Part shown: positions 1 to 64,000 of the stretch, piece after piece
Layout of the letters: each line of letters starts with the position of its first letter
How positions within the stretch are numbered: position 1 is the stretch's first letter
Assembly: GCA_937899415.1 (NCBI GenBank)
Contig: CALBPI010000058.1
Span: forward strand, 1 to 64,000
DNA length: 64,000 nucleotides
Direction of reading: 5' to 3'
Source of the DNA: an uncultured Gammaproteobacteria bacterium
Lineage (GTDB): Bacteria; Pseudomonadota; Gammaproteobacteria; Steroidobacterales; Woeseiaceae
Translations under genes and position numbers: made by a program
The notes under the pieces: model-generated
Told to the model about the DNA's origin: nothing
Databases searched by the model: none
Seen by the model: the letters and a program-made list of their open reading frames with translations, nothing else

Positions 1-627
1 TCACGCTGCTTGGCAATCGCAAGCGAGTTCGAGAGGCTCGGATACGAGATCTACTGCCAGGTCAATGATGGCGCCCTACACCAAATCCCGCAGCACTTGC
101 GCGAGCGCAGCAGCACGACCGCGTCGGGTGAACTGTTCAACTTTAATTTGCTTCCGGATAACATCGACGTGGCGCTGATCGATCATTATGCAATCGGACA
201 GGAGCACGAACACGAGCTACGCAAGCGCTGCGCCACTATAGTCGTGCTTGATGACCTCGCCAATCGAACTCACGACTGCGATGTTCTGATTGACAGCGCC
301 ATAGGACAAGATCCGGACCGCTACCGATCAAAGACACCGGACGGCAGCCTTCGGTTGCTCGGCCCGGCGTACGCACCGCTGCGCAGCACATTTCGCACCG
401 GTCGAATCAGGATGTCAGAGAACCATCATCCGGCAGAGGCTCGCAAAGCGCTGTTCATATCAATAGGTGCCGTAGACAGCAGCAATGCCACATCAAAGAT
501 CCTGAAGGCAATTGCCAATGTGAGCGATATGTCCAGAATAACAGTCGTCTTGAGTTCCCGAGCCCCGCGTCAATCGACGAGGCTTTACGGAGCACATGAG
601 TCAACTGCAACGCATAAGGAACAGTCT
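1..627 (+). pseudogene. pseG: pseG remnant (UDP-2,4-diacetamido-2,4,6-trideoxy-L-altropyranose hydrolase), N-terminal part only
   Basis: PseG removes UDP from the pseudaminic acid precursor, usually in flagellin or surface glycan synthesis. The reading frame is open from base 1 (S-R-C-L-A-I-A-S), so the gene starts outside the window. Visible PseG hallmarks are VALIDHYAIG, VVLDDLANRTHDCD, LLGPAYAPLR and the start of the second domain, ALFISIGAVDSSN. About 200 residues remain of a family length near 350. Similarity ends after VVLSSRAPR (about 570), and the frame then runs without a stop into moxR. The segment is visibly less GC-rich than what follows. The missing C-terminal half should make it non-functional. 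It could be a real recombination scar or an assembly join. Confidence 0.75.
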
Positions 628-1602
628 GTGACGGATATTGAAAACCCGGGCCCCGAGGTGGGTGCGCTCATGCAACGGCTGCGTGCGGAAATCGGCAAGG
701 CGTTTCTCGGGCAGGAGGAAGTTGTCGACCAGGTTATCGCGGCCCTGCTTGCAGGCGGTCATGTGTTGCTCGAAGGCGTACCCGGGCTCGGCAAGACGCT
801 GCTCGTAAAGGCACTGGCCCGTTGCATCGGTGGTGAGCACGCGCGCATCCAGTTCACGCCGGACCTTATGCCCAGCGACGTGAGCGGTCACGCGCTATTC
901 GACCGTCAAACGGAGACCTTCAAGATTCGTCGCGGACCCGTGTTTACCAACCTGTTGCTTGCCGACGAAATCAACCGGGCGCCGGCGAAGACACAGGCGG
1001 CGCTGCTTGAGGTGATGCAGGAGCAACAGGTCACCATCGAAGGTGAATCGCACGCGCTCGAGCCGCCGTTCATGACGATCGCGACGCAGAACCCCGTTGA
1101 GCATGAGGGCACCTACCCATTGCCCGAAGCGCAGCTCGACCGGTTTCTGCTCAAAGTGCTTATCGACTACCCCGATGCGAACACCGAAAACGAGCTCGTG
1201 TCGGCTGTGACGGCAACGCGGCTCGGCGACGCGCTGTACGTCGACGACTTGCAGGTCGTCATGTCGCTGGCTGATGTGCTTGCCGCGCAACGCCAGGTCG
1301 CGCGGGCAAAGATGGACCCGGCCATCGTCGATTACGCCGTGCGGCTGGCGCGCGAGACGCGCTCGAGCCCCGGCATCCGCATGGGCGTGGGGCCGCGCGG
1401 CGCCATCTCGCTCGTTCGTGCTGCGCGCGCGGCCGCCGTCATGGGCGGGCGCGATTTCGTGACCCCCGACGATGTGCGCAGCATGGCCGCACCTGCGCTG
1501 CGCCACCGTATTGCGCTGGCGCCGGAACTCGAGATCGAGGGCCATCGCCACGATGACATCCTGGCTGCGCTCGTCGATCGCGTGCAGGCACCGCGTCAGT
1601 GA
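628..1602 (+). CDS. MoxR-family AAA+ ATPase
   Basis: MoxR ATPases act as chaperone-like partners of proteins with von Willebrand A domains, and the next gene (DUF58) is their usual neighbour. The Walker A motif is GVPGLGKT, Walker B is LLLADEINRAP, sensor 1 is IATQNP, followed by the typical YPLPEAQLDRF segment and a C-terminal lid with GVGPRGAISL. I chose the GTG at 628 because AAGGA lies 8 bases upstream and the protein then has a normal MoxR length of about 324 residues. The frame is also open upstream into the pseG remnant, so a longer fusion product is formally possible. The gene overlaps the DUF58 gene by 4 bases, which suggests translational coupling. Confidence 0.93.
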   Translation: MTDIENPGPEVGALMQRLRAEIGKAFLGQEEVVDQVIAALLAGGHVLLEGVPGLGKTLLVKALARCIGGEHARIQFTPDLMPSDVSGHALFDRQTETFKIRRGPVFTNLLLADEINRAPAKTQAALLEVMQEQQVTIEGESHALEPPFMTIATQNPVEHEGTYPLPEAQLDRFLLKVLIDYPDANTENELVSAVTATRLGDALYVDDLQVVMSLADVLAAQRQVARAKMDPAIVDYAVRLARETRSSPGIRMGVGPRGAISLVRAARAAAVMGGRDFVTPDDVRSMAAPALRHRIALAPELEIEGHRHDDILAALVDRVQAPRQ

Positions 1603-2903
1603 CACCAGCCCGGTTACTGTTTGTCGCAGCGTTCGCGCTGCTCGTCATCGGCACGCTTGCAGCGTTTCTGCCTGCGCTGAACAGCGTATGGCAGACGGCC
1701 GCGGCCGCAGTGGGTATCACGGCACTCATCGATGCGCTGTTGTCGTGGCGCAGCGCGGCACCCGAGTGCACGCGCAACCTGATGGCCTCGCTGTCGCTGC
1801 AGAACTGGAGCGACGCTGAACTCGTCGTACGCAATCCGACGGGGCGCGATCTCATGCTTCGCGTCTATGACCACCATCCCGAAGACCTGGACGCGGAGGG
1901 CATGCCCGCCGAGCTCATGTTGCCCGGAGGCAAGTCGGCGACCATCACCTACCGAATCCGTCCCCGTCGTCGTGGACAGATTGTGCTCAGCTCGTGTGAC
2001 ATCCGGGTGCGTTCGGCGCTGGGTTTCTGGTGGCGGCGTCATCGCCTTGCGGTGTCGAGCGAGGTGCGCTGCTTCCCCAACTACTCCAGTGTGTCGACAC
2101 TGCTCGAATACGAAGCGCTGGGCGGCTTTCAGGATGCCGGGCTCCGCCTCAGCAGGCGCCGCGGCGAGGGGATCGAGTTTCACCAGTTGCGGGAGTACCG
2201 CGAGGGCGACTCGTTGCGCGCCATCGACTGGAAGGCGACAGCGCGGCGCTCCACGCTGATCAGCCGCGAGTACGAGGACGAGCGTGACCAGAACGTGATC
2301 CTCATGCTCGACGCAGGCAGGCACATGCTCACACGCGATGGTGAGCTCAGTCATTTCGACCACGCGCTGAATGCCATCCTGCTGCTGAGCTATGTGGCGC
2401 TGCGTCAGGGCGATGCTGTGGGCGTGGCCACGGTTGGGGCCGGGCGCCCCTGGTTGCCGCCGCGCAAGGGCGCATCGGCCATCAACGGTATTCTCAATCA
2501 CGTCTACGACATCGAGGCGCGGCCTGTCGAGGTCGACTACGCCGCAGCGGCCACGGAGCTGTCGGTTCTGCAGCGACGTCGGTCGCTTATTATTCTCGTC
2601 AGCAACGTGCGCGAGGAAGACACCTCGGACCTGCGGCGCGCCACGGCATTACTGCGTCGGCGCCATCTGGTCATGGTAACGAGCCTGCGCGAGCGCGTGC
2701 TGGATGACACCATTCACGCGCCGGTCCGCGACCACCAGTCGGCGCTGACGTTTGCAGCGACTGAACGCTATCTTGAGGCGCGGCGCGAAGCGCAAAACCT
2801 GCTGGCGGCACGCGGCGGCATCGTCGATGACTGCCTGCCTGACCAGCTGCCCGCAACGATTACCAACCGTTACCTGGCGATCAAGCGCGCGGGCGCGCTC
2901 TGA
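1599..2903 (+). CDS. DUF58 domain protein (MoxR partner)
   Basis: A 434-residue protein. Two hydrophobic segments near the N-terminus (about residues 5-25 and 33-50) anchor it in the inner membrane, with a large cytoplasmic part following. The DUF58 core is clear: GEGIEFHQLREYREGDSLR, then AIDWKATAR and a von Willebrand A-like region starting VILMLDAGRHM. The GTG start sits inside the moxR stop (GTGA). MoxR-DUF58 pairs often continue with transglutaminase-like and further vWA genes, but none follows here, so the operon looks short. The exact substrate is unknown. Confidence 0.9.
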   Translation: MTPARLLFVAAFALLVIGTLAAFLPALNSVWQTAAAAVGITALIDALLSWRSAAPECTRNLMASLSLQNWSDAELVVRNPTGRDLMLRVYDHHPEDLDAEGMPAELMLPGGKSATITYRIRPRRRGQIVLSSCDIRVRSALGFWWRRHRLAVSSEVRCFPNYSSVSTLLEYEALGGFQDAGLRLSRRRGEGIEFHQLREYREGDSLRAIDWKATARRSTLISREYEDERDQNVILMLDAGRHMLTRDGELSHFDHALNAILLLSYVALRQGDAVGVATVGAGRPWLPPRKGASAINGILNHVYDIEARPVEVDYAAAATELSVLQRRRSLIILVSNVREEDTSDLRRATALLRRRHLVMVTSLRERVLDDTIHAPVRDHQSALTFAATERYLEARREAQNLLAARGGIVDDCLPDQLPATITNRYLAIKRAGAL

Positions 2904-2954
2904 GGTCGCTCTGACAGGCACCAGACACCGTCTAAGAAGAATAGGGAGGCAGTC

Positions 2955-3509
2955 ATGACAGAACTGGAATCGAGTATTTACTCCGCACCCGAGAGCGACA
3001 CGGATGTGTCGACGGCGGAAGGTCATCTGGCCGCGTACGTGGGTCCGAACAATACGGATTACTACATGGATCGCTTCTCGCGTTTCGAGTCGGGGCAGTC
3101 GAGTGTGAGCTGGAACTGGCCGGCGTTCTTCCTGACGGCCATGTGGTTGCTGTACCGCAAAATGTGGGCGGCAGCCTTGTTGTACTGGATCGGCATCCCT
3201 GTGGCGGTTGGTGCCATCGGACTTGTGCTCGTGTCAATGGAAATCATGTCACCTGTGGCCGCTGACATGCTGACAACCGTGCTCTACTACGGCTTCTCGC
3301 TCACCCTGGTGCCCATGTACGCGAACAAGCTCTATTACGATCACGCCCAGAAAAAGGTCGAGGGTGTGAAGGGGTCGTATTCGGACTCCGAGCAACAACT
3401 CACGGAACTTGGCAGGATCGGCGGCACGAGCATCGTGCCGTTCTTTATCGCTGTGCTCGTCGTAGTGCTGTTCATCTTCGTCTTCGCTGTGGGCTTGTCT
3501 GGCGTCTGA
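2955..3509 (+). CDS. DUF2628 family membrane protein
   Basis: A 184-residue protein with a polar N-terminal tail of about 50 residues, then the DUF2628 signature around SWNWPAFFLTAMWLLYRKMW and three to four transmembrane segments. The segment YANKLYYDHAQKKV is also typical of the family. An AGGGAGG ribosome-binding site lies about 6 bases before the ATG. The role of the family is not known. The gene is 51 bases after the DUF58 gene and could be read from the same message. Confidence 0.85.
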   Translation: MTELESSIYSAPESDTDVSTAEGHLAAYVGPNNTDYYMDRFSRFESGQSSVSWNWPAFFLTAMWLLYRKMWAAALLYWIGIPVAVGAIGLVLVSMEIMSPVAADMLTTVLYYGFSLTLVPMYANKLYYDHAQKKVEGVKGSYSDSEQQLTELGRIGGTSIVPFFIAVLVVVLFIFVFAVGLSGV

Positions 3510-3640
3510 TCCGCACCGGGTTCGATGCGGCGGGCGTTGTTTGCCGCGTCACGTATGTTCTCGGCCAGTTCGAGGCGCCTTATTTATGGTTTCGAGCGAG
3601 CTGAGTCGTGCATCGTTCCGTTATGACCGCCACACTGTAT

Positions 3641-3646
3641 TAGAAT
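3641..3646 (+). promoter_or_regulatory. Possible -10 element (TAGAAT) just before the DUF2946-like gene
   Basis: TAGAAT ends 6 bases before the ATG at 3653, with no clear -35 and no Shine-Dalgarno sequence. If used, transcription would start at or within a base or two of the start codon, giving a leaderless message. This is an inference from position only. Confidence 0.3.
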
Positions 3647-3652
3647 TCAGAC

Positions 3653-4051
3653 ATGCGCAGGGGCCACCGTCGGAAATCGACAGCATGGGCTGTCGCGGCA
3701 CTGCTGATCCAGGCTGTCTACGCGCCGGGCTACATGCCCGCGTCGCTGGCAGACGGGCGGCTGGCCGCGTTGTGCCCGAGTGGTTTGCCCCTGCCGTGGC
3801 GCGCGGCGCTGTTTGGCAAACATCAGGGTCACCACGGGCATCACGATCACCATACGAAGCACGCCCAGCCTCTCGATGCGTCTGAGCTGTGCGAGTTTGC
3901 CGCTACGGCGGCGGTCGGGCCCACAATGGTCATTGCACCGCTCTCGCCGGCACCACGCCGCGCGGCTACAGTTGCCGCGCCAGGTCGGTGGGTTTTCTCT
4001 CTACGACCCGTCAGAGGCTTTTCGGCGCGCGCACCGCCGCCTCCCGTCTGA
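3653..4051 (+). CDS. DUF2946-like His-rich protein, probably metal-related
   Basis: A 132-residue protein with an N-terminal hydrophobic segment (about residues 10-30, AWAVAALLIQAVYAPGYMPA) that fits the DUF2946 pattern. It has a Cys-Pro pair near residue 42, a dense histidine stretch (HQGHHGHHDHHTKH, about residues 57-70), a further Cys near residue 80 and a Ser-Arg-Ala-Pro-Pro style tail seen in the family. DUF2946 genes are commonly found beside copper-related outer-membrane and TonB genes. The next gene encodes a Met/His-rich outer-membrane protein, which supports a metal role. Function is inferred, not shown. Confidence 0.65.
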   Translation: MRRGHRRKSTAWAVAALLIQAVYAPGYMPASLADGRLAALCPSGLPLPWRAALFGKHQGHHGHHDHHTKHAQPLDASELCEFAATAAVGPTMVIAPLSPAPRRAATVAAPGRWVFSLRPVRGFSARAPPPPV

Positions 4052-4092
4052 TTCGATCCACCCCCTAGTCGACTCAGAACCGGGAGACCCCG

Positions 4093-5142
4093 ATGAATTA
4101 TCTGATGCGCGCGTGCGCGGCGTCGTTGCTGATGTGTGCAACGGCCCAGGCAGACACGCGTCCCGATGACCATGCGCCGCTGGGCGTTATGGGTGACCAC
4201 ACCCATGCCCAGGGCGAATGGATGTTTTCCTATCGCTACATGCAAATGAACATGGCGGGCAACCGCGATGGCACCACGAGCCTCTCGCCCGAGACCATTG
4301 TGACGACCGTACCCAATCGATTCGCCAACCCCCCGTTGATGCCGCCGACATTACGTGTCGTGCCGACCGAGATGACCATGGAAATGCACATGCTGGGTGC
4401 CATGTACGCGCCCAGCGATGCAATTACGCTCATGGCCATGACCCACTACATCGCCAAGGATATGGACCATGTGACGTTTGCGGGGCCTGCGGGTGACACA
4501 CGCCTGGGGACCTTCACCACAAAAGCCAGCGGCCTTGGTGACACGAGCCTGTCAGCATTGATCCGCGTGGGCGGCGACACCCACAGTCGGGTGCACGCCA
4601 CGCTCGGCGTGTCTGCGCCAACGGGGTCCATCGATGAAACAGATGAGGTGCTGACGCCAATGAACACGCGGCCGACACTGCGCCTGCCGTATCCCATGCA
4701 ACTTGGCTCGGGTACCTGGGACCTCATCACGGGTCTGACGACAAGCAGCAGCCGCGATGGCTGGGGCTGGGGTGCGCAGTGGCGCAGTGTCATTCGCACG
4801 GGCGAGAACAGCAAGGGATACACGTTCGGCGACGAACACAGCGCGACGGGATGGCTGAGCTGGCGATTGTCGCCGGCAGTGAGCCTGTCTGGTCGCCTGG
4901 CCTACCACGACCGCGGTGATGTCGATGGCATCGACGCGCGCATCATGGCGCCCGTGCAAACGGCGGATCCCGACAACTACGGCTTGCGTCGCCTGGATGC
5001 CGCCATTGGCGCGAACTGGGTTGTCGGCGACAGCGGTCACCGGCTCGCGTTCGAAGTCGGTGTGCCCGTGTGGCAGGACCTTAACGGCCCGCAGCTCGAA
5101 ACCGACTGGACGGTCGTGCTCGGCTGGCAGTTCGCGCCCTAG
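4093..5142 (+). CDS. Outer-membrane beta-barrel protein of the MetA/phenol-degradation-like transporter family, Met-rich
   Basis: A 349-residue protein with a signal peptide (MNYLMRACAASLLMCATAQA, cleavage after about residue 20). The mature start is His/Asp-rich (DDHAPLGVMGDHTHAQGEW). Methionines cluster in the first 120 residues (MQMNMAG, MTMEMHMLGAMY, LMAMTHYIAKDMDH). The rest alternates as a beta-barrel and ends in a short aromatic strand, WQFAP. GGGAGA precedes the ATG. The family is annotated as putative transporter or MetA-pathway protein. Methionine richness and the DUF2946-like neighbour suggest copper exposure or export, which is inference. Confidence 0.7.
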   Translation: MNYLMRACAASLLMCATAQADTRPDDHAPLGVMGDHTHAQGEWMFSYRYMQMNMAGNRDGTTSLSPETIVTTVPNRFANPPLMPPTLRVVPTEMTMEMHMLGAMYAPSDAITLMAMTHYIAKDMDHVTFAGPAGDTRLGTFTTKASGLGDTSLSALIRVGGDTHSRVHATLGVSAPTGSIDETDEVLTPMNTRPTLRLPYPMQLGSGTWDLITGLTTSSSRDGWGWGAQWRSVIRTGENSKGYTFGDEHSATGWLSWRLSPAVSLSGRLAYHDRGDVDGIDARIMAPVQTADPDNYGLRRLDAAIGANWVVGDSGHRLAFEVGVPVWQDLNGPQLETDWTVVLGWQFAP

Positions 5143-5169
5143 GCGGTTGCCGTGCTGGCTGGCGGCGTC

Positions 5170-5766
5170 TCAGGCGCCGTCGGCCAGCGCCAGTGCCTCG
5201 ATGTGCACATGCACATCGTTGGCAATGGGATTGGCGGCAGTCGTCAGTCCGTAATCGGCACGGTCGAGATTCGTCTTGATCGTCACACCCATGGCCGCCC
5301 GCTTAGTTGCCGGGTCCGTGCCCGTCTTGTTGATGGTCACGAGTAGCGCGACCGACAGGGTCTTGCCGAGCATCGTGAGGTCGCCCGTTACGGTCAGCGT
5401 GCCGTCATCGTTGGCCGATACCGCCGTCGACTGAAAGGTCATCGTGGGGTGGGCGGCTGTGTTGAGCCAGAACTCGCCCTGAAGATGTCCGTCTCGAGTC
5501 TCGTCGCCGCTTTCGATGCTTGCGGTTTGAATCGTCACACTGACGCTGCTGTTCGCGACGTCATTGGCGTCGTAGTCGATCACGCCTTCGGCGTCGCGGA
5601 AGTGGCCGATGACGCGGTTGAAACCAAATCGCATGATCGAGAAGTGGATATCGGTGTGGCTCATGTCCAGCGCGTAACGCTGTGTATCGGCGTGTGCGGG
5701 CGGTGTGAACGCCGCAAGACACAGGATCAAGGTGGCGAGCCGGGCTGTTGCGTTTGTGGTCATCAT
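5170..5766 (-). CDS. YceI family periplasmic protein
   Basis: About 198 residues with a signal peptide (ATLILCLAAFTPPAHA). The YceI lipocalin-like fold is recognisable from YALDMSHTDIHFSIMRFGFN near the mature N-terminus, followed by VTIQTASIESGDETRDGHL, TMTFQSTAV and LTMLGKTLSVALLV. YceI proteins bind isoprenoid-type lipids in a barrel. A longer start at 5799 exists, but the GGGGGA ribosome-binding site and the signal peptide favour the ATG ATG pair at 5763-5766. It is divergent from the dipeptidase gene and converges with the outer-membrane protein gene. Confidence 0.88.
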   Translation of the reverse strand: MMTTNATARLATLILCLAAFTPPAHADTQRYALDMSHTDIHFSIMRFGFNRVIGHFRDAEGVIDYDANDVANSSVSVTIQTASIESGDETRDGHLQGEFWLNTAAHPTMTFQSTAVSANDDGTLTVTGDLTMLGKTLSVALLVTINKTGTDPATKRAAMGVTIKTNLDRADYGLTTAANPIANDVHVHIEALALADGA

Positions 5767-5799
5767 TGCGTCCCCCGAACAGATGAATACACCTATCAC

Positions 5800-5805
5800 T
5801 ATAAT
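5800..5805 (+). promoter_or_regulatory. Consensus -10 element (TATAAT) before the membrane dipeptidase gene
   Basis: A perfect TATAAT ends 6 bases before the ATG at 5812. No good -35 is visible 16-18 bases upstream and no Shine-Dalgarno sequence fits in between, so the transcript is probably leaderless or nearly so. The element lies in the 45-base gap between divergent genes. Confidence 0.45.
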
Positions 5806-5811
5806 GCACCT

Positions 5812-6969
5812 ATGAAAAAGCTCGCTATCGCACTGGGGGGTGTCGCGATCCGGGGTGTCCGGTTCTTCTCCCTGGCACCCGGCATCGTGGAGCGCCAGCT
5901 CAATGCGGTCACCGCAATTGAGCTGGCGGAACCGTCGACGCTAGCCGCCGAGTTGCATGCGAGCGCCACGGTCATCGACCTGCATGGCGACACGCTGCTC
6001 TGGCAGCGCTCGATACTTGAGGCGTCGGATCGCGGTCACATCGACCTGCCGCGCTTGCAGCAGGGCAATGTGGCGCTGCAGGTCCTCGCATCCGTCACAA
6101 AGTCGCCCAAAGGGCTCAACTACGACAGCAACGCGGGGGACACCGATTCGCTCGTGGCGCTCGCCATCGCACAGCGCCAGCCCGTGCGTACCTGGCGGTC
6201 GCTGTTCGAGCGTTCGATGTGGCATGCGCAACGGCTCAACGAGGCCGCTGCGCGTTCCGAGGACCTCATGACTGTGCGCAATGTTCGGGACCTCGAGGCT
6301 TTGCTCGCCGCGCGGGCGGCGGGCGAGCCTCGTGTGGGTGGCTTGCTGGCCGTGGAAGGGCTTCACAACCTCGAGGGTGAGGCGGAGAACCTGCAGCGCC
6401 TGTTTGATGTCGGCTACCGCATGGCCGGGCTCACCCATTTTTTCGACAATGCGCTCGCGGGCTCGATGCACGGTATCGACAAGGGCGGGCTGACGCCGTT
6501 TGGTCGGGACATCGTCGCGCGCATGGAGTCGCTGGGCATGATTGTTGATCTGGCGCACCTGAGTTCTGCAGCCGTAGACGAGGTGCTCGACATGGCGACC
6601 CGACCGGTCGTGGTGAGCCACGGCGGCGTGAAGGCCTTGTGCCCCAACAACCGCAATCTCACCGACGAACAGGTGCGGCGCATCGCGGGGACGGGCGGCA
6701 TCATCGGTATTGGTTACTGGCCGGGTGCCGTCTGTGGCCTCGAGCCGGCGCGCATTGCTGCGGCGATGCGTCACGTGCGCGATCTCGTCGGCATTGATCA
6801 CGTCGCCTTGGGTTCGGACTACGACGGTACGGTCGAAGTCGCCTTCGATACGAGTCGCGTTGCTGTCGTCACTCAGGCGCTTATTGACGCGGGTTTCACG
6901 GAGCCGGAAATTCGCCAGGTGCTGGGCGGCAACGCGCTGCGACTGTTCCGCGAGACGCTGCCGCGCTGA
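5812..6969 (+). CDS. Membrane dipeptidase (peptidase family M19)
   Basis: A 385-residue zinc dipeptidase of the renal dipeptidase family, which cleaves dipeptides including some with D-residues. Metal ligands are visible: HGD in VIDLHGDTLLW, the Glu in AVEGLHNLEG, a His in VVVSHGGVKALC and the Asp in LGSDYDG. The N-terminus is a membrane anchor followed by APGIVERQLNAV, a pattern common in membrane-bound bacterial members. The frame is open far upstream, but ATG 5812 fits the family and the TATAAT just before it. No linked peptide transport genes are present. Confidence 0.88.
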   Translation: MKKLAIALGGVAIRGVRFFSLAPGIVERQLNAVTAIELAEPSTLAAELHASATVIDLHGDTLLWQRSILEASDRGHIDLPRLQQGNVALQVLASVTKSPKGLNYDSNAGDTDSLVALAIAQRQPVRTWRSLFERSMWHAQRLNEAAARSEDLMTVRNVRDLEALLAARAAGEPRVGGLLAVEGLHNLEGEAENLQRLFDVGYRMAGLTHFFDNALAGSMHGIDKGGLTPFGRDIVARMESLGMIVDLAHLSSAAVDEVLDMATRPVVVSHGGVKALCPNNRNLTDEQVRRIAGTGGIIGIGYWPGAVCGLEPARIAAAMRHVRDLVGIDHVALGSDYDGTVEVAFDTSRVAVVTQALIDAGFTEPEIRQVLGGNALRLFRETLPR

Positions 6970-6978
6970 TCGCTGCGG

Positions 6979-7593
6979 CTAAAAACGCCAGGTCAGTGCC
7001 GCCATGGCGGACCACTGCACGACCGTGTCACCCTCAACATTGATGGCGCAGACCGCACCGCCGGCGCTGACGCAAAACACGCTCGTCTCTTCATCGACCC
7101 AGGTTGCCAGGGCGCGGGCCTCGAGCCGCAATGCGAAGCGTTCGCCGAGCTCGTGGTAGAGCCCCAGCCCACCCGTCATCGCGGCGAACACCTCAGATTC
7201 GGTATCGGGCGCATCGGGCGAGTACCGTGCGGCACCGACGGTTAGAACGACGTAGGGCTGCCAGGCTTGCTGCTCACCCAGGGGATAGTTACCGCCCACC
7301 TGGAAATACTCGATATCCAGGTCAACCTCGTCGGCTGGTGAAAACAGCGCCGAGGTGCCGATGTCCGTGGCCTGGCGCAGGTACAGGAACTCGTACTGGC
7401 CGCCGGCCGGCGCATTGATGTGCGCTGCAATACCGAAACCGGCCGCCGCGTCGATATCCAGCTCTGCGCCGCTCTCGAGGTCATCGAAGCTGCCGCCCGC
7501 GATGGGGCCGGCCAGCAGTGTCACGTCGCCCGTGTCGGCGCGCACACCCCCGACCAGACACAGGATCAGGATCAGAGCGGTGCATGGACGCAT
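6979..7593 (-). CDS. Small outer-membrane beta-barrel protein, unknown function
   Basis: A 204-residue protein with a signal peptide (MRPCTALILILCLVGGVRA) and alternating hydrophobic strands separated by acidic loops, ending in Trp-Arg-Phe, the usual C-terminal signal for outer-membrane insertion. One loop (about residues 169-182) holds two cysteines 9 residues apart (CVSAGGAVC), probably a disulfide. I do not recognise a specific family beyond an OmpA/Opa-like eight-stranded barrel. It stands alone, convergent with the dipeptidase gene and divergent from the hydrolase gene. Confidence 0.7.
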   Translation of the reverse strand: MRPCTALILILCLVGGVRADTGDVTLLAGPIAGGSFDDLESGAELDIDAAAGFGIAAHINAPAGGQYEFLYLRQATDIGTSALFSPADEVDLDIEYFQVGGNYPLGEQQAWQPYVVLTVGAARYSPDAPDTESEVFAAMTGGLGLYHELGERFALRLEARALATWVDEETSVFCVSAGGAVCAINVEGDTVVQWSAMAALTWRF

Positions 7594-7723
7594 ACGTCAC
7601 CTCTAGGTGGGTTGGGTCGCGGTCGGCGTGTAAGCTCGTGGCCGACCGGCTAAGGATGACGGGGCGCGGGCATCAAGCCAAGAGCCTCGATGTGTTGCCG
7701 GAATGTGCAACAGGGGAACTGCA

Positions 7724-9343
7724 ATGAACCGCATGAAACTGCTGGCAGGATTGACGCTTGCTGCGCTGGCTCTGGCGCCGGCGCACGCGTCCGAAGAGAT
7801 CGACATAGCGCGCTGGGTGACCGATGGCGTGGGTTCGGGCAATGCGATGACAATTGCGGCGGCCTGGGACGACGGCAGCGAGGTCCGTCACGCCCATGCG
7901 GGCACGCTGGGCGGCGATGCCGACGCGGCGCTCGATACTGAGACGCAATTCCAGATCGGATCGATCTCCAAGGTCTACACGAACCTGCTACTGGCCGAGA
8001 TGGTGGCGCGCGGCAAGGTCCGCTACGACACGACGGTCGCGGAGCTCGCAGGCGAGGCGCAGGCGTTTCGCAACGAGGCGGTGGGCGAGATCACGTTAGC
8101 GGCGCTGGCCACGCACACGAGCGGGCTGCCGCGCATGCCCGCCAATTTCCGGCCCAGCGATCCGGCGGATCCCTTTGCGTCCTACACGGCCACGCAATTG
8201 CGTCAGGGCCTCTTGATCTCGCGAGCCAAGCAGCCACTGGGCGATCACTATGCCTACTCGAACCTGGGTGTGGGTCTGCTGGGTTACCTGCTGGGCGAAG
8301 CCCATGGCGGGGGCTATGCGGCGGCGCTCGAGGAATATGTGCTGAGTCCGCTCAACGCGACGAGAACCGGCATGAGCGCAAGCGGCAGCCGCGCTTCGGC
8401 GTCGAGCGGCGGTGAAGTCATGGTCGACTGGCAGTTCGATGCGCTCGCAGGTGCGGGCGCGCTCTGGGGAACCACGACGGACCTGTTAGCACTCACTGCT
8501 GTGATGCGCGGGGACGTGAGCAACCCGTTCGAGTCCGCGATCGAGGATGTGCTGGCGCCGACGGGCATCACCGCCGGTGGCTTCAGCGTGACGCGCGTGT
8601 GGCACACGGCGTCAGCAGGCGAGGCCACGATTTTCTGGCACAACGGCCGTACGAACGGGTTCAGCAGTTTTGTCGGTTTCCGGCCCGATGATGGCCGTGC
8701 AATTGCGGTGCTCGTGTCCGGCGACGGCGATCCAACCGGGATCGGCTTGCAGTGGCTGGGCTACGAGCGACCGGAGATCACGCCGCCTGAGTTCGATGCC
8801 TCGGTGATCGGCACCTATGAGCTGGGCCCCAACGTGGAGATTCGGGTCGTTGAACGCAACGGGCAGCTGACGGGCCAGGTTTCGGGGCAGCCGCCGCTGC
8901 CACTGACGCCGCTGCCCGATGATTGGTACGCGGTCGATTCGTTCGATGCGAGCTTCAAGGTCGTGCGCGAGGCGGACGAGATCGTGGCGCTGGAACTCGT
9001 GCAGAACAGCGTGGTGCAGGTGGCGAAGAAGGTCTCAGACGAGGTGGTCGAAGCACCCAAGCCCGTCGAGGTGACACTTGAAGCTTCGGCGTTCGATGCG
9101 TTCGTGGGCGAATTTGCGATGACGGCCGCACCGATCAAGTTCACGATCCGCGGACGCGAGGGCGGCCTCGAGGCGCAGATTACCGGGCAACCCTTCTTCC
9201 CGATCTTCGCCAAAGGTGACGACGTGTTTTTCTACAAGGTTGTCGAGGCCGAGCTGCACTTCGAGCGCGACGAGGCGGGCGCCGTCAGTGCGCTCATGTT
9301 GCACCAGGGTGGGATTCGGCAACGCGCGACGCGCGTGCCGTAG
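7724..9343 (+). CDS. Serine hydrolase, class C beta-lactamase fold
   Basis: A 539-residue protein with a signal peptide (LLAGLTLAALALAPAHA). The catalytic Ser-x-x-Lys is in QIGSISKVYTNLL, the Tyr-x-Asn motif in YAYSNLGVG, and the third motif is probably HNGRTNG in place of Lys-Thr-Gly. About 190 residues follow the catalytic domain, in a region resembling the C-terminal domain of beta-lactamase-like D-peptidases or esterases. AGGGGA lies 7 bases before the ATG at 7724, which I prefer to the upstream ATG at 7703. It probably acts in the periplasm as an esterase or D-amino-acid peptidase. Confidence 0.85.
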   Translation: MNRMKLLAGLTLAALALAPAHASEEIDIARWVTDGVGSGNAMTIAAAWDDGSEVRHAHAGTLGGDADAALDTETQFQIGSISKVYTNLLLAEMVARGKVRYDTTVAELAGEAQAFRNEAVGEITLAALATHTSGLPRMPANFRPSDPADPFASYTATQLRQGLLISRAKQPLGDHYAYSNLGVGLLGYLLGEAHGGGYAAALEEYVLSPLNATRTGMSASGSRASASSGGEVMVDWQFDALAGAGALWGTTTDLLALTAVMRGDVSNPFESAIEDVLAPTGITAGGFSVTRVWHTASAGEATIFWHNGRTNGFSSFVGFRPDDGRAIAVLVSGDGDPTGIGLQWLGYERPEITPPEFDASVIGTYELGPNVEIRVVERNGQLTGQVSGQPPLPLTPLPDDWYAVDSFDASFKVVREADEIVALELVQNSVVQVAKKVSDEVVEAPKPVEVTLEASAFDAFVGEFAMTAAPIKFTIRGREGGLEAQITGQPFFPIFAKGDDVFFYKVVEAELHFERDEAGAVSALMLHQGGIRQRATRVP

Positions 9344-9352
9344 CGGATCACG

Positions 9353-10603
9353 CTAGTCGTCGCTGCCTGACTTGAGTGTCTGCAGGCGCGCCTGGTAGGC
9401 GCGCGCGAATTCTTCGCGGGCCACCTGCGGCAAGCCATCGGCATCGCGGGCGGCGATGGCCTGGTAATACTGCGCGTACTTGTCCCAGAGGCTCGCCTTG
9501 CGTGAGGACGCAAACAGCCCTTTGCCTTTGGCGCCCAGTTGCGCGAGACGCTGTGTGATCTCGTCGGGGTCGAGCTGGTCGATAAACTCGCCGAGAGCCG
9601 CGGCCGCGGCATTCTGCAATGCCTCGTGGTGCTGCATGAGCGCGCGCAACACGCTTGCGATGTTGTCTCCAGCGGCCTGGTAGATCTGCCCGCGTCCGAG
9701 CAGCAGATCGGAAATGTCCTCGTTGAGATCCGTTTCCGTTAGATCGTCGACATCCTGTTGCGTGGCTCGCATGCCGAACTGCTGACGGCTGCGCGCGCGA
9801 TCGGAACGCATGTCCTTGAGCCCGCGAATGGTCTCACGCAGCGCCTGGCCAACAGCGTAGGCCACATCCGAGGCATCGCGTGCTTCGAGTGCAATGGGGT
9901 CGACGCCAAGCCCGCGAACGAGTGAGTCGTAGGCGTCCGATTTGCGGCGGCGACGTTCGACGGGTTCGGGAGGTACGTTGGGCAGTCGGTGCACGGTCGC
10001 CGAGCGCTGGGCCGCGGCGCCGGGGTCCTCGACGGCGTGGGTTTCGCCCAGATCATCGAAGCCCGTGAGTTCCGAGGTACCCGCAATGAGGCTCGCGTTG
10101 GCGCTGGCCATGCGGTCGTCGAGCATTTCCTCGAGATCGATCGGGTCGACCACTTCGTCCTCGACGAGCAGCTCCACGGAAAACGCGGTGGAGTCGTCCT
10201 GCGCGTTGGGATCGAACAGGTCACCGCGCATCAAGGTTTTCTGATCGGATTTAAGAATATCTTGTACATGACTGACTTCCATACGGTAATTGCCCATACG
10301 CAGGCGTGTACCATCGGTCAGTCGGTAAGGTGCGGTAGGGCCCAGGGGCGTGCGGTTGCCGTTCACGTAGACGCCATTCATGCTCGTGTCCACGAGGTAG
10401 AATCCGTCTTCGCGCGCCTCGACGCTGGCGTGTACGCTCGAGACGTAGCGTTTGGCGTCGGGCAGGATCCAGTCGTTGTGGCTGGCGCGTCCGATCGTGC
10501 CGCCACTCTGGTCGAAGACGAACTCGGCATTGTCGCCGAGCGCCTCCCGGAGGCCATTGGTTACCCTGATTTTCAGCTGCATCGTTAGCGTACGGCGTGT
10601 CAT
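9353..10603 (-). CDS. FHA domain protein with TagH/ImpI-type C-terminal domain
   Basis: A 416-residue cytoplasmic protein. The N-terminal FHA domain (about residues 30-105) has the phosphothreonine-binding residues in GGTIGRASHND, SSVHASVE and DTSMNGVYVNG. The C-terminal half (about 225-410) resembles the type VI secretion FHA protein TagH: ALRETIRGLKDMRSDRAR, then an acidic stretch, LLLGRGQIYQAAGDN, and KASLWDKYAQYYQAI followed by EEFARAYQ. The middle is acidic and probably disordered. No other type VI secretion gene is in the window. The start could be the ATG at 10603 or the one at 10582; neither has a strong ribosome-binding site. Confidence 0.8.
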   Translation of the reverse strand: MTRRTLTMQLKIRVTNGLREALGDNAEFVFDQSGGTIGRASHNDWILPDAKRYVSSVHASVEAREDGFYLVDTSMNGVYVNGNRTPLGPTAPYRLTDGTRLRMGNYRMEVSHVQDILKSDQKTLMRGDLFDPNAQDDSTAFSVELLVEDEVVDPIDLEEMLDDRMASANASLIAGTSELTGFDDLGETHAVEDPGAAAQRSATVHRLPNVPPEPVERRRRKSDAYDSLVRGLGVDPIALEARDASDVAYAVGQALRETIRGLKDMRSDRARSRQQFGMRATQQDVDDLTETDLNEDISDLLLGRGQIYQAAGDNIASVLRALMQHHEALQNAAAAALGEFIDQLDPDEITQRLAQLGAKGKGLFASSRKASLWDKYAQYYQAIAARDADGLPQVAREEFARAYQARLQTLKSGSDD

Positions 10604-10700
10604 GCCGCCGGTTCTTTCCGAGGCTTGCCAGTATGCGGCGTCATTGTCCCCGGGACCGGTACTCGGTCACATTTACATAAGTTCTCGTGAGCGCAAGCCC

Positions 10701-10729
10701 TTGAAGTTTGGGCAATAGGGGCCTAAATC
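10701..10729 (+). promoter_or_regulatory. Candidate sigma-70 promoter for the DUF1820 gene
   Basis: TTGAAG (10701-10706) and TAAATC (10724-10729) are separated by 17 bases. The predicted start near 10736 leaves a leader of about 25 bases before the ATG at 10761. It lies in the 157-base region between divergent genes. Confidence 0.4.
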
Positions 10730-10760
10730 TTGGGGCAGTTCACAAAGGTGTGCGCAGGCG

Positions 10761-11075
10761 ATGTATCGCATTACGTTTCTCAACAAGGGTGAGGTTTACG
10801 AGGTGTATGCCCGGTCCGTGGGGCAGGGCAGCCTGTACGGCTTTCTAGAGGTCAGCGAGATGGTCTTCGGGGAGCGCACAACTGTTGTTGTGGACCCGGC
10901 CGAGGAACGCATCAAGTCGGAGTTCGAGGGCGTGACGAGCACGTTCATCCCCATGCACCATGTGCTGCGGGTCGACGCCGTGGAACGCCAGGGCAAGAAC
11001 CGCATCTCGAGTGCCGACGGCGACAACGTCACCCCGTTTCCGGCCAGCTTCTATCCCAACAAGCCCGCCGACTAG
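10761..11075 (+). CDS. DUF1820 family protein
   Basis: A 104-residue soluble protein starting MYRITFLNKGEVYEVYAR, which is characteristic of DUF1820, with conserved VYGFLEVSEMVFGE-like and FIPMHHVLRVDAVE segments. The family is widespread in gammaproteobacteria and has no assigned function. It precedes purL in the same direction with a 77-base gap. Confidence 0.88.
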   Translation: MYRITFLNKGEVYEVYARSVGQGSLYGFLEVSEMVFGERTTVVVDPAEERIKSEFEGVTSTFIPMHHVLRVDAVERQGKNRISSADGDNVTPFPASFYPNKPAD

Positions 11076-11152
11076 TCTCACCTGTCGCAGACGGATCGTC
11101 GCGGCATCGCTCGCGGGTTATCATGCGCGCGGTTTTTGAGGCGCGCGATGTC

Positions 11153-14100
11153 ATGGCCCAAGATTCTCCGGCCGGTGGTCCTGCACCGGTGCACCTGACG
11201 CTGGCGGGTAGCGACGCACTGGATCCGTTCCGACTCGAACGGCGCCTGCAGAGAATCCGGGAACACGCACCCGGCGTCGCGGCGCTCGACGCTCGGTTTG
11301 TGTATTACCTCGATTGCGACGGCACGCTCGATGACGAGGCGATGCGTCGGCTTCGCGTGGTCCTCAACGAAAACCTGGCTATCGAGCCACTCGACGATGC
11401 CGGCTTCGAGGTGGCGCCCCGCGCCGGCACGATTTCACCCTGGTCATCGAAAGCGACCGACATTTTGCGGCGCTGTGGTATTGCGGGCGTGCAACGGGTC
11501 GAGCGCGGCATCCGCTACCGGCTCGAGGGCGCGGGTCCTGCCGAGCTCGCGATCGCTGAACCTGAACTGCACGATCGCATGACCGAGCAGTGTTACCTGC
11601 CCCGAATGGCAGCAGCCCTGTTGTTCGAACACCCGGCGGCGCGACCGCTGGTGCACATCCCCCTGGGCGACGATCCCCAGGCGGCGCTGGCTGAGGCCAA
11701 CGTCACGCTGGGTCTCGCCTTGTCGCCTGATGAGATCGACTACCTCGCCCGGCACTATGCCGACATGGGGCGGGCGCCAACCGACGCCGAGCTCATGATG
11801 TTTGCGCAGGCGAACTCCGAGCACTGCCGGCACAAGATATTCAATGCCTCGTGGACGCTCGACGGCGAGCCACAGTCGCAGTCGCTGTTCCAGATGATCA
11901 AGAACACGACCGCCCAATCGCCGGATGGGGTCCTCAGCGCCTATACGGATAATGCAGCGGTCCTCGAGGGGGCGCCCGCGCCGCGCCTGTTCGCAGCCGA
12001 CGGTCGCCATTACGGCCAGCACGAGGAGCACGTCGACATCCTCTGCAAGGTAGAGACGCATAACCACCCCACGGCCATCGCGCCGTTCCCCGGTGCAGCC
12101 ACGGGCGCGGGTGGGGAGATCCGCGATGAGGGCGCCACGGGCCTGGGTGCCGTGCCCAAGGCGGGACTTACGGGCTTCACGACATCGGACCTTGAAGTGC
12201 CCGGCTGGCCGCAGCCCTGGGAGCGCTTCATTGGCAAGCCGGGCCGGATCGTCTCGGCGATGGAGATCATGCTGGAAGGACCGATCGGTGGCGCGGCGTT
12301 CAACAATGAGTTTGGCCGACCGAACCTGGGTGGCTACTTCCGGACCTTCCTGGCCGAGACGGGCCGGGACGCCGAACACTGGGGCTACCACAAACCCATC
12401 ATGATTGCGGGTGGTCTCGGCAACGTACGCCGCGCGCATGCGCTCAAGCGTGACGTGGCGCCGGACAGTCTGCTCGTGGTTCTGGGTGGCCCCGCGATGC
12501 TCATCGGACTGGGCGGCGGCGCGGCGTCCAGTGTGGCCAGTGGGCAAAGCGACGCGGCGCTCGACTTCGCGTCGGTGCAGCGCGGCAACCCCGAGATGCA
12601 GCGTCGGGCGCAAGAGGTCATCAACCAGTGCTGGGCGCTGGGCGACGACAATCCCATCGCGCTGATCCACGACGTGGGTGCGGGCGGTCTGTCGAACGCC
12701 GTGCCCGAGGCCGTCGACCATTCCGGCCTTGGTGGCGCCTTCGCGCTTGAGGCCATCCCCAGCGACGACCCCTCGATGAGCCCGATGGAAACTTGGTGCA
12801 ACGAGTCCCAGGAACGCTATGTCCTCATCGTCGAGCCGGATGATCTGGCGACGTTCGAGGCGTTTTGTGAGCGCGAGCGGTGCCCCTATGCCGTGCTGGG
12901 CACATTGCACGATGACGGTCGCCTGCGCGTTGATGATGCGGCGCGCGGCGCGCCGCCCGTCGATCTCGATATGGGCATGCTGCTCGGCAAGCCGCCCAAG
13001 CTCGCCATTGACGCCCAGCGTGTCGACGCGACGCTGCGCCCCTTTGATGCCAACTCGCTGCTACTCGGTGACGCGCTGGACCGGGTCCTCACCTTGCCGG
13101 CCGTGGCCGACAAGCGTTTCCTGATTCACATTGGTGACCGCAGCGTCGGCGGGCTCGTCGCCCGCGATCAGCTTGTGGGCCCCTGGCAGGTGCCCGTTGC
13201 CGATGTCGCCGTGACCTCGGCGACGCACACGAGCGATTGCGGTGAGGCCATGGCGATGGGCGAACGCACGCCCGTCGCCTGCGAGGATGCGCCCGCGGCG
13301 GCACGGCTGGCGATTACCGAGGCCATCACGAATCTGCTGGCCGCCGACGTCGCGGCGTTGTCCGACATCAAGCTGTCGGCGAACTGGATGGCAGCCGCAG
13401 GGCACCGTGGGCAGGATGCCGCGTTGTTTGAGGCTGTGCGCACGGTCGGACTTGAGCTCTGTCCAGCGCTGGGCATTGCCGTGCCCGTGGGTAAGGACTC
13501 GCTGTCGATGAAAACCGCCTGGCAGCGCAGCCGCGGCGAAGACGTCACCGTCGTGGCGCCCGTGTCGCTTGTGGTGACGGCCTTTGCGCCCGTGGGCAAT
13601 GCTCGCAATACGCTAACGCCCGAGCTCGTGGCGGGTGACACGCGCCTGTTGTTCGTCGATCTCGCGCAGTCGACGACGGCGCTGGGTCGCAGCGCGTTGG
13701 CACAGGTCTACAGCGAACAGGGCGGGGCGCCTGCCGATCTGTCTTCAGCCGAGGACCTTGCGGGTTTCACGCGGGCCTGGCGTCGGGTTCGGGATGCCGG
13801 ACACGTATTGGCGGCGCACGATCGTTCCGACGGTGGTCTCATCGTTGCGGCTGTCGAGATGCTGCTCGCCGGTCGTCGCGGCGTCGTGCTCACTGTGCCC
13901 GACGCCGAAAAGGACACGAACGCGTGGTTGTTCTCGGAAGGGCCGGGCATGGTGTTGCAGGTGCCGACGACCGCACTCGAGGACGTTCGTGAGGCATTCG
14001 CCGCCGAGGGGCTTGCGGCCCGCACACACGAAGTCGGCACGGTCACCACCGCGGCCGGCGGCCTTGAGGTGCAGCAGCGCGGCAGGACGCTGGCGTCGCG

Positions 14101-15055
14101 GACCCGCATCGAGCTGCAGACGCAATGGTCGTCATTGAGCTACCGCATGCAGGCGCGACGCGACAATCCCGACACGGCGCGCGAAGAATTCGATGCCCTG
14201 CTCGACGACAGCGACCCAGGATTGCACGCGCAGCTGGCCTTCGACCCTGATGACGATGTCGCGGCACCGTTCATTTTGCGTGGGGCACTGCCGCGCGTCG
14301 CCGTACTGCGCGAGCAGGGCGTCAACAGCCAGCTCGAAATGGCGGCGGCGCTCATGGCGGCCGGGTTCGAGGCACACGATGTGCACATGAGTGACCTCGA
14401 ACGCGGGCACGTGCAGCTCGACGACTATGCCGCACTCGTGGCTTGCGGCGGCTTCAGCTACGGCGACGTGCTGGGCGCGGGTGGCGGCTGGGCCAAATCG
14501 ATTTTGTTGAACAGCGCGTTCAATGACGCGTTTGCGGCGTTCTTCGCGCGTCCCGATACGCTGGCACTTGGCATCTGCAACGGTTGCCAGATGCTGGCGC
14601 GCCTGGCGCCGATCATCCCGGGCGCCGAGGGCTGGCCGACTTTCACGGGCAACCGATCAGCGCAGTTCGAGGCGCGTCTGTCGATGGTCGAGGTCACGGG
14701 GTCGGGCCCCTGGCTTGCCGGTATGGCGGGGTCCCGCCTGCCCATTGTCACGTCGCACGCTGAGGGTCGCGCTGTGTTCGCCGGTGGCGATCTTGATCGT
14801 TGCGATGACTCGGGTCGTATCGCGATGCGCTACATCACCAATTCGGGTGACACGGCCACGCGTTACCCGGCCAATCCCAATGGTTCGCCGCGCGGTGTTG
14901 CGGCACTTACGAGCGCTGATGGTCGCGTTCTTGTGAGCATGCCGCACCCGGAGCGGGTGGCGCGCACGGTGCAGCACTCGTGGCATCCGCCGGAGTGGGG
15001 TGAGGCGGGGCCCTGGTTGCGGCTGTTCCGCAACGCGCGCGTCGCGCTAGGTTAA
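11153..15055 (+). CDS. purL: Phosphoribosylformylglycinamidine synthase
   Basis: The large single-chain PurL of proteobacteria converts FGAR to FGAM with glutamine and ATP in purine synthesis. The product is 1300 residues, matching the usual length near 1295. Visible parts are the N-terminal LAGSDALDPFRLERRL, the synthase signature KVETHNHPTAIAPFPGAATG, a second half with VGKDSLSMKTAW, and a C-terminal glutamine amidotransferase domain with the Cys in LGICNGCQML and the His/Glu in MPHPER. The ATG at 11153 fits family starts better than the one at 11123 and has GAGGCG upstream. Its TAA overlaps the stop codon of the opposing gene (shared TTAA). Confidence 0.97.
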   Translation: MAQDSPAGGPAPVHLTLAGSDALDPFRLERRLQRIREHAPGVAALDARFVYYLDCDGTLDDEAMRRLRVVLNENLAIEPLDDAGFEVAPRAGTISPWSSKATDILRRCGIAGVQRVERGIRYRLEGAGPAELAIAEPELHDRMTEQCYLPRMAAALLFEHPAARPLVHIPLGDDPQAALAEANVTLGLALSPDEIDYLARHYADMGRAPTDAELMMFAQANSEHCRHKIFNASWTLDGEPQSQSLFQMIKNTTAQSPDGVLSAYTDNAAVLEGAPAPRLFAADGRHYGQHEEHVDILCKVETHNHPTAIAPFPGAATGAGGEIRDEGATGLGAVPKAGLTGFTTSDLEVPGWPQPWERFIGKPGRIVSAMEIMLEGPIGGAAFNNEFGRPNLGGYFRTFLAETGRDAEHWGYHKPIMIAGGLGNVRRAHALKRDVAPDSLLVVLGGPAMLIGLGGGAASSVASGQSDAALDFASVQRGNPEMQRRAQEVINQCWALGDDNPIALIHDVGAGGLSNAVPEAVDHSGLGGAFALEAIPSDDPSMSPMETWCNESQERYVLIVEPDDLATFEAFCERERCPYAVLGTLHDDGRLRVDDAARGAPPVDLDMGMLLGKPPKLAIDAQRVDATLRPFDANSLLLGDALDRVLTLPAVADKRFLIHIGDRSVGGLVARDQLVGPWQVPVADVAVTSATHTSDCGEAMAMGERTPVACEDAPAAARLAITEAITNLLAADVAALSDIKLSANWMAAAGHRGQDAALFEAVRTVGLELCPALGIAVPVGKDSLSMKTAWQRSRGEDVTVVAPVSLVVTAFAPVGNARNTLTPELVAGDTRLLFVDLAQSTTALGRSALAQVYSEQGGAPADLSSAEDLAGFTRAWRRVRDAGHVLAAHDRSDGGLIVAAVEMLLAGRRGVVLTVPDAEKDTNAWLFSEGPGMVLQVPTTALEDVREAFAAEGLAARTHEVGTVTTAAGGLEVQQRGRTLASRTRIELQTQWSSLSYRMQARRDNPDTAREEFDALLDDSDPGLHAQLAFDPDDDVAAPFILRGALPRVAVLREQGVNSQLEMAAALMAAGFEAHDVHMSDLERGHVQLDDYAALVACGGFSYGDVLGAGGGWAKSILLNSAFNDAFAAFFARPDTLALGICNGCQMLARLAPIIPGAEGWPTFTGNRSAQFEARLSMVEVTGSGPWLAGMAGSRLPIVTSHAEGRAVFAGGDLDRCDDSGRIAMRYITNSGDTATRYPANPNGSPRGVAALTSADGRVLVSMPHPERVARTVQHSWHPPEWGEAGPWLRLFRNARVALG

Positions 15056-15717
15056 GCCGAGTTCGTGGCCGTCGCGTCACCGCGGCGTAACGCTTCGCGC
15101 AGTCGACCCGGCCGGATAAAGGCCTGGTGCAACATGTCGCGCAGCAGCTCGAGCAACACGGCGGCCGGAGCCGGCGAGAGTTCGGGTGGCTCGTCGCTCG
15201 CGGCCATGGAGAACAGGATGTCCCGGCAGAGCCGGCGCATCGGGGCATCGATGTCGGCGCTCTCGGCAGCCGCGGTCACGGTGTTGAACAACTCCAGCTT
15301 GCCGTTGGGACCCTTGAGACCGGTGGCGAGCGTGGTAATGCGATTGGCGACGAGCGCAAACGCCTGCAGGTGGCCGTCGGCGTAGCAGGCCAGGCCCTCG
15401 TCAACGAGACCGCGCAACTCAGCCGGCAGCAGCCGGGTCTCGAAGCGCGGTCGCGGCTTGCGCACGGGCACGAAGCCCGAGTCCAGGCTGATGGCGTCCG
15501 CCGCATAACGGGCGCGACCGCTTTCGAGGTAGACCGGTCTCGAGCAGGCCGTGCAGTTCAGCACCACGCCGATGCGGGCCGGCCTGAACGTGGTCAGCGT
15601 GTGCCAGTCGGGCGCGCTCGTCAGCCGCATCCGTGAAAACACATCGCAGTGCGGGCAACGCAGCGTTGCCGCGTCGTCGAGTAGCGCGTCGAAATCCGTG
15701 TCGGGTTCGATGCGCAC
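15052..15717 (-). CDS. Zinc-ribbon protein with DUF4145-like C-terminal region
   Basis: A 221-residue protein with two Cys-x-x-Cys pairs (CPHC near residue 21 and CTAC near residue 55) that should form a zinc ribbon. The helical region after that (LLPAELRGLVDEGLACYADGH and following, to LLELLRDMLHQAF) resembles DUF4145 proteins, though I cannot fix the family with certainty. It starts 7 bases after the ettA stop on the same strand, so the two are probably co-transcribed. Function unknown. Confidence 0.65.
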   Translation of the reverse strand: MRIEPDTDFDALLDDAATLRCPHCDVFSRMRLTSAPDWHTLTTFRPARIGVVLNCTACSRPVYLESGRARYAADAISLDSGFVPVRKPRPRFETRLLPAELRGLVDEGLACYADGHLQAFALVANRITTLATGLKGPNGKLELFNTVTAAAESADIDAPMRRLCRDILFSMAASDEPPELSPAPAAVLLELLRDMLHQAFIRPGRLREALRRGDATATNSA

Positions 15718-15724
15718 GTCAAGA

Positions 15725-17398
<1,674 letters not shown>

Positions 17399-17533
17399 GC
17401 GGGTGTGTCCGTGTCGAGCCTGGGTCGCGGTTGCAGGCGAGGGGTGGCCTGCGAGCGGCCGGGATTATCGGGCACAGGGCAGCCTCGGGCAAATGCGGTG
17501 CGCTGCGTGGGGTGCGTCCGTCCGGTACACTTG

Positions 17534-17545
17534 GTGACCTGTCAC
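17534..17545. repeat. Inverted repeat GTGAC-CT-GTCAC upstream of glyA
   Basis: Two 5-base arms with a 2-base centre lie 37 bases before the glyA start, in the 183-base region divergent with ettA. A TACACT that could serve as a -10 (17526-17531) ends just upstream, so the repeat would sit at or after the transcription start. It could be an operator, but such short palindromes also arise by chance. Confidence 0.3.
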
Positions 17546-17581
17546 AGCCATTGCGTCCGGGTTCGCCGGCGGAGATTACGC

Positions 17582-18871
17582 ATGTTCGACCAGAGCTACA
17601 CCATCAACGGTTTCGATGACGAACTCGCCGCGGCCATGCAGGCCGAGCGCGTGCGCCAGGAGGAACACATAGAGCTCATCGCGTCGGAGAACTACGCGAG
17701 CCCCCGCGTCCTTGAGGCGCAGGGTTCAGTGCTCACCAACAAGTACGCTGAGGGCTACCCGTCGAAGCGCTACTACGGCGGTTGTGAACATGTCGATGTG
17801 GCCGAGCAACTGGCCATAGACCGCGCCATGGAACTGTTCGGTGCGGACTACGCGAACGTGCAACCACACTCCGGCTCGCAGGCCAACGCGGCGGTGTACC
17901 TGGCGCTGCTCGAAGCCGGCGACACCATTCTGGGGATGAGCCTGCCGCACGGTGGCCACCTGACGCACGGCGCCAAGGTCAACTTCTCGGGCAAGCTGTT
18001 CAACGCAGTGCAGTACGGCGTTGATGACGACGGCATCATCGATTACAACCAGGTCGAGGCGCTCGCGCTCGAGCACAAGCCCAAGCTCATCATTGGCGGC
18101 TTCTCGGCCTACTCGCGCGTCATGGACTGGGCGCGGTTCCGCGAGATCGCGGACAAGGTTGGCGCCTACTTTCACGTTGACATGGCCCACATTGCGGGGC
18201 TCGTCGCAGCAGGCGTCTACCCGTCGCCCGTGCCGCACGCGCACGTTGTGACAACCACGACCCACAAGACGCTGCGTGGCCCGCGTGGCGGCATGATCCT
18301 CGCGCTGGGGCAGCCCGAGCTGACCAAGAAATTCAACTCGCTGGTGTTCCCGGGTACGCAGGGCGGGCCGCTCATGCACGTCATCGCGGCCAAGGCTGTG
18401 GCGTACAAGGAAGCGCTCGAGCCCGAGTTCCGCGCCTATCAGGAGCAGGTCGTGGCCAACGCGCGTCGGATGTGCGAAGTACTTACCGATCGTGGCTACA
18501 AAATCGTCTCGGGTGGCACCGACAACCACCTCTTCCTCGTCGACCTCATCGACAAGGACATCACGGGCAAGGACGCCGATCGCGCGCTCTCGGCTGCCAA
18601 CATCACGGTCAACATGAACACGGTGCCCAACGACCCGCGCTCGCCGTTTGTCACGAGCGGCCTGCGCATCGGCACGCCGGCTGTGACCACGCGTGGTTTC
18701 GGCCTCGAAGAATGTGCTCAGCTTGCGGGCTGGATCGCCGACGTGCTCGACGACCTGGGCGACGAAGTGCGCCAGTCGCGCGTGCGCAGTGACGTGATCG
18801 CCTTGTGCCAGCGCTTCCCGGTCTACGCCGACACGGTCGCGGAACTGCCGGCACGTTCGCAGCAGGGCTAA
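17582..18871 (+). CDS. glyA: Serine hydroxymethyltransferase
   Basis: GlyA interconverts serine and glycine using PLP and tetrahydrofolate and is the main source of one-carbon units. The 429-residue product shows [15 protein letters not shown] near the N-terminus and the PLP-lysine motif [14 protein letters not shown], followed by [11 protein letters not shown]. The ATG at 17582 begins [15 protein letters not shown], matching family starts; the frame is open further upstream but without family similarity. It heads the glyA-nrdR-rib-nusB run. Confidence 0.97.
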
Positions 18872-18892
18872 CCGCCCGGCAGGGGCGCCACC

Positions 18893-19417
18893 ATGCACTG
18901 CCCGTTCTGCGGCCACGAGGAGACCAAGGTCATCGACTCTCGGCTCGCCGCGGATGGCGGGCAGGTGCGCCGGCGCCGTCAATGCCTCGCATGCCGCGAG
19001 CGCTTCACGACCTTTGAGACGCCAGAGCTCGTGTTGCCGCGCATCGTCAAGCGCGACCAGATGCGCCAGCCTTTTGATGAAGAGAAGCTGCGCAATTCCA
19101 TGGCACGGGCACTCGAGAAGCGCCCCGTTAGCGCCGATGAACTGGAATCGGCCATGACCCATCTCGTGCACGCGCTGCAGACCATGGGTGAGCGAGAGAT
19201 TCCTTCAAAGCTGCTCGGTGAGATGGTCATGGAGGCCTTGCGCAAGCTCGATGAGGTGGCCTACGTGAGATTCGCCTCGGTCTACCGGAGCTTCCAGGAC
19301 GTGACGGAGTTCCAGGAGGAAATCCACCGCCTCGAGCAGATGTCGCGTGCCGACGATCGTGAGCAAATGTCGCTGCTGCCCGATTCTCCCGGCAACGCGC
19401 GCCGCCGAAAGCGCTGA
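18893..19417 (+). CDS. nrdR: Transcriptional repressor NrdR
   Basis: NrdR is a Zn-ribbon and ATP-cone repressor of ribonucleotide reductase genes that senses dATP/ATP. The 174-residue protein has the zinc ribbon [17 protein letters not shown] with the second pair in CLACRERF, followed by the ATP-cone starting near [17 protein letters not shown]. Length is slightly above the usual 150-160 because of a charged tail ending in Arg-Arg-Lys-Arg. It sits between glyA and ribD, its usual place in many gammaproteobacteria. Confidence 0.97.
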
Positions 19418-19420
19418 GCC

Positions 19421-20533
19421 GTGACGGCATTTACCCCCAGCGATCACGTGTACATGGCGGAAGCCGTGCGCTTGGCGCAGCGCGGGCGCAATGGCGTCAC
19501 GCCGAACCCCGCAGTCGGTTGCGTCATCGTGCGTGACGATTCCGTTGTCGGTCGCGGCTGGCACCAGCGCGCGGGCGAGCCGCACGCAGAGGTATTTGCG
19601 TTGCGCGAGGCGGGCGCAGCGGCGGCGGGCGCCACGGCCTACGTCACGATGGAGCCATGCTCCATTACGCGTCGCACACCGCCCTGCACTGAGGCGCTCA
19701 TTGACGCGGGCGTTCACCGGGTCGTCTACGCCATGCGCGACCCCAATCCCGCTGTCGACGGGCGCGGTGGCGAGGCCATGCGCGCGGCTGGCCTGCAGGT
19801 CGATGAAGGCCTCATGGCTGAGGCGGCGTCGAAGCTGAATGAAGGTTTCGCGTTGCGCATGCGGCGTGGCCGACCCTTTGTCACGCTGAAACTGGGCGCC
19901 AGTCTCGACGGCGCCACGGCCATGGCCAGCGGCGAGAGCCAGTGGATCACGGGGCCCGAAGCGCGTCGCGACGTGCAGCGCCTGCGTGCGCGCGCGTGCG
20001 CGATTCTCACGGGTGTCGGTACCGTTCTGGCGGACGATCCGTCGCTGACCGTGCGCGACCCGTCTCTGGGTGAGACGCCGCGGCAACCGCTGCGCGTCGT
20101 CCTCGACAGTCAGCTCAGGATGCCAACCACAGCACGCGTGCTTGCGGCACCTGGCGAGACTTTGATCATCGGTCGTCGACCGTGCGAAGATGCCGCCGCG
20201 TTGGCTGCCGCCGGCGCCCGTTATCAGCCCCTCGCGGGAGATACGCAGGACCGGGTCGCGCTCGACAGCATGCTGCGCACGCTCGGTGACACGGAAATCA
20301 ATGAACTGCTTGTGGAAGCCGGCCCCACACTGGCTGGCGCACTCCTTGATGCACACCTCGTCGACCGCGTCGTCGTCTACCAGGCGCCCGTGTTGCTCGG
20401 CAGCGAGACCCGAGGCCTCGCGGACACACCACGTTGGCAGCGGCTCAATGACGGGCTCCGGCTGCAGCTCGAGGAGGTCCGCCGCATCGGCAACGACCTG
20501 CGTATCACCGCCAGACCAGGAGAGATCGCCTGA
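19421..20533 (+). CDS. ribD: Bifunctional pyrimidine deaminase/reductase RibD
   Basis: RibD carries out the deaminase and reductase steps of riboflavin synthesis. The 370-residue product has the N-terminal deaminase zinc site (HAEVFALREAG, then PCSITRRTPPC) and a C-terminal reductase domain from about residue 150 (RPFVTLKLGASLDG). The GTG start lies 4 bases after the nrdR stop. ATG at 19454 is an alternative but would cut into the conserved N-terminal helix. Confidence 0.96.
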   Translation: MTAFTPSDHVYMAEAVRLAQRGRNGVTPNPAVGCVIVRDDSVVGRGWHQRAGEPHAEVFALREAGAAAAGATAYVTMEPCSITRRTPPCTEALIDAGVHRVVYAMRDPNPAVDGRGGEAMRAAGLQVDEGLMAEAASKLNEGFALRMRRGRPFVTLKLGASLDGATAMASGESQWITGPEARRDVQRLRARACAILTGVGTVLADDPSLTVRDPSLGETPRQPLRVVLDSQLRMPTTARVLAAPGETLIIGRRPCEDAAALAAAGARYQPLAGDTQDRVALDSMLRTLGDTEINELLVEAGPTLAGALLDAHLVDRVVVYQAPVLLGSETRGLADTPRWQRLNDGLRLQLEEVRRIGNDLRITARPGEIA

Positions 20534-20534
20534 C

Positions 20535-21179
20535 ATGTTCACCGGCATCATCATCGCCAAAGGCCGCATCGCGGCACTGACGCCGCGCGGCGGCGACGTG
20601 CGCGTGCGCATCGACTGCCCCGAGCTGGAACCCGCGCAATTCGCGGAAGGGGAGAGTATTTGCGTGTCAGGCGTTTGCCTGACAGCACTCGATATTGATG
20701 CCACGGGCTTCTCCGCGGACGTCTCACGCGAAACGCTGGATGTCACGGCCTTCGTGGACTGGCAAGCGGGCAGTACGGTCAATCTGGAGCCCTCGCTCGC
20801 GATCGGTGACCGCCTCGGCGGCCACCTGGTCACAGGGCATGTCGACGGCGTCGCCCGGCTCGTATCGCGGCACGACGACGCCCGCTCCATTAGAATGGTG
20901 TTTCGGTTGTCCGACGCGCTGGCGCGTTATGTCGCGCGAAAAGGCTCCGTGTGTGTCGATGGCGTGAGTCTCACGGTCAATGCCGTGGGCAGCGACACTT
21001 TTGACGTCAACATCATCCCGCACACGGCCGCGGAGACCACGCTTGGTGAACTGGGCGACAATGACCCCGTCAACATTGAGGTCGATTTGCTCGCGCGCTA
21101 TGCCGAACGGCTGATGGGCAATGACCCGTCGTCGGGACTGGATCATGAGCGCCTGTCTGCGGCGGGCTTCACGGATTGA
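20535..21179 (+). CDS. ribE: Riboflavin synthase alpha chain
   Basis: Converts two molecules of 6,7-dimethyl-8-ribityllumazine to riboflavin. The 214-residue protein starts MFTGII as in the family and has the two tandem lumazine-binding repeats: ESICVSGVCLTALD with NLEPSLAIGDRLGGHLVTGHVDG, and KGSVCVDGVSLTVNAV. The ATG follows the ribD stop directly. Gene naming varies between ribC and ribE. Confidence 0.97.
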   Translation: MFTGIIIAKGRIAALTPRGGDVRVRIDCPELEPAQFAEGESICVSGVCLTALDIDATGFSADVSRETLDVTAFVDWQAGSTVNLEPSLAIGDRLGGHLVTGHVDGVARLVSRHDDARSIRMVFRLSDALARYVARKGSVCVDGVSLTVNAVGSDTFDVNIIPHTAAETTLGELGDNDPVNIEVDLLARYAERLMGNDPSSGLDHERLSAAGFTD

Positions 21180-21220
21180 CGTGAACGATTAGAGAAAACG
21201 GTTTAAGAGAACAAGTACGC

Positions 21221-22375
21221 ATGTTGAAGCCGAAACTGGCAAACACCAATAGTGGCGAAAGCGGCGCGTTCGCCCCCATCGAGGACATCCTCGATGCGTT
21301 GCGCGACGGGCAGATGGTCATCATGGTCGACGACGAGGATCGGGAGAACGAGGGTGATCTCGTGATGCTCGCAAGCCACGTGCGCGCCGAAGACATCAAT
21401 TACATGGCGCGGTACGGGCGCGGCCTCATTTGTCTGACGCTGACCCGCGAGCGCTGCCAGCGGTTGCGCCTGCCGCTCATGGTCAGTGGCACGGACAGCG
21501 CGCACAGCACCAACTTCACGGTGTCGATCGAAGCGGCCGAAGGCATTACGACCGGGATCTCCGCGCACGACCGCGCACGCACGGTTCAGGTTGCAGTCGC
21601 CCCTGACGCGGGCGCCGAAGACCTCGTGCAGCCCGGCCACATCTTCCCGGTGATGGCACAGCCCGGTGGCGTCTTGACGCGCGCGGGCCACACCGAGGCT
21701 GGCTGCGACCTGGCGCGGCTTGCGGGCGAGTCCGAACCCGCGGCCGTGATTGTCGAAATCCTGAACGAAGACGGCAGCATGGCGCGCCGGCCAGACCTCG
21801 AGTCCTTTGCGGCCGAGCACAAGCTGCTTATCGGCACGATCGCCGATCTCATCCGTTACCGGCTCGAGAAAGAAGTCGCTGTTGAGCGCATCCAGACGAC
21901 GGACGTGCGCACGGCCGAAGGCACATTTACGATGCACGCCTACGAGGACTACGTGAACCGCGACGTTCATCTGGCGCTTGTGCACGGTGACATCGCCGCC
22001 GTTGATGCGCCGCTCGTGCGCGTACACGTTGCCGATACGCTCGGGGACGTCATCGGCATCGACGACCCCAGGCTCGGCTGGCCGCTGCGCGACGCCATGC
22101 GCAAGATCGTGGAAGCGGGCGCAGGCGTTGTCGTCCTGCTGCGCTACAGCGAGGGTCCCCGCGAGCTCGTGGATATGATCCATGCGCTCGATCAGAGCGC
22201 GCCACAGGTCGAGGAGGGCGGTGGCGACGCCGACCGGGAGCTGCGCCAGTACGGCGTCGGCGCCCAGATCCTGCGCGACCTGGGCGTGACCCGGATGCGG
22301 GTCCTCTCGGCACCGGTACACATGCACGCGATTTCAGGCTTTGGCCTCGAGGTCGTCGACTACATCAACGACTGA
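21221..22375 (+). CDS. ribBA: 3,4-dihydroxy-2-butanone 4-phosphate synthase with degenerate GTP cyclohydrolase II domain
   Basis: 384 residues. The N-terminal domain (about 15-215) is a complete Rib[35 protein letters not shown] and HTEAGCDL. The C-terminal domain resembles GTP cyclohydrolase II in outline ([15 protein letters not shown], ending [19 protein letters not shown]) but lacks all three zinc cysteines normally in the SECLTGDVFGSLRCDCG stretch, and the usual LRQEGRGIGL reads [11 protein letters not shown]. It should therefore make only the butanone phosphate, with a separate ribA needed elsewhere. This RibB-plus-dead-RibA layout is known from other gammaproteobacteria. Confidence 0.93.
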
Positions 22376-22382
22376 GAACGCC

Positions 22383-22856
22383 ATGCAGGACATCAAGACG
22401 CACGAGGGTGCCTTGACGGTTGTCGACGGCCGCTTTGCCATCGTGGCCGCGCGCTTCAATGACTTCATCGTCAAGAGGCTCGTCGAAGGCGCCGTCGATA
22501 CCTTGCGCCGGCACGGTGCGGCCGACGCCGACATCGAGCTTGCGTGGGTGCCCGGAGCCTGGGAGCTGCCGCTGGCGGCTGACAAGCTCGCAGCCACACG
22601 GCGCTTCGACGCCGTTATCACGCTGGGTGCGGTGATTCGCGGTGCCACGGCGCATTTTGACTACGTCTCGGGCGGCAGCGCGCGCGGCATCGCGGCCGTG
22701 GGTGAACGGCACTCTCTGCCCGTGATCTTCGGTGTGCTGACGACGGACACGATTGAACAAGCGATAGAACGCGCCGGCAGCAAGGCCGGCAACAAGGGCG
22801 GGGAAGCCGCGGCCACGGCCATCGAGATGGTCAATCTGCTGCGTGGAATCGACTGA
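22383..22856 (+). CDS. ribH: 6,7-dimethyl-8-ribityllumazine synthase
   Basis: The lumazine synthase that condenses the RibB and RibD products. The 157-residue protein has [16 protein letters not shown], the substrate loop [12 protein letters not shown], and [17 protein letters not shown] with the catalytic His. It starts 8 bases after ribBA and is followed by nusB, the standard arrangement. Confidence 0.97.
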
Positions 22857-22859
22857 GCC

Positions 22860-23312
22860 GTGAGCAAAGGCAGCGGAAAAAACAAGCGCAGCCACACGCG
22901 CGCTCTGGCTATGCAGGCGCATTACCAGCAGCAACTCGACGGCACGTCGCGCGGCCAGCTGCAAACGCAGTTCGAGGAACGGCGTGAGCACGAGCGCGTG
23001 GACGCCGAGTACTTTGCGACGCTGCTCAAAGAGTCGATGCGCGACGTCGAAGCGCTCGACGCCGAGATCACCGAACGCGCGGATCGCAGCTTCGACCAGC
23101 TCAACCCCGTCGAAATCGCGATTCTGCGCGTCGCGATCACGGAGCTTCGGCATCACATCGAAGTGCCGTACCGTGTTGTCATCAACGAGGCGGTCGAGCT
23201 TGCCCATCGCTTCGGTGCAGAGGACGGCCACAAGTATGTCAACGCGATTCTCGACCGCGCGGCTGCCGAGCACCGCGCCGTCGAGCACGCCGCACGCCGC
23301 CGCTCAGGCTGA
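22860..23312 (+). CDS. nusB: Transcription antitermination factor NusB
   Basis: NusB with NusE/S10 binds boxA in rRNA leaders and supports antitermination. The 150-residue product shows the helical NusB pattern: SHTRALAMQAHYQQQL, YFATLLKESM, LNPVEIAILRVAITEL and VVINEAVELAHRFGAEDGHKYVNAILD. The GTG start lies 4 bases after the ribH stop. The C-terminal tail is basic. Confidence 0.96.
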   Translation: MSKGSGKNKRSHTRALAMQAHYQQQLDGTSRGQLQTQFEERREHERVDAEYFATLLKESMRDVEALDAEITERADRSFDQLNPVEIAILRVAITELRHHIEVPYRVVINEAVELAHRFGAEDGHKYVNAILDRAAAEHRAVEHAARRRSG

Positions 23313-23328
23313 CGCGCAAACCCAACCC

Positions 23329-24234
23329 GTGGACGAGTTTGCACTCATCGCCGAGTACTTCGCCGGTGACGCGGGCGCCGTCCTGGGCATTGGTGATGAT
23401 GCCGCCCTTGTAGAGGTGCCGTTGGGCCAGCAGCTCGCGGTTGCCGTCGACACGCTCGTGGCGGGGCGCCACTTTCCCGAGGCCACGCCACCCGAGGCGA
23501 TCGGGCACCGCGCGTTGGCGGTCAACCTGAGCGACCTGGCGGCTATGGGCGCCACACCCCACTGGTACACACTCGCATTGACGTTGCCCGAGGCGGAGCC
23601 GACCTGGCTTGCGGGCTTCAGCAAGGGCCTGCGCAGTCTTGGCGCGGCGCACGGCTGTGCGCTCATTGGCGGCGACACGACGCGGGGGTCATTGACGGTG
23701 ACCGTGCAGGTCATGGGGGCCGTGACGGCACCCGCCCTGACCCGGGGTGGCGCGTGCCCTGGCGATCGTGTGTTTGTCGGCGGGTTCCTGGGTGACGCGG
23801 CCGGTGGCCTCAACGATGCCGCCCAGGGCCTGCACAGCGCGCTTGCGAGCCGGTTTCACTATCCGCAGCCCCAGCTGGCACTCGGCCAGGCGCTGCGACA
23901 TGTAGCCACGGCCTGTATCGATGTCTCCGATGGCTTTGTTGCCGACCTCAATCACGTGCTGCGCGCGAGCGGTGTCGGTGCCGAGATCGACCTGGAATCC
24001 TTGCCGCTCTCGCCCGAACTCGTGGCGAGCGTCGGCCACGAAGCCGCGCAGCGTCTGGCGCTGTCAGGCGGCGACGATTATGTGCTCTGCTTCACAGTGC
24101 CGGCGGAGGCCCGCGCGGCATGCTTGTCTGCGTGCCACGAGGTCGGTCGCATCACGACAGAGCCTGGGCTTCGTCTGCGGGACCGAGACGGTGCATTCAT
24201 CGAGGAGGTGGTGGATGGCTACCGACACTTCTAG
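23329..24234 (+). CDS. thiL: Thiamine-monophosphate kinase
   Basis: ThiL phosphorylates thiamine monophosphate to the active cofactor. The 301-residue product shows DEFALIAEYFAG, the metal/ATP site LGIGDDAALV, AVDTLVAGRHF, the conserved ALAVNLSDLAAMGATP and CIDVSDGFVADLNH. GTG 23329 gives the usual family N-terminus; the frame is open upstream only as an overlap of nusB. Its 3' end overlaps pgpA by 20 bases. Confidence 0.95.
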   Translation: MDEFALIAEYFAGDAGAVLGIGDDAALVEVPLGQQLAVAVDTLVAGRHFPEATPPEAIGHRALAVNLSDLAAMGATPHWYTLALTLPEAEPTWLAGFSKGLRSLGAAHGCALIGGDTTRGSLTVTVQVMGAVTAPALTRGGACPGDRVFVGGFLGDAAGGLNDAAQGLHSALASRFHYPQPQLALGQALRHVATACIDVSDGFVADLNHVLRASGVGAEIDLESLPLSPELVASVGHEAAQRLALSGGDDYVLCFTVPAEARAACLSACHEVGRITTEPGLRLRDRDGAFIEEVVDGYRHF

Positions 24235-24721
24235 GCCCACGGAGTCGCCGGGCTGGCGCGTCGTCTTCGGTGACCCGGTCCACTTTCTGGCCTTCGGTTT
24301 CGGCGCGGGTCTGTCGCCCAAGGCGCCCGGGACCGTGGGCACGCTCTGGGGGGTGCTGCTGGCCTACCTGACGGCAGGACTGGGCTGGGCCGTGGAGCTC
24401 GGCATTGCGGCCGCGCTCTGCATCGTGGGCATCTGGATTTGCGGCGAAAGCTCGCGGCGCCTGGGCGTCCATGACCACGGTGGCATCGTCTGGGATGAGA
24501 TTGCCGGGGCCTACCTGGTCTTCCTGCCACTGCCCCGGACCTGGCCCTGGCTGGCCGCTGGATTCGTGCTGTTCCGTGTCCTGGATATCGCTAAGCCCTG
24601 GCCGATAAGAGAACTGGATCACAGACTCCACGGCGGGACCGGAATTATGCTCGATGACGTGGTGGCCGGGCTCATAGCGGCTGCCGCTTTGTCGTTACTA
24701 GCCGGGGCCATCGCGCCCTGA
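24215..24721 (+). CDS. pgpA: Phosphatidylglycerophosphatase A
   Basis: PgpA dephosphorylates phosphatidylglycerophosphate in phospholipid synthesis at the inner membrane. The 168-residue protein shows GAGLSPKAPGTVGTLWG, HDHGGIVWDEIAGAYL, the hydrophobic helices between them, and FRVLDIAKPWPI. ATG 24215 lies inside the end of thiL, indicating coupling. Followed after 12 bases by the kinase gene. Confidence 0.95.
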   Translation: MATDTSRPTESPGWRVVFGDPVHFLAFGFGAGLSPKAPGTVGTLWGVLLAYLTAGLGWAVELGIAAALCIVGIWICGESSRRLGVHDHGGIVWDEIAGAYLVFLPLPRTWPWLAAGFVLFRVLDIAKPWPIRELDHRLHGGTGIMLDDVVAGLIAAAALSLLAGAIAP

Positions 24722-24733
24722 GAAGGGAGCCCG

Positions 24734-26056
24734 ATGGCCGCTCACGCGCCCACGAACACCAAGCCCAAGGCCGCCAATGGCGCTGCCATTCCCGAGAAAT
24801 TCGGGAAGTACGTGATCGTCAATGAAGTCGGTCGTGGCAGCACGGGCACCGTGTACCTGTCGCACGATCCTTACTACCGTCGCGACGTTGCCATCAAGGT
24901 CTACAACATCGGTTCCGAGGACTCGGACGCCGAGCGCTCGCGCGTCACGCGCAAGATGTTCTTCAACGAAGCGCACATGGTCGGCATGTTGCAGCACCCG
25001 AACATCATGCCGATCTACGATGCGGGCGAAGAGAACGGCAAGTACTACGTCGTCACCGAACACATCCACGGTGCGCGCACGCTGGCGTCGTACTGCAAGC
25101 CGGGCCGCCTGCTGCCCGTCGATGACGTCATCGAAATCGTCTACAAGACGGCCAAGGCGCTGCACTACGCGCACGGCCGTGGCGTCATCCACCGCGACAT
25201 CAAACCTTCAAACATCATGCTGACGATGGACAACGATGTCCGCGTCATTGACTTCGGCATCGCCCTGATCAAGGACGCCGATTTCTCGCGCATTGAAGGC
25301 ATTGCGGGGTCACCGAGTTACATGTCGCCGGAGCAGGTGCAAAGCGAGGAGCTGACGAACCGTTCCGACCTCTACGCGCTGGGCGCGGTCATGTACGAGC
25401 TGTTGACGGGATACCGACCGTTCCGAGCGGGCAACCTGTCGAAGTTGCTGCACCAGATCGTCTTTGCGACGCCGCCGCCGATCCATCGCTACCGCGAGGA
25501 CATTCCCGACGAGCTCGAGAACATCGTGGCCGTGTTGCTGCAGAAGGCTTCCGACAAGCGTTATGCCAACGGGCTCGCGCTGGCTGCTGAACTGACGCAG
25601 GTCTACCAGACGCTGCGCGCCAAAGCCGATCAGTTCGACAATCAGGAACACTTCGACCTGCTGCGCCGTTTGAGCTTCTTCCACGACTTCTCCCATTCGG
25701 AGATCTGGGAAGTCCTGCGTGCGGGCGAGATCGCCGAGTACCAGGAAGAAGACGAGATTGTCCGCGAGGGCGAAATCGACGACCGCTTCTACATTATCGT
25801 GACGGGTGAGGCCGAAGTCGTGTCCGGGCAGCGCCGGGTCGGCATTCTGGGCCGGGGCGACTGTTTCGGCGAGTCGAGCTATCTGTCCGATGCCAAGCGC
25901 AATGCCTCGATTCGCGCCAAGTCGCCGGTGACGCTGCTCAGCGTCAGCGCGACGCTCATGGAGCAGGTCAGCTCGAGCTGCCAGCTGCGTTTCAACAAGG
26001 TCTTCCTGCGCTCGCTCATCGAGCGGCTGCAGCGCGCGGGCGGCGCCCGCACCTGA
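24734..26056 (+). CDS. Serine/threonine protein kinase with C-terminal cyclic nucleotide-binding domain
   Basis: A 440-residue soluble protein. The kinase domain spans about residues 20-290, with the glycine loop GRGSTGTVY, the lysine in VAIKVY, the catalytic loop VIHRDIKPSNIML, the metal motif VIDFGIAL and YMSPEQV. Residues about 319-435 form a cyclic nucleotide-binding domain, with EDEIVREGEIDDRFYIIVTGEAEV and the phosphate-binding cassette FGESSYLSDAKRNASIRA, which keeps the Gly-Glu and Arg needed for cAMP or cGMP. No membrane segment is present. AAGGGAG precedes the ATG. All key residues are present, so it is probably active; the ligand and targets are unknown. Confidence 0.9.
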   Translation: MAAHAPTNTKPKAANGAAIPEKFGKYVIVNEVGRGSTGTVYLSHDPYYRRDVAIKVYNIGSEDSDAERSRVTRKMFFNEAHMVGMLQHPNIMPIYDAGEENGKYYVVTEHIHGARTLASYCKPGRLLPVDDVIEIVYKTAKALHYAHGRGVIHRDIKPSNIMLTMDNDVRVIDFGIALIKDADFSRIEGIAGSPSYMSPEQVQSEELTNRSDLYALGAVMYELLTGYRPFRAGNLSKLLHQIVFATPPPIHRYREDIPDELENIVAVLLQKASDKRYANGLALAAELTQVYQTLRAKADQFDNQEHFDLLRRLSFFHDFSHSEIWEVLRAGEIAEYQEEDEIVREGEIDDRFYIIVTGEAEVVSGQRRVGILGRGDCFGESSYLSDAKRNASIRAKSPVTLLSVSATLMEQVSSSCQLRFNKVFLRSLIERLQRAGGART

Positions 26057-26091
26057 TCACCGGGCGCTGATGGCGCCAGGCACAGGCACAC

Positions 26092-26352
26092 TCAGTCTTC
26101 GTCGTCGTCGAATGGCTTCGGCGTGTCGTCGAGGCCGGCGTCGGCCATCAGCAACTCGACCTTGCGTTCCGCGGCGGTGAGCGCTGCCTCGCAGTCCCGG
26201 GTCAGGGCGACGCCCTTCTCGAACTGCTTGAGTGCCTTGTCGAGCGGCAGGTCGCCGCGCTCGAGTTCGTCGACGAGCGTCTCAAGCTCTCCGAGTGCTT
26301 TCTCAAGGTCTATGGCCTTCTCTTTGGTCTTTCGGCTGCCTGCTGCTGCCAC
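26092..26352 (-). CDS. xseB: Exodeoxyribonuclease VII small subunit
   Basis: XseB is the small subunit of exonuclease VII. From the GTG at 26352 the product is 86 residues, with DLEKALGELETLVDELERGDLPLD split by a short break and ALKQFEKGVALTRDCEAAL, the standard signature. AGGGGA lies 7 bases upstream of that GTG, whereas the ATG at 26469 adds 39 residues unlike the family. The usual downstream genes ispA and dxs are absent; the kinase gene converges on it. Confidence 0.93.
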   Translation of the reverse strand: MAAAGSRKTKEKAIDLEKALGELETLVDELERGDLPLDKALKQFEKGVALTRDCEAALTAAERKVELLMADAGLDDTPKPFDDDED

Positions 26353-26530
26353 GCGCCTGTCCCCTGGTTGCTGACGGCCGCAATGATACCGCCAGACCGC
26401 CGCCCGCGGTATGCGTTGCACTGTCCAAGCCGCGTTCACGCACGGGTTGCCGGGGGAGCGCTGCGCCAACGCGTGCCCCTGCTATCATTGACCGGATTCG
26501 CGAGAGGGCTACCAGGGTGGCACGCAGAGT

Positions 26531-28087
26531 ATGGTGAAATCGATCGTAATCGTCGGCGGCGGCAGCGCCGGCTGGATGACTGCAGCGGCGCTGGCAGCGC
26601 GGCTGGATGGCGTCAGTATTCGGCTCATCGAGAGTTCGGAGATCCCCATTATCGGCGTCGGGGAGTCGACGATCGTACCCATGGTCGACTACATGAAGAA
26701 TTTAGGCCTCGAAGAAGCCGACTGGATGCCGCACATCAACGCGACCTACAAGAGCGCGATTCGCTTCAACAACTTCTACGAGCGCGGCCACGGTTTCTTC
26801 TACACCTTCGAGCCCATGCAGCAGGTGGAAGGTCGACCGATCAACCGATACTGGCACAACCGCTACCTGTCGGACCCGACCAGTGTTGACCGCATGTCGT
26901 TCTACGACTATTGCTTCATCACGCCCGACGTGCTGGACAGTGGCGGTACCATTCGCTCGGTCATGCCCGCGGGCCCGTCCTACCACGTTGATGCGGGCCT
27001 GCTCGGCGATTTTCTGGCGCGCTATTCCACGGAGCGCGGCGTCGAGCGCATCATCGACAACGTCACAGGGGTGGAACAGGACGAACGCGGCTGGATTACA
27101 CGTCTGCAGCGCGAAAACGGCGAGGCGCTCGAGGCGGACCTGTTCATCGACTGCACGGGCTTCCGGTCCATGTTGCTGGGCAAGACACTTGAAGAGCCAT
27201 TCGACAGCTACGCGGACTACCTGTTTAACAACACGGCCTGCGCGCTGCGTTTCCCCTACGAGGACCCCACCAACGAGATGATCTCCTACACCAATTGCAC
27301 GGCGCTGTCGTCAGGCTGGGTGTGGGAAGTGCCGTTGTTCACGCGTAAGGGCTCTGGCTACGTTTACTGCGACCGCTACCTGTCATCGGATGAGGCCGAG
27401 GCCGAATTCCGCAACTACCTGGGTGCCGATCGCGTCGACGACATCGAGGCGCGTCACATCCCGATCCGGGTCGGCAAACACACGAACGTCTGGAAGCACA
27501 ACTGCGTGGCCATTGGGCTTGCGGCCGGGTTCCTTGAGCCGCTCGAGTCGACGGGGCTGTTCGCGGTACAGCTGCAGGCGGAAACGCTCGGCAATATGCT
27601 GGCCGGCGGCCGCAACGACTACAACGTGGGCGATGTAGTCATGTACAACAACATCGTCACCGAATTCTTCGAGAATGTTCGCGACTTCCTCTGCGCGCAC
27701 TACATGCTGACGGCGCGCGAGGACACACCGTACTGGCGCGACGTCAAGTACGCCATGAAGGTCTCCGACCGCCTGGCCGAGATCCTGCGTTTTGCGCGCC
27801 TGACCTTCGTGGACGCGCCTGTCGTCAAGAGCATCTTCCGGCCGAACTTCGCGGACTACAGTTTTACGGACGGCTGGGAGGCTGTGCTCATCGGGATGAA
27901 CCACATGCCCATCAATACGGGCCAGTTCACGGGCGGCGCGGGCCCCTTCGAACCGCAGATTGTCGACAATCTGCCTGCGGCCGAAGTGTTTCAGCGTGAA
28001 ATGAACGCCTTCAAGCAGAACGAGCTCGTGAAACTGCCGTCGCATTACGACTACCTGAAAGCTAATATCCACACCGACGCCGCCTGA
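26531..28087 (+). CDS. Flavin-dependent tryptophan halogenase family protein
   Basis: 518 residues. The N-terminal FAD-binding motif is IVIVGGGSAGWMTAAALA. The lysine that activates hypohalous acid is in NATYKSAIRF (about residue 77). The halogenase signature Trp-x-Trp-x-Ile-Pro appears as SGWVWEVPLF, and GFLEPLESTGLFAVQ matches the active-site loop. These features separate it from simple monooxygenases. No flavin reductase, NRPS/PKS or TonB receptor gene is nearby, so the substrate cannot be inferred. The start is ATG 26531, with ACCAGGG upstream. A TATCAT (26483-26488) could be its -10. Confidence 0.9.
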   Translation: MVKSIVIVGGGSAGWMTAAALAARLDGVSIRLIESSEIPIIGVGESTIVPMVDYMKNLGLEEADWMPHINATYKSAIRFNNFYERGHGFFYTFEPMQQVEGRPINRYWHNRYLSDPTSVDRMSFYDYCFITPDVLDSGGTIRSVMPAGPSYHVDAGLLGDFLARYSTERGVERIIDNVTGVEQDERGWITRLQRENGEALEADLFIDCTGFRSMLLGKTLEEPFDSYADYLFNNTACALRFPYEDPTNEMISYTNCTALSSGWVWEVPLFTRKGSGYVYCDRYLSSDEAEAEFRNYLGADRVDDIEARHIPIRVGKHTNVWKHNCVAIGLAAGFLEPLESTGLFAVQLQAETLGNMLAGGRNDYNVGDVVMYNNIVTEFFENVRDFLCAHYMLTAREDTPYWRDVKYAMKVSDRLAEILRFARLTFVDAPVVKSIFRPNFADYSFTDGWEAVLIGMNHMPINTGQFTGGAGPFEPQIVDNLPAAEVFQREMNAFKQNELVKLPSHYDYLKANIHTDAA

Positions 28088-28128
28088 GCCCGGGGACGCA
28101 GGGACGTAAGCGCGGTGCGTGGAGGACC

Positions 28129-30015
28129 ATGAGCAACACATACAACGCCGCTGACATCGAGGTGCTCAGCGGCCTCGAGCCGGTGCGCCGACGGCCGGGC
28201 ATGTACACGGATACGGTGCGCCCCAACCACCTGGCCCACGAGGTCATCGACAACAGCGTCGACGAGGCACTGGCCGGGCACTGCAAGCGAATCGACGTCA
28301 CGGTGCATGACGATGGTTCGTTGTCCGTATCGGACGACGGCCGCGGCATGCCCGTCGATATTCACCCCAAGGAGAAGATGCCCGGGGTGGAGCTCATCCT
28401 CACGAAGCTGCACGCGGGCGGTAAATTCTCGAACAAGAACTACCAGTACTCGGGCGGCCTGCACGGCGTCGGCGTCTCCGTGGTCAATGCGCTCTCGGCG
28501 CAGCTCGAAGTCTGGATCAAGCGCGGCGGGCAGGAGTACAACATCTCGTTCCGCGGCGGGAAGCGCTCGAGCATGCTCGAGGCCGTCGGTAAAGTCGGCA
28601 AGGCCAACACGGGCACGACGCTCCGTTTCTGGCCCGATGCGCAGTATTTTGATTCCGCGAAGTTTTCCATCCCGCGCCTGCGGCACGCACTGCGCGCGAA
28701 GGCCGTGCTGTGCCCGGGCCTGGCCATCTCGCTCACGATCGAGAAGACCAAAGAGACCGAGACCTGGCTCTACGAAGGCGGCCTCGAGGAATACCTGGTT
28801 GAGGCCTGTGCAGGTGCCACGCTGTTGCCCGAGCGCCCGTTCTCGGGCGCCGTCAGTGACGAACACCATGCCGCCGACTGGGCGCTGGCCTGGCTCGCCG
28901 ACGAGTCGCCGATCGTCGGTGAAAGCTACGTCAACCTGATTCCCACGGCGCAGGGCGGAACCCACGTCAACGGTCTGCGCACGGGCCTCACCGAGGCCAT
29001 TCGCGACTTCTGCGAGTTTCGCAGCATCCTGCCGCGTGGCGTCAAACTCGCGCCCGACGACGTCTGGGACCGCGTGAGCTTCGTGCTTTCGATCAAACTC
29101 GAAGACCCGCAGTTCTCGGGGCAAACCAAGGAACGCTTGTCGACGCGCGAGGCCGCGGCCTACGTGACGGGCATCATCCGCGACGCGTTCTCGCTCTGGC
29201 TCAACCAGCACCCCGACACGGGTGAGCAGATCGCGCAGCTGGCCATCGCGCGCGCCCAGCACCGGCTGCGCGCGGCGAAAAAGGTTGTCCGCAAGAAAAT
29301 CGTCGCGGGTCCGGCGCTGCCCGGAAAGCTGGCGGACTGCTCCTGTGAAGAGCCTGAGCGCAGCGAGCTGTTTCTCGTCGAGGGTGACTCGGCGGGCGGC
29401 TCGGCCAAGCAGGCGCGCAACCGGGACACCCAGGCGATCATGCCGCTGCGCGGCAAAATTCTGAATACCTGGGAGGTCGACACGACCGAGATCCTGGGCT
29501 CGCAGGAAGTGCACGACATCTCGATCGCGCTGGGCGTTGACCCGGGTAATCCCGATCTCGATGCGCTGCGCTATCACAAGGTCTGCATTCTCGCCGACGC
29601 CGACTCGGACGGTGCGCATATTGCGACCTTGCTCTGTGCCTTGTTCCTGCGCCACTTTCGAAAGCTCGTGGAGGCCGGCCACGTCTACGTCGCGATGCCA
29701 CCGCTGTACCGCGTCGATGTAGGCAAAGACGTGCATTACGCGCTTGACGACGCGGAGCGCGACGCGATTATCGACACGCTGCCCGCGGACAAGCGGCGCA
29801 ACAAGATCACGGTGACGCGCTTCAAAGGGCTCGGTGAAATGAGCCCGCCGCAACTGCGCGAGACCACCATGAACCCCGACACGCGCCGGCTCGTGCAGCT
29901 GACGATTACGGGCGCCAACAACACCGACCAGACGCTGGACATGCTGTTGTCGAAAAAGCGCGCAGCAGATCGCCGCGCCTGGCTCGAGGCGAGCGGCAAC
30001 CTGGCAACCCTGTGA
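28129..30015 (+). CDS. parE: DNA topoisomerase IV subunit B
   Basis: The ATPase subunit of topoisomerase IV, which decatenates daughter chromosomes. The 628-residue product shows GLEPVRRRPGMYT, the GHKL ATPase sites (DNSVDEALAGH, VSDDGRGMPVD, YSGGLHGVGVSVVNALS) and the TOPRIM motifs ELFLVEGDSAGGSAKQ, MPLRGKILN and ADADSDGAHI. The length fits ParE rather than GyrB. parC follows 32 bases later. Confidence 0.97.
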   Translation: MSNTYNAADIEVLSGLEPVRRRPGMYTDTVRPNHLAHEVIDNSVDEALAGHCKRIDVTVHDDGSLSVSDDGRGMPVDIHPKEKMPGVELILTKLHAGGKFSNKNYQYSGGLHGVGVSVVNALSAQLEVWIKRGGQEYNISFRGGKRSSMLEAVGKVGKANTGTTLRFWPDAQYFDSAKFSIPRLRHALRAKAVLCPGLAISLTIEKTKETETWLYEGGLEEYLVEACAGATLLPERPFSGAVSDEHHAADWALAWLADESPIVGESYVNLIPTAQGGTHVNGLRTGLTEAIRDFCEFRSILPRGVKLAPDDVWDRVSFVLSIKLEDPQFSGQTKERLSTREAAAYVTGIIRDAFSLWLNQHPDTGEQIAQLAIARAQHRLRAAKKVVRKKIVAGPALPGKLADCSCEEPERSELFLVEGDSAGGSAKQARNRDTQAIMPLRGKILNTWEVDTTEILGSQEVHDISIALGVDPGNPDLDALRYHKVCILADADSDGAHIATLLCALFLRHFRKLVEAGHVYVAMPPLYRVDVGKDVHYALDDAERDAIIDTLPADKRRNKITVTRFKGLGEMSPPQLRETTMNPDTRRLVQLTITGANNTDQTLDMLLSKKRAADRRAWLEASGNLATL

Positions 30016-30047
30016 GTGCGGCTGACCAGGCCGTGCAGGACTGATTC

Positions 30048-32291
30048 ATGCAAAACGAGCTGAACCTCGAGGGCATCGAGAAACTCTCGCTGCGCGACTA
30101 CACCGAAAAGGCATACCTCGACTACTCGATGTACGTCATTCTCGATCGCGCGTTGCCCAACATCGGCGACGGGCTCAAGCCTGTGCAACGCCGCATCATT
30201 TATGCGATGAGCGAGTTGTCTCTGGGCGCCAACGCCAAGCCCAAGAAGTCGGCGCGCACCGTGGGTGATGTGATCGGCAAGTTTCACCCGCACGGCGACT
30301 CGGCCTGCTATGAAGCCATGGTGCTCATGGCGCAGGACTTCAGTTACCGCTATCCCGTTATCGACGGGCAGGGCAACTGGGGCTCGCCCGACGATCCCAA
30401 ATCGTTCGCGGCGATGCGCTACACCGAAGCCAAGCTGCGTCCCTATGCAGCCTCGCTGCTGTCCGAGCTCGGTCTGGGCACCGTCGACTGGCAGCCCAAC
30501 TTCGACGGGACACTCAAGGAACCGGTGGTGCTGCCCGCGCGGTTGCCGAACCTGCTGCTCAACGGCACGCAGGGGATTGCCGTCGGTATGTCGACCGACG
30601 TACCGCCGCACAACCTGCGCGAAGTGGCAGCTGCGCTCATTCACCTGCTGGACAAGCCCAAGGCTACGGTGGCCGATCTTCTGAAACACATCAGCGGTCC
30701 CGACTTTCCGACGGGTGGCGAGCTGATCTCCACTGCCAGCGAAATCCAGGCGGTCTACGAAACGGGCAACGGCACGCTGCGCGCCCGCGCCACGTGGTTG
30801 AAAGAGGGTGACGACATCGTCATTACGGAGCTGCCGTTCCAGACTTCAGGTGCCAAGGTGATCGAACAGATCGCAAGCCAGATGCGTGCGAAGAAACTAC
30901 CCATGGTCGAGCACCTGCGTGATGAGTCCGACCACGAGGCACCCGTGCGACTCGTGATCACGCCCAAGCGGCGTACCGACGTCGATACGCTGATGTCGCA
31001 CCTGTTTGCGACGACAGGCCTCGAGCGCACGTTGCGCGTCAATCTCAACGTGATTGGCCTCAAGGGCACGCCGCACGTCTTTGATTTGCGAAGCCTGCTC
31101 AAGGAGTGGCTGGCGTTCCGCAAGGCCACCGTGGTGCGACGCCTCGAGCACCGGCTCGCCAAGGTGGACGAGCGGCTGCATATCCTCGAGGGCTTGCTCG
31201 CGGCTTATCTCAATATCGATGAGGTCATCCGCATCATCCGTGAGGCCGACGATCCCAAGGCCGACCTCATAGCGGCGTTCAGACTCTCCGAGCGTCAGGC
31301 TGAGGCCATTCTCAATCTGCGCCTGCGCAACCTCGCGAAACTCGAGGAGATCAAGATCCGCGGTGAACAGGATGAGTTGGCGACCGAGAAAGCAGATATC
31401 GAAAAACTGCTGGGCAGCGATGCGCGACTCAAGACGCTCATGAAGAAAGAGATCTCGGCCGACGCCGAAGAGTACGGTGACGATCGACGCACGCGCATCA
31501 TCGAGCGCGAGCCCGGCAGGGCGCTGGACGAAACGGCGCTTGTCGCGAGTGAACCGGTGACGGTTGTGCTGTCGCAGCGGGGCTGGGCGCGCACGGCCAA
31601 GGGTCACGAGATCGATCCGCGTGCGCTCAACTACAAGTCGGGCGACGACTACCTGTCATCGGCGCGCGGAAAGAGCAATCAGACGGCGCTGTTTGTGGAC
31701 TCGACGGGCCGCGTCTACAGCCTCATAGCGCACGTGCTGCCGTCGGCGCGTGGGCAGGGCGAGCCGCTGTCGGGTCACTTCAATCCGCCCGATGGCGCGA
31801 CGTTCCGCGGTGTGATGTTCGGCGACCCCAAAGACCGCTGGGTCGTGGCGACAAGCGCGGGCTACGGGTTCGTCGTACAGGCGGAGGCGCTCGCGAGTCG
31901 CGCGAAGGCGGGCAAGGCCATGCTCACGGTGCGTGGCGACGCGCAGGTGCTTGTGCCTTCGCCGACGCAGTGGCTCGAGGGCGAACTGGTGGCGGCCGTG
32001 AGCAACATCGGCCGCCTGTTGCTGTTTGATCTTGACGATCTGCCTGAGCTCGCCCGCGGCAAGGGCAACAAGCTCATGGATATTCCCAAACGCAAGTTCG
32101 AGTCCGGCGAAGAGTGGATGGTCGCCATGGTCGCGATCCCTGCGGACGGGAGTCTCGTCGTGCACTGCGGGGATCGTCACATGACGCTGAAGCCCGCCGA
32201 TCTCGAACGCTACATCGGCACGCGGGGCAACCGCGGCCAGATGCTGTCGCGTAACTACCGAAAGGTGGATCGGCTCTCCGTCGCGGAGTAA
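30048..32291 (+). CDS. parC: DNA topoisomerase IV subunit A
   Basis: The breakage-reunion subunit. The 747-residue product shows [20 protein letters not shown], the quinolone-resistance region around [17 protein letters not shown], and the catalytic Tyr in [11 protein letters not shown]. The Ser in HGDSACYE is the wild-type residue at the main quinolone position. The C-terminal beta-pinwheel domain begins after about residue 490 and is short, as expected for ParC. Confidence 0.97.
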
Positions 32292-32300
32292 GCGCGGCCC

Positions 32301-34106
32301 TCAGGCCTGCTTTTTACGCGCCCGGTCTTCGATGTCGACGTCGAGGTCGTCGCCCAGTTCGCCACGAAGGGCTTCGGCGCTGGCATCCAGGATCGCGGAC
32401 GCGGAGCGAATGTCGAGATCGAGGTCCAGCGTTGGCATGGCCTCCGTCTCGGCAATCGTATCGTCGGGCTGACCGACGTAGCGCGCTTCGGTGGCATCGT
32501 GGAACCCGGCCGTCTCTTCGAGGGGCATTTCCACAGTGTCTTCGGACCCCTGGTATCCGTGCATCTCGATCGTGACGTCATGCTCCGGTTCGCCGCCGCT
32601 CTCGAGCGCCCGCCGTGCCGTTTCCATTTCGATCTGTTGCGTCCGCGTCAGCTCGGCCTCGTAGTCGGCTTCGAGCATCTGCTGCGTTTGATCGTCGAGG
32701 TCGGGCGCGAGCGCTTCGAACTCGTAAGAGGTCAGCGTGCCTACCTGGATGTCAGCACTGGTGGTCTTGGGAGACAGGTGCTTCACGGGTATGTCCGGTC
32801 GCTGGGTCTCCGCCGTGTGGAAGGTGAAGTCGCCTGCGCTGTCTTCGACCACCGATTCCGGCGCTTCAAACAGCTCTGAGGTCAGCGGCGGCGGCGGTGC
32901 AACGGGGGTGGGTGTCGACGGAATGGGCGCCTGCACTGCAGGCAGCCGGTGGCGCGACGGGGTCGGGTGCGGCAGTTGCTCGGTTTCCGGCAGCGCCGTG
33001 CGCGCGGCGCTAATTGGATCGACGTCGACCACGGCGCGCTTCTGCGGCTTGCGCCGCGGCCACAGCGTGAAGACGACCAGCGCGATTAGCATGCCGGCGC
33101 CCAGTCCGAGCAGACGCTCGGTCCAACTCGTCTGCGGGGCGGCTTCGATGAGGTCGGGCAATGGTGCCACCGCAGTCGCGTCAGCCGCAGCTTCGACGGG
33201 GGTCTGTTGTTTGTCAGCAAAAGGGCTGCCGGCGTCTGCACCAGAAGCGCGTCCCGCGGCGGCATCGCCGACGACATTGAGTAGACGATCGGTCTGGGAA
33301 CGCGTGGTCGTCGTCGGTTCGGTCACAGGCGTTGCGGCAACGGGCGCGGGCTCGACCACAACGGGCGCGGAGGCCTCAGGGGGTATCTCGACCGTCACGG
33401 TGCGTTCGTCCACCGGTGGTGCAACCGGTGCGATCTGCGTGGGTGTATCGGTGACGGGCAGGCGCAGGACGGCGCCCGCAATCAGGCGGTCGGGATCATT
33501 GTCGATGAACGCCTGGGGGTTCGCGGCGACGATGGCATCGACGACGGGCCAGTAGCTCTGCCCGCTGGGCGTCAGTGTGGCAGCAATGGCCGATACCGTG
33601 TCACCGGTTTGCACCTGGTAGCGACTCGCGTTTGTGAGTGCCTCAAACGGTTCCCGCCGCTCGGGCGCACGTGGCGCGGGCGCGTTACGTCGCGTTGCGC
33701 GCGTCGGTAAGACACTGGCCGGTCGTGCGGCGTCGCGTGTGGCGGGGTTGAGGAACAGTGTGTAGCTGCGTGACAACCGCGCCACACCGGGGCAGGAGAC
33801 GGTGACCGCAAGCTCGAGCATGGGCTCGGTCACGATGCGCGGCGTCGAGATCACGAGGCCGCCCGGCAGTTGCCGCTGACCCGGGGCGCGCAACGTGCTC
33901 CCCAGCGGCCCGATACGTGCCGAGACACAGCCTTCGGGTAAGGGGGTTTGCGCCTGGACCGGGATTTCGACGAGCAATCGCTCACCGAGCGCGGAGCGGA
34001 CGTTGGGTTCGCCAATCTCCAGCGCCGACGCGGACAGTGACAGACCGCCCAGGGCGACAATCACGGCGATGCGCAGTGTATTCAGGCGTTTATGCTCGCG
34101 CTTCAA
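32301..34106 (-). CDS. FimV-like LysM protein (paralogue lacking the C-terminal TPR)
   Basis: A 601-residue inner-membrane protein. A signal or anchor segment (residues 12-28) is followed by the FimV N-terminal domain, EIGEPNVRSALGERLLVEIPVQ. A LysM domain lies at about 163-220 (RYQVQTGDTVSAIAATL, IVAANPQAFIDND, IAGAVLRLP). A Pro/Thr-rich stretch leads to a membrane segment at about 331-348, followed by Arg/Lys, and an acidic cytoplasmic tail. The tail ends in Lys-Lys-Gln-Ala and lacks the TPR-like FimV C-terminus seen in the other copy at 43752. FimV proteins organise the cell pole and type IV pili. It lies 76 bases after the FimX-like gene on the same strand. Confidence 0.82.
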   Translation of the reverse strand: MKREHKRLNTLRIAVIVALGGLSLSASALEIGEPNVRSALGERLLVEIPVQAQTPLPEGCVSARIGPLGSTLRAPGQRQLPGGLVISTPRIVTEPMLELAVTVSCPGVARLSRSYTLFLNPATRDAARPASVLPTRATRRNAPAPRAPERREPFEALTNASRYQVQTGDTVSAIAATLTPSGQSYWPVVDAIVAANPQAFIDNDPDRLIAGAVLRLPVTDTPTQIAPVAPPVDERTVTVEIPPEASAPVVVEPAPVAATPVTEPTTTTRSQTDRLLNVVGDAAAGRASGADAGSPFADKQQTPVEAAADATAVAPLPDLIEAAPQTSWTERLLGLGAGMLIALVVFTLWPRRKPQKRAVVDVDPISAARTALPETEQLPHPTPSRHRLPAVQAPIPSTPTPVAPPPPLTSELFEAPESVVEDSAGDFTFHTAETQRPDIPVKHLSPKTTSADIQVGTLTSYEFEALAPDLDDQTQQMLEADYEAELTRTQQIEMETARRALESGGEPEHDVTIEMHGYQGSEDTVEMPLEETAGFHDATEARYVGQPDDTIAETEAMPTLDLDLDIRSASAILDASAEALRGELGDDLDVDIEDRARKKQA

Positions 34107-34182
34107 GCCAGGACTCCCTCTCCAGCACCGCGATCAGCAGGGAATCGCGGTTATTGGGCGCGTTTTAGCACTTCTGCGGGGG

Positions 34183-36237
34183 TCAGGCTGTGTCCTGGAG
34201 CACAACTTCGGGTTCTTGTACGTAATGCCCCTGCATGAAGCTGATGCCAAGCTGCCAGAGCGCCGCCATGGTGTTGGCGTCCTGCACCTTCTCGGCCACC
34301 GTGCGCACGCCGCGCGACCGTGCCGCTTCGACAATCTGGCCCGTGGCTGTGTGCGCGTCACTGTCCGTGGACAGGTTCGTGATCAGCGCGCCGTCGATCT
34401 TCGCAAAGTCGAGCGGAATGCCATTGACGAGCTTTACCGACTGCGGCGAGTTGCCGACGTGCTCCAGCGCAAACTGGCAACCCATGGCGCGAACGGCGGC
34501 GGCCGTCTGCATGACGGCCTTGAGGTAATTGAGCGCCACTTCCTCGGTCACCTGGAAGCAGAGTGACTTCGAACTGACGTCTGATTTCGCAACGATGGTC
34601 TTGAGCCAGGGCGCGAACGAGCGGTCGGTGACGGACTGCTCCGAGATCCGAACGAACAGCAGGTCGGGTCGCTGTTCACGACTCATGGCGATCGAGGCGC
34701 CGATAACCCAGCGGTCGAGCGCCTGCATCATGTTGTTACGACGCGCCGCCGGCAGGAACTCGCTGGGCGCTATCGTCTCACCTTGTTCGTCAACGAGCCG
34801 CATGAGAATGTCGAAGACGCCGGCCGCCTCGCCATCGAGCGCCGCAATGGGCTGCTTGAGCAGGCGGAAGCGGTTTTCCTTGAGCGCTGCCGTCAGGCGC
34901 TTGGCCCAGAGCGCGTCGTGATTGCGGATCCGCGTGTCTTCGTCACTGGTTTCTGCGATCCGCACCGAGCCGCGGCCGTCTTCGCGCGCCGCCGTGTAGG
35001 TTTTCTCCGCGGCCTCGACGAGGGCTGGTACCGAATCGATGAGCTCGCCATAAGCGGCGATGCCCACGCTGCAGGTGAGTGTGATCGTGCGGTCGCCCAC
35101 CTCAAAGTGCTGGTCGGCCACGAGTGCTGCAAACTTCTCTGCCCAGACACGCGCTTCGCTGTCGGTGGCGCGCTCCATAAGTATCGTGAATGCGGTGCCC
35201 TCGAAGCGCCCGGGAATGTCACCCTTGACCACGCAACGGCGCAGCAGCTCGGCAAACTCAGCGATCACGTCTTCGGAGTCGATGACACCGAGCTCGCGGC
35301 GGACGTCTTTGAAGTTGTCGATGCGAATCCAGGCGAGCATGCGCACGCCGGCGTCGAGATTCTCGGCAACACGCTGGCCGACAAGCTTCAGGAAATGCTT
35401 ACGGTGGTAGAGGAAGGTGCTCTGGTCCTTGGTCATCGCGTCGCGCATGAGCGACGAGACGCGCTTGTCCTCTTTTTCTTCGGGTTTGACGGCCACACGC
35501 ACTGCGGGCTCGCCGTCGTATTGGGCCGCCGTGAGCAACAATGTGAGGTCGATGTTCTGGCCGCCCACTTTGACGGCTTTGACGTCCAGCGGCTCGTCTT
35601 TCCATTTTCCGCGTGAGATCGCTTTCAGCGCGCCCTTGATGGCGCTCTGGCTGCGTGGTGCGATGGCATCCATAAGCGGCAACGCAACACAGTCGTCGTC
35701 GTCTTCGTAGCCGAACAACTCGAGCCAGGCCTTGTTGGTTTCAACAATGATGCCTTCCTGCACATGCGCGATGGCGTCGGGCACGTTGTCCATGAGCGTC
35801 GTGAACTGCTGCTGGATGGTGGCAACGTTGCTGCGGGAGCTTGCGACCTGGCTGTAGAGCGTCTGCAGGTCGAGTTCGCGTTTGAGCGTGGCGGTCAGAC
35901 GGACGGTGTTTTCGAGGGTGACGAGATCCGCGGCGCCCGCGTCGATGGCGGCGCTGACAGAAGCCTCGTCGAACGACGCACCGACGGCGACGACCGCGGC
36001 GCGGCACTCGCGTTTGCGCGCCATGGCGACGGTCTGTCCGACGTCGGGTAGCGCTTCACCGATTCGCATCACCACGAGGTCGGTGTCGGCGCTGACTTGC
36101 TTGGCAAAACTATCGCCGTCCCGCACCCACTGGCAGCGGGCTGCGAAGCCTGCACGGCGCAAGGTCTGGTTGAGTGCCTCGACGTCATCTTCGGTCTCGG
36201 TGACAACGATGACGGATGCGTTTCGCGGCTGGCTCAA
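34183..36237 (-). CDS. FimX-like protein: receiver-like, PAS, degenerate GGDEF and degenerate EAL domains
   Basis: 684 residues from a TTG start at 36237 with TTGGAG 7 bases upstream; the frame is open to 36399 and an ATG at 36270 is also possible. Order: receiver-like region (SVIVVTETEDDVEALNQ, no phospho-Asp pattern), PAS (about 150-260, NVPDAIAHVQEGIIVETNKAW), GGDEF with the active site replaced (PGRFEGTAFTIL, about 342) and EAL with FDILMRL in place of the FEALLR motif. In the EAL domain the metal Asp pair reads EHVG and the Asn of VNLS reads VRIS, so phosphodiesterase activity is unlikely. The same architecture and decay are known for FimX, a c-di-GMP receptor for type IV pili. Confidence 0.83.
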   Translation of the reverse strand: MSQPRNASVIVVTETEDDVEALNQTLRRAGFAARCQWVRDGDSFAKQVSADTDLVVMRIGEALPDVGQTVAMARKRECRAAVVAVGASFDEASVSAAIDAGAADLVTLENTVRLTATLKRELDLQTLYSQVASSRSNVATIQQQFTTLMDNVPDAIAHVQEGIIVETNKAWLELFGYEDDDDCVALPLMDAIAPRSQSAIKGALKAISRGKWKDEPLDVKAVKVGGQNIDLTLLLTAAQYDGEPAVRVAVKPEEKEDKRVSSLMRDAMTKDQSTFLYHRKHFLKLVGQRVAENLDAGVRMLAWIRIDNFKDVRRELGVIDSEDVIAEFAELLRRCVVKGDIPGRFEGTAFTILMERATDSEARVWAEKFAALVADQHFEVGDRTITLTCSVGIAAYGELIDSVPALVEAAEKTYTAAREDGRGSVRIAETSDEDTRIRNHDALWAKRLTAALKENRFRLLKQPIAALDGEAAGVFDILMRLVDEQGETIAPSEFLPAARRNNMMQALDRWVIGASIAMSREQRPDLLFVRISEQSVTDRSFAPWLKTIVAKSDVSSKSLCFQVTEEVALNYLKAVMQTAAAVRAMGCQFALEHVGNSPQSVKLVNGIPLDFAKIDGALITNLSTDSDAHTATGQIVEAARSRGVRTVAEKVQDANTMAALWQLGISFMQGHYVQEPEVVLQDTA

Positions 36238-36467
36238 GGCGACTCCAAAAGTATTCCCTCTGCGCAACATCTGGTCGTGTTGCGTCAAACCTGATGGTAG
36301 TACAGCGGCTGCGCCCGGCGCGGATCCGGACCGCAAAACCGTGACGCAGTTCGCGCCCCATTTAGCGACGACGGTCACAGATTCTTGAGAATGGGCCAAA
36401 AATCGATGACTTTCGGCCCGCGCGGCAGCGGGGTACCATGAGCCGCGTTTCGACTGAGCGATCCCTT

Positions 36468-37037
36468 ATGGCGTCCTACAACACCAACGAATTCAAAGGC
36501 GGACTCAAGATCATGCTCGACGGTGACCCCTACACCATCGTTGAGAACGAGTTCGTAAAACCTGGCAAGGGGCAGGCCTTCAATCGCGTCAAGGTCCGCA
36601 ACTTAAAGACGGGCAAAGTGCTCGACAAGACGTTCAAGTCCGGCGAGTCCGTCGAAGCGGCCGACGTGCACGAGACGGACATGCAGTTTCTCTACTCGGA
36701 CGGCGAGTTCTGGCACTTCATGATGCCCGATACGTTTGAACAGTACGCCGCACCTGAAGCGGCAGTGACCGACGCAGCACCCTGGCTCAAAGGCGAGGAC
36801 GTGTGTGCCGTGACGCTCTGGAACAACGCACCGCTGTCCGTGGCACCACCCAACTTCGTTGAATTGACGATTACGGAAACGGACCCGGGTTTGCGCGGCG
36901 ATACCGCCCAGGGCGGTGTGAAGCCGGCGAAGCTCGAGACGGGCGCCACCGTGCGCGTCCCGTTGTTCCTCGAAGAGGGTGAGGTCATCCGTGTCGACAC
37001 GCGCTCCGGTGAGTACGTGTCGCGCGTGAAAGACTGA
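36468..37037 (+). CDS. efp: Elongation factor P
   Basis: EF-P relieves ribosome stalling at polyproline. The 189-residue product starts [19 protein letters not shown] and has the modified lysine in the loop [10 protein letters not shown] (Lys34), the form lysylated by EpmA in gammaproteobacteria. The three beta-barrel domains are complete, ending [10 protein letters not shown] chose ATG 36468 over the ATG at 36438 on family length. epmA is only 0.5 kb away on the opposite strand; epmB is not in the window. Confidence 0.96.
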
Positions 37038-37044
37038 GCGCGCG

Positions 37045-37536
37045 CTAACCGGGTGCCAGGGCGTGGGCGAGTTCGCCTTCGGCCAATACCTGCTCGAAGC
37101 GCTGCGCCATCGCCACGATCCCCGTTTCATCCTCGGCGCCAAAGCGCGCCTTCTCGGGGCTGTCGATATCGAGTACGCCGATGAGCGCGCCGTTCCGGTA
37201 CAAGGGCACCACGATCTCAGAATTGCTGGCCGCGTCGCAGGCGATGTGACCGGGGAAGGCGTGCACATCGTCCACGCGCTGCACGTCGCCGCTGGCCGCG
37301 GCCGTGCCGCACACGCCGCTACCGACGGGGATTCGTACGCAGGCCGCCAGACCCTGAAACGGGCCGAGCACGAGCTCGCCATCGCGCAGGACATAGAGGC
37401 CCGCCCAGTTCACGGCCTCCAGCTCCTGGTAGAGCAGCGCGCATAGGTTTGCAATGTTGGCGAGCGCGTCTGGCTCACCGGCAATCAGTGCATCCGCCTG
37501 TTGCAGTAGCAAGGTGTAGTCGGTGTCGTAGCTCAT
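37045..37536 (-). CDS. msrC: Free methionine-R-sulfoxide reductase (GAF domain)
   Basis: A 163-residue single GAF domain protein that reduces free methionine-R-sulfoxide. The three redox cysteines of the family are visible: GLAACVRIPVGSGVCGTAA (two) and HAFPGHIACDAASNSEIVVP (third). NWAGLYVLRDGELVLGPFQG is the usual N-terminal part. It is the last gene of a minus-strand run and overlaps epmA by 4 bases. Confidence 0.93.
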   Translation of the reverse strand: MSYDTDYTLLLQQADALIAGEPDALANIANLCALLYQELEAVNWAGLYVLRDGELVLGPFQGLAACVRIPVGSGVCGTAAASGDVQRVDDVHAFPGHIACDAASNSEIVVPLYRNGALIGVLDIDSPEKARFGAEDETGIVAMAQRFEQVLAEGELAHALAPG

Positions 37537-38495
37537 GTTGAGAATGCCTTTCCATGGGGGAAGCTCGTGACGGCCTGGATTGTGTCGCTGTGGGCAGCCC
37601 GCATAACAAGGCGGTCAAAACCCAGCGCCACGCCCGCACAGTCCGGCAGACCATGTGCCAAAGCTGCCAGAAACTTCTCGTCGAGTGGTCGGAGCGTTTG
37701 CTCACGGTCGCGCCGCTTCGCCTGATCCGTATCGAACCGCTGTCGTTGCGCGACGGCGTCTGTGAGTTCGACAAAGCCGTTGGCCAGTTCCACGGCGCCG
37801 TGAAATATCTCGAAGCGCAATGCATAACCGGAGGCGGCGTCGATACGCGCCAGAGCCGCTTGTGAAGCCGGGTAGTGTGTAATCACGGTGAGCCCGCGAT
37901 CAGCGAATCCGGGCGCCACCTCGCAGGCGAACAGGTAGTCGAGCAACGCGTCGCGGTCGTTCGCGATGGCGGGTGCCACGGCGTCGCCGGCCGCTGCACG
38001 CAGCGCGGCGGTGTCCGAGGTCGAGTCCACACCGCAGCGCGCACGCAGGGCTTCGTCGTAACGCAGCCGGTGCGGCCCATCGGTGACCACCTCACCGAGC
38101 AGTGCACGAATCAATCCGACCGTGTCGTCCACGATGGCATCGAGGTCCATGCCGTGTCGGTACCACTCGAGCATCGTGAACTCGGGCTGATGACGGCGAC
38201 CGACTTCGCCGTCACGAAACACGGTGCAGATTTGGTAGATGTCGGGGAAGCCGGCCGCGAGTAGCCGCTTCATCGCGTACTCGGGCGACGTGTGCAGGTA
38301 GCGGGGACCGTCGAGCGCCACAACGGTGGCGGCAATACTCTCGATGTTGACGTCGGATACCGCCGCCGCTTCCAGCGCCGGTGTCGTCACCTCCAGCACG
38401 TCGCGATCAGCGAACCACTGCCGCGCCTGTGCCAGCAAGCGGGCACGCAGTCGGGCCACCTCCAGGGTGTGCCCCGGGCGCCAGTCGGTCGTCAC
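37533..38495 (-). CDS. epmA: EF-P--(R)-beta-lysine ligase EpmA
   Basis: EpmA (GenX/PoxA) is a truncated lysyl-tRNA synthetase homologue that attaches beta-lysine to EF-P. The 320-residue length fits, with no tRNA-binding domain. Class II motifs are LEVTTPALEAAAVSD, YLHTSPEYAMKRLLAAG, QICTVFRDGEVGRRHQPEFTM (motif 2) and LGFDRLVMRA (motif 3). It overlaps psd upstream and msrC downstream by 4 bases each. Its partner efp lies just beyond msrC, convergent. Confidence 0.96.
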   Translation of the reverse strand: MTTDWRPGHTLEVARLRARLLAQARQWFADRDVLEVTTPALEAAAVSDVNIESIAATVVALDGPRYLHTSPEYAMKRLLAAGFPDIYQICTVFRDGEVGRRHQPEFTMLEWYRHGMDLDAIVDDTVGLIRALLGEVVTDGPHRLRYDEALRARCGVDSTSDTAALRAAAGDAVAPAIANDRDALLDYLFACEVAPGFADRGLTVITHYPASQAALARIDAASGYALRFEIFHGAVELANGFVELTDAVAQRQRFDTDQAKRRDREQTLRPLDEKFLAALAHGLPDCAGVALGFDRLVMRAAHSDTIQAVTSFPHGKAFST

Positions 38496-39367
38496 GCGGT
38501 GAGTGCGCCGATGCGCTCGCCCATGCGCAGCACGTCTCCGGCGACGAGTCCGTCGCGCCAGCTGGCGCCGCGCGGCGCCAGCAGGATGACGGTAGACCCC
38601 ATGTTGAACCAGCCCACCGTTTCGCCGCGCGCAAGCGGCAGCTCGGGGACGGGCAGGGGCAGCGCACGTTCATGGTAGCCGGCCGTCACGGCGCCGTGCC
38701 AGGTGGTCGTGATACTGCCCACGTTGAGCGCGCCGACCATGACCATCGCCATCGCTGAGTCGCCGTCGATGTGGAAGATGCGGCGTTCGTTGCGCGAGAA
38801 CAGCCGGGGCACGGCGGCAGCCGTCGCGCCGTTGACTGAGAACAGGCGACCGGGCACATGTCGGTGATCATGAATCGCGCCTGCGATGGGCATGTGAACG
38901 CGGTGGTAATCGTAGGGCGCGAGGTACACCGTCATGAAGCTGCCGCCGTCATACATCGCGGCCTGTGCGTCATCGTCGATGAGTTCGGCGATCGAGTAAC
39001 GGAAGCCCTTGGCCTGCACGAGACGTCCGTTTTCGATGGGCCCCAGCTGGCTGATGGCGCCATCACAGGGCGACACGATGACACCGGGTGCGTCATCAAT
39101 ATCACGGGCGCCGTCACGCAGTGTACGCGTGAAGAACGCGTTGAGGCTTGTGTAGTCTTCGGGCACACGACCCGCGGCTTCCCGGGTGTTGATGGAATAG
39201 CCACGTACAAGCCCGCGGATGAGCAGGTTCTTGAACCACTCGGCCTCACGCGAGGCAAACCACCCGATGAGACGCGTCAGCAGGATTTGCGGCAGGAAGT
39301 ACTGCAGCGCGATGAACAGACGGCTGCCGATGCCGAGTCGGTCCTTGTCGCTCGGAGCCGAAGTCAC
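38492..39367 (-). CDS. psd: Phosphatidylserine decarboxylase proenzyme
   Basis: Makes phosphatidylethanolamine at the inner membrane and cleaves itself to form a pyruvoyl group. The 291-residue product shows YTSLNAFFTRTLRDGAR, SPCDGAISQLG, the substrate segment YLAPYDYHRVHMPIAG and the self-cleavage site GWFNMGSTVILL. The usual Leu-Gly-Ser-Thr is Met-Gly-Ser-Thr, which keeps the essential Gly-Ser. Overlaps pcuC and epmA by 4 bases. Confidence 0.95.
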   Translation of the reverse strand: MTSAPSDKDRLGIGSRLFIALQYFLPQILLTRLIGWFASREAEWFKNLLIRGLVRGYSINTREAAGRVPEDYTSLNAFFTRTLRDGARDIDDAPGVIVSPCDGAISQLGPIENGRLVQAKGFRYSIAELIDDDAQAAMYDGGSFMTVYLAPYDYHRVHMPIAGAIHDHRHVPGRLFSVNGATAAAVPRLFSRNERRIFHIDGDSAMAMVMVGALNVGSITTTWHGAVTAGYHERALPLPVPELPLARGETVGWFNMGSTVILLAPRGASWRDGLVAGDVLRMGERIGALTA

Positions 39368-39819
39368 GGCGCGTCTGCCCAGGGGTTACTGCGCGCCACG
39401 GGGACTTCCACGGTCACGATGGGCGTACCCGCATTCGTAAGCGTGAGCTCGATGAACTCAACGCCCTCGAGCGCTGCGCGCGGATCGCCCAGCATGATGT
39501 GGTCTGCGCCTGGCGCGAGTATCGCGCGGCGACCCGGCGCGACCGTCAGTGACTCGATCGGGCGCATTTGCATACGCCCCTCGTTCATCTGTGTGGTGTG
39601 CAGGCTGGCGTCCCCGAACTGCGGGCTCGATACCCCGTCGATGACGATGGCGTCGCCGCCGTTGTTGACCACCTCGAGGTAGGCCGCGCTCATTTTGGCC
39701 CCGGGTGCGGGTGCGCGCATCCAGCCGCGTTCGACGGTCACAGCGGGACCCGTGTCCTTGCCCGAGCAGCCCGCCAACAGGGCGAGCGCGGCCAGCGCGG
39801 TGGCGACCTGCCGGATCAT
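39364..39819 (-). CDS. PCu(A)C-type copper chaperone lipoprotein
   Basis: A 151-residue periplasmic lipoprotein (lipobox LLAGCSG). The copper-binding pattern of PCu(A)C is visible: HTTQMNEGRMQMRPIE, then GADHIMLGD, giving the His/Met ligands. These chaperones deliver Cu(I) to the CuA or CuB centre of cytochrome oxidase together with Sco, which is the gene directly upstream (4-base overlap). Confidence 0.93.
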   Translation of the reverse strand: MIRQVATALAALALLAGCSGKDTGPAVTVERGWMRAPAPGAKMSAAYLEVVNNGGDAIVIDGVSSPQFGDASLHTTQMNEGRMQMRPIESLTVAPGRRAILAPGADHIMLGDPRAALEGVEFIELTLTNAGTPIVTVEVPVARSNPWADAP

Positions 39820-40424
39820 GATTCGGACTCCAGAATGGCAGCCAGGTCCTGCGCCAGCGCCGATACGTCGAACGGCGGGCTAAACACGGCGCGCAGATTG
39901 AGGTCGGGTCCGATCAACAACACGGCCCCCGTGTGGTCCATCGTGTAGCCGTCGCCTTCGAGAGGGACGCGTTGGTAGACAATACCGAGGTCACGCGCGA
40001 CAGCGGCAACCGCGTCAGGCGTGCCTGTGGCCCCTGTGATGCCCTGCCCAAAATATTGGGTGTACGTTGCGAGTCGTTCCACTGTGTCGTATTCGGGGTC
40101 TACGGTGACGAGAAGGATTTCCGGTGGCGTGAAGCCTTGTGCCGATAGGCGCTCGCGCGCGTTCGACAGCAGCTGCAATGTGGTCGGACAAATATCCGGA
40201 CACCGCGTGAAGCCGAAGAACACGAGCGACCACTGGCCGGTCATAGCGGCAGCGTCGAGCATGTCCGGGCCCGTGCCCTGCAAATTAAAGGGCGCCACGG
40301 CGCGCGGCGGCTCAAGCAGTGTACCCGTCGAGAGTGTCAGCGGCTCCGGGCGCAGCAATAAGCCTGCGGCAATACCGCCGGCGAATGCCAGCGCGGCTGC
40401 GGCGGCAAGTAGAGGTCTTGGCAT
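39816..40424 (-). CDS. SCO1/SenC family protein
   Basis: A 202-residue membrane-anchored thioredoxin-fold protein needed for cytochrome oxidase copper-centre assembly. The N-terminal anchor is LLAAAAALAFAGGIAAGLLL. The redox/copper Cys pair is FTRCPDICPTTLQLL and the copper His is in YTMDHTGAVLLIG. It is the first gene of the minus-strand run sco-pcuC-psd-epmA-msrC. Confidence 0.95.
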   Translation of the reverse strand: MPRPLLAAAAALAFAGGIAAGLLLRPEPLTLSTGTLLEPPRAVAPFNLQGTGPDMLDAAAMTGQWSLVFFGFTRCPDICPTTLQLLSNARERLSAQGFTPPEILLVTVDPEYDTVERLATYTQYFGQGITGATGTPDAVAAVARDLGIVYQRVPLEGDGYTMDHTGAVLLIGPDLNLRAVFSPPFDVSALAQDLAAILESES

Positions 40425-40481
40425 GTGGGTCGTGGTCGTCAGGGCGCGGTAGCGCTAGCCACCGGGCAGTTCACGGCCCGC

Positions 40482-40491
40482 TATTATCTCA
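40482..40491. promoter_or_regulatory. Possible divergent -10 region between sco and prmB
   Basis: On the minus strand an extended -10 (TGA then GATAAT, 40483-40491) could serve the sco operon. On the plus strand TATTAT (40482-40487) overlaps it and could serve prmB. No convincing -35 is visible for either, so the call rests on the AT-rich -10 alone. Confidence 0.35.
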
Positions 40492-40557
40492 TAACAGGCC
40501 CGGGGCGACCGATGATCGCAGTTGGACAGCAGCGGGACCGTGGCCTACCGTCGCGCC

Positions 40558-41532
40558 ATGTTCTCCCCTGAATCGATGTCCCGAGACCTTGCCGCCGCCG
40601 CCAGCGGCGCCGCGGTGCTCGAGCTGCTGACGCAGTGTTTTGCTGCAGCGCCCCTGGCGTACGGCCACGGCACCGACAATGCCGCCGATGAAGCCGCCTG
40701 GCTGTTTGCTGCGGTGGCCGGTGTTGATTACGCGGAAGCGGACTGGGTGGATCGGTTCGAGGCGGCGCTTGCGGCGCCGGCCGTCGATCTCGACATCGCG
40801 CGTATGGCGGCGCTGGCCGATCAGCGTGTGGCAACGCGGCAGCCGCTGGCCTACCTGTTGGGCGAGGCCTGGTTTGCAGGACTGCGATTTGAGGTGACCG
40901 CCGATGTGCTCGTGCCGCGCTCACCGATCGCGGAGCTCATTGCAGCCGGCTATGCGCCCTGGGTAAGGCCGTCCGAGGTGCGACGCGTCCTCGAGATCGG
41001 CACGGGTAGCGGATGCATTGCAATTGCAACGGCACTCGCGCTGCCCGATGCGCAGGTCGATGCCACTGACGTGTCACCGGGCGCACTGGCCGTTGCGCAA
41101 CGCAACGTCGCGCGCCACGGTGTCGTCGCGCGTGTACGGCTTGTGGCGTCGGACCTCTTCACCTCGGCGACGTTGGGTCGCTACGACCTTATCGTCACCA
41201 ATCCGCCTTACGTGGATGCCGGCGATATGGCGTCGCGACCCGCCGAGTTTCGGCACGAACCCGAACTGGGTTTGGCGGCGGGCGCCGATGGCCTGTCGAT
41301 CGTGCGCCGGCTGCTGGCGGAAGCGGGGTCGTACCTGGAGCCCGGCGGCGTGTTGATCTGCGAAGTCGGCAACAGCGCTGAGGCGTTGCAACAGGAGTAC
41401 GCCACGGTACCATTCACGTGGCTTACGTTTGAGCATGGTGGGCAGGGTGTCTTTGCTCTGACCCGTGAACAACTGGAAGAGCACGCCCCGGCGATTGCGG
41501 CTGCAGTCGGCCGCGGGTCAGAGAACACATGA
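40558..41532 (+). CDS. prmB: Ribosomal protein L3 N5-glutamine methyltransferase PrmB
   Basis: Methylates a Gln in ribosomal protein L3 using S-adenosylmethionine. The product shows [15 protein letters not shown] near the N-terminus, typical of PrmB rather than PrmC, then [14 protein letters not shown], the SAM site [17 protein letters not shown] and the Gln-binding motif [11 protein letters not shown]. The start is uncertain: TTG 40522, ATG 40558 or ATG 40576; none has a strong ribosome-binding site. It overlaps aroC by 4 bases. Confidence 0.93.
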
Positions 41533-42632
41533 GCGGCAATACCTTTGGCACCCTGTTCCGGGTCACGACCTTTGGCGAGAGCCACGGCGTGGCGCTCGGC
41601 TGCATCGTGGACGGCTGTCCGCCCGGGCTTGAGCTTGATGCGGAGGACATCCAGAGCGAGCTCGAGCGCCGGCGCACGGGCAAGTCGCGTCACACGAGCC
41701 AGCGCAAGGAATCGGACGCGGTCCAGATCCTCTCGGGTACGTTCGAGGGACAAACCACGGGGACACCCATTGGGCTTGTGATCTACAACGAGGATCAGCG
41801 CTCGCGCGATTACTCAAAGATCAAGGACAAGTTCCGTCCCGGCCACGCGGACTACACCTATCTTCAGAAGTACGGTATCCGCGACTACCGCGGCGGCGGT
41901 CGCTCGTCGGCGCGCGAAACGGTGATGCGGGTGGCGGCGGGTGCGATCGCACGCAAGTACTTAAAGGAGCGGCTCGGCATCGAGGTCACAGGCTACGTGT
42001 CTCAGCTCGGGCCCATCGCGCTTGAGGCCAAGGACCTGTCGATCATCGACGACAACCCGTTCTTCTGCGCTGATCCCGACAGGCTCGTCGAGCTGTCCGA
42101 GTACATGGACGCACTGCGCCGTGACGGCGATTCGATCGGTGCGCGCATCACCTGCCTCGCGCGTGGTGTCCCGCCCGGGCTCGGTGAACCCGTGTTCGAC
42201 AAGCTGGGCGCGAGCCTGGCGCACGGGCTTATGAGCATCAACGCCGTGAAGGGTGTCGAGATCGGCGCCGGCTTCGGATCCGTTACGCAGCGTGGCTCGG
42301 AGCATCGCGACGAGATCGCGCCCGACGGGTTTGCCAAGAATGATGCGGGCGGCACGCTGGGCGGCATCTCTTCAGGGCAGGACCTCGTCGTGAGCATCGC
42401 GCTCAAGCCCACGTCGAGCATTACCAAACCCGGCCGCACCGTCGACACGGCGGGCCAGGAGACGGACATCGTCACGACGGGACGCCACGACCCCTGCGTC
42501 GGTCTGCGTGCCACACCCATTGCTGAGGCGATGGTGTGCCTGGTGCTGCTCGACCACTTCCTGCGGCACCGCGCGCAGAACGCGGACGTGACCTCGGAGA
42601 CCCCAGTGATTCCCGGCGAGCAGCAGTCATGA
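41529..42632 (+). CDS. aroC: Chorismate synthase
   Basis: Last step of the shikimate pathway: EPSP to chorismate with reduced FMN. The 367-residue product shows [35 protein letters not shown], the signature [20 protein letters not shown] and [18 protein letters not shown]. It is coupled to prmB upstream and asd downstream by ATGA overlaps. Confidence 0.97.
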
Positions 42633-43651
42633 GTACCACGGATATTGATATCGCCGTTGTGGGCGCAACGGGTGCCGTGGGTGAGGTCATGCTGTCGATC
42701 CTCGCCGAGCGGGATTTCACGAGCGGCGCTGTGCACGTGCTGGCCAGCGAGCGGTCCGTCGGCAAGCGCGTCGAGTACGGCGATCGCAACCTGCGCGTGG
42801 CGGATCTGGCGACCTTTGATTTCTCGACGGTGCGTCTGGCGCTGTTTTCAGCCGGTGGGTCCGTCTCGGCCGAGTACGCGCCGCGCGCGGCCGAAGCGGG
42901 CTGCGTTGTCGTCGACAACACCTCGCACTTTCGCTACGACGACGACGTGCCGCTCGTGGTCGCCGAGGTCAACCCCGATGCGCTCTCGGGCTTTGCCGCG
43001 CGCAACATCATTGCCAACCCCAACTGCTCGACGATGCAGATGCTCGTCGCGCTCAAGCCCATTTACGCCGCGGCCGGCAGCGCACGCATCAACGTGGCCA
43101 CCTACCTGGCGGTTTCAGGGGCGGGCCGGCCAGCCATCGAAAAACTGGCGGGGCAGACGGCGGCTTTGCTCAATGCCAAGCCGCGCGAGCTCGAGGACGG
43201 CGAGAAGCAGACTGCCTTCAATGCACTGCCGCATATCGACCGCTTCGAGGACAACGGCTACACACGCGAAGAAATGAAGTTTGTCTGGGAGACGCGCTAA
43301 ATCCTCGACGATGCGGATATTCAGGTCAATCCGACCGCCGTGCGCATCCCGGTGTTTTTTGGGCATTCCGAGGCCGTGCACCTTGAGACCCGAGAGCCCA
43401 TCGAAATCGACCAAGTTCGTGAATTACTTCACAAAGCGCCCGGCGTGACCGTACTCGACAAGCACGAGTTGGGCGGATATCCGACACCCGTCACAGAAGC
43501 GGCAGGCACCGATCCTGTATTTATTGGCAGAATTCGAGGCGACATAAGCCACCCACGCGGTATTAACTTGTGGATCGTCTCTGACAACATTCGTAAGGGC
43601 GCGGCTCTAAATAGCGTGCAAATCGCTGAAATATTGGTCAAAAATCATTTA
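42629..43651 (+). pseudogene. asd: Aspartate-semialdehyde dehydrogenase, interrupted by an in-frame TAA
   Basis: Asd makes aspartate semialdehyde for lysine, diaminopimelate, threonine and methionine. The N-terminal NADP motif is IAVVGATGAVGEVML and the active Cys is in NPNCSTMQMLVALKP. At 43298-43300 the frame reads WETR-TAA-ILDD, where the family usually has Lys, so one base change (AAA to TAA) explains it. The same frame then continues with RIPVFFGHSEAVHLETREP (catalytic His), GRIRGDISHPRGINLW and RKGAALNSVQIAEILVKNHL. Related proteins normally end at about KHYL, yet here TAT follows and the frame stays open to 43903. The 3' part (about 43400-43650) is less GC-rich than the rest. The 223-residue product lacks the catalytic His. 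Confidence 0.85.
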
Positions 43652-43662
43652 TATGCTATCTT
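43634..43662 (+). promoter_or_regulatory. Candidate sigma-70 promoter for fimV
   Basis: TTGGTC (43634-43639) and TATCTT (43657-43662) are separated by 17 bases in an AT-rich patch that overlaps the end of asd. The leader would be about 80 bases before the fimV ATG. The match to consensus is moderate. Confidence 0.35.
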
Positions 43663-43751
43663 CGGCCGCGGTTTGGGGCGGACACCCGCTGGCCCTGGGT
43701 GGCGGCGTGATCGAGAAACAGCCCGGCAGGCGTCCGGGCCGGAGAAAAACT

Positions 43752-46700
43752 ATGCATCGTTGGTTGGCCGCACTCGTGTTTGCGGCGTGTCTCCTTGCAG
43801 CACAGGGCGCTCAGGCGCTCGGTCTCGGCGAGATCACGACCCGCTCGGCCCTGAACGAGCCCATGGACGCGGAAATTGCGCTGCTTGGCGCAACTCCGGA
43901 TGAACTGACGACGCTGGAGGTGAGACTCGCCTCGCGCGACACGTTTGACCGCTACGGCATCGATAAACCCGCGTTTCTCAACGACTTTCGCTTCAAGCTG
44001 CGCGGCGGTGCCAACCCCGCCATCGAAATCACGTCGTCGCAGCCCGTAACCGACCCCTTTGTCACCATGCTCGTGGAGGCCGTCTGGCCCCGCGGCCGTT
44101 TGCTGCGCGAATACACGATCCTGCTCGACCCGCCGACCTACGCGGCGCCGCAGGCTCAGACAACAGCGCCGGCGCCCGTACGACGCACGCCGCCGCCCCA
44201 GCGCGAGAGCCGCTCAAGCGGCGCGGTACAGCGCTCGAGCGCTCCGCCGCCCGCGCGCCTCGAAGGCGACGAGTATCGCGTACAGCGCAATGACACCCTC
44301 TGGGAGATCGCCGAGCGCGTTCGTCCCGACGAGAGCGTCTCGATCAACCAGGTCATGCTGGCCATTTTCGAGGCCAATCCGCAGGCCTTCGACGGCAACA
44401 TCAACCGACTCAACGCGGGCGCTGTCCTGCGGCTGCCGAGCTCGGACTCGTTGTACAACGTCAACCGCTCCGCTGCGTTGCAGGAAGTGCGTCGCCAGAT
44501 GCAGGACTGGCGTGGCGACAGCAGCGGCACGCTCGTCCTGACTCCGCCCGAGGAGGGCGCGGGCGTATCGGGACCGAGCACGGCAGGCACGCGCCCCGTG
44601 ACGACGGGTACGAGTACCGCTTCGAGCGCCGAGCTTGAGCGACTGCGCCGCGAGCTCGCGGAACGCGATCGCCAGCTCCAGATTCAGAATGAGGAAATGG
44701 CCCGGCTGCAGCAGCAGCTTGCGAGCCAGGAAGCAGCCACAGCGGCCGCCGCTGAGGCCGCTGAAGAAGCCCCCGTTTCCACGCAGGACCTCTACGCAGA
44801 CGATGCGGCCGACGACGACGCGGACGCGACAGCAGCCGACGCCGGTGACGACACGACCGACGGCGCGGCCGACGGTATCTTTGCCGAATCGGGTGACGCT
44901 GCAGACACCACCACGGCAGCCGACACCACGGATGACACCGCGGACGACACCGCAGACGATGCTGCTGAGGAAGCGACCACACGCACGGCCCCCGCCGCTG
45001 TTGTGACCACGCCCGAAGAGCCCTCGCTCTTCGAGAGCCTGTTGAACAACGTCTACGCCTGGGTGATTGCCGGCGTGGCACTTCTTGGTGGTGTCGCGTT
45101 CTTTTTCGCGCGCCGTAGCGGGTCCGATGACGACCCGACGGGCACCTGGGAGGCACTGGATTCCGCCGACCTCGAAGACCTTGATGGCACGCTCGCCGCG
45201 ACCGGCCGCCTGCGCGACATTGGCTCGGCGAAGCGTGTCGACACGTCGACCACGGCCGAACAACCGGCACTCGACTCCACGGACAGTTTCGAAGCAACGG
45301 CACCGGTCGACGAGATCGAGCCGACGGCCGAAGCCGAGACGATCGGCGACGACGATGACACGAGCGCCAGCTACTCGCTGGACGATACCTTCAGTTCAGA
45401 AACGGCGATCAACCTCGACCAGTCTGATCCGCTCGCTGAAGCTGATTTCCACATGGCCTATGGTCTCTACGATCAGGCTGCCGATCTCGTGAAAGGCGCG
45501 CTGGCCGTTGATCCCTCGGACAACCGACTCAAGGCCAAGCTCGCCGAGATCTACTTTGTCTGGGGCAACCAGGACGGGTTCGTTGCGGCTGCCGAAGACC
45601 TGAAGTCAGGCGTCGACGCCAGCGACCCGGAATGGAACAAGGTCGTCATCATGGGCCAGCAGATTGCGCCCGCCCACGCGCTGTTCAGCGGCGCCGTGGC
45701 CAGCTCTGAAGGCGGCGATCTCGATCTGTCACTCGACGAAACGCGCGCCACGCCCGCTTCGATCGACGCCGAAATTGGTGGCGACGATGACGGCTTCGGC
45801 GAGGTCTTTGACACCGCGAGTGCGGATTCGGACGACGATGGCACCGTTGAACAAGTGGCGGCGGACATCAGCGGCATCGACTTTGAGTTTGATGAGTCGA
45901 TGGTGTCTGACGAGGACAAGGCGGCTGCGGGCGACACGAGTGCGTCAGGCGTCGACTTTGAATTCGACGGTGACGCGCTGGAAGACGGCACGATCGAACA
46001 GCCTGTGGATCTTGGCGATCTCGGCGGTGTCGACGAGGGCTCGGCAACGGCCGAGATCGACATCTCCGACCTCGACCTCGATACCGGTGACCTCGAGTCG
46101 TCGCTGGGCGATGCCGCTGACGACATCTCGGGCGACCTGCTTGAAGCGACGGGCGTGACTTCCGTACTGCCGGATGACTTCAAAGTGAGCCTGCCCGACG
46201 CGCCGGCTGACGATGAGGAAACGGTACTGGCGGACACGAGCGCCTTCTCGGATGCGACGCTGGAGATGCCGTCGGACGGCGCCAATGACGCAACCAGCGA
46301 AATGCCGGCCATCGATGCCACGAGCGAGATGCCGTCCTTCGACGAAACGGATGCGGGTGACGCCACGGCGATCCGCCCCGCGGGCGCGATCGGCGACGTC
46401 GACCTTGACGTGGCCGACCTCACCACGGAACTGGCCGTCGATGATCTCGGCGACGCTGATGCAACGCGTGAGCAGCCGCAGGTCGATGCCGGCTCGACGC
46501 TGTTTTCCGAAGAAGTGTTCGCGGGCGACGAGAGTGTTGATCCCGAGGCGGACACGGGCCTGAACCTGGCCATCGATGGCGAGGACACGGGTAACACCAA
46601 TGTGGCCGAAGTGGGCACCAAACTCGACCTGGCCCGCGCCTACGTCGACATGGGTGACCCCGATGGCGCACGCAGCATCCTCGAAGAGGTGCTGCAGGAA

Positions 46701-46754
46701 GGTGACGACGAGCAGAAGGGCGAAGCCCAGAAGCTGCTCGACAGCCTCGGCTGA
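43752..46754 (+). CDS. fimV: FimV, polar landmark / type IV pilus assembly protein
   Basis: 1000 residues from ATG 43752 (GGAGAA upstream). Signal peptide (WLAALVFAACLLAAQGAQA), FimV N-terminal domain (LGEITTRSALNEPMDAEIALLG), LysM at about 173-222 (YRVQRNDTLWEIAERV), coiled coil at about 293-340 (LERLRRELAERDRQLQIQNE), membrane segment at about 436-457, then a very acidic cytoplasmic region with repeated motifs, and a TPR-like end (953-1000, TKLDLARAYVDMGDPDGARS). FimV binds peptidoglycan through LysM and organises the pole for pili and chemotaxis. The place between asd and truA is classic. Many Asp/Glu residues and SEMP-type repeats make the middle low in complexity. Confidence 0.95.
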   Translation: MHRWLAALVFAACLLAAQGAQALGLGEITTRSALNEPMDAEIALLGATPDELTTLEVRLASRDTFDRYGIDKPAFLNDFRFKLRGGANPAIEITSSQPVTDPFVTMLVEAVWPRGRLLREYTILLDPPTYAAPQAQTTAPAPVRRTPPPQRESRSSGAVQRSSAPPPARLEGDEYRVQRNDTLWEIAERVRPDESVSINQVMLAIFEANPQAFDGNINRLNAGAVLRLPSSDSLYNVNRSAALQEVRRQMQDWRGDSSGTLVLTPPEEGAGVSGPSTAGTRPVTTGTSTASSAELERLRRELAERDRQLQIQNEEMARLQQQLASQEAATAAAAEAAEEAPVSTQDLYADDAADDDADATAADAGDDTTDGAADGIFAESGDAADTTTAADTTDDTADDTADDAAEEATTRTAPAAVVTTPEEPSLFESLLNNVYAWVIAGVALLGGVAFFFARRSGSDDDPTGTWEALDSADLEDLDGTLAATGRLRDIGSAKRVDTSTTAEQPALDSTDSFEATAPVDEIEPTAEAETIGDDDDTSASYSLDDTFSSETAINLDQSDPLAEADFHMAYGLYDQAADLVKGALAVDPSDNRLKAKLAEIYFVWGNQDGFVAAAEDLKSGVDASDPEWNKVVIMGQQIAPAHALFSGAVASSEGGDLDLSLDETRATPASIDAEIGGDDDGFGEVFDTASADSDDDGTVEQVAADISGIDFEFDESMVSDEDKAAAGDTSASGVDFEFDGDALEDGTIEQPVDLGDLGGVDEGSATAEIDISDLDLDTGDLESSLGDAADDISGDLLEATGVTSVLPDDFKVSLPDAPADDEETVLADTSAFSDATLEMPSDGANDATSEMPAIDATSEMPSFDETDAGDATAIRPAGAIGDVDLDVADLTTELAVDDLGDADATREQPQVDAGSTLFSEEVFAGDESVDPEADTGLNLAIDGEDTGNTNVAEVGTKLDLARAYVDMGDPDGARSILEEVLQEGDDEQKGEAQKLLDSLG

Positions 46755-46771
46755 GGCCGGCTACCCGCCAC

Positions 46772-47611
46772 GTGCCCCGTATCGCGCTCGGCGTCGAATA
46801 CGACGGCACCCGCTTCTGCGGCTGGCAACGCCAGGATCACTGCGAATCGGTTCAGGGCGCGCTCGAGCGCGCCCTCTCCGTTGTGGCCAACGAAGACATC
46901 ACCGTGCACTGCGCCGGGCGCACAGACACCGGTGTGCACGGCACAGGGCAAGTCGTGCATTTCGACTGCGCGGCGGAGCGCCCGCCTGATGCCTGGATTC
47001 TCGGTGGTAACAGCAATCTGCCCGACGATGTCGCCATTCGCTGGTCCCGTCGTGTCGACGATGCGTTTCACGCGCGATTCGATGCCATCGAGCGCCGCTA
47101 CCGCTACCTGATTCTCACGGGCCGCAGCCGCAGTGCGCTGTACGCGCATCGGGCCTGGTGGATCCACGAAAGCCTCGACGCCGATGCCATGCAGGCCGCG
47201 TCGGCACCGCTGGTGGGCGAGCACGATTTCACGTCGTTCCGCGCTGCGGGCTGTCAGTCGAATTCACCCATTCGTGACCTGCGCCAGATCCGCGTCCGGC
47301 AGCATGGCGACTGGATCGTCATTGACGTGGCCGCCAACGCGTTTCTCATGCACATGGTTCGCAACATGGTTGGGCTGCTGCGCGTGGCGGGCCGCGGTGA
47401 GGCCGACGCGGCCGCCGTGGCCGACCTCCTGTCGGCGCGTGATCGAACGCTGAGCGCCGCGGCGGCACCATCGTGCGGCTTGTACCTCACCGAGGTGCAC
47501 TACGCCGAGTCGCATGGCGTCCCATGCCCGGTTCCCGATGATGCGCTGGCGCCCAAGCTGCCTCTGATTCCGGGCCGTGGTGTGACGGCTGCGTCCGGCG
47601 AATTGCGGTAG
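46772..47611 (+). CDS. truA: tRNA pseudouridine(38-40) synthase
   Basis: TruA modifies the tRNA anticodon stem. The 279-residue product starts [20 protein letters not shown] and has the catalytic Asp in [13 protein letters not shown], then [16 protein letters not shown] and [14 protein letters not shown]. The GTG start lies 17 bases after fimV, as in other gammaproteobacteria. Confidence 0.97.
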
Positions 47612-47621
47612 ACTGCGCGCC

Positions 47622-48539
47622 ATGAGTTGGTTTGAAAAAATCATGCCGTCGCGTATCACGACCGAGCGACGGACAAAGTCGGTCCCCGAAGGCCTCTGGA
47701 TTCAGTGCCCGCACTGCAGCGCGCAACTCTACCGTGCCGAACTCGCGCGAAACATGTTGGTGTGCCCCAAGTGCGGCCACCATATGCGCATGGGCGCACG
47801 TGACCGCTTGCGAACCTTTTTTGATGAGGGTGCGTTTACGGAAATCGGCGAGAACTTGCAGCCGCAGGATCCGCTCAAGTTTCGCGATAGCAAGCGCTAC
47901 AAAGACCGCATTGTTCAGGCGCAGAAGAACACGGACGAGCAGGACGCGCTGATAGCGGCGCACGGCGAGTTATTCGGTATGCCCGTCGCCGCCGCGGCAT
48001 TCGAGTTCAAGTTTATGGGTGGCTCCATGGGTGCCGTCGTCGGCGAGCGATTCCGACTCGCGGCAAAGCACGCGCTCGAGAACAAAACGCCGCTCGTGTC
48101 GTTCTCGGCGAGCGGTGGCGCACGTATGCAGGAGGCGCTGTTCTCGTTGTTTCAGATGGCGAAAACGAGTGCGGCGCTGGCCGAGTTGTCCGAAGCGGGT
48201 GTGCCCTACATTTCGGTGCTCACCGACCCGACGACGGGCGGCGTGTCGGCCAGCCTCGCGATGCTTGGTGACATCAACATCGGCGAACCGCGCGCGCTCA
48301 TCGGTTTTGCGGGCCGCCGTGTCATCGAGCAAACGGTTCGTGAGACCTTGCCCGAAGGCTTCCAGCGCAGTGAGTTCCTGCTTGATCACGGGGCAATCGA
48401 CATGGTTGTCGACCGTCGCGAGATGCGTGAGCAGATCGCGGACCTGATCCGCAAGATGACGCAACGTCCCGCGCGTCTCAGTGAAGACACGGCGACACTC
48501 AAGGCGCTCGATCTCAGTGAGCAGGACGCCGCCGACTGA
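47622..48539 (+). CDS. accD: Acetyl-CoA carboxylase carboxyltransferase subunit beta
   Basis: First committed step of fatty acid synthesis, with AccA as partner. The 305-residue product has the four-Cys zinc ribbon ([24 protein letters not shown]) and the crotonase-type site ([42 protein letters not shown]). AccA is not in the window. The 3' end overlaps folC by 23 bases. Confidence 0.97.
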
Positions 48540-49794
48540 CGGCAGGCCCTACCGCCCGACGGCTGCGTTGTCGCGCTGGCTTGCCCGGCTGGCGCGGCTC
48601 GACCCCGGTCGCATGGTGCTGGGTCTCGAGCGCATTGCCGACGTGTACGGCCGCCTCAATGCGGAGATGGCCGTGCCGACGCTGGTCGTCGCGGGCACAA
48701 ACGGCAAAGGCTCCTGTGTTCACCTGCTCGATGCGCTGCTGAGCGCACAAGGCATTCGCGTCGGGCGCTACACCTCGCCGCACCTCGTCGACTTTCACGA
48801 ACGTATTCATGTGGGTGGTACACCCGTTTCTGACGATGCACTGGTGTCCGCTTTCGAGGCTGTTGAGTTGGCGCGTGGTGACACAGCGCTCAGCTATTTC
48901 GAGTATGCGACGCTTGCGGCGTTCGCCGTGTTTCGCGCCGAGCGCGTTGGCGCACGCGTACTCGAGGTCGGCCTCGGCGGCCGGCTCGATGCTGTCAATG
49001 TCGTTGCCGCCGACGCGGCCTTGCTGACGAACGTTGGGCTCGACCACCAGCGCTGGCTGGGCGACACGCGCGAGGCCATTGGTCGCGAAAAGGCCGGTGT
49101 ATTCCGACGCGGCAAGCCTGCGGTGATCGCGACCCGCGATGCGCCTGACAGCGTGCTGTCACACGCAGCCGACGTGGGCGCACGGGTGCTGAGACTCGGT
49201 CAGGATTTCGATGCGGACGATCGCACGGGTGGGTGGACGTGGCGCGGTGCCGCGCGCGTCATTGAGGCGCTCGACGCCCACTGCGATACTGCGATGCGCG
49301 ACAACGCCAGCGGTTGCCTGGCCGTGCTCGAAGCCGTGTCGCTGTTGCCCGATGACGCGGCCGTCCAGGGGGCCGTGGCGAGCGCACGGCCGCCGGCGCG
49401 GCTCGAACAGGTTGCGGGCACACCGCCAGTGCTGCTCGATGTGGCGCACAATGGCGAGTCGGTGGCGCGACTGCGCGCGTGGCTCGAGTCCAATCCATCC
49501 GCAGGCGGCAATACGCTCGTGTTTGGCGCGATGCGCGACAAACCCGTGGACGCGATGCTCGCGCAGCTCGCGCCCGTCACCGCACGCTGGATCGCCGTTG
49601 CCGCGGCCGGGAGCCGCCCTCTGGAGGCGGATCTGCTGGCGCGGCACATGGCGCAGGCGTCGGGTCTGCCCGCACTGATTGCCGGCTCACCGGCGGCCGG
49701 CCTGCGCGAGGCACGCAGGCTGACACCCGACGACGGGCGAATCGTCGTCGCAGGTTCGTTCCCGGTCGTTGGCGCCGTGCGCGCTCGGCTATAA
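48517..49794 (+). CDS. folC: Bifunctional folylpolyglutamate/dihydrofolate synthase
   Basis: FolC adds glutamate to dihydropteroate and folates. The product is about 425 residues, with the ATP loop [46 protein letters not shown] and the C-terminal domain with [10 protein letters not shown] prefer the GTG at 48517, inside the end of accD; the frame is open a little further upstream. Its TAA stop lies within the TATAAT that precedes dedD. Confidence 0.95.
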
Positions 49795-49795
49795 T
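49790..49795 (+). promoter_or_regulatory. Consensus -10 element (TATAAT) before dedD
   Basis: TATAAT overlaps the folC stop codon and ends 8 bases before the dedD ATG. No Shine-Dalgarno sequence fits in between and no good -35 is visible. A transcript from it would be almost leaderless. Confidence 0.35.
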
Positions 49796-49803
49796 CCGGC
49801 CCC

Positions 49804-50493
49804 ATGGACCGGCCTGCGAAAGAGCGCCTGATCGGCGCTGTCGTCATTGTCACCGTGGCGTGGCTTTTGATCCCCGTGTTCCTCGACGAGGGCGGTGACG
49901 GCAGCGATGCTGTGGTATCGCGTGAGCTTGCCCTGCCCGATTCTGATGCGGCCGGCGGCGCGACGCTGCGGCGCGAGAAGGTCACGCTCGGCGAACCCGA
50001 GGACACCACGAGCCGTGTGTCGGCGCCTGAGGTGGCGCCCGTCACGGAGTTGCCCCTGCCCGAGGCCGACACCACGGTCGCGCGGGAAGATAGCCCGGCG
50101 GCGGCAACGACAGTGGATGAGACGGCAACCCCGGCCGAGCCGGAGCCCGAGGTGACGACGCCGACGCGCGATGATGCCGAACCGGTCGAGACCGTTGTAT
50201 CGGCACCTGCGCAAGCACCCGAAACCCCGCCGCAGACGGCACCTGCCGCCAATAACGGCCAGCTCTGGGCCGTTCAGGTGGGCAGTTTCTCCAATCGTGA
50301 CAATGCGCAACGCCTGGCCAGCGAACTGCGCGGGCGCGGGCTGCTGGCGTTCCTGAGCCAGGTCGAGTCGGGCGGGCGCACCCTGCACCGCGTCCGGGTC
50401 GGGCCCCAGGCCAGTCGCGCCGAGGCGTCTGCGGTTGCCGCCGAACTCACGGCCAGCGGGCAGGGCACCGCAGCCGTTGTTCCGCACCCCTGA
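49804..50493 (+). CDS. dedD: SPOR domain protein, DedD-like
   Basis: A 229-residue inner-membrane protein: an N-terminal anchor (LIGAVVIVTVAWLLIPVFLD), a long Pro/Thr/Glu-rich periplasmic linker and a C-terminal SPOR domain (about 153-225, LWAVQVGSFSNRDNAQRLAS, LHRVRVGPQASRAEA). SPOR domains bind denuded glycan at the division septum. Its place between folC and cvpA matches dedD. Confidence 0.93.
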   Translation: MDRPAKERLIGAVVIVTVAWLLIPVFLDEGGDGSDAVVSRELALPDSDAAGGATLRREKVTLGEPEDTTSRVSAPEVAPVTELPLPEADTTVAREDSPAAATTVDETATPAEPEPEVTTPTRDDAEPVETVVSAPAQAPETPPQTAPAANNGQLWAVQVGSFSNRDNAQRLASELRGRGLLAFLSQVESGGRTLHRVRVGPQASRAEASAVAAELTASGQGTAAVVPHP

Positions 50494-50563
50494 TCGACGT
50501 TCGCGTACCGGTGACCCTTACGCCTCTGATAAGCTTGCGGCGTTTTTTCGCCTGCGCCGCGCT

Positions 50564-51085
50564 ATGACCGTTTTAGACTGGGTTTTCATCGCGATTATCG
50601 TCGTCTCGATAGTGGTCGGCGTATTCCGCGGCTTCGTCAAGGAGGCGGTCTCGCTGGCAGCACTGGTGATCGCCGTCTGGGCGGCATTTCAGTTCGCCCC
50701 GGCGGGCGAGGGACTGCTCGGCGGCTGGATCGAATCACCGGCACTCAAGACCTGGGTTGCACGCATCGCGATATTTACGCTCGTACTGATGCTGGGTGGC
50801 CTTGCGGGCTGGAGCCTCTCGCATTTCCTGAACCAGGTGGGGATGTCCGGCGTAGACCGCACGCTGGGGGCCGGCTTCGGCTTCCTGCGCGGCGCGGTCA
50901 TTTGCGGGCTCATCGTAATCGCCGGGCCGTACCTCGAGCTCGATAACGATGACTGGTGGCAGGAATCGAAGCTGCTGCCCTTTGCGACGTCGATGGCGAA
51001 GTCTATTGCGATCATTGCGCCCAAGGCGTTCGCTTACCTGCGTGATGAGATCACGCCCGCGCCGGCCACTGAGGTGAGAACCTGA
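50564..51085 (+). CDS. cvpA: CvpA family membrane protein
   Basis: A 173-residue protein with four hydrophobic segments, beginning [20 protein letters not shown] followed by FVKEAVSL, the CvpA signature. CvpA was named for colicin V production; its role concerns envelope integrity and remains unclear. The stop codon overlaps the purF ATG (TGATG), so the two are coupled. Confidence 0.94.
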
Positions 51086-52602
51086 TGTGCGGCATTGTCG
51101 GCATCTCCGGCCATTCGCCCGTCAACCAGGCGATCTATGATGCGCTGACTGTGTTGCAGCACCGGGGGCAGGACGCTGCGGGCATCGTGACGAGCGACGG
51201 CGAGCGTATCTTCCAGCGCAAAAAGAACGGTCTCGTGCGCGATGTGTTTCAGCAGCGACACATGCTGCGGCTGCGCGGCAACGCGGGCCTCGGTCATGTG
51301 CGCTACCCGACGGCGGGCTGTTCGAGTTCGAGCGAGGCGCAGCCGTTCTATGTGAACTCGCCGTTTGGTGTGCTCCTGGCGCACAACGGTAACCTGACCA
51401 ATGCCGCGGAGCTTGACCGCATGCTCGTCGGCAAAGACCGGCGCCACCTGCACACAGGCTCCGATAGCGAGGTTCTACTCAACGTGCTCGCGCACGAGTT
51501 GGGCGATGCGAACGACGAGCAGCTCACGCCAAAAGGCGTGTTCGAAGCCATCTCGAAGCTGCATGCGCGTTGCTCGGGCGCCTATGCCGTCGTGGCTATG
51601 GTTATCGGTAACGGCCTGCTGGGTTTTCGTGACCCCTGGGGTATTCGGCCGCTGGTGCTTGGGCACCGTGATACGGCTTCAGGCCGCGAGTACATGCTCG
51701 CGTCAGAAAGTGTGGCGCTTGACGCGCTGGGCTTCTCACTCATGCGCGATGTGAGTCCCGGCGAGGCGGTCTATATCGACCGGGACGGCGTGTTGCACAC
51801 CCACCAGTGTGTGGCGCCCAAGAGTTACTCGCCCTGCATCTTCGAGTACGTGTACTTTGCACGCCCCGATTCGATCGTCGACAACATCTCTGTTTACAAG
51901 GCGCGGCTGCGCATGGGCGACACGCTTGCCGAGAAAATCCTTCGGGAGCGCCCCGATCACGACATCGACGTCGTGATCCCCATCCCTGACACGAGTCGCA
52001 CGGCGGCCGTGCAGGTCGCACACGGACTGGGCGTGAAGTACCGCGAGGGCTTCATCAAGAACCGTTACATTGGCCGCACGTTCATCATGCCCGGTCAGGA
52101 ACAGCGCGAGCGTTCCGTACGCCGCAAGCTCAACGCCATCGACCTCGAATTTCGAAACAAGAACGTATTACTCGTTGACGACTCGATCGTACGCGGTACG
52201 ACCTCGCAGCAGATCATTCGCATGGCGCGCGAGGCCGGGGCGCGTAAGGTCTACTTCGCGTCGGCGGCACCACCGGTTCGATACCCAAATGTATACGGTA
52301 TCGATATGCCAGCAGCGCCCGAGCTTGTAGCCAATCGCCGCAGCGAAGCCGAGATCGAGGCCGAGATTGGCGCGGACTGGCTCATCTACCAGGAGCTCGA
52401 CGGGCTCGTCGATTCCGTGGTGCACAAGCACGCGCACATCACGAGTTTCGACACCTCGTGTTTTTCGGGCGAGTACGTCACGGGCGACGTGTCGGATACC
52501 TACCTCGCGCGTATTGAAGCGTCGCGCGCCGACGCCGCACGCGGCGCAAGCGACGAAGACGACCGACGCGCCGGGCTTGGCGAACACCGTTACGTGGTAT
52601 GA
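51085..52602 (+). CDS. purF: Amidophosphoribosyltransferase
   Basis: First step of purine synthesis: PRPP plus glutamine to phosphoribosylamine. The 505-residue product begins [12 protein letters not shown] with the N-terminal nucleophile Cys directly after Met and no visible propeptide. [11 protein letters not shown], the PRPP loop [17 protein letters not shown] and [15 protein letters not shown] are present. It overlaps miaE by 4 bases. Confidence 0.97.
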
Positions 52603-53255
52603 GTGCTGCAGCCGACCGAATCAACGACGGTTTCGCGCACGAGGTGCCGGAACCGATCTGTGCATTCCTGGGCGTGGCGTCATCGCCGGACTGGGCGGAT
52701 GCGCTTGCCGCGGACCTTGAGACGCTGCTCATCGATCACGCGAATTGCGAGCTCAAGGCCGCAGCCAGTGCACTGGCGCTCATGCACCGATACCCCGAGC
52801 GCGTGAACCTGATCCATCGCATGTCACGGCTCGCCCGCGAGGAGCTGCGCCACTACGAACAGGTGCAGCAACGCATGCAAGCGCATGGCATCGCCATGCG
52901 GCACTTGTCGGCCTCGGGTTACGCCGCGGGGCTCAAGGCCGTGGCGCTGCGCGATGAGCCGCTGCGTCTCGTGGACACGTTGATCATCGGCGGGCTTATC
53001 GAAGCGCGCTCCTGCGAACGCTTCGCGCTCATTGCACCGCGGCTGCCGGAGTCACTGGCGCGCTTCTACCGGGGTTTGCTGGCCAGTGAGGCGCGCCATT
53101 TCGAGCACTACCTCGCCCTCGCGCGTGACGCTGCGGAACGGGACGACGACGTGGTGACGGCGCGGCTCGCGATCCTGCGTGAGCGCGAGCAGGCGTTGAT
53201 CGCCATGCCCACGGACACGTTGCGCTTCCACAGCGGCCCGCCCGCCGCCAACTGA
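52599..53255 (+). CDS. miaE: tRNA-(ms2io6A)-hydroxylase MiaE
   Basis: A non-heme diiron monooxygenase that hydroxylates the ms2i6A37 modification in tRNA. The 218-residue helical protein has the iron-binding pattern: [43 protein letters not shown] and [17 protein letters not shown] overlap with purF. Requires MiaA/MiaB products made elsewhere. Confidence 0.94.
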
Positions 53256-53262
53256 GATCCGC

Positions 53263-53988
53263 CTAGCGCGGCAATGCCGCGAGTTCGAAGCCCGCTGCCG
53301 TCCAGCGGCCCACGCTGCCCTGCGTGTACCAATCGCCCAGCACTATGCGCCGCGCCTGGCGCCCATCGGCGTGTGTCAGGTCGTGCACCGCGGGTCGGTG
53401 CGTGTGGCCATGCAGCAGGGTGTTTACACCGGCTTCCGAGAGCGCTGCTTCAATGGCGTCGGCATTGACGTCCATGATGTCCATCGACTTGTCCGCATTG
53501 GCTGCGCTGGACTCGGCCCGCGCGTCGCCCGCGAGCTGGCGACGGGCCTCGATGGGCAGGGACAACACCTGCTGTTGCCAGGCCGGGTCGCGCACCATGC
53601 GCCGCACAGACTGGTACTTGTGGTCATCGGTGCAGTAGCGGTCCCCATGGCTCAGGAGCACCGACGTGCCGTGAATGTTGTGAACCACGGGGTCGTCTAG
53701 AATTTCAAACCCTGTGCGCTCGGCAAACCGCGCGCCGATCAGAAAGTCGCGATTGCCATGCATGAAGTAGCAGCGCACGCCCGTGGCGCTGTAGTCGGTG
53801 AGCAGGTCCTGAACGCGGTTGTAGTAGGGGTCCGGCTCGTCATCGCCGATCCAGGCCTCAAACAGGTCGCCCAGAATGTAGAGCGTATCGGCGTCGCGTG
53901 CTTCGCCCTCGAGGAAGGCCTCGAACTGATGGCCGATATCGGGGCGCGCGGGTTCGAGGTGAAGGTCTGAGATAAACAGCGTCGTCAT
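53263..53988 (-). CDS. lpxH: UDP-2,3-diacylglucosamine diphosphatase
   Basis: Lipid A synthesis step that yields lipid X. The 241-residue product has the metallophosphoesterase motifs LFISDLHLEP, ILGDLFEAWIGDDE, MHGNRDFLIG, LSHGDRYCTDD and HGHTHRPAVH. It follows the cyclophilin gene on the minus strand with a TGATG junction. Confidence 0.96.
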   Translation of the reverse strand: MTTLFISDLHLEPARPDIGHQFEAFLEGEARDADTLYILGDLFEAWIGDDEPDPYYNRVQDLLTDYSATGVRCYFMHGNRDFLIGARFAERTGFEILDDPVVHNIHGTSVLLSHGDRYCTDDHKYQSVRRMVRDPAWQQQVLSLPIEARRQLAGDARAESSAANADKSMDIMDVNADAIEAALSEAGVNTLLHGHTHRPAVHDLTHADGRQARRIVLGDWYTQGSVGRWTAAGFELAALPR

Positions 53989-54641
53989 CAGTCCGTGGTG
54001 CCCTCAAGCGCTTCGCGCGCGGCATCCAGCTCGGCCTGCACGCGTTCGGCCACTTCCTCGTCGGTGAGGATGCGCATGCTGCGCACGATGGCTGGAACGG
54101 CCGGCACCTCTTTGGCGAAGGGGCCGCCAGGACCCGTCGGGATGTTGCCGATCTTCTCGACCGTCTCCATGCCCGAGGTGACGCGCCCGAACACGGTGTA
54201 CCCCCAGCGATCCGAGCGCGGGTCGAGTGCCGTGTTGTCCTTGAGGTTGACGTAGAACTGCGTGGTGGCCGTATGCGGCGGCTCGTCGCGTGCCATGGCC
54301 ACAGTGCCGAACTCGTTGCTGAGGCCGTTGCCTGACTCGTTGATCATTAGAGGCACGTCGGGTGTGGGGCTGTAGTCCGTCTTGTGGCCGCCGCCCTGGA
54401 TGACAAAGTCCTTGATGACCCGGTGAAAGATGGTGCCGTCGTAGTAGCCCTCCCGCACGCGTTCAGCAAAACGTGCGGCAGTCACCGGCGCGCGCCGCCC
54501 CTCGAGTTCAATGACGAACTCTCCGTGGCTCGTGGTAACTAGGACCTGCGGAAAGCCCGCAAGCGGTTCGGGTAGCTCCTGCGCCGACACAGGCAGGCAG
54601 GCCAGCGACAAGGACAGGGCAATCAGGGTGGCGGCGCGCAT
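53988..54641 (-). CDS. ppiA: Periplasmic peptidylprolyl isomerase (cyclophilin)
   Basis: 217 residues from ATG 54641, with GAGGAG upstream and a signal peptide (TLIALSLSLACLPVSAQ). The cyclophilin core is clear: YYDGTIFHRVIKDFVIQGG, NEFGTVAMARDEPPHTATTQ, FYVNLKDN and YTVFGRVTSGMETVEKI. The tail (RVQAELDAAREALEG) is charged. A longer frame to 54851 overlaps the tRNA-Pro gene and is not credible. The signal peptide suggests PpiA rather than cytoplasmic PpiB, although the PpiB-LpxH order is also common. Confidence 0.92.
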   Translation of the reverse strand: MRAATLIALSLSLACLPVSAQELPEPLAGFPQVLVTTSHGEFVIELEGRRAPVTAARFAERVREGYYDGTIFHRVIKDFVIQGGGHKTDYSPTPDVPLMINESGNGLSNEFGTVAMARDEPPHTATTQFYVNLKDNTALDPRSDRWGYTVFGRVTSGMETVEKIGNIPTGPGGPFAKEVPAVPAIVRSMRILTDEEVAERVQAELDAAREALEGTTD

Positions 54642-54712
54642 GGGAAGGGCTCCTCGGGCTCGGGCTGGCGGCACGATAGCAGAGCGGGGCGCCTGCGCCC
54701 AAGCCGTGCGCG

Positions 54713-54741
54713 TTGACTGCCCCTGGGGCCAAACGTATGAT
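54713..54741 (+). promoter_or_regulatory. Sigma-70 promoter for the tRNA-Pro/Arg/His cluster
   Basis: TTGACT (54713-54718) and TATGAT (54736-54741) are separated by 17 bases. The following discriminator (TCGCCTCGCG) is GC-rich, as in stringently controlled stable-RNA promoters. tRNA-Pro begins about 45 bases downstream of the predicted start. Confidence 0.75.
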
Positions 54742-54792
54742 TCGCCTCGCGAAGCGGGTCGTACAGGCCCCGTCGCAATCGGAGCTGTCACT

Positions 54793-54869
54793 CGGGGCAT
54801 GGCGCAGTCTGGTAGCGCATCTGCTTTGGGAGCAGAGGGTCGGGAGTTCAAATCTCTCTGCCCCGACCA
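54793..54869 (+). tRNA. tRNA-Pro (anticodon UGG)
   Basis: A 77-base cloverleaf with acceptor CGGGGCA paired to TGCCCCG, anticodon loop TTTGGGA, T-loop GTTCAAATC and encoded CCA. The C1-G72 type pair and anticodon identify proline. Confidence 0.95.
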
Positions 54870-54908
54870 TCACCCCGCTGGACCGCGGGTCTGCAAGGCG
54901 TCCCGGAT

Positions 54909-54985
<77 letters not shown>

Positions 54986-55011
54986 GCCCCGATGGAATGC
55001 TACAAACAGTG

Positions 55012-55087
55012 GTGGGCGTAGCTCAGTTGGTAGAGCCCCGGGTTGTGATCCCGGTCGTCGTGGGTTCGAGTCCCATCGTCCACCCCA
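55012..55087 (+). tRNA. tRNA-His (anticodon GUG)
   Basis: A cloverleaf with acceptor GTGGGCG paired to CGTCCAC, anticodon loop TTGTGAT, C73 and encoded CCA. A G at 55011 supplies the G-1 that pairs with C73 in tRNA-His. Partial copies of its 5' half lie just downstream. Confidence 0.95.
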
Positions 55088-55110
55088 TTCCTTTCTCGTC
55101 GCGCCAGCAA

Positions 55111-55138
55111 GGGCTCTAGCAACTGAGCTACGTCCACC
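55111..55138 (-). repeat. Inverted fragment of the tRNA-His 5' half
   Basis: The reverse complement reads GGTGGACGTAGCTCAGTTGC followed by TAGAGCCC. It matches 55011-55038 of the tRNA-His gene with two mismatches over 28 bases. It covers the acceptor 5' strand, D-arm and the start of the anticodon stem. With the intact gene it forms a long inverted repeat separated by about 70 bases. Confidence 0.85.
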
Positions 55139-55149
55139 AATAAGCAATC

Positions 55150-55200
55150 GGGCGTAGCGGGGCCGCATCGCGGCAGGGTAGAGCCCCGGGTTGTAATGTT
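55150..55200 (+). repeat. Direct, internally altered fragment of the tRNA-His 5' half
   Basis: GGGCGTAGC (55150-55158) matches the acceptor/D-arm start. Then 18 unrelated bases (GC-rich, replacing the D-loop) are followed by GGTAGAGCCCCGGGTTGT (55177-55194), which matches the tRNA through its anticodon loop before similarity ends. It cannot fold as a tRNA. Confidence 0.8.
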
Positions 55201-55252
55201 TGGCCCCTCTTCTTGTTGCCGTGCAACATTCGCCCCAAGCGGGTGAATGAGT

Positions 55253-55261
55253 TGCTATAAT
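55253..55261 (+). promoter_or_regulatory. Extended -10 promoter for tRNA-Leu
   Basis: TGC-TATAAT, a perfect extended -10, ends 26 bases before tRNA-Leu. No clear -35 is visible, which the TGn extension can offset. It suggests that tRNA-Leu has its own promoter downstream of the tRNA-His fragments. An inverted repeat GTTGC-CGT-GCAAC (55215-55227) lies upstream. Confidence 0.6.
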
Positions 55262-55287
55262 TTCCGGCTGATCCGATGGCGGGCGTT

Positions 55288-55372
55288 GCGGAAGTGGCGG
55301 AATTGGTAGACGCGCCGGATTTAGGTTCCGGTGGGGCAACCCGTGAGAGTTCGAGTCTCTCCTTTCGCACCA
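55288..55372 (+). tRNA. tRNA-Leu (anticodon UAG)
   Basis: An 85-base class II tRNA with a long variable arm. Acceptor GCGGAAG pairs with CTTTCGC, the anticodon loop is TTTAGGT, the T-loop is GTTCGAGTC and CCA is encoded. Followed after 69 bases by tig. Confidence 0.95.
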
Positions 55373-55441
55373 CTTCCCGCTCAGTGACACTCACACGACC
55401 AAATCGGGCGTGTTTTCAATGTTTTGTAGAAGGTATCTCAG

Positions 55442-56734
55442 ATGCAGGTTTCTGTAGAGACCAGCGGCGCACTGGAGCGCCGTATGAAAGTTCAGGTTCC
55501 GGCCCAGCAGATCGACGCTCAGATCGATAAGCGCCTGAAGCGCGTAGGTCGCACGGCACGGATGGAAGGCTTTCGTCCGGGCAAGGTGCCCGCGAAAGTC
55601 ATCCGCAAGCGCTATGGGCCGCAGGTCCGCCAGGAAGTCATTACGGAGCTCATGCAGTCGAGCTACGCCGAGGCCATCCAGCAGGAGCAGCTCATCCCGG
55701 CGAGCAGTCCCAGCATCGAAGCCGAGGAGGCTACTGAAGGCCAAGACTTCACCTACACGGCCGTGTTCGAGGTGTTTCCAGAGGTCACGCTCAAGGATCT
55801 CGACAAGATTGAGGTGCGCATCCCCGAAGTCGAAATCGGCGACGCGGACATCGACCGCATGCTGGAGAGTCTGCGTGAGCAGCGTGCAAGCTGGGAACCC
55901 GTAGACCGTGCCGCGGCCGAGGGCGACCAGGCACTCGTCGATTTCGACGGCTTCCTCGACGGTGAGCCTATCGAGAACGGCAGCGGCAACAACGTGCCCG
56001 TCGTGCTGGGTGGCGGACAGATGTTGCCAGACTTTGACGAGGGCCTCGCGGGCGCCAAGGCGGGCGATGAGCGCACCTTTAACGTGTCCTACCCCGACGA
56101 TTACCCGGCCGAGGACCTGGCGGGCAAGACGGCCGAGTTCAAGGCACTGGTCCAGACGGTGAGCGAGCAGGTATTGCCCGAGATCGACGAAGATTTCGTC
56201 AAGGGCTTTGGCGTTGAGTCGGGCGATCTCGAGCAGCTGCGCAAGGAAGCGAGCGAAAACATGGCTGTTGAACTGGCCACGAAACGCCGCGCCGACATCA
56301 AGCAGCAGGTGCTCGATCAGCTGCTGACGCACAACCCACTTGAGGTGCCGCAGTCGCTGGTTCGCGAAGAATCGCAGACCATGCAGCAGGAAGCGATGCG
56401 CCAGCTGGGCGTCACGGACCCCGCGGCGGCGCCGCCGGCAGACAGCTTCCTGCCGGGTGCCGAACGCCGGGTGCAGGTCAGCCTGCTCGTACAGGCATTT
56501 ATTCGCGAGCAGGGCATCACCGTCGAGCGCGACCGCGTCGAGGCCAAGATGCGCGAATTGTTCGCCGGCTACGACGACAGCGACGGCCTGGTTGCAAACT
56601 ACTTATCCGACCCCAAATTCCTTCAACAGATCGAACCGATGGTGCTCGAGGACCAGGCCATTGAGGCGCTGCGCGCCAAGGGCACGGACAAGCCGGAAAC
56701 GATCGCGTTCAAGGACTACATGGACGCAAGGTAA
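55442..56734 (+). CDS. tig: Trigger factor
   Basis: Ribosome-associated chaperone with peptidylprolyl isomerase activity. The 430-residue product has the ribosome-binding signature GFRPGKVPAKVIRKRYG near residues 41-57, an FKBP-like domain at about 150-245 (GDQALVDFDGFLDGEPIENG) and a helical C-terminal domain. It heads the tig-clpP-clpX-lon quality-control run. Its AGAAGG ribosome-binding site lies about 9 bases before the ATG. Confidence 0.97.
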   Translation: MQVSVETSGALERRMKVQVPAQQIDAQIDKRLKRVGRTARMEGFRPGKVPAKVIRKRYGPQVRQEVITELMQSSYAEAIQQEQLIPASSPSIEAEEATEGQDFTYTAVFEVFPEVTLKDLDKIEVRIPEVEIGDADIDRMLESLREQRASWEPVDRAAAEGDQALVDFDGFLDGEPIENGSGNNVPVVLGGGQMLPDFDEGLAGAKAGDERTFNVSYPDDYPAEDLAGKTAEFKALVQTVSEQVLPEIDEDFVKGFGVESGDLEQLRKEASENMAVELATKRRADIKQQVLDQLLTHNPLEVPQSLVREESQTMQQEAMRQLGVTDPAAAPPADSFLPGAERRVQVSLLVQAFIREQGITVERDRVEAKMRELFAGYDDSDGLVANYLSDPKFLQQIEPMVLEDQAIEALRAKGTDKPETIAFKDYMDAR

Positions 56735-56824
56735 ACAGCCCCTCGCGGTGCGACTCAACTAACTGGTCGCTTTTGCCGACACAACGGTATAGTGAGCCCG
56801 CACGATGCGAACCCGGAGATTGCA

Positions 56825-57448
56825 TTGACCACACCGACAGCATTGAACCTCGTCCCGATGGTCGTCGAACAGACGGCACGCGGCGAACGCTCCTATGACA
56901 TTTACTCGCGCCTGCTCAAGGAGCGGGTGCTGTTCATGGTGGGCCCGGTTGAAGACCACATGGCCAATCTCATCGTGGCCCAGCTCCTGTTCCTGGAGTC
57001 GGAGAACCCCGATAAGGACATCCACTTTTACATCAACTCGCCGGGCGGCGCGGTGACCGCCGGTCTCGCGATCTACGACACGATGCAGTTCATCAAATGT
57101 GACGTCTCGACGATTTGCGTGGGTCAGGCCGCCAGCATGGGCGCGTTGCTGCTCTGCGGTGGCGCCGAGGGCAAGCGTTACGCGCTGCCGCACTCACGCA
57201 TGATGATCCATCAACCCAGCGCCGGTTTCTCGGGCCAGGCGACGGACATTGACATCCACGCCCGCGAAATTCTCGAAATGAAAAAGCGACTCAACGAAAT
57301 TATGGCCAAGCACACGGGTCAAACCGTGGAACAGGTCCAAAAAGACACTGAGCGCGACAATTTCATGAGCAGCGCGGCCGCACAGGAATACGGCCTTATC
57401 GACACGGTCCTCGAGTCGCGACCCGCGGCCTTGTCGAACGCGGAGTGA
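56825..57448 (+). CDS. clpP: ATP-dependent Clp protease proteolytic subunit
   Basis: The ClpP serine protease, partner of ClpX. The catalytic triad is visible: Ser in [11 protein letters not shown], His in [11 protein letters not shown] and Asp in [29 protein letters not shown] is the usual substrate strand. I prefer TTG 56825: CGGAG lies about 8 bases upstream, and the GTG at 56792 overlaps a TATAGT (56788-56793) that could be a -10. From TTG the product is 207 residues, the family length. The GTG start would add 11 residues. Confidence 0.95.
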
Positions 57449-57500
57449 CCTGCCCCCAACAGGCCTTCCGTGACGCAGTTCGCGGGGCCTTGCGGGAATT

Positions 57501-57530
57501 TTGCCGCGGCCTTGGGCCGCGTGTTATATA
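57501..57530 (+). promoter_or_regulatory. Candidate promoter for clpX with a palindromic spacer
   Basis: TTGCCG (57501-57506) and TTATAT (57524-57529) are 17 bases apart. The spacer holds CGCGGCC-TTG-GGCCGCG (57505-57521), a perfect 7-base inverted repeat with a 3-base centre. It could be an operator, or the stem of a clpP transcript 3' hairpin, although no T-run follows. Confidence 0.5.
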
Positions 57531-57582
57531 ACGGTCATAAATCCGGTCTCCTCAAGGGACAGGGCCGGCATAAGGGTTAAGG

Positions 57583-58881
57583 ATGTCAGACGAAAAGCGC
57601 GGCAAAAACGACGATAGCAAGCTCTTGTACTGCTCGTTTTGCGGTAAGAGCCAGCACGAGGTGCGCAAACTTATTGCGGGCCCGTCCGTATTCATCTGCG
57701 ATGAATGCGTAGAGCTCTGCAACGACATCATCCGCGAAGAGCTGGAGGAGAGCTCGGAGCTCGGCCACCGCAAGCTGCCCAAGCCGGCCGAAATCAATGC
57801 CACCCTTGACGACTACGTCATCGGCCAGGCGCGCGCCAAGCGTGTGCTGTCGGTTGCCGTGTACAACCACTACAAGCGTCTGGAAAGCCGTGCCGAGCGT
57901 GGCAAGGACGACGTGGAACTGGCCAAGAGCAACATCCTGCTCGTGGGCCCGACGGGCTGCGGCAAGACGCTGCTCGCGGAAACACTCGCGCGTCTTCTCA
58001 ATGTGCCGTTCACGATTGCCGACGCCACGACGCTGACCGAAGCCGGTTACGTGGGCGAAGACGTCGAGAACATCATTCAGAAGCTGCTTCAGAAGTGCGA
58101 CTACGACGTCGAGAAAGCGCAGACAGGTATCGTCTACATCGATGAGATCGACAAAATCTCCCGCAAGTCGGACAACCCCTCGATCACGCGTGATGTTTCG
58201 GGCGAAGGCGTACAGCAGGCACTACTCAAGCTCATCGAAGGTACGGTCGCGTCCGTGCCCCCGCAGGGTGGCCGCAAGCACCCGCAGCAGGAATTCCTGC
58301 AGGTCGACACCTCGAACATCCTGTTCATCTGCGGCGGTGCCTTCGCAGGTCTAGAGAAAATCATCCGTAACCGCTCGACCAAGAGTGGTATCGGCTTCGT
58401 CGCCGAAGTGAAGAACTCCGAAGACGAAGGCGTCATCGGTGAGCTGCTGCACGACGTCGAACCCGAAGACCTGATCAAATTCGGTCTCATCCCCGAATTT
58501 GTCGGCAGGCTGCCCGTGGTGGCCACGCTCGAAGAGCTCGACGAGGACGCACTGGTCACGATTCTGCAGGAGCCGCGCAACGCGCTGACCAAGCAGTATC
58601 GCAAGCTGTTCGAAATGGAAGGCGTGGAACTCGAGTTTCGTCCCGACGCTCTGCGTGGTGTGGCTCGCAAGGCCATGGAGCGCAAGACGGGCGCGCGCGG
58701 TCTGCGCACGATTCTCGAGAACGTGCTGCTGGACACGATGTACGAGCTGCCTTCGGCAACCAACGCGTCCAAGGTCGTTGTCGACGAGGCTGTGGTGGTG
58801 GGCGAGACGGCGCCTTACATCATCTACGAGTCCGACGATTCTGCGAGCGTCGACGAGCCGCGACCGACGGGTTCGGACTGA
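57583..58881 (+). CDS. clpX: ATP-dependent Clp protease ATP-binding subunit ClpX
   Basis: AAA+ unfoldase that feeds ClpP. The 432-residue product has the N-terminal zinc domain ([22 protein letters not shown]), Walker [13 protein letters not shown], Walker [12 protein letters not shown] and the sensor/arginine region around [14 protein letters not shown] precedes the ATG. Located between clpP and lon as usual. Confidence 0.97.
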
Positions 58882-58931
58882 TCGCGACCGTGAGCCCCGG
58901 GGTGCGCTTGCCCCCGGACGACGCTACGGCG

Positions 58932-58957
58932 CTTGAAACGGGCACCGCGCCCCCCAT
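58932..58957 (+). promoter_or_regulatory. Sigma-32 (RpoH) heat-shock promoter for lon
   Basis: CTTGAAA (58932-58938) and CCCCAT (58952-58957) match the RpoH consensus, with 14 bases between CTTGAA and CCCCAT. The predicted start near 58964 leaves a leader of about 59 bases to the lon GTG. lon is a known sigma-32 target in Escherichia coli. Confidence 0.8.
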
Positions 58958-59022
58958 CTCGATCCAGTGACGGGGCAAGATTCGTTGCCGCTGTCCCCGC
59001 CCGACTACAGAGGTCCGTGCCC

Positions 59023-61449
59023 GTGAGCGACTCCCAGACCGATAGCCTGTTCAACGACGACCAGCGATCACTGATCCCCGTGCTGCCTTTGCGCGATGTG
59101 GTCGTGTATCCGCATATGGTCATACCGTTGTTCGTGGGCCGCGAGAAGAGCAAGGTTGCCCTGGACCTCGCCATGGATGCGGGCAAGGAAATCCTGCTCG
59201 TTGCCCAGCGCAGCGCTGAGCTCGAAGACCCGCAGCCTGCAGATCTTTACGAGATCGGCACGCTGGCTACGATTCTGCAGCTCCTGAAGATGCCCGATGG
59301 CACCGTGAAGGTCCTTGTCGAGGGCGGTTCGCGCGCTCAGATCGACGCGCTGCACCCAGGCCCGCACTACGCGGCCGAGATTACGGTGCTCGAGGAAGAA
59401 GACCGCTTCGACGAACGCGAGGTCGACGTGCTCACACGCTCGATCATTACGCAGTTCGAGCACTACGTGAAACTCAACAAAAAGGTGCCGCCCGAGATCC
59501 TGACCTCGCTGTCGGGTATCGAGCAGCCCGGGCGCCTGGCCGATACCGTGGCCGCCCACATGGCGCTCAAGCTCGGCGACAAGCAAAAGATTCTCGAGAT
59601 CGGCGACATCAAGGGCCGCCTCGAAACCGTGCTGTCGATGATCGAGGGCGAGATCGATCTCCTGCAGATCGAGAAACGCATCCGCGGTCGCGTGAAGCAG
59701 CAGATGGAAAAAAGCCAGCGCGAGTACTACCTGAATGAGCAGATGAAGGCCATTCAGAAAGAACTCGGCGAAATGGACGAGGCACCCAACGAAACGGCCG
59801 AGCTCGAGAAAAAGGTCGAAGAGTCGGGCATGCCGCAGGAGGCGCTTGAGAAGGCACGCTCCGAGCTCAACAAGCTCAAGCTCATGTCACCCATGTCGGC
59901 TGAAGCGACCGTCGTTCGCAACTACGTCGACTGGCTCGTGAAGGTGCCGTGGAAGCAGCGCAGCAAGGTCGTGCGCGACCTGAGCAAGGCCGAGGGTGTG
60001 CTCGAGGCCGATCACTACGGGCTTGAGAAGGTCAAGGAACGCATCCTTGAGTACCTGGCCGTGCAGCAACGCGTGAAAAAACTCAAAGGCCCGATTCTGT
60101 GCCTCGTGGGCCCGCCGGGCGTCGGTAAGACGTCGCTGGGCAAGAGCATCGCACGCGCGACGAACCGCAAATTCGCCCGCATGTCGCTGGGCGGCGTGCG
60201 TGACGAAGCCGAGATCCGCGGTCACCGTCGAACCTACATCGGCTCGATGCCGGGTAAGGTCGTGCAGAACCTGGCCAAGGTCAAGAACGGCAACCCGCTG
60301 TTCCTGCTCGACGAGATCGACAAGATGGCCATGGACTTCCGTGGCGATCCGTCGTCGGCATTGCTTGAAGTGCTCGACCCCGAGCAGAACTCGGCGTTCA
60401 ACGACCACTACCTTGAAGTGGATCTCGATCTGTCCGACGTCATGTTCGTCTGCACGGCAAACAGCATGAACATTCCTGAGCCGTTGCTCGACCGCATGGA
60501 AGTCATTCGCATTCCCGGTTACACCGAGGACGAGAAGCTGGCGATTGCGGAACGCTACCTGCTCCCCAAGCAGATTCGCGAAAACGGTCTCAAGGAAAAA
60601 GAGATCGGGGTATCGCGGCAAACGCTGCTCGACATCATTCGTCACTACACGCGTGAGGCGGGTGTTCGCAATCTCGAACGCGAGATCGCGAAGCTCTGCC
60701 GTAAGGCCGTCAAGAAACTGCTGCTCGAGAAGCGGACGAAACAGGTTCGCATCACACCCAAGAGTCTCGAGAAGTACCTGGGCGTGCGCCGTCACCGCTA
60801 CGGCAAGGCGGAGCAGAGTGACCAGGTCGGCCAGGTCACGGGCCTCGCCTGGACGCAGGTGGGTGGCGAATTGTTGACCATCGAAGCCACCACGGTGTCC
60901 GGTAAAGGCAAGTTGCTGCACACAGGCCAGCTTGGTGATGTGATGCAGGAGTCGATCCAGGCGGCGATGACCGTGGTTCGTAGTCGCAGTGAGCTTTTGG
61001 GTCTCGAGGGTGAGTTTCACCAGTCAACAGACGTCCATATTCACGTTCCAGAAGGCGCAACACCCAAGGATGGTCCAAGCGCTGGCGTGGGAATGTGCAC
61101 GGCTTTAGTGTCGGCTTACACCGACATTCCGGTGCGTTCCGAGGTCGCAATGACGGGCGAAATCACGCTGCGTGGCGAAGTCTTGCCCATCGGCGGACTC
61201 AAGGAAAAGTTGCTGGCTGCGCATCGCGGCGGCATAACTACCGTTGTCATTCCGCAGGAGAATGAGAAGGACCTCGCCGAAATCCCGAAGAACATCAAAG
61301 ATAAACTGACGATTGTTCCAGTGAAGTGGATTGATGAAGTACTGCAGGTTGCGTTGCAGCACATGCCGATACCTGTTGGCAAGGACGGCGACAAGGCGAA
61401 GAAGCAATCTTCCAAGGGCGATGCAAAGCGCACCGTGACAGCACACTAG
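59023..61449 (+). CDS. lon: ATP-dependent protease Lon
   Basis: 808 residues. The N-terminal substrate domain begins [20 protein letters not shown]. The AAA+ domain has Walker [14 protein letters not shown] and Walker [12 protein letters not shown]. The protease domain has the catalytic Ser in [11 protein letters not shown] and Lys in [15 protein letters not shown] chose GTG 59023: AGAGG lies about 10 bases upstream, the sequence then fits family starts, and the longer frame would begin inside the heat-shock promoter. The tail is Lys-rich. Confidence 0.97.
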
Positions 61450-61479
61450 CCACACCACTCACAGCCCTTTTTCCCTTTG

Positions 61480-61509
61480 TTGACAGCTGTTTTTTGCAGT
61501 TGGTATAAC
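61480..61509 (+). promoter_or_regulatory. Sigma-70 promoter for hupB
   Basis: A perfect TTGACA (61480-61485) and TATAAC (61504-61509) are 18 bases apart. The leader to hupB would be about 160 bases and contains a run of eight G at about 61611-61618. Confidence 0.75.
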
Positions 61510-61677
61510 GACGCGACCGTTGAGATCTCAGGAGTCGACGGCTCATCGCGGCCAAGGGGTGCCGCAACCGTCGAGACACTTCGCCATGCCGGCGAACGCG
61601 GTGTACCGAGGGGGGGGAGTTCGGTTCGTCGCACGCACGCGTCGGCCGATCAAAAAGTTAATTGCGAGGGCAACTCA

Positions 61678-61950
61678 ATGAACAAAGGCGAACTCATCGA
61701 CGCTGTTGCGGCTGCAGCAGATCTTTCAAAAGCGGACGCGGGTAAGGCAGTCGATGCCGTGCTCGATGGCATCACGGGAAGCCTCAAGCGTGGCGACAAT
61801 GTGTCGCTCGTGGGCTTCGGCACCTTCCAGGTGAAACACCGTGCAGCCCGCATGGGACGTAACCCGCAGACGGGTGCTGAGATCCCGATTAAGGCCAGCA
61901 ATGTGCCGTCTTTCAAGGCTGGCAAAGCCCTGAAGGATGCCGTAAACTAG
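61678..61950 (+). CDS. hupB: DNA-binding protein HU-beta
   Basis: A 90-residue nucleoid protein that bends DNA. It shows [40 protein letters not shown] and [13 protein letters not shown], the HU arm and signature. ATG 61678 has GCGAGGG upstream. It follows lon, as in most gammaproteobacteria. Confidence 0.97.
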
Positions 61951-62073
61951 CGCGCCTTCGCGGGCCGGGGGCCGGCGGGGCGTGCCTCGCGCACGCGGTC
62001 GGTCCAGTAGGGTCGGCGCAGCTGGGGCTTCGGCTCGAATGGCTGGTCCGCTGGACGGTCCTCGCTGCAAAGC

Positions 62074-62149
62074 GGGTGCTTAGCTCAGCTGGAAGAGCGT
62101 CGCGTTTACACCGCGAAGGTCGGGGGTTCGATCCCCTCAGCACCCACCA
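62074..62149 (+). tRNA. tRNA-Val (anticodon UAC)
   Basis: A 76-base cloverleaf with acceptor GGGTGCT paired to AGCACCC, anticodon loop TTTACAC and encoded CCA. No separate promoter is obvious in the 123 GC-rich bases after hupB, so it may be read from the hupB promoter. Confidence 0.95.
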
Positions 62150-62154
62150 ATTCG

Positions 62155-62231
62155 GGAGTGGTAGTTCAGTTGGTTAGAATACCGGCCTGTCACGCCGGGG
62201 GTCGCGGGTTCGAGTCCCGTCCACTCCGCCA
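62155..62231 (+). tRNA. tRNA-Asp (anticodon GUC)
   Basis: A 77-base cloverleaf with acceptor GGAGTGG paired to CCACTCC, anticodon loop CTGTCAC and encoded CCA. It lies 5 bases after tRNA-Val, so both come from one transcript. Confidence 0.95.
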
Positions 62232-62241
62232 ACATACCCGA

Positions 62242-62270
62242 GCCGCCTGCTACCCCAGGCGGCTTTTTTT
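62242..62270 (+). terminator. Rho-independent terminator after tRNA-Asp
   Basis: GCCGCCTG and CAGGCGGC form an 8-base stem with a 6-base loop, followed directly by seven T. It ends the hupB/tRNA transcript before ppiD. Confidence 0.92.
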
Positions 62271-62330
62271 ATGTGATCGGCGCCACTGACGTCGATCTGA
62301 GAACGAAAGAGACAGAGGTCGGATTCGCCC

Positions 62331-64000
62331 ATGCTGCAGAATCTTCGAGAAGCGTTCATCGGTACCGCGGGCAAGGTCATGCTTGCCGTCATCCTGTTGC
62401 TGCTTGCTGGAACGGGACTTAACTATACGATCACGCCGCGGTCCTTCGTGGCTAAAGTCGACGGCGACGAAATCCCGCTTCGAAACGTCAACCTTGTGTA
62501 CCGACAGATCGCAGCTCAGTTCGGCAATCAGAATCTGCCTCCGGAGTTTCTGCGCCAGATTCAGGCTGAGGCTGTGAATCGTGTGGTTACTGAGATTGCA
62601 CTATCGAACCACCTAGCCGGTACTGGCTACGCCGTCTCAGACACACAGATTGCTCGACGCATTCGTGAGGTACCTGACTTTCAGGCCGATGGCACGTTCG
62701 ACAACCAGCTGTACCGCAGCGTGCTGGCTCAAAACAGCCTGAGTCCAAGTGCCTTTGAGGCTGACGAGCGTCAGCGAATGCTCATTGGTCAGATCAGCGA
62801 GAACCTGGCGGCATCGGCGTTCGTGACGCCCGAGGAGTTTCGTCGCGTCATCGAGCTCACGGACGAACAGCGAAAAGTCGAGTACGCGGTGCTGCCGCCT
62901 GAGTCGTTCCTCGAAGACGTTGTCATCGGTGACGACGAGGTCGCGAGTTGGTATGAGTCGAACCCCACGCGTTACCAAACGCCGGCCAAGGCAAGCGTTG
63001 ATTACGTGCAGGTTGATCAGGAACTGGCGCGTGAGCGGATCGAGATCGAGGACGCGCAGCTGCGCGCCCGCTACGAGGAAACCAAGAGTCTTTACGAGAC
63101 GCCTGAACAACGCCGCGCTCGGCAGGTCCTGCTGCGTACGAACGAAGACGCGGCGGCTGCCCGCGAACAGGCCATCGGGCTTGTGGCGCGTCTGCGTGCC
63201 GGCGAGCCGTTTGAAGATATCGCCCGCACGTACTCGCAGGATGGCGGTTCGGCGCGTCAGGGCGGTGATCTGGGTTGGCTATCGCCAAAAGATTATCCAG
63301 ACGCCGCTGTAGACGCCGCGATCTTCTCGCAGGTGGTGAATCAAGTAAGCGACGTCGTCGAGAGTGACTTTGGCCTGCACATCATTCAGGTCACGGAAAT
63401 CCGCTCGGGTGAGATCGAACCGTTTGAGACCGTAGTTGAGGATGTCCGCCAGGATTACCTCAATGAAAAGCTCTCGGGTGAGTTGTTCGCGCTGGAAGAA
63501 GCGCTGGCCGACCAGCTGTTTGAGTCCGACACGCTCGAACAGATCGCCGAAGCGCTGGGTATTCAGATTCAAACCGTCGCGTCCTTGAACGAAGGCGCGC
63601 CGGGACCGTTCGGCCCGAGCACAGACATTGATGAGGCGCTGTTCGGACTTGGGCGCCTGGAGCCCGGCGAGGTGTCGGAGCCGATCAGCCTGTCGGGCGA
63701 TCGGACCATCCTGCTCCGCGTCGGTGAGCGCACCGATGCCGGCCGCCAGCCGCTCGAGGCGGTCGCCAAGGAAATCACTGAAGAGCTGCGTCAGCAGGCG
63801 GCATCAGACGTCGCTGCCGAGCGCGGCGCACAGTTGGCAGCGGTGCTGACAGCCGCCCCGGAAGCCGAGTTCGAGCCCTTGTTGGCTGATTCAGGTGCCA
63901 CCTACACGGCCACGCGTGCCGTGGGTCGCAATGATGCGGACGCGCCCGCAGCGCTTGTGGCCGCGGTGTTTTCCGCAGATGTGCCCGACGATAGCGTTCA
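62331..64000 (+). CDS. ppiD: Periplasmic chaperone/peptidylprolyl isomerase PpiD (3' end outside the window)
   Basis: The first 556 residues are present. An N-terminal membrane anchor (about 13-35, GKVMLAVILLLLAGTGLNYT) is followed by a SurA-like chaperone region (VDGDEIPLRNVNLVYRQIAA). A parvulin domain lies at about 260-350 (ARQVLLRTNEDAAAAREQA, FEDIARTYSQDGGSARQGGD, FGLHIIQVTEIRSGE). PpiD assists periplasmic and outer-membrane protein folding at the SecYEG exit. The position after hupB is standard. Confidence 0.94.
   Translation, partial: MLQNLREAFIGTAGKVMLAVILLLLAGTGLNYTITPRSFVAKVDGDEIPLRNVNLVYRQIAAQFGNQNLPPEFLRQIQAEAVNRVVTEIALSNHLAGTGYAVSDTQIARRIREVPDFQADGTFDNQLYRSVLAQNSLSPSAFEADERQRMLIGQISENLAASAFVTPEEFRRVIELTDEQRKVEYAVLPPESFLEDVVIGDDEVASWYESNPTRYQTPAKASVDYVQVDQELARERIEIEDAQLRARYEETKSLYETPEQRRARQVLLRTNEDAAAAREQAIGLVARLRAGEPFEDIARTYSQDGGSARQGGDLGWLSPKDYPDAAVDAAIFSQVVNQVSDVVESDFGLHIIQVTEIRSGEIEPFETVVEDVRQDYLNEKLSGELFALEEALADQLFESDTLEQIAEALGIQIQTVASLNEGAPGPFGPSTDIDEALFGLGRLEPGEVSEPISLSGDRTILLRVGERTDAGRQPLEAVAKEITEELRQQAASDVAAERGAQLAAVLTAAPEAEFEPLLADSGATYTATRAVGRNDADAPAALVAAVFSADVPDDSV

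Follow-up and report, generated by a model that had tools for sequence, protein, structure and literature searches.

A FimV-like gene beside fimX in a marine relative of Woeseia: a candidate two-gene unit of type IV pilus control

Why does a gene for a second FimV-like membrane protein stand directly behind fimX? The question is raised by the genome of a marine bacterium related to Woeseia, of which we have analyzed one stretch of 64,000 nucleotides (the window). Our preferred answer, to which we give a probability of about 0.55, is that fimX and this gene, here called fimV2, act together as a unit of two genes in the control of type IV pili, with FimV2 as the candidate wall-attached protein that anchors a FimX-PilZ-PilB module. 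What we infer in this answer is the anchoring of FimX by FimV2, the binding of c-di-GMP by FimX and the polar localisation.

The fimX-fimV2 locus

As a preliminary description of this DNA had stated, two co-directional open reading frames (34183-36399 and 32301-34106, minus strand) are separated by only 76 bp (34107-34182) and lie next to the genes of topoisomerase IV, which are convergent with them (Table 1). The first frame is a mechanical one, and the start of fimX is very likely the TTG at 36237, since GGAG precedes this codon and the alignment of the relatives begins there, giving a gene of 34183-36237. GGAG also precedes the start codon of fimV2 (TTG 34106), and no terminator-like site was found on the minus strand in the gap between the two genes.

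Table 1. Features of the fimX-fimV2 locus and its surroundings (positions in the window)
Feature	Position	Strand	Remarks
parE + parC	28129..32291	+	convergent with the fimX-fimV2 pair
fimV2	32301..34106	-	FimV-like paralogue of 601 aa with a hydrophobic N-terminal stretch, Ig-like FimV_N and LysM-like domains, a single TM helix and an acidic tail; TPR absent
conserved tail helix	32601..32693	-	aa 472-502 of FimV2; motif MLEADYEAELTRTQ at aa 477-490
transmembrane helix	33054..33125	-	aa 328-351 of FimV2
LysM-like domain	33456..33629	-	aa 160-217 of FimV2; below Pfam cut-off
FimV_N Ig-like periplasmic domain	33744..34025	-	aa 28-121 of FimV2
intergenic gap	34107..34182	-	76 bp, fimX stop to fimV2 start
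fimX orthologue	34183..36237	-	684 aa; (degenerate REC)-PAS-GGDEF-EAL; mechanical ORF opens at 36399
loop-7 AEKVQ	34282..34296	-	Lys at the guanine-stacking Phe652 position of P. aeruginosa FimX
degenerate EAL site FDILMRL	34795..34815	-	Asp replaces the EAL Glu; the Arg corresponding to R479 of P. aeruginosa is retained
degenerate GGDEF site FEGTAF	35188..35205	-	GGDEF domain of FimX
efp	36438..37037	+	divergent upstream neighbour of fimX
main fimV	43653..46754	+	1033 aa; FimV_N + C-terminal TPR; divergent from fimX

The identification of the first gene as fimX was borne out. Its product passes the Pfam cut-offs for EAL, GGDEF and PAS_8 (167, 69 and 30 bits, respectively), all 12 aligned members give EAL, GGDEF and PAS_9 at E<=0.01, and the best solved relative by sequence is the FimX of 4j40 (E 1.4e-50), with PA0861, which is not a FimX, close behind (8.4e-48). 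We took as the receiver of a FimX an N-terminal receiver domain without the phospho-acceptor Asp; in the window it gives only a sub-threshold Response_reg match (14.3 bits, cut-off 30.2), and this family reaches E<=0.01 in a single one of the 12 aligned members. The structure model of FimX (4 rows, mean pLDDT 58.5) was used for the EAL fold only.

The motifs FEGTAF, FDILMRL and EHVG are all present, although the claim that every catalytic motif has decayed went too far. Asp does replace the EAL Glu, and EH is found where P. aeruginosa FimX has S595-Q596; R479, K616 and Q671 nevertheless still have their equivalents, as do, among the c-di-GMP contacts of the EAL domain, D507 and Q565. Altered contact positions are F652 (to K), E654 (to Q) and Y673 (to H). 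Two of these features separate the order from P. aeruginosa in our FimX alignment (86 rows, 13 duplicates dropped): the Glu475 position is Asp in 52 of the 53 rows of the order, and the Phe652 position is Arg in 49 of 53, the window having Lys.

The pair had also been placed away from the main fimV, and this proved wrong: the latter, which adjoins truA- and accD-like genes, is only about 7.4 kb from fimX, and all three genes belong to one conserved neighbourhood. The arrangement efp/psd-fimX-parC is common to other gammaproteobacterial families and is found, with no FimV2, in other orders; FimV2 is a gene added to the fimX locus in part of the order. A fast evolution peculiar to fimX and fimV2 in the window was considered and rejected, since the window is distant from its family members in parC, parE and psd too. 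Since efp, psd and parC keep their positions and the locus rearranges slowly, the adjacency of fimX and fimV2 could be the inheritance of one insertion. On this basis FimV2 might serve the core pilus machine or a different system of the pole (the flagellum, chemotaxis or a general attachment to the wall) and not FimX, a reading that we consider rather doubtful and that the neighbourhoods without FimV2 in other orders would favour.

Distribution of the pair and its relation to pili

Our sample of the order comprises 127 genomes. FimX was found in 92 of them, and in 41 of these 92, the window included, FimV2 lies within 800 bp downstream on the same strand (among the matches listed, leaving aside the weakest of them and any further fragment of a gene already counted), by which the pairing exceeds chance. 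With families referred to by number, this holds among the matches listed for 17/17 FimX genomes of f1, the family of the window, 5/5 of f2, 14/17 of f15, 2/3 of f5 (the third at a contig edge), 1/1 of f7 and 2/3 of f14 (the third at 1.4 kb). Again among the matches listed, FimV2 is 1.2-5.6 kb from fimX with other genes between in four of the five f16 genomes, a second FimV-like match is on another contig in G243 (f6) and two f8 genomes, and seven families have no FimV2 in the 800 bp that follow fimX. The expected conservation of the pair across relatives thus stood for several families and is limited to them. In three of the 17 f15 genomes FimX, PilB and PilM are kept and parC comes directly after fimX with no FimV2 there, indicating that FimX does not need FimV2 everywhere.

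A FimX-FimV2 pair ancestral to the class as a whole was unsupported, the adjacent pair being found only in the window when positions were compared by eye in 143 class genomes (among the matches listed). Similarly, a FimV-like gene stood beside fimX in none of the 17 loci with a fimX call out of 20 class loci; the loci without such a call were L098, L099 and L100 (class), besides L079 (order). PA4958, a neighbour of fimX in P. aeruginosa, was also considered as a possible counterpart. At the level of titles and abstracts we recognised no account of a fimX-adjacent FimV paralogue in the open-access (PMC) literature, which is weak evidence of absence.

FimX goes with pili in this sample of the order: strong PilM matches (E<=1e-30, counted by hand) occur in 88 of the 92 genomes with FimX vs. 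16 of the 35 without a FimX match. The genome of the window itself codes for PilB (858 bits, cut-off 675.65), PilT-family ATPases, PilM and a PilZ-domain protein. The reverse case is G254, a reduced genome of 2.5 Mb, 97% complete, with no PilM match and no PilB above the cut-off. Its efp-parC interval contains no fimX and lacks roughly the initial 70% of fimV2, which looks like one deletion and not two events, while a shorter main fimV (658 aa) is retained.

These data bear on a role of FimV2 outside FimX. The three f15 genomes with FimX and PilB speak for it, as do the varied, species-specific roles of FimV/HubP and the dispensability of P. putida FimV for pilus motility (PMC12918733). Against it, the 35 genomes of the order without a FimX match contain no match of FimV2 strength other than the G254 remnant, the best match to the FimV2 profile (4e-25) being in the range of main FimVs (among the matches listed), and G254 has neither fimX, nor most of fimV2, nor PilM and above-cut-off PilB matches, yet keeps its main fimV. 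That the pair is kept in several families, and that both genes are missing or broken in one relative without PilB and PilM matches, suggests that FimV2 may be a private membrane anchor of FimX.

Domains and tail helix of FimV2

FimV2 is, as described before, a FimV-like membrane protein without TPR. It passes FimV_N (PF25800; 33.9 bits, cut-off 27), a family found at E<=0.01 in 11/11 aligned members, and does not pass the FimV core model TIGR03505 (33 bits, cut-off 43.45). No TPR family matched the window FimV2 at E<=1 nor any of the 11 members at E<=0.01, whereas the main FimV of the window gives TPR matches. The LysM match is below threshold (13.8 bits, cut-off 20.9; E<=0.01 in 4/11 members); in the structure model this LysM-like region forms strand-helix-helix-strand at aa 162-215. 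A fold search with the model returned Ig-like matches, none of them at E<=0.001. The cytoplasmic tail is acidic (21% D/E, 8% K/R).

Could FimV2 be simply a spare or decaying FimV copy with no set function? Its fast evolution (the window protein is 25-32% identical to its counterparts in ten relatives), the weak LysM and the absence of FimV2 from some genomes fit such a reading. We find it improbable, however, because the reading frame is uninterrupted in most members, two cysteines are invariant and residues of the LysM region conserved across the 11 aligned members, and a motif of the tail is present in seven families.

This motif belongs to the one short helix, with the pattern [ILMV]LExDY..., that is conserved in an otherwise divergent tail; it is also the best-modelled part of a tail predicted to be mostly disordered. 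It occurs in 39 of 47 FimV2 tails vs. a mean of 0.86 in shuffles, numbers to be read knowing that the pattern was fitted on, and chosen after viewing, the same sequences, and that related sequences are not independent. The remaining eight tails, including all three of f14, do not have it in that form. For this count 55 loci were read and 8 left out, of which two were truncated and six were class paralogues located away from fimX. Among main FimVs it is found in 1 of 20 (20 loci fetched, 19 with an ORF, L180 giving none, plus the window).

In the two-gene unit that we favour, the Ig-like and LysM-like domains would hold FimV2 at the pole or septum and the tail helix would bind FimX, perhaps by its GGDEF or receiver domain. 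Such binding would gather FimX-PilZ-PilB where the pilus is based, a task that would then no longer fall to the TPR hub of the main FimV. Going further, and tentatively, the helix might be a dedicated docking peptide for the degenerate GGDEF or receiver domain of FimX, giving wall-attached recruitment of FimX-PilZ-PilB independent of TPR; the hub would then be split, in part of the order, into a general and a pilus-only FimV. The pair offers a directly testable candidate anchor, and its short conserved helix a ready peptide for binding assays.

Comparison with known systems

The FimX proteins of P. aeruginosa and Xanthomonas citri have the same PAS-GGDEF-EAL order with degenerate sites, and the genome of the window resembles them in its set of pilus genes. 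Unlike them, fimX is followed here by a FimV-like gene, and the receiver is hardly recognisable by Pfam. In P. aeruginosa, where there is no FimV2, FimX needs PilB and the pilus machinery for its polar position (PMC5595344), and its receiver domain is reported to matter (PMC11656802). This counts against FimV2 as an anchor.

With the polar landmark proteins FimV/HubP, FimV2 shares the Ig-like FimV_N, a weakly matching LysM-like domain, the single transmembrane helix and the acidic cytoplasmic tail. It differs from the main FimV/HubP by a shorter tail without the C-terminal TPR (FimV) domain, and falls outside the supported main-FimV group. A further parallel is found in GGDEF-domain proteins that FimV/HubP recruits to the pole through its cytoplasmic part: DgcP binds a fragment of this part of FimV, its GGDEF domain being sufficient, and the GGDEF domain of PdeB binds HubP (PMC7033161). 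It is from these cases that we propose a GGDEF contact for FimX, although the fragment bound by DgcP comes from the C-terminal portion of FimV, which is absent from FimV2. There an enzymatically active protein is the partner of the main hub; here a degenerate receptor would be the partner of a second FimV, free of TPR and encoded alongside, that is, a membrane-bound and probably wall-bound FimV paralogue in a natural gene pair with FimX.

The fimX-fimV2 locus and its distribution

We have found the FimX-like gene and the FimV-like gene (fimV2) side by side, both on the minus strand and 76 bp apart, as the preliminary description had placed them. TTG is the likely fimX start, since GGAG precedes it and the start of relatives coincides. 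The pair is convergent with parE-parC and divergent from efp, and a terminator-like site looked for between both genes on the minus strand was not found. Their GC and third-position GC are about those of six neighbouring genes. Identity to the relative G006 is 71% for parC and 38% for fimX, and by these sequence comparisons the lineage of the window is a deep branch.

Features of the window
Feature	Coordinates	Strand	Description
fimX	ORF 34183-36399, likely start TTG 36237	minus	degenerate REC-PAS-GGDEF-EAL
fimV2	32301-34106	minus	FimV-like, 76 bp after fimX
main fimV	43653-46754	plus	FimV_N plus C-terminal TPR
halogenase gene	26531-28087		tryptophan-halogenase family (PF04820, E 4.2e-120), upstream of parE

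FimX was detected at E<=1e-120 in 92 of the 127 genomes sampled from the order and, among the matches listed, 41 of these 92 had FimV2 at most 800 bp downstream on the same strand. By family, these were 17/17 in f1 (the one of the window, which is included), 5/5 in f2, 2/3 in f5 (in the third, fimX lies at the edge of a contig), 1/1 in f7, 2/3 in f14 and 14/17 in f15. FimV2 was located 1.2-5.6 kb after fimX in four of the five f16 genomes; the genes separating them in one (G193) include a mannosyltransferase-like membrane protein (PMT_2, L082:5337-7313). Among the matches listed, FimV2 did not follow fimX in f3, f4, f6, f8, f9, f10 and f11 (1, 3, 7, 2, 4, 17 and 7 FimX genomes, respectively), nor did it adjoin fimX in the neighbourhoods drawn, at least one per family. 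One f6 genome (G243) and the two f8 genomes have an additional FimV-like match, located on a different contig. The main FimV, divergent, was at most 20 kb away in 69 of the 92 FimX genomes.

The FimX profile matched 54 of the 143 genomes of the class sample at E<=1e-85, some matches being clearly other GGDEF-EAL proteins, and inspection by eye of the matches listed gave no second adjacent FimX-FimV pair. Given this and the family-limited distribution in the order, FimV2 looks like a gene added, in part of the order only, to a fimX locus that is older. Of the 17 class loci in which fimX was called, 14 have efp, epmA or psd upstream and 12 have parC downstream, a placement that supports fimX orthology; FimV2 adjoined fimX in none of the 17. 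The interval after fimX in L092, a neighbourhood from another family of the class, contains a membrane adenylate/guanylate cyclase (4576-6198; Guanylate_cyc and HAMP in Pfam) and a 361-aa neighbour with no Pfam match. Genes resembling this cyclase in size and TM pattern (Pfam was run on L092 only) appear in L090, L093, L095 and L105. The slot between fimX and parC may be one where genes for membrane signalling partners recur.

FimV2 and FimX proteins

FimV2 of the window exceeds the FimV_N cut-off and falls below those of LysM and FimV_core; at E<=0.01, 11/11 aligned members matched FimV_N and 4/11 LysM. In its AlphaFold model (4 rows, mean pLDDT 49.6) an Ig-like sandwich spans aa 28-121 and is followed by a LysM-like unit, a single TM helix and an acidic tail. 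The tail is mostly of low confidence, with weaker C-terminal helices and a well modelled helix, 472-502, that contains MLEADYEAELTRTQ. The pattern [ILMV]L[EQSA].[DAE][YF], picked after the sequences had been viewed, was found in 39 of 47 FimV2 tails, where 1000 shuffles gave 0.86 on average and never more than 4; one of the 20 main FimVs has it as well. Carriers belong to f1, f2, f5, f6, f7, f15 and f16, and all three f14 tails miss it. T.EMP repeats number three in the main FimV of the window and one in FimV2, and are also present in several family members. Second FimV-like proteins encoded away from fimX in class genomes (L146, L147, L149, L151) share a C-terminal stretch of the type D-x-G-x-R-x-G-F, in which they differ from both FimV2 and main FimV.

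In the tree of the periplasmic part, 20 main FimVs formed a supported group (98/99). The 31 FimV2 rows fell on one side of a weak branch (55/0; 61% of bootstrap trees), so that a single origin is allowed by these sequences.

PAS, GGDEF and EAL of the window's FimX exceed the Pfam cut-offs, and the receiver match is sub-threshold. Among solved structures, the closest in sequence is 4j40, a FimX GGDEF-EAL module (E 1.4e-50), closely followed by PA0861, not a FimX (E 8.4e-48). Foldseek with the weak 4-row model placed PA0861 and other GGDEF-EAL proteins at the top; EAL structures of FimX appear from rank 19 onwards. In Pseudomonas aeruginosa FimX, Phe652 stacks the guanine, and Arg479 and Asp507 are among the contacts named (PMC3527489). 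Our comparison used 73 distinct rows: the order plus named relatives contributed 53, and the rest of the class 20. Equivalents of R479, D507 and K616 were retained in 53/53 order rows, Glu475 was Asp in 52/53 and Phe652 was Arg in 49/53, the window having Lys; in the rows from the rest of the class, position 652 was Phe or Tyr in 13/20. Ligand binding by the window's FimX is therefore possible, with a different pocket.

Pilus genes and shared loss

The window's genome encodes PilB (858 bits; cut-off 675.65), GspE, an MshE-like ATPase, PilT-family ATPases, PilM and one PilZ-domain protein, whose neighbour gene presumably resembles holB. G254, a genome of the same family (2.5 Mb, 97% complete), gave no PilM or FimX match and no PilB that reached the cut-off (the best match scored 501 bits), and retains smaller ATPase matches of PilT size. 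The sole remnant in its efp-parC interval aligns with the FimV2 profile (716 positions) from 518 to 708 and so corresponds to the last part of the cytoplasmic tail; its main fimV is retained at 658 aa (910-1186 aa in others). Four genomes of genus g5 also gave no PilB over the cut-off and no FimX or FimV2 match. Against a strict FimX-FimV2-pilus link stand three f15 genomes with parC directly after fimX, which keep PilB (827-834 bits) and PilM, the strong PilM in 16 of the 35 genomes that lack a FimX match, and the possibility that a single deletion accounts for the G254 loss. The earlier interpretation, a c-di-GMP receptor and cell-wall anchor module, is supported in part.

A possible anchor and known systems

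By analogy, we think that FimV2 would serve as a wall-attached membrane anchor for a putative FimX-PilZ-PilB module; the FimX part that would contact it is a guess. The new, testable points are the FimV2 tail helix and the shared loss of fimX and fimV2. As precedents, DgcP uses its GGDEF domain to bind P. aeruginosa FimV in the cytoplasmic region, as discovered via a 36-residue fragment from the C-terminal portion of FimV, and the GGDEF of PdeB binds HubP (PMC7033161). Proper polar placement of Pseudomonas putida FimV requires its LysM and Ig-like parts (PMC12918733). FimX polarity in P. aeruginosa depends on PilB and the pilus machine (PMC5595344) and Acinetobacter FimX is said to act through Pil-Chp (PMC12533971), so FimV2 may add to these routes rather than replace them. 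Among the PilZ contacts of Xanthomonas citri FimX (W445, M487, M488, A493; PMC11656802), the Trp is seemingly kept in the window's FimX and the Met pair is not, with the alignment judged by eye. The window's PilZ-domain protein terminates in THTM, which recalls the C-terminal motif, with Met117 as its last residue, on which PilZ of X. citri depends for PilB binding (PMC8389850).
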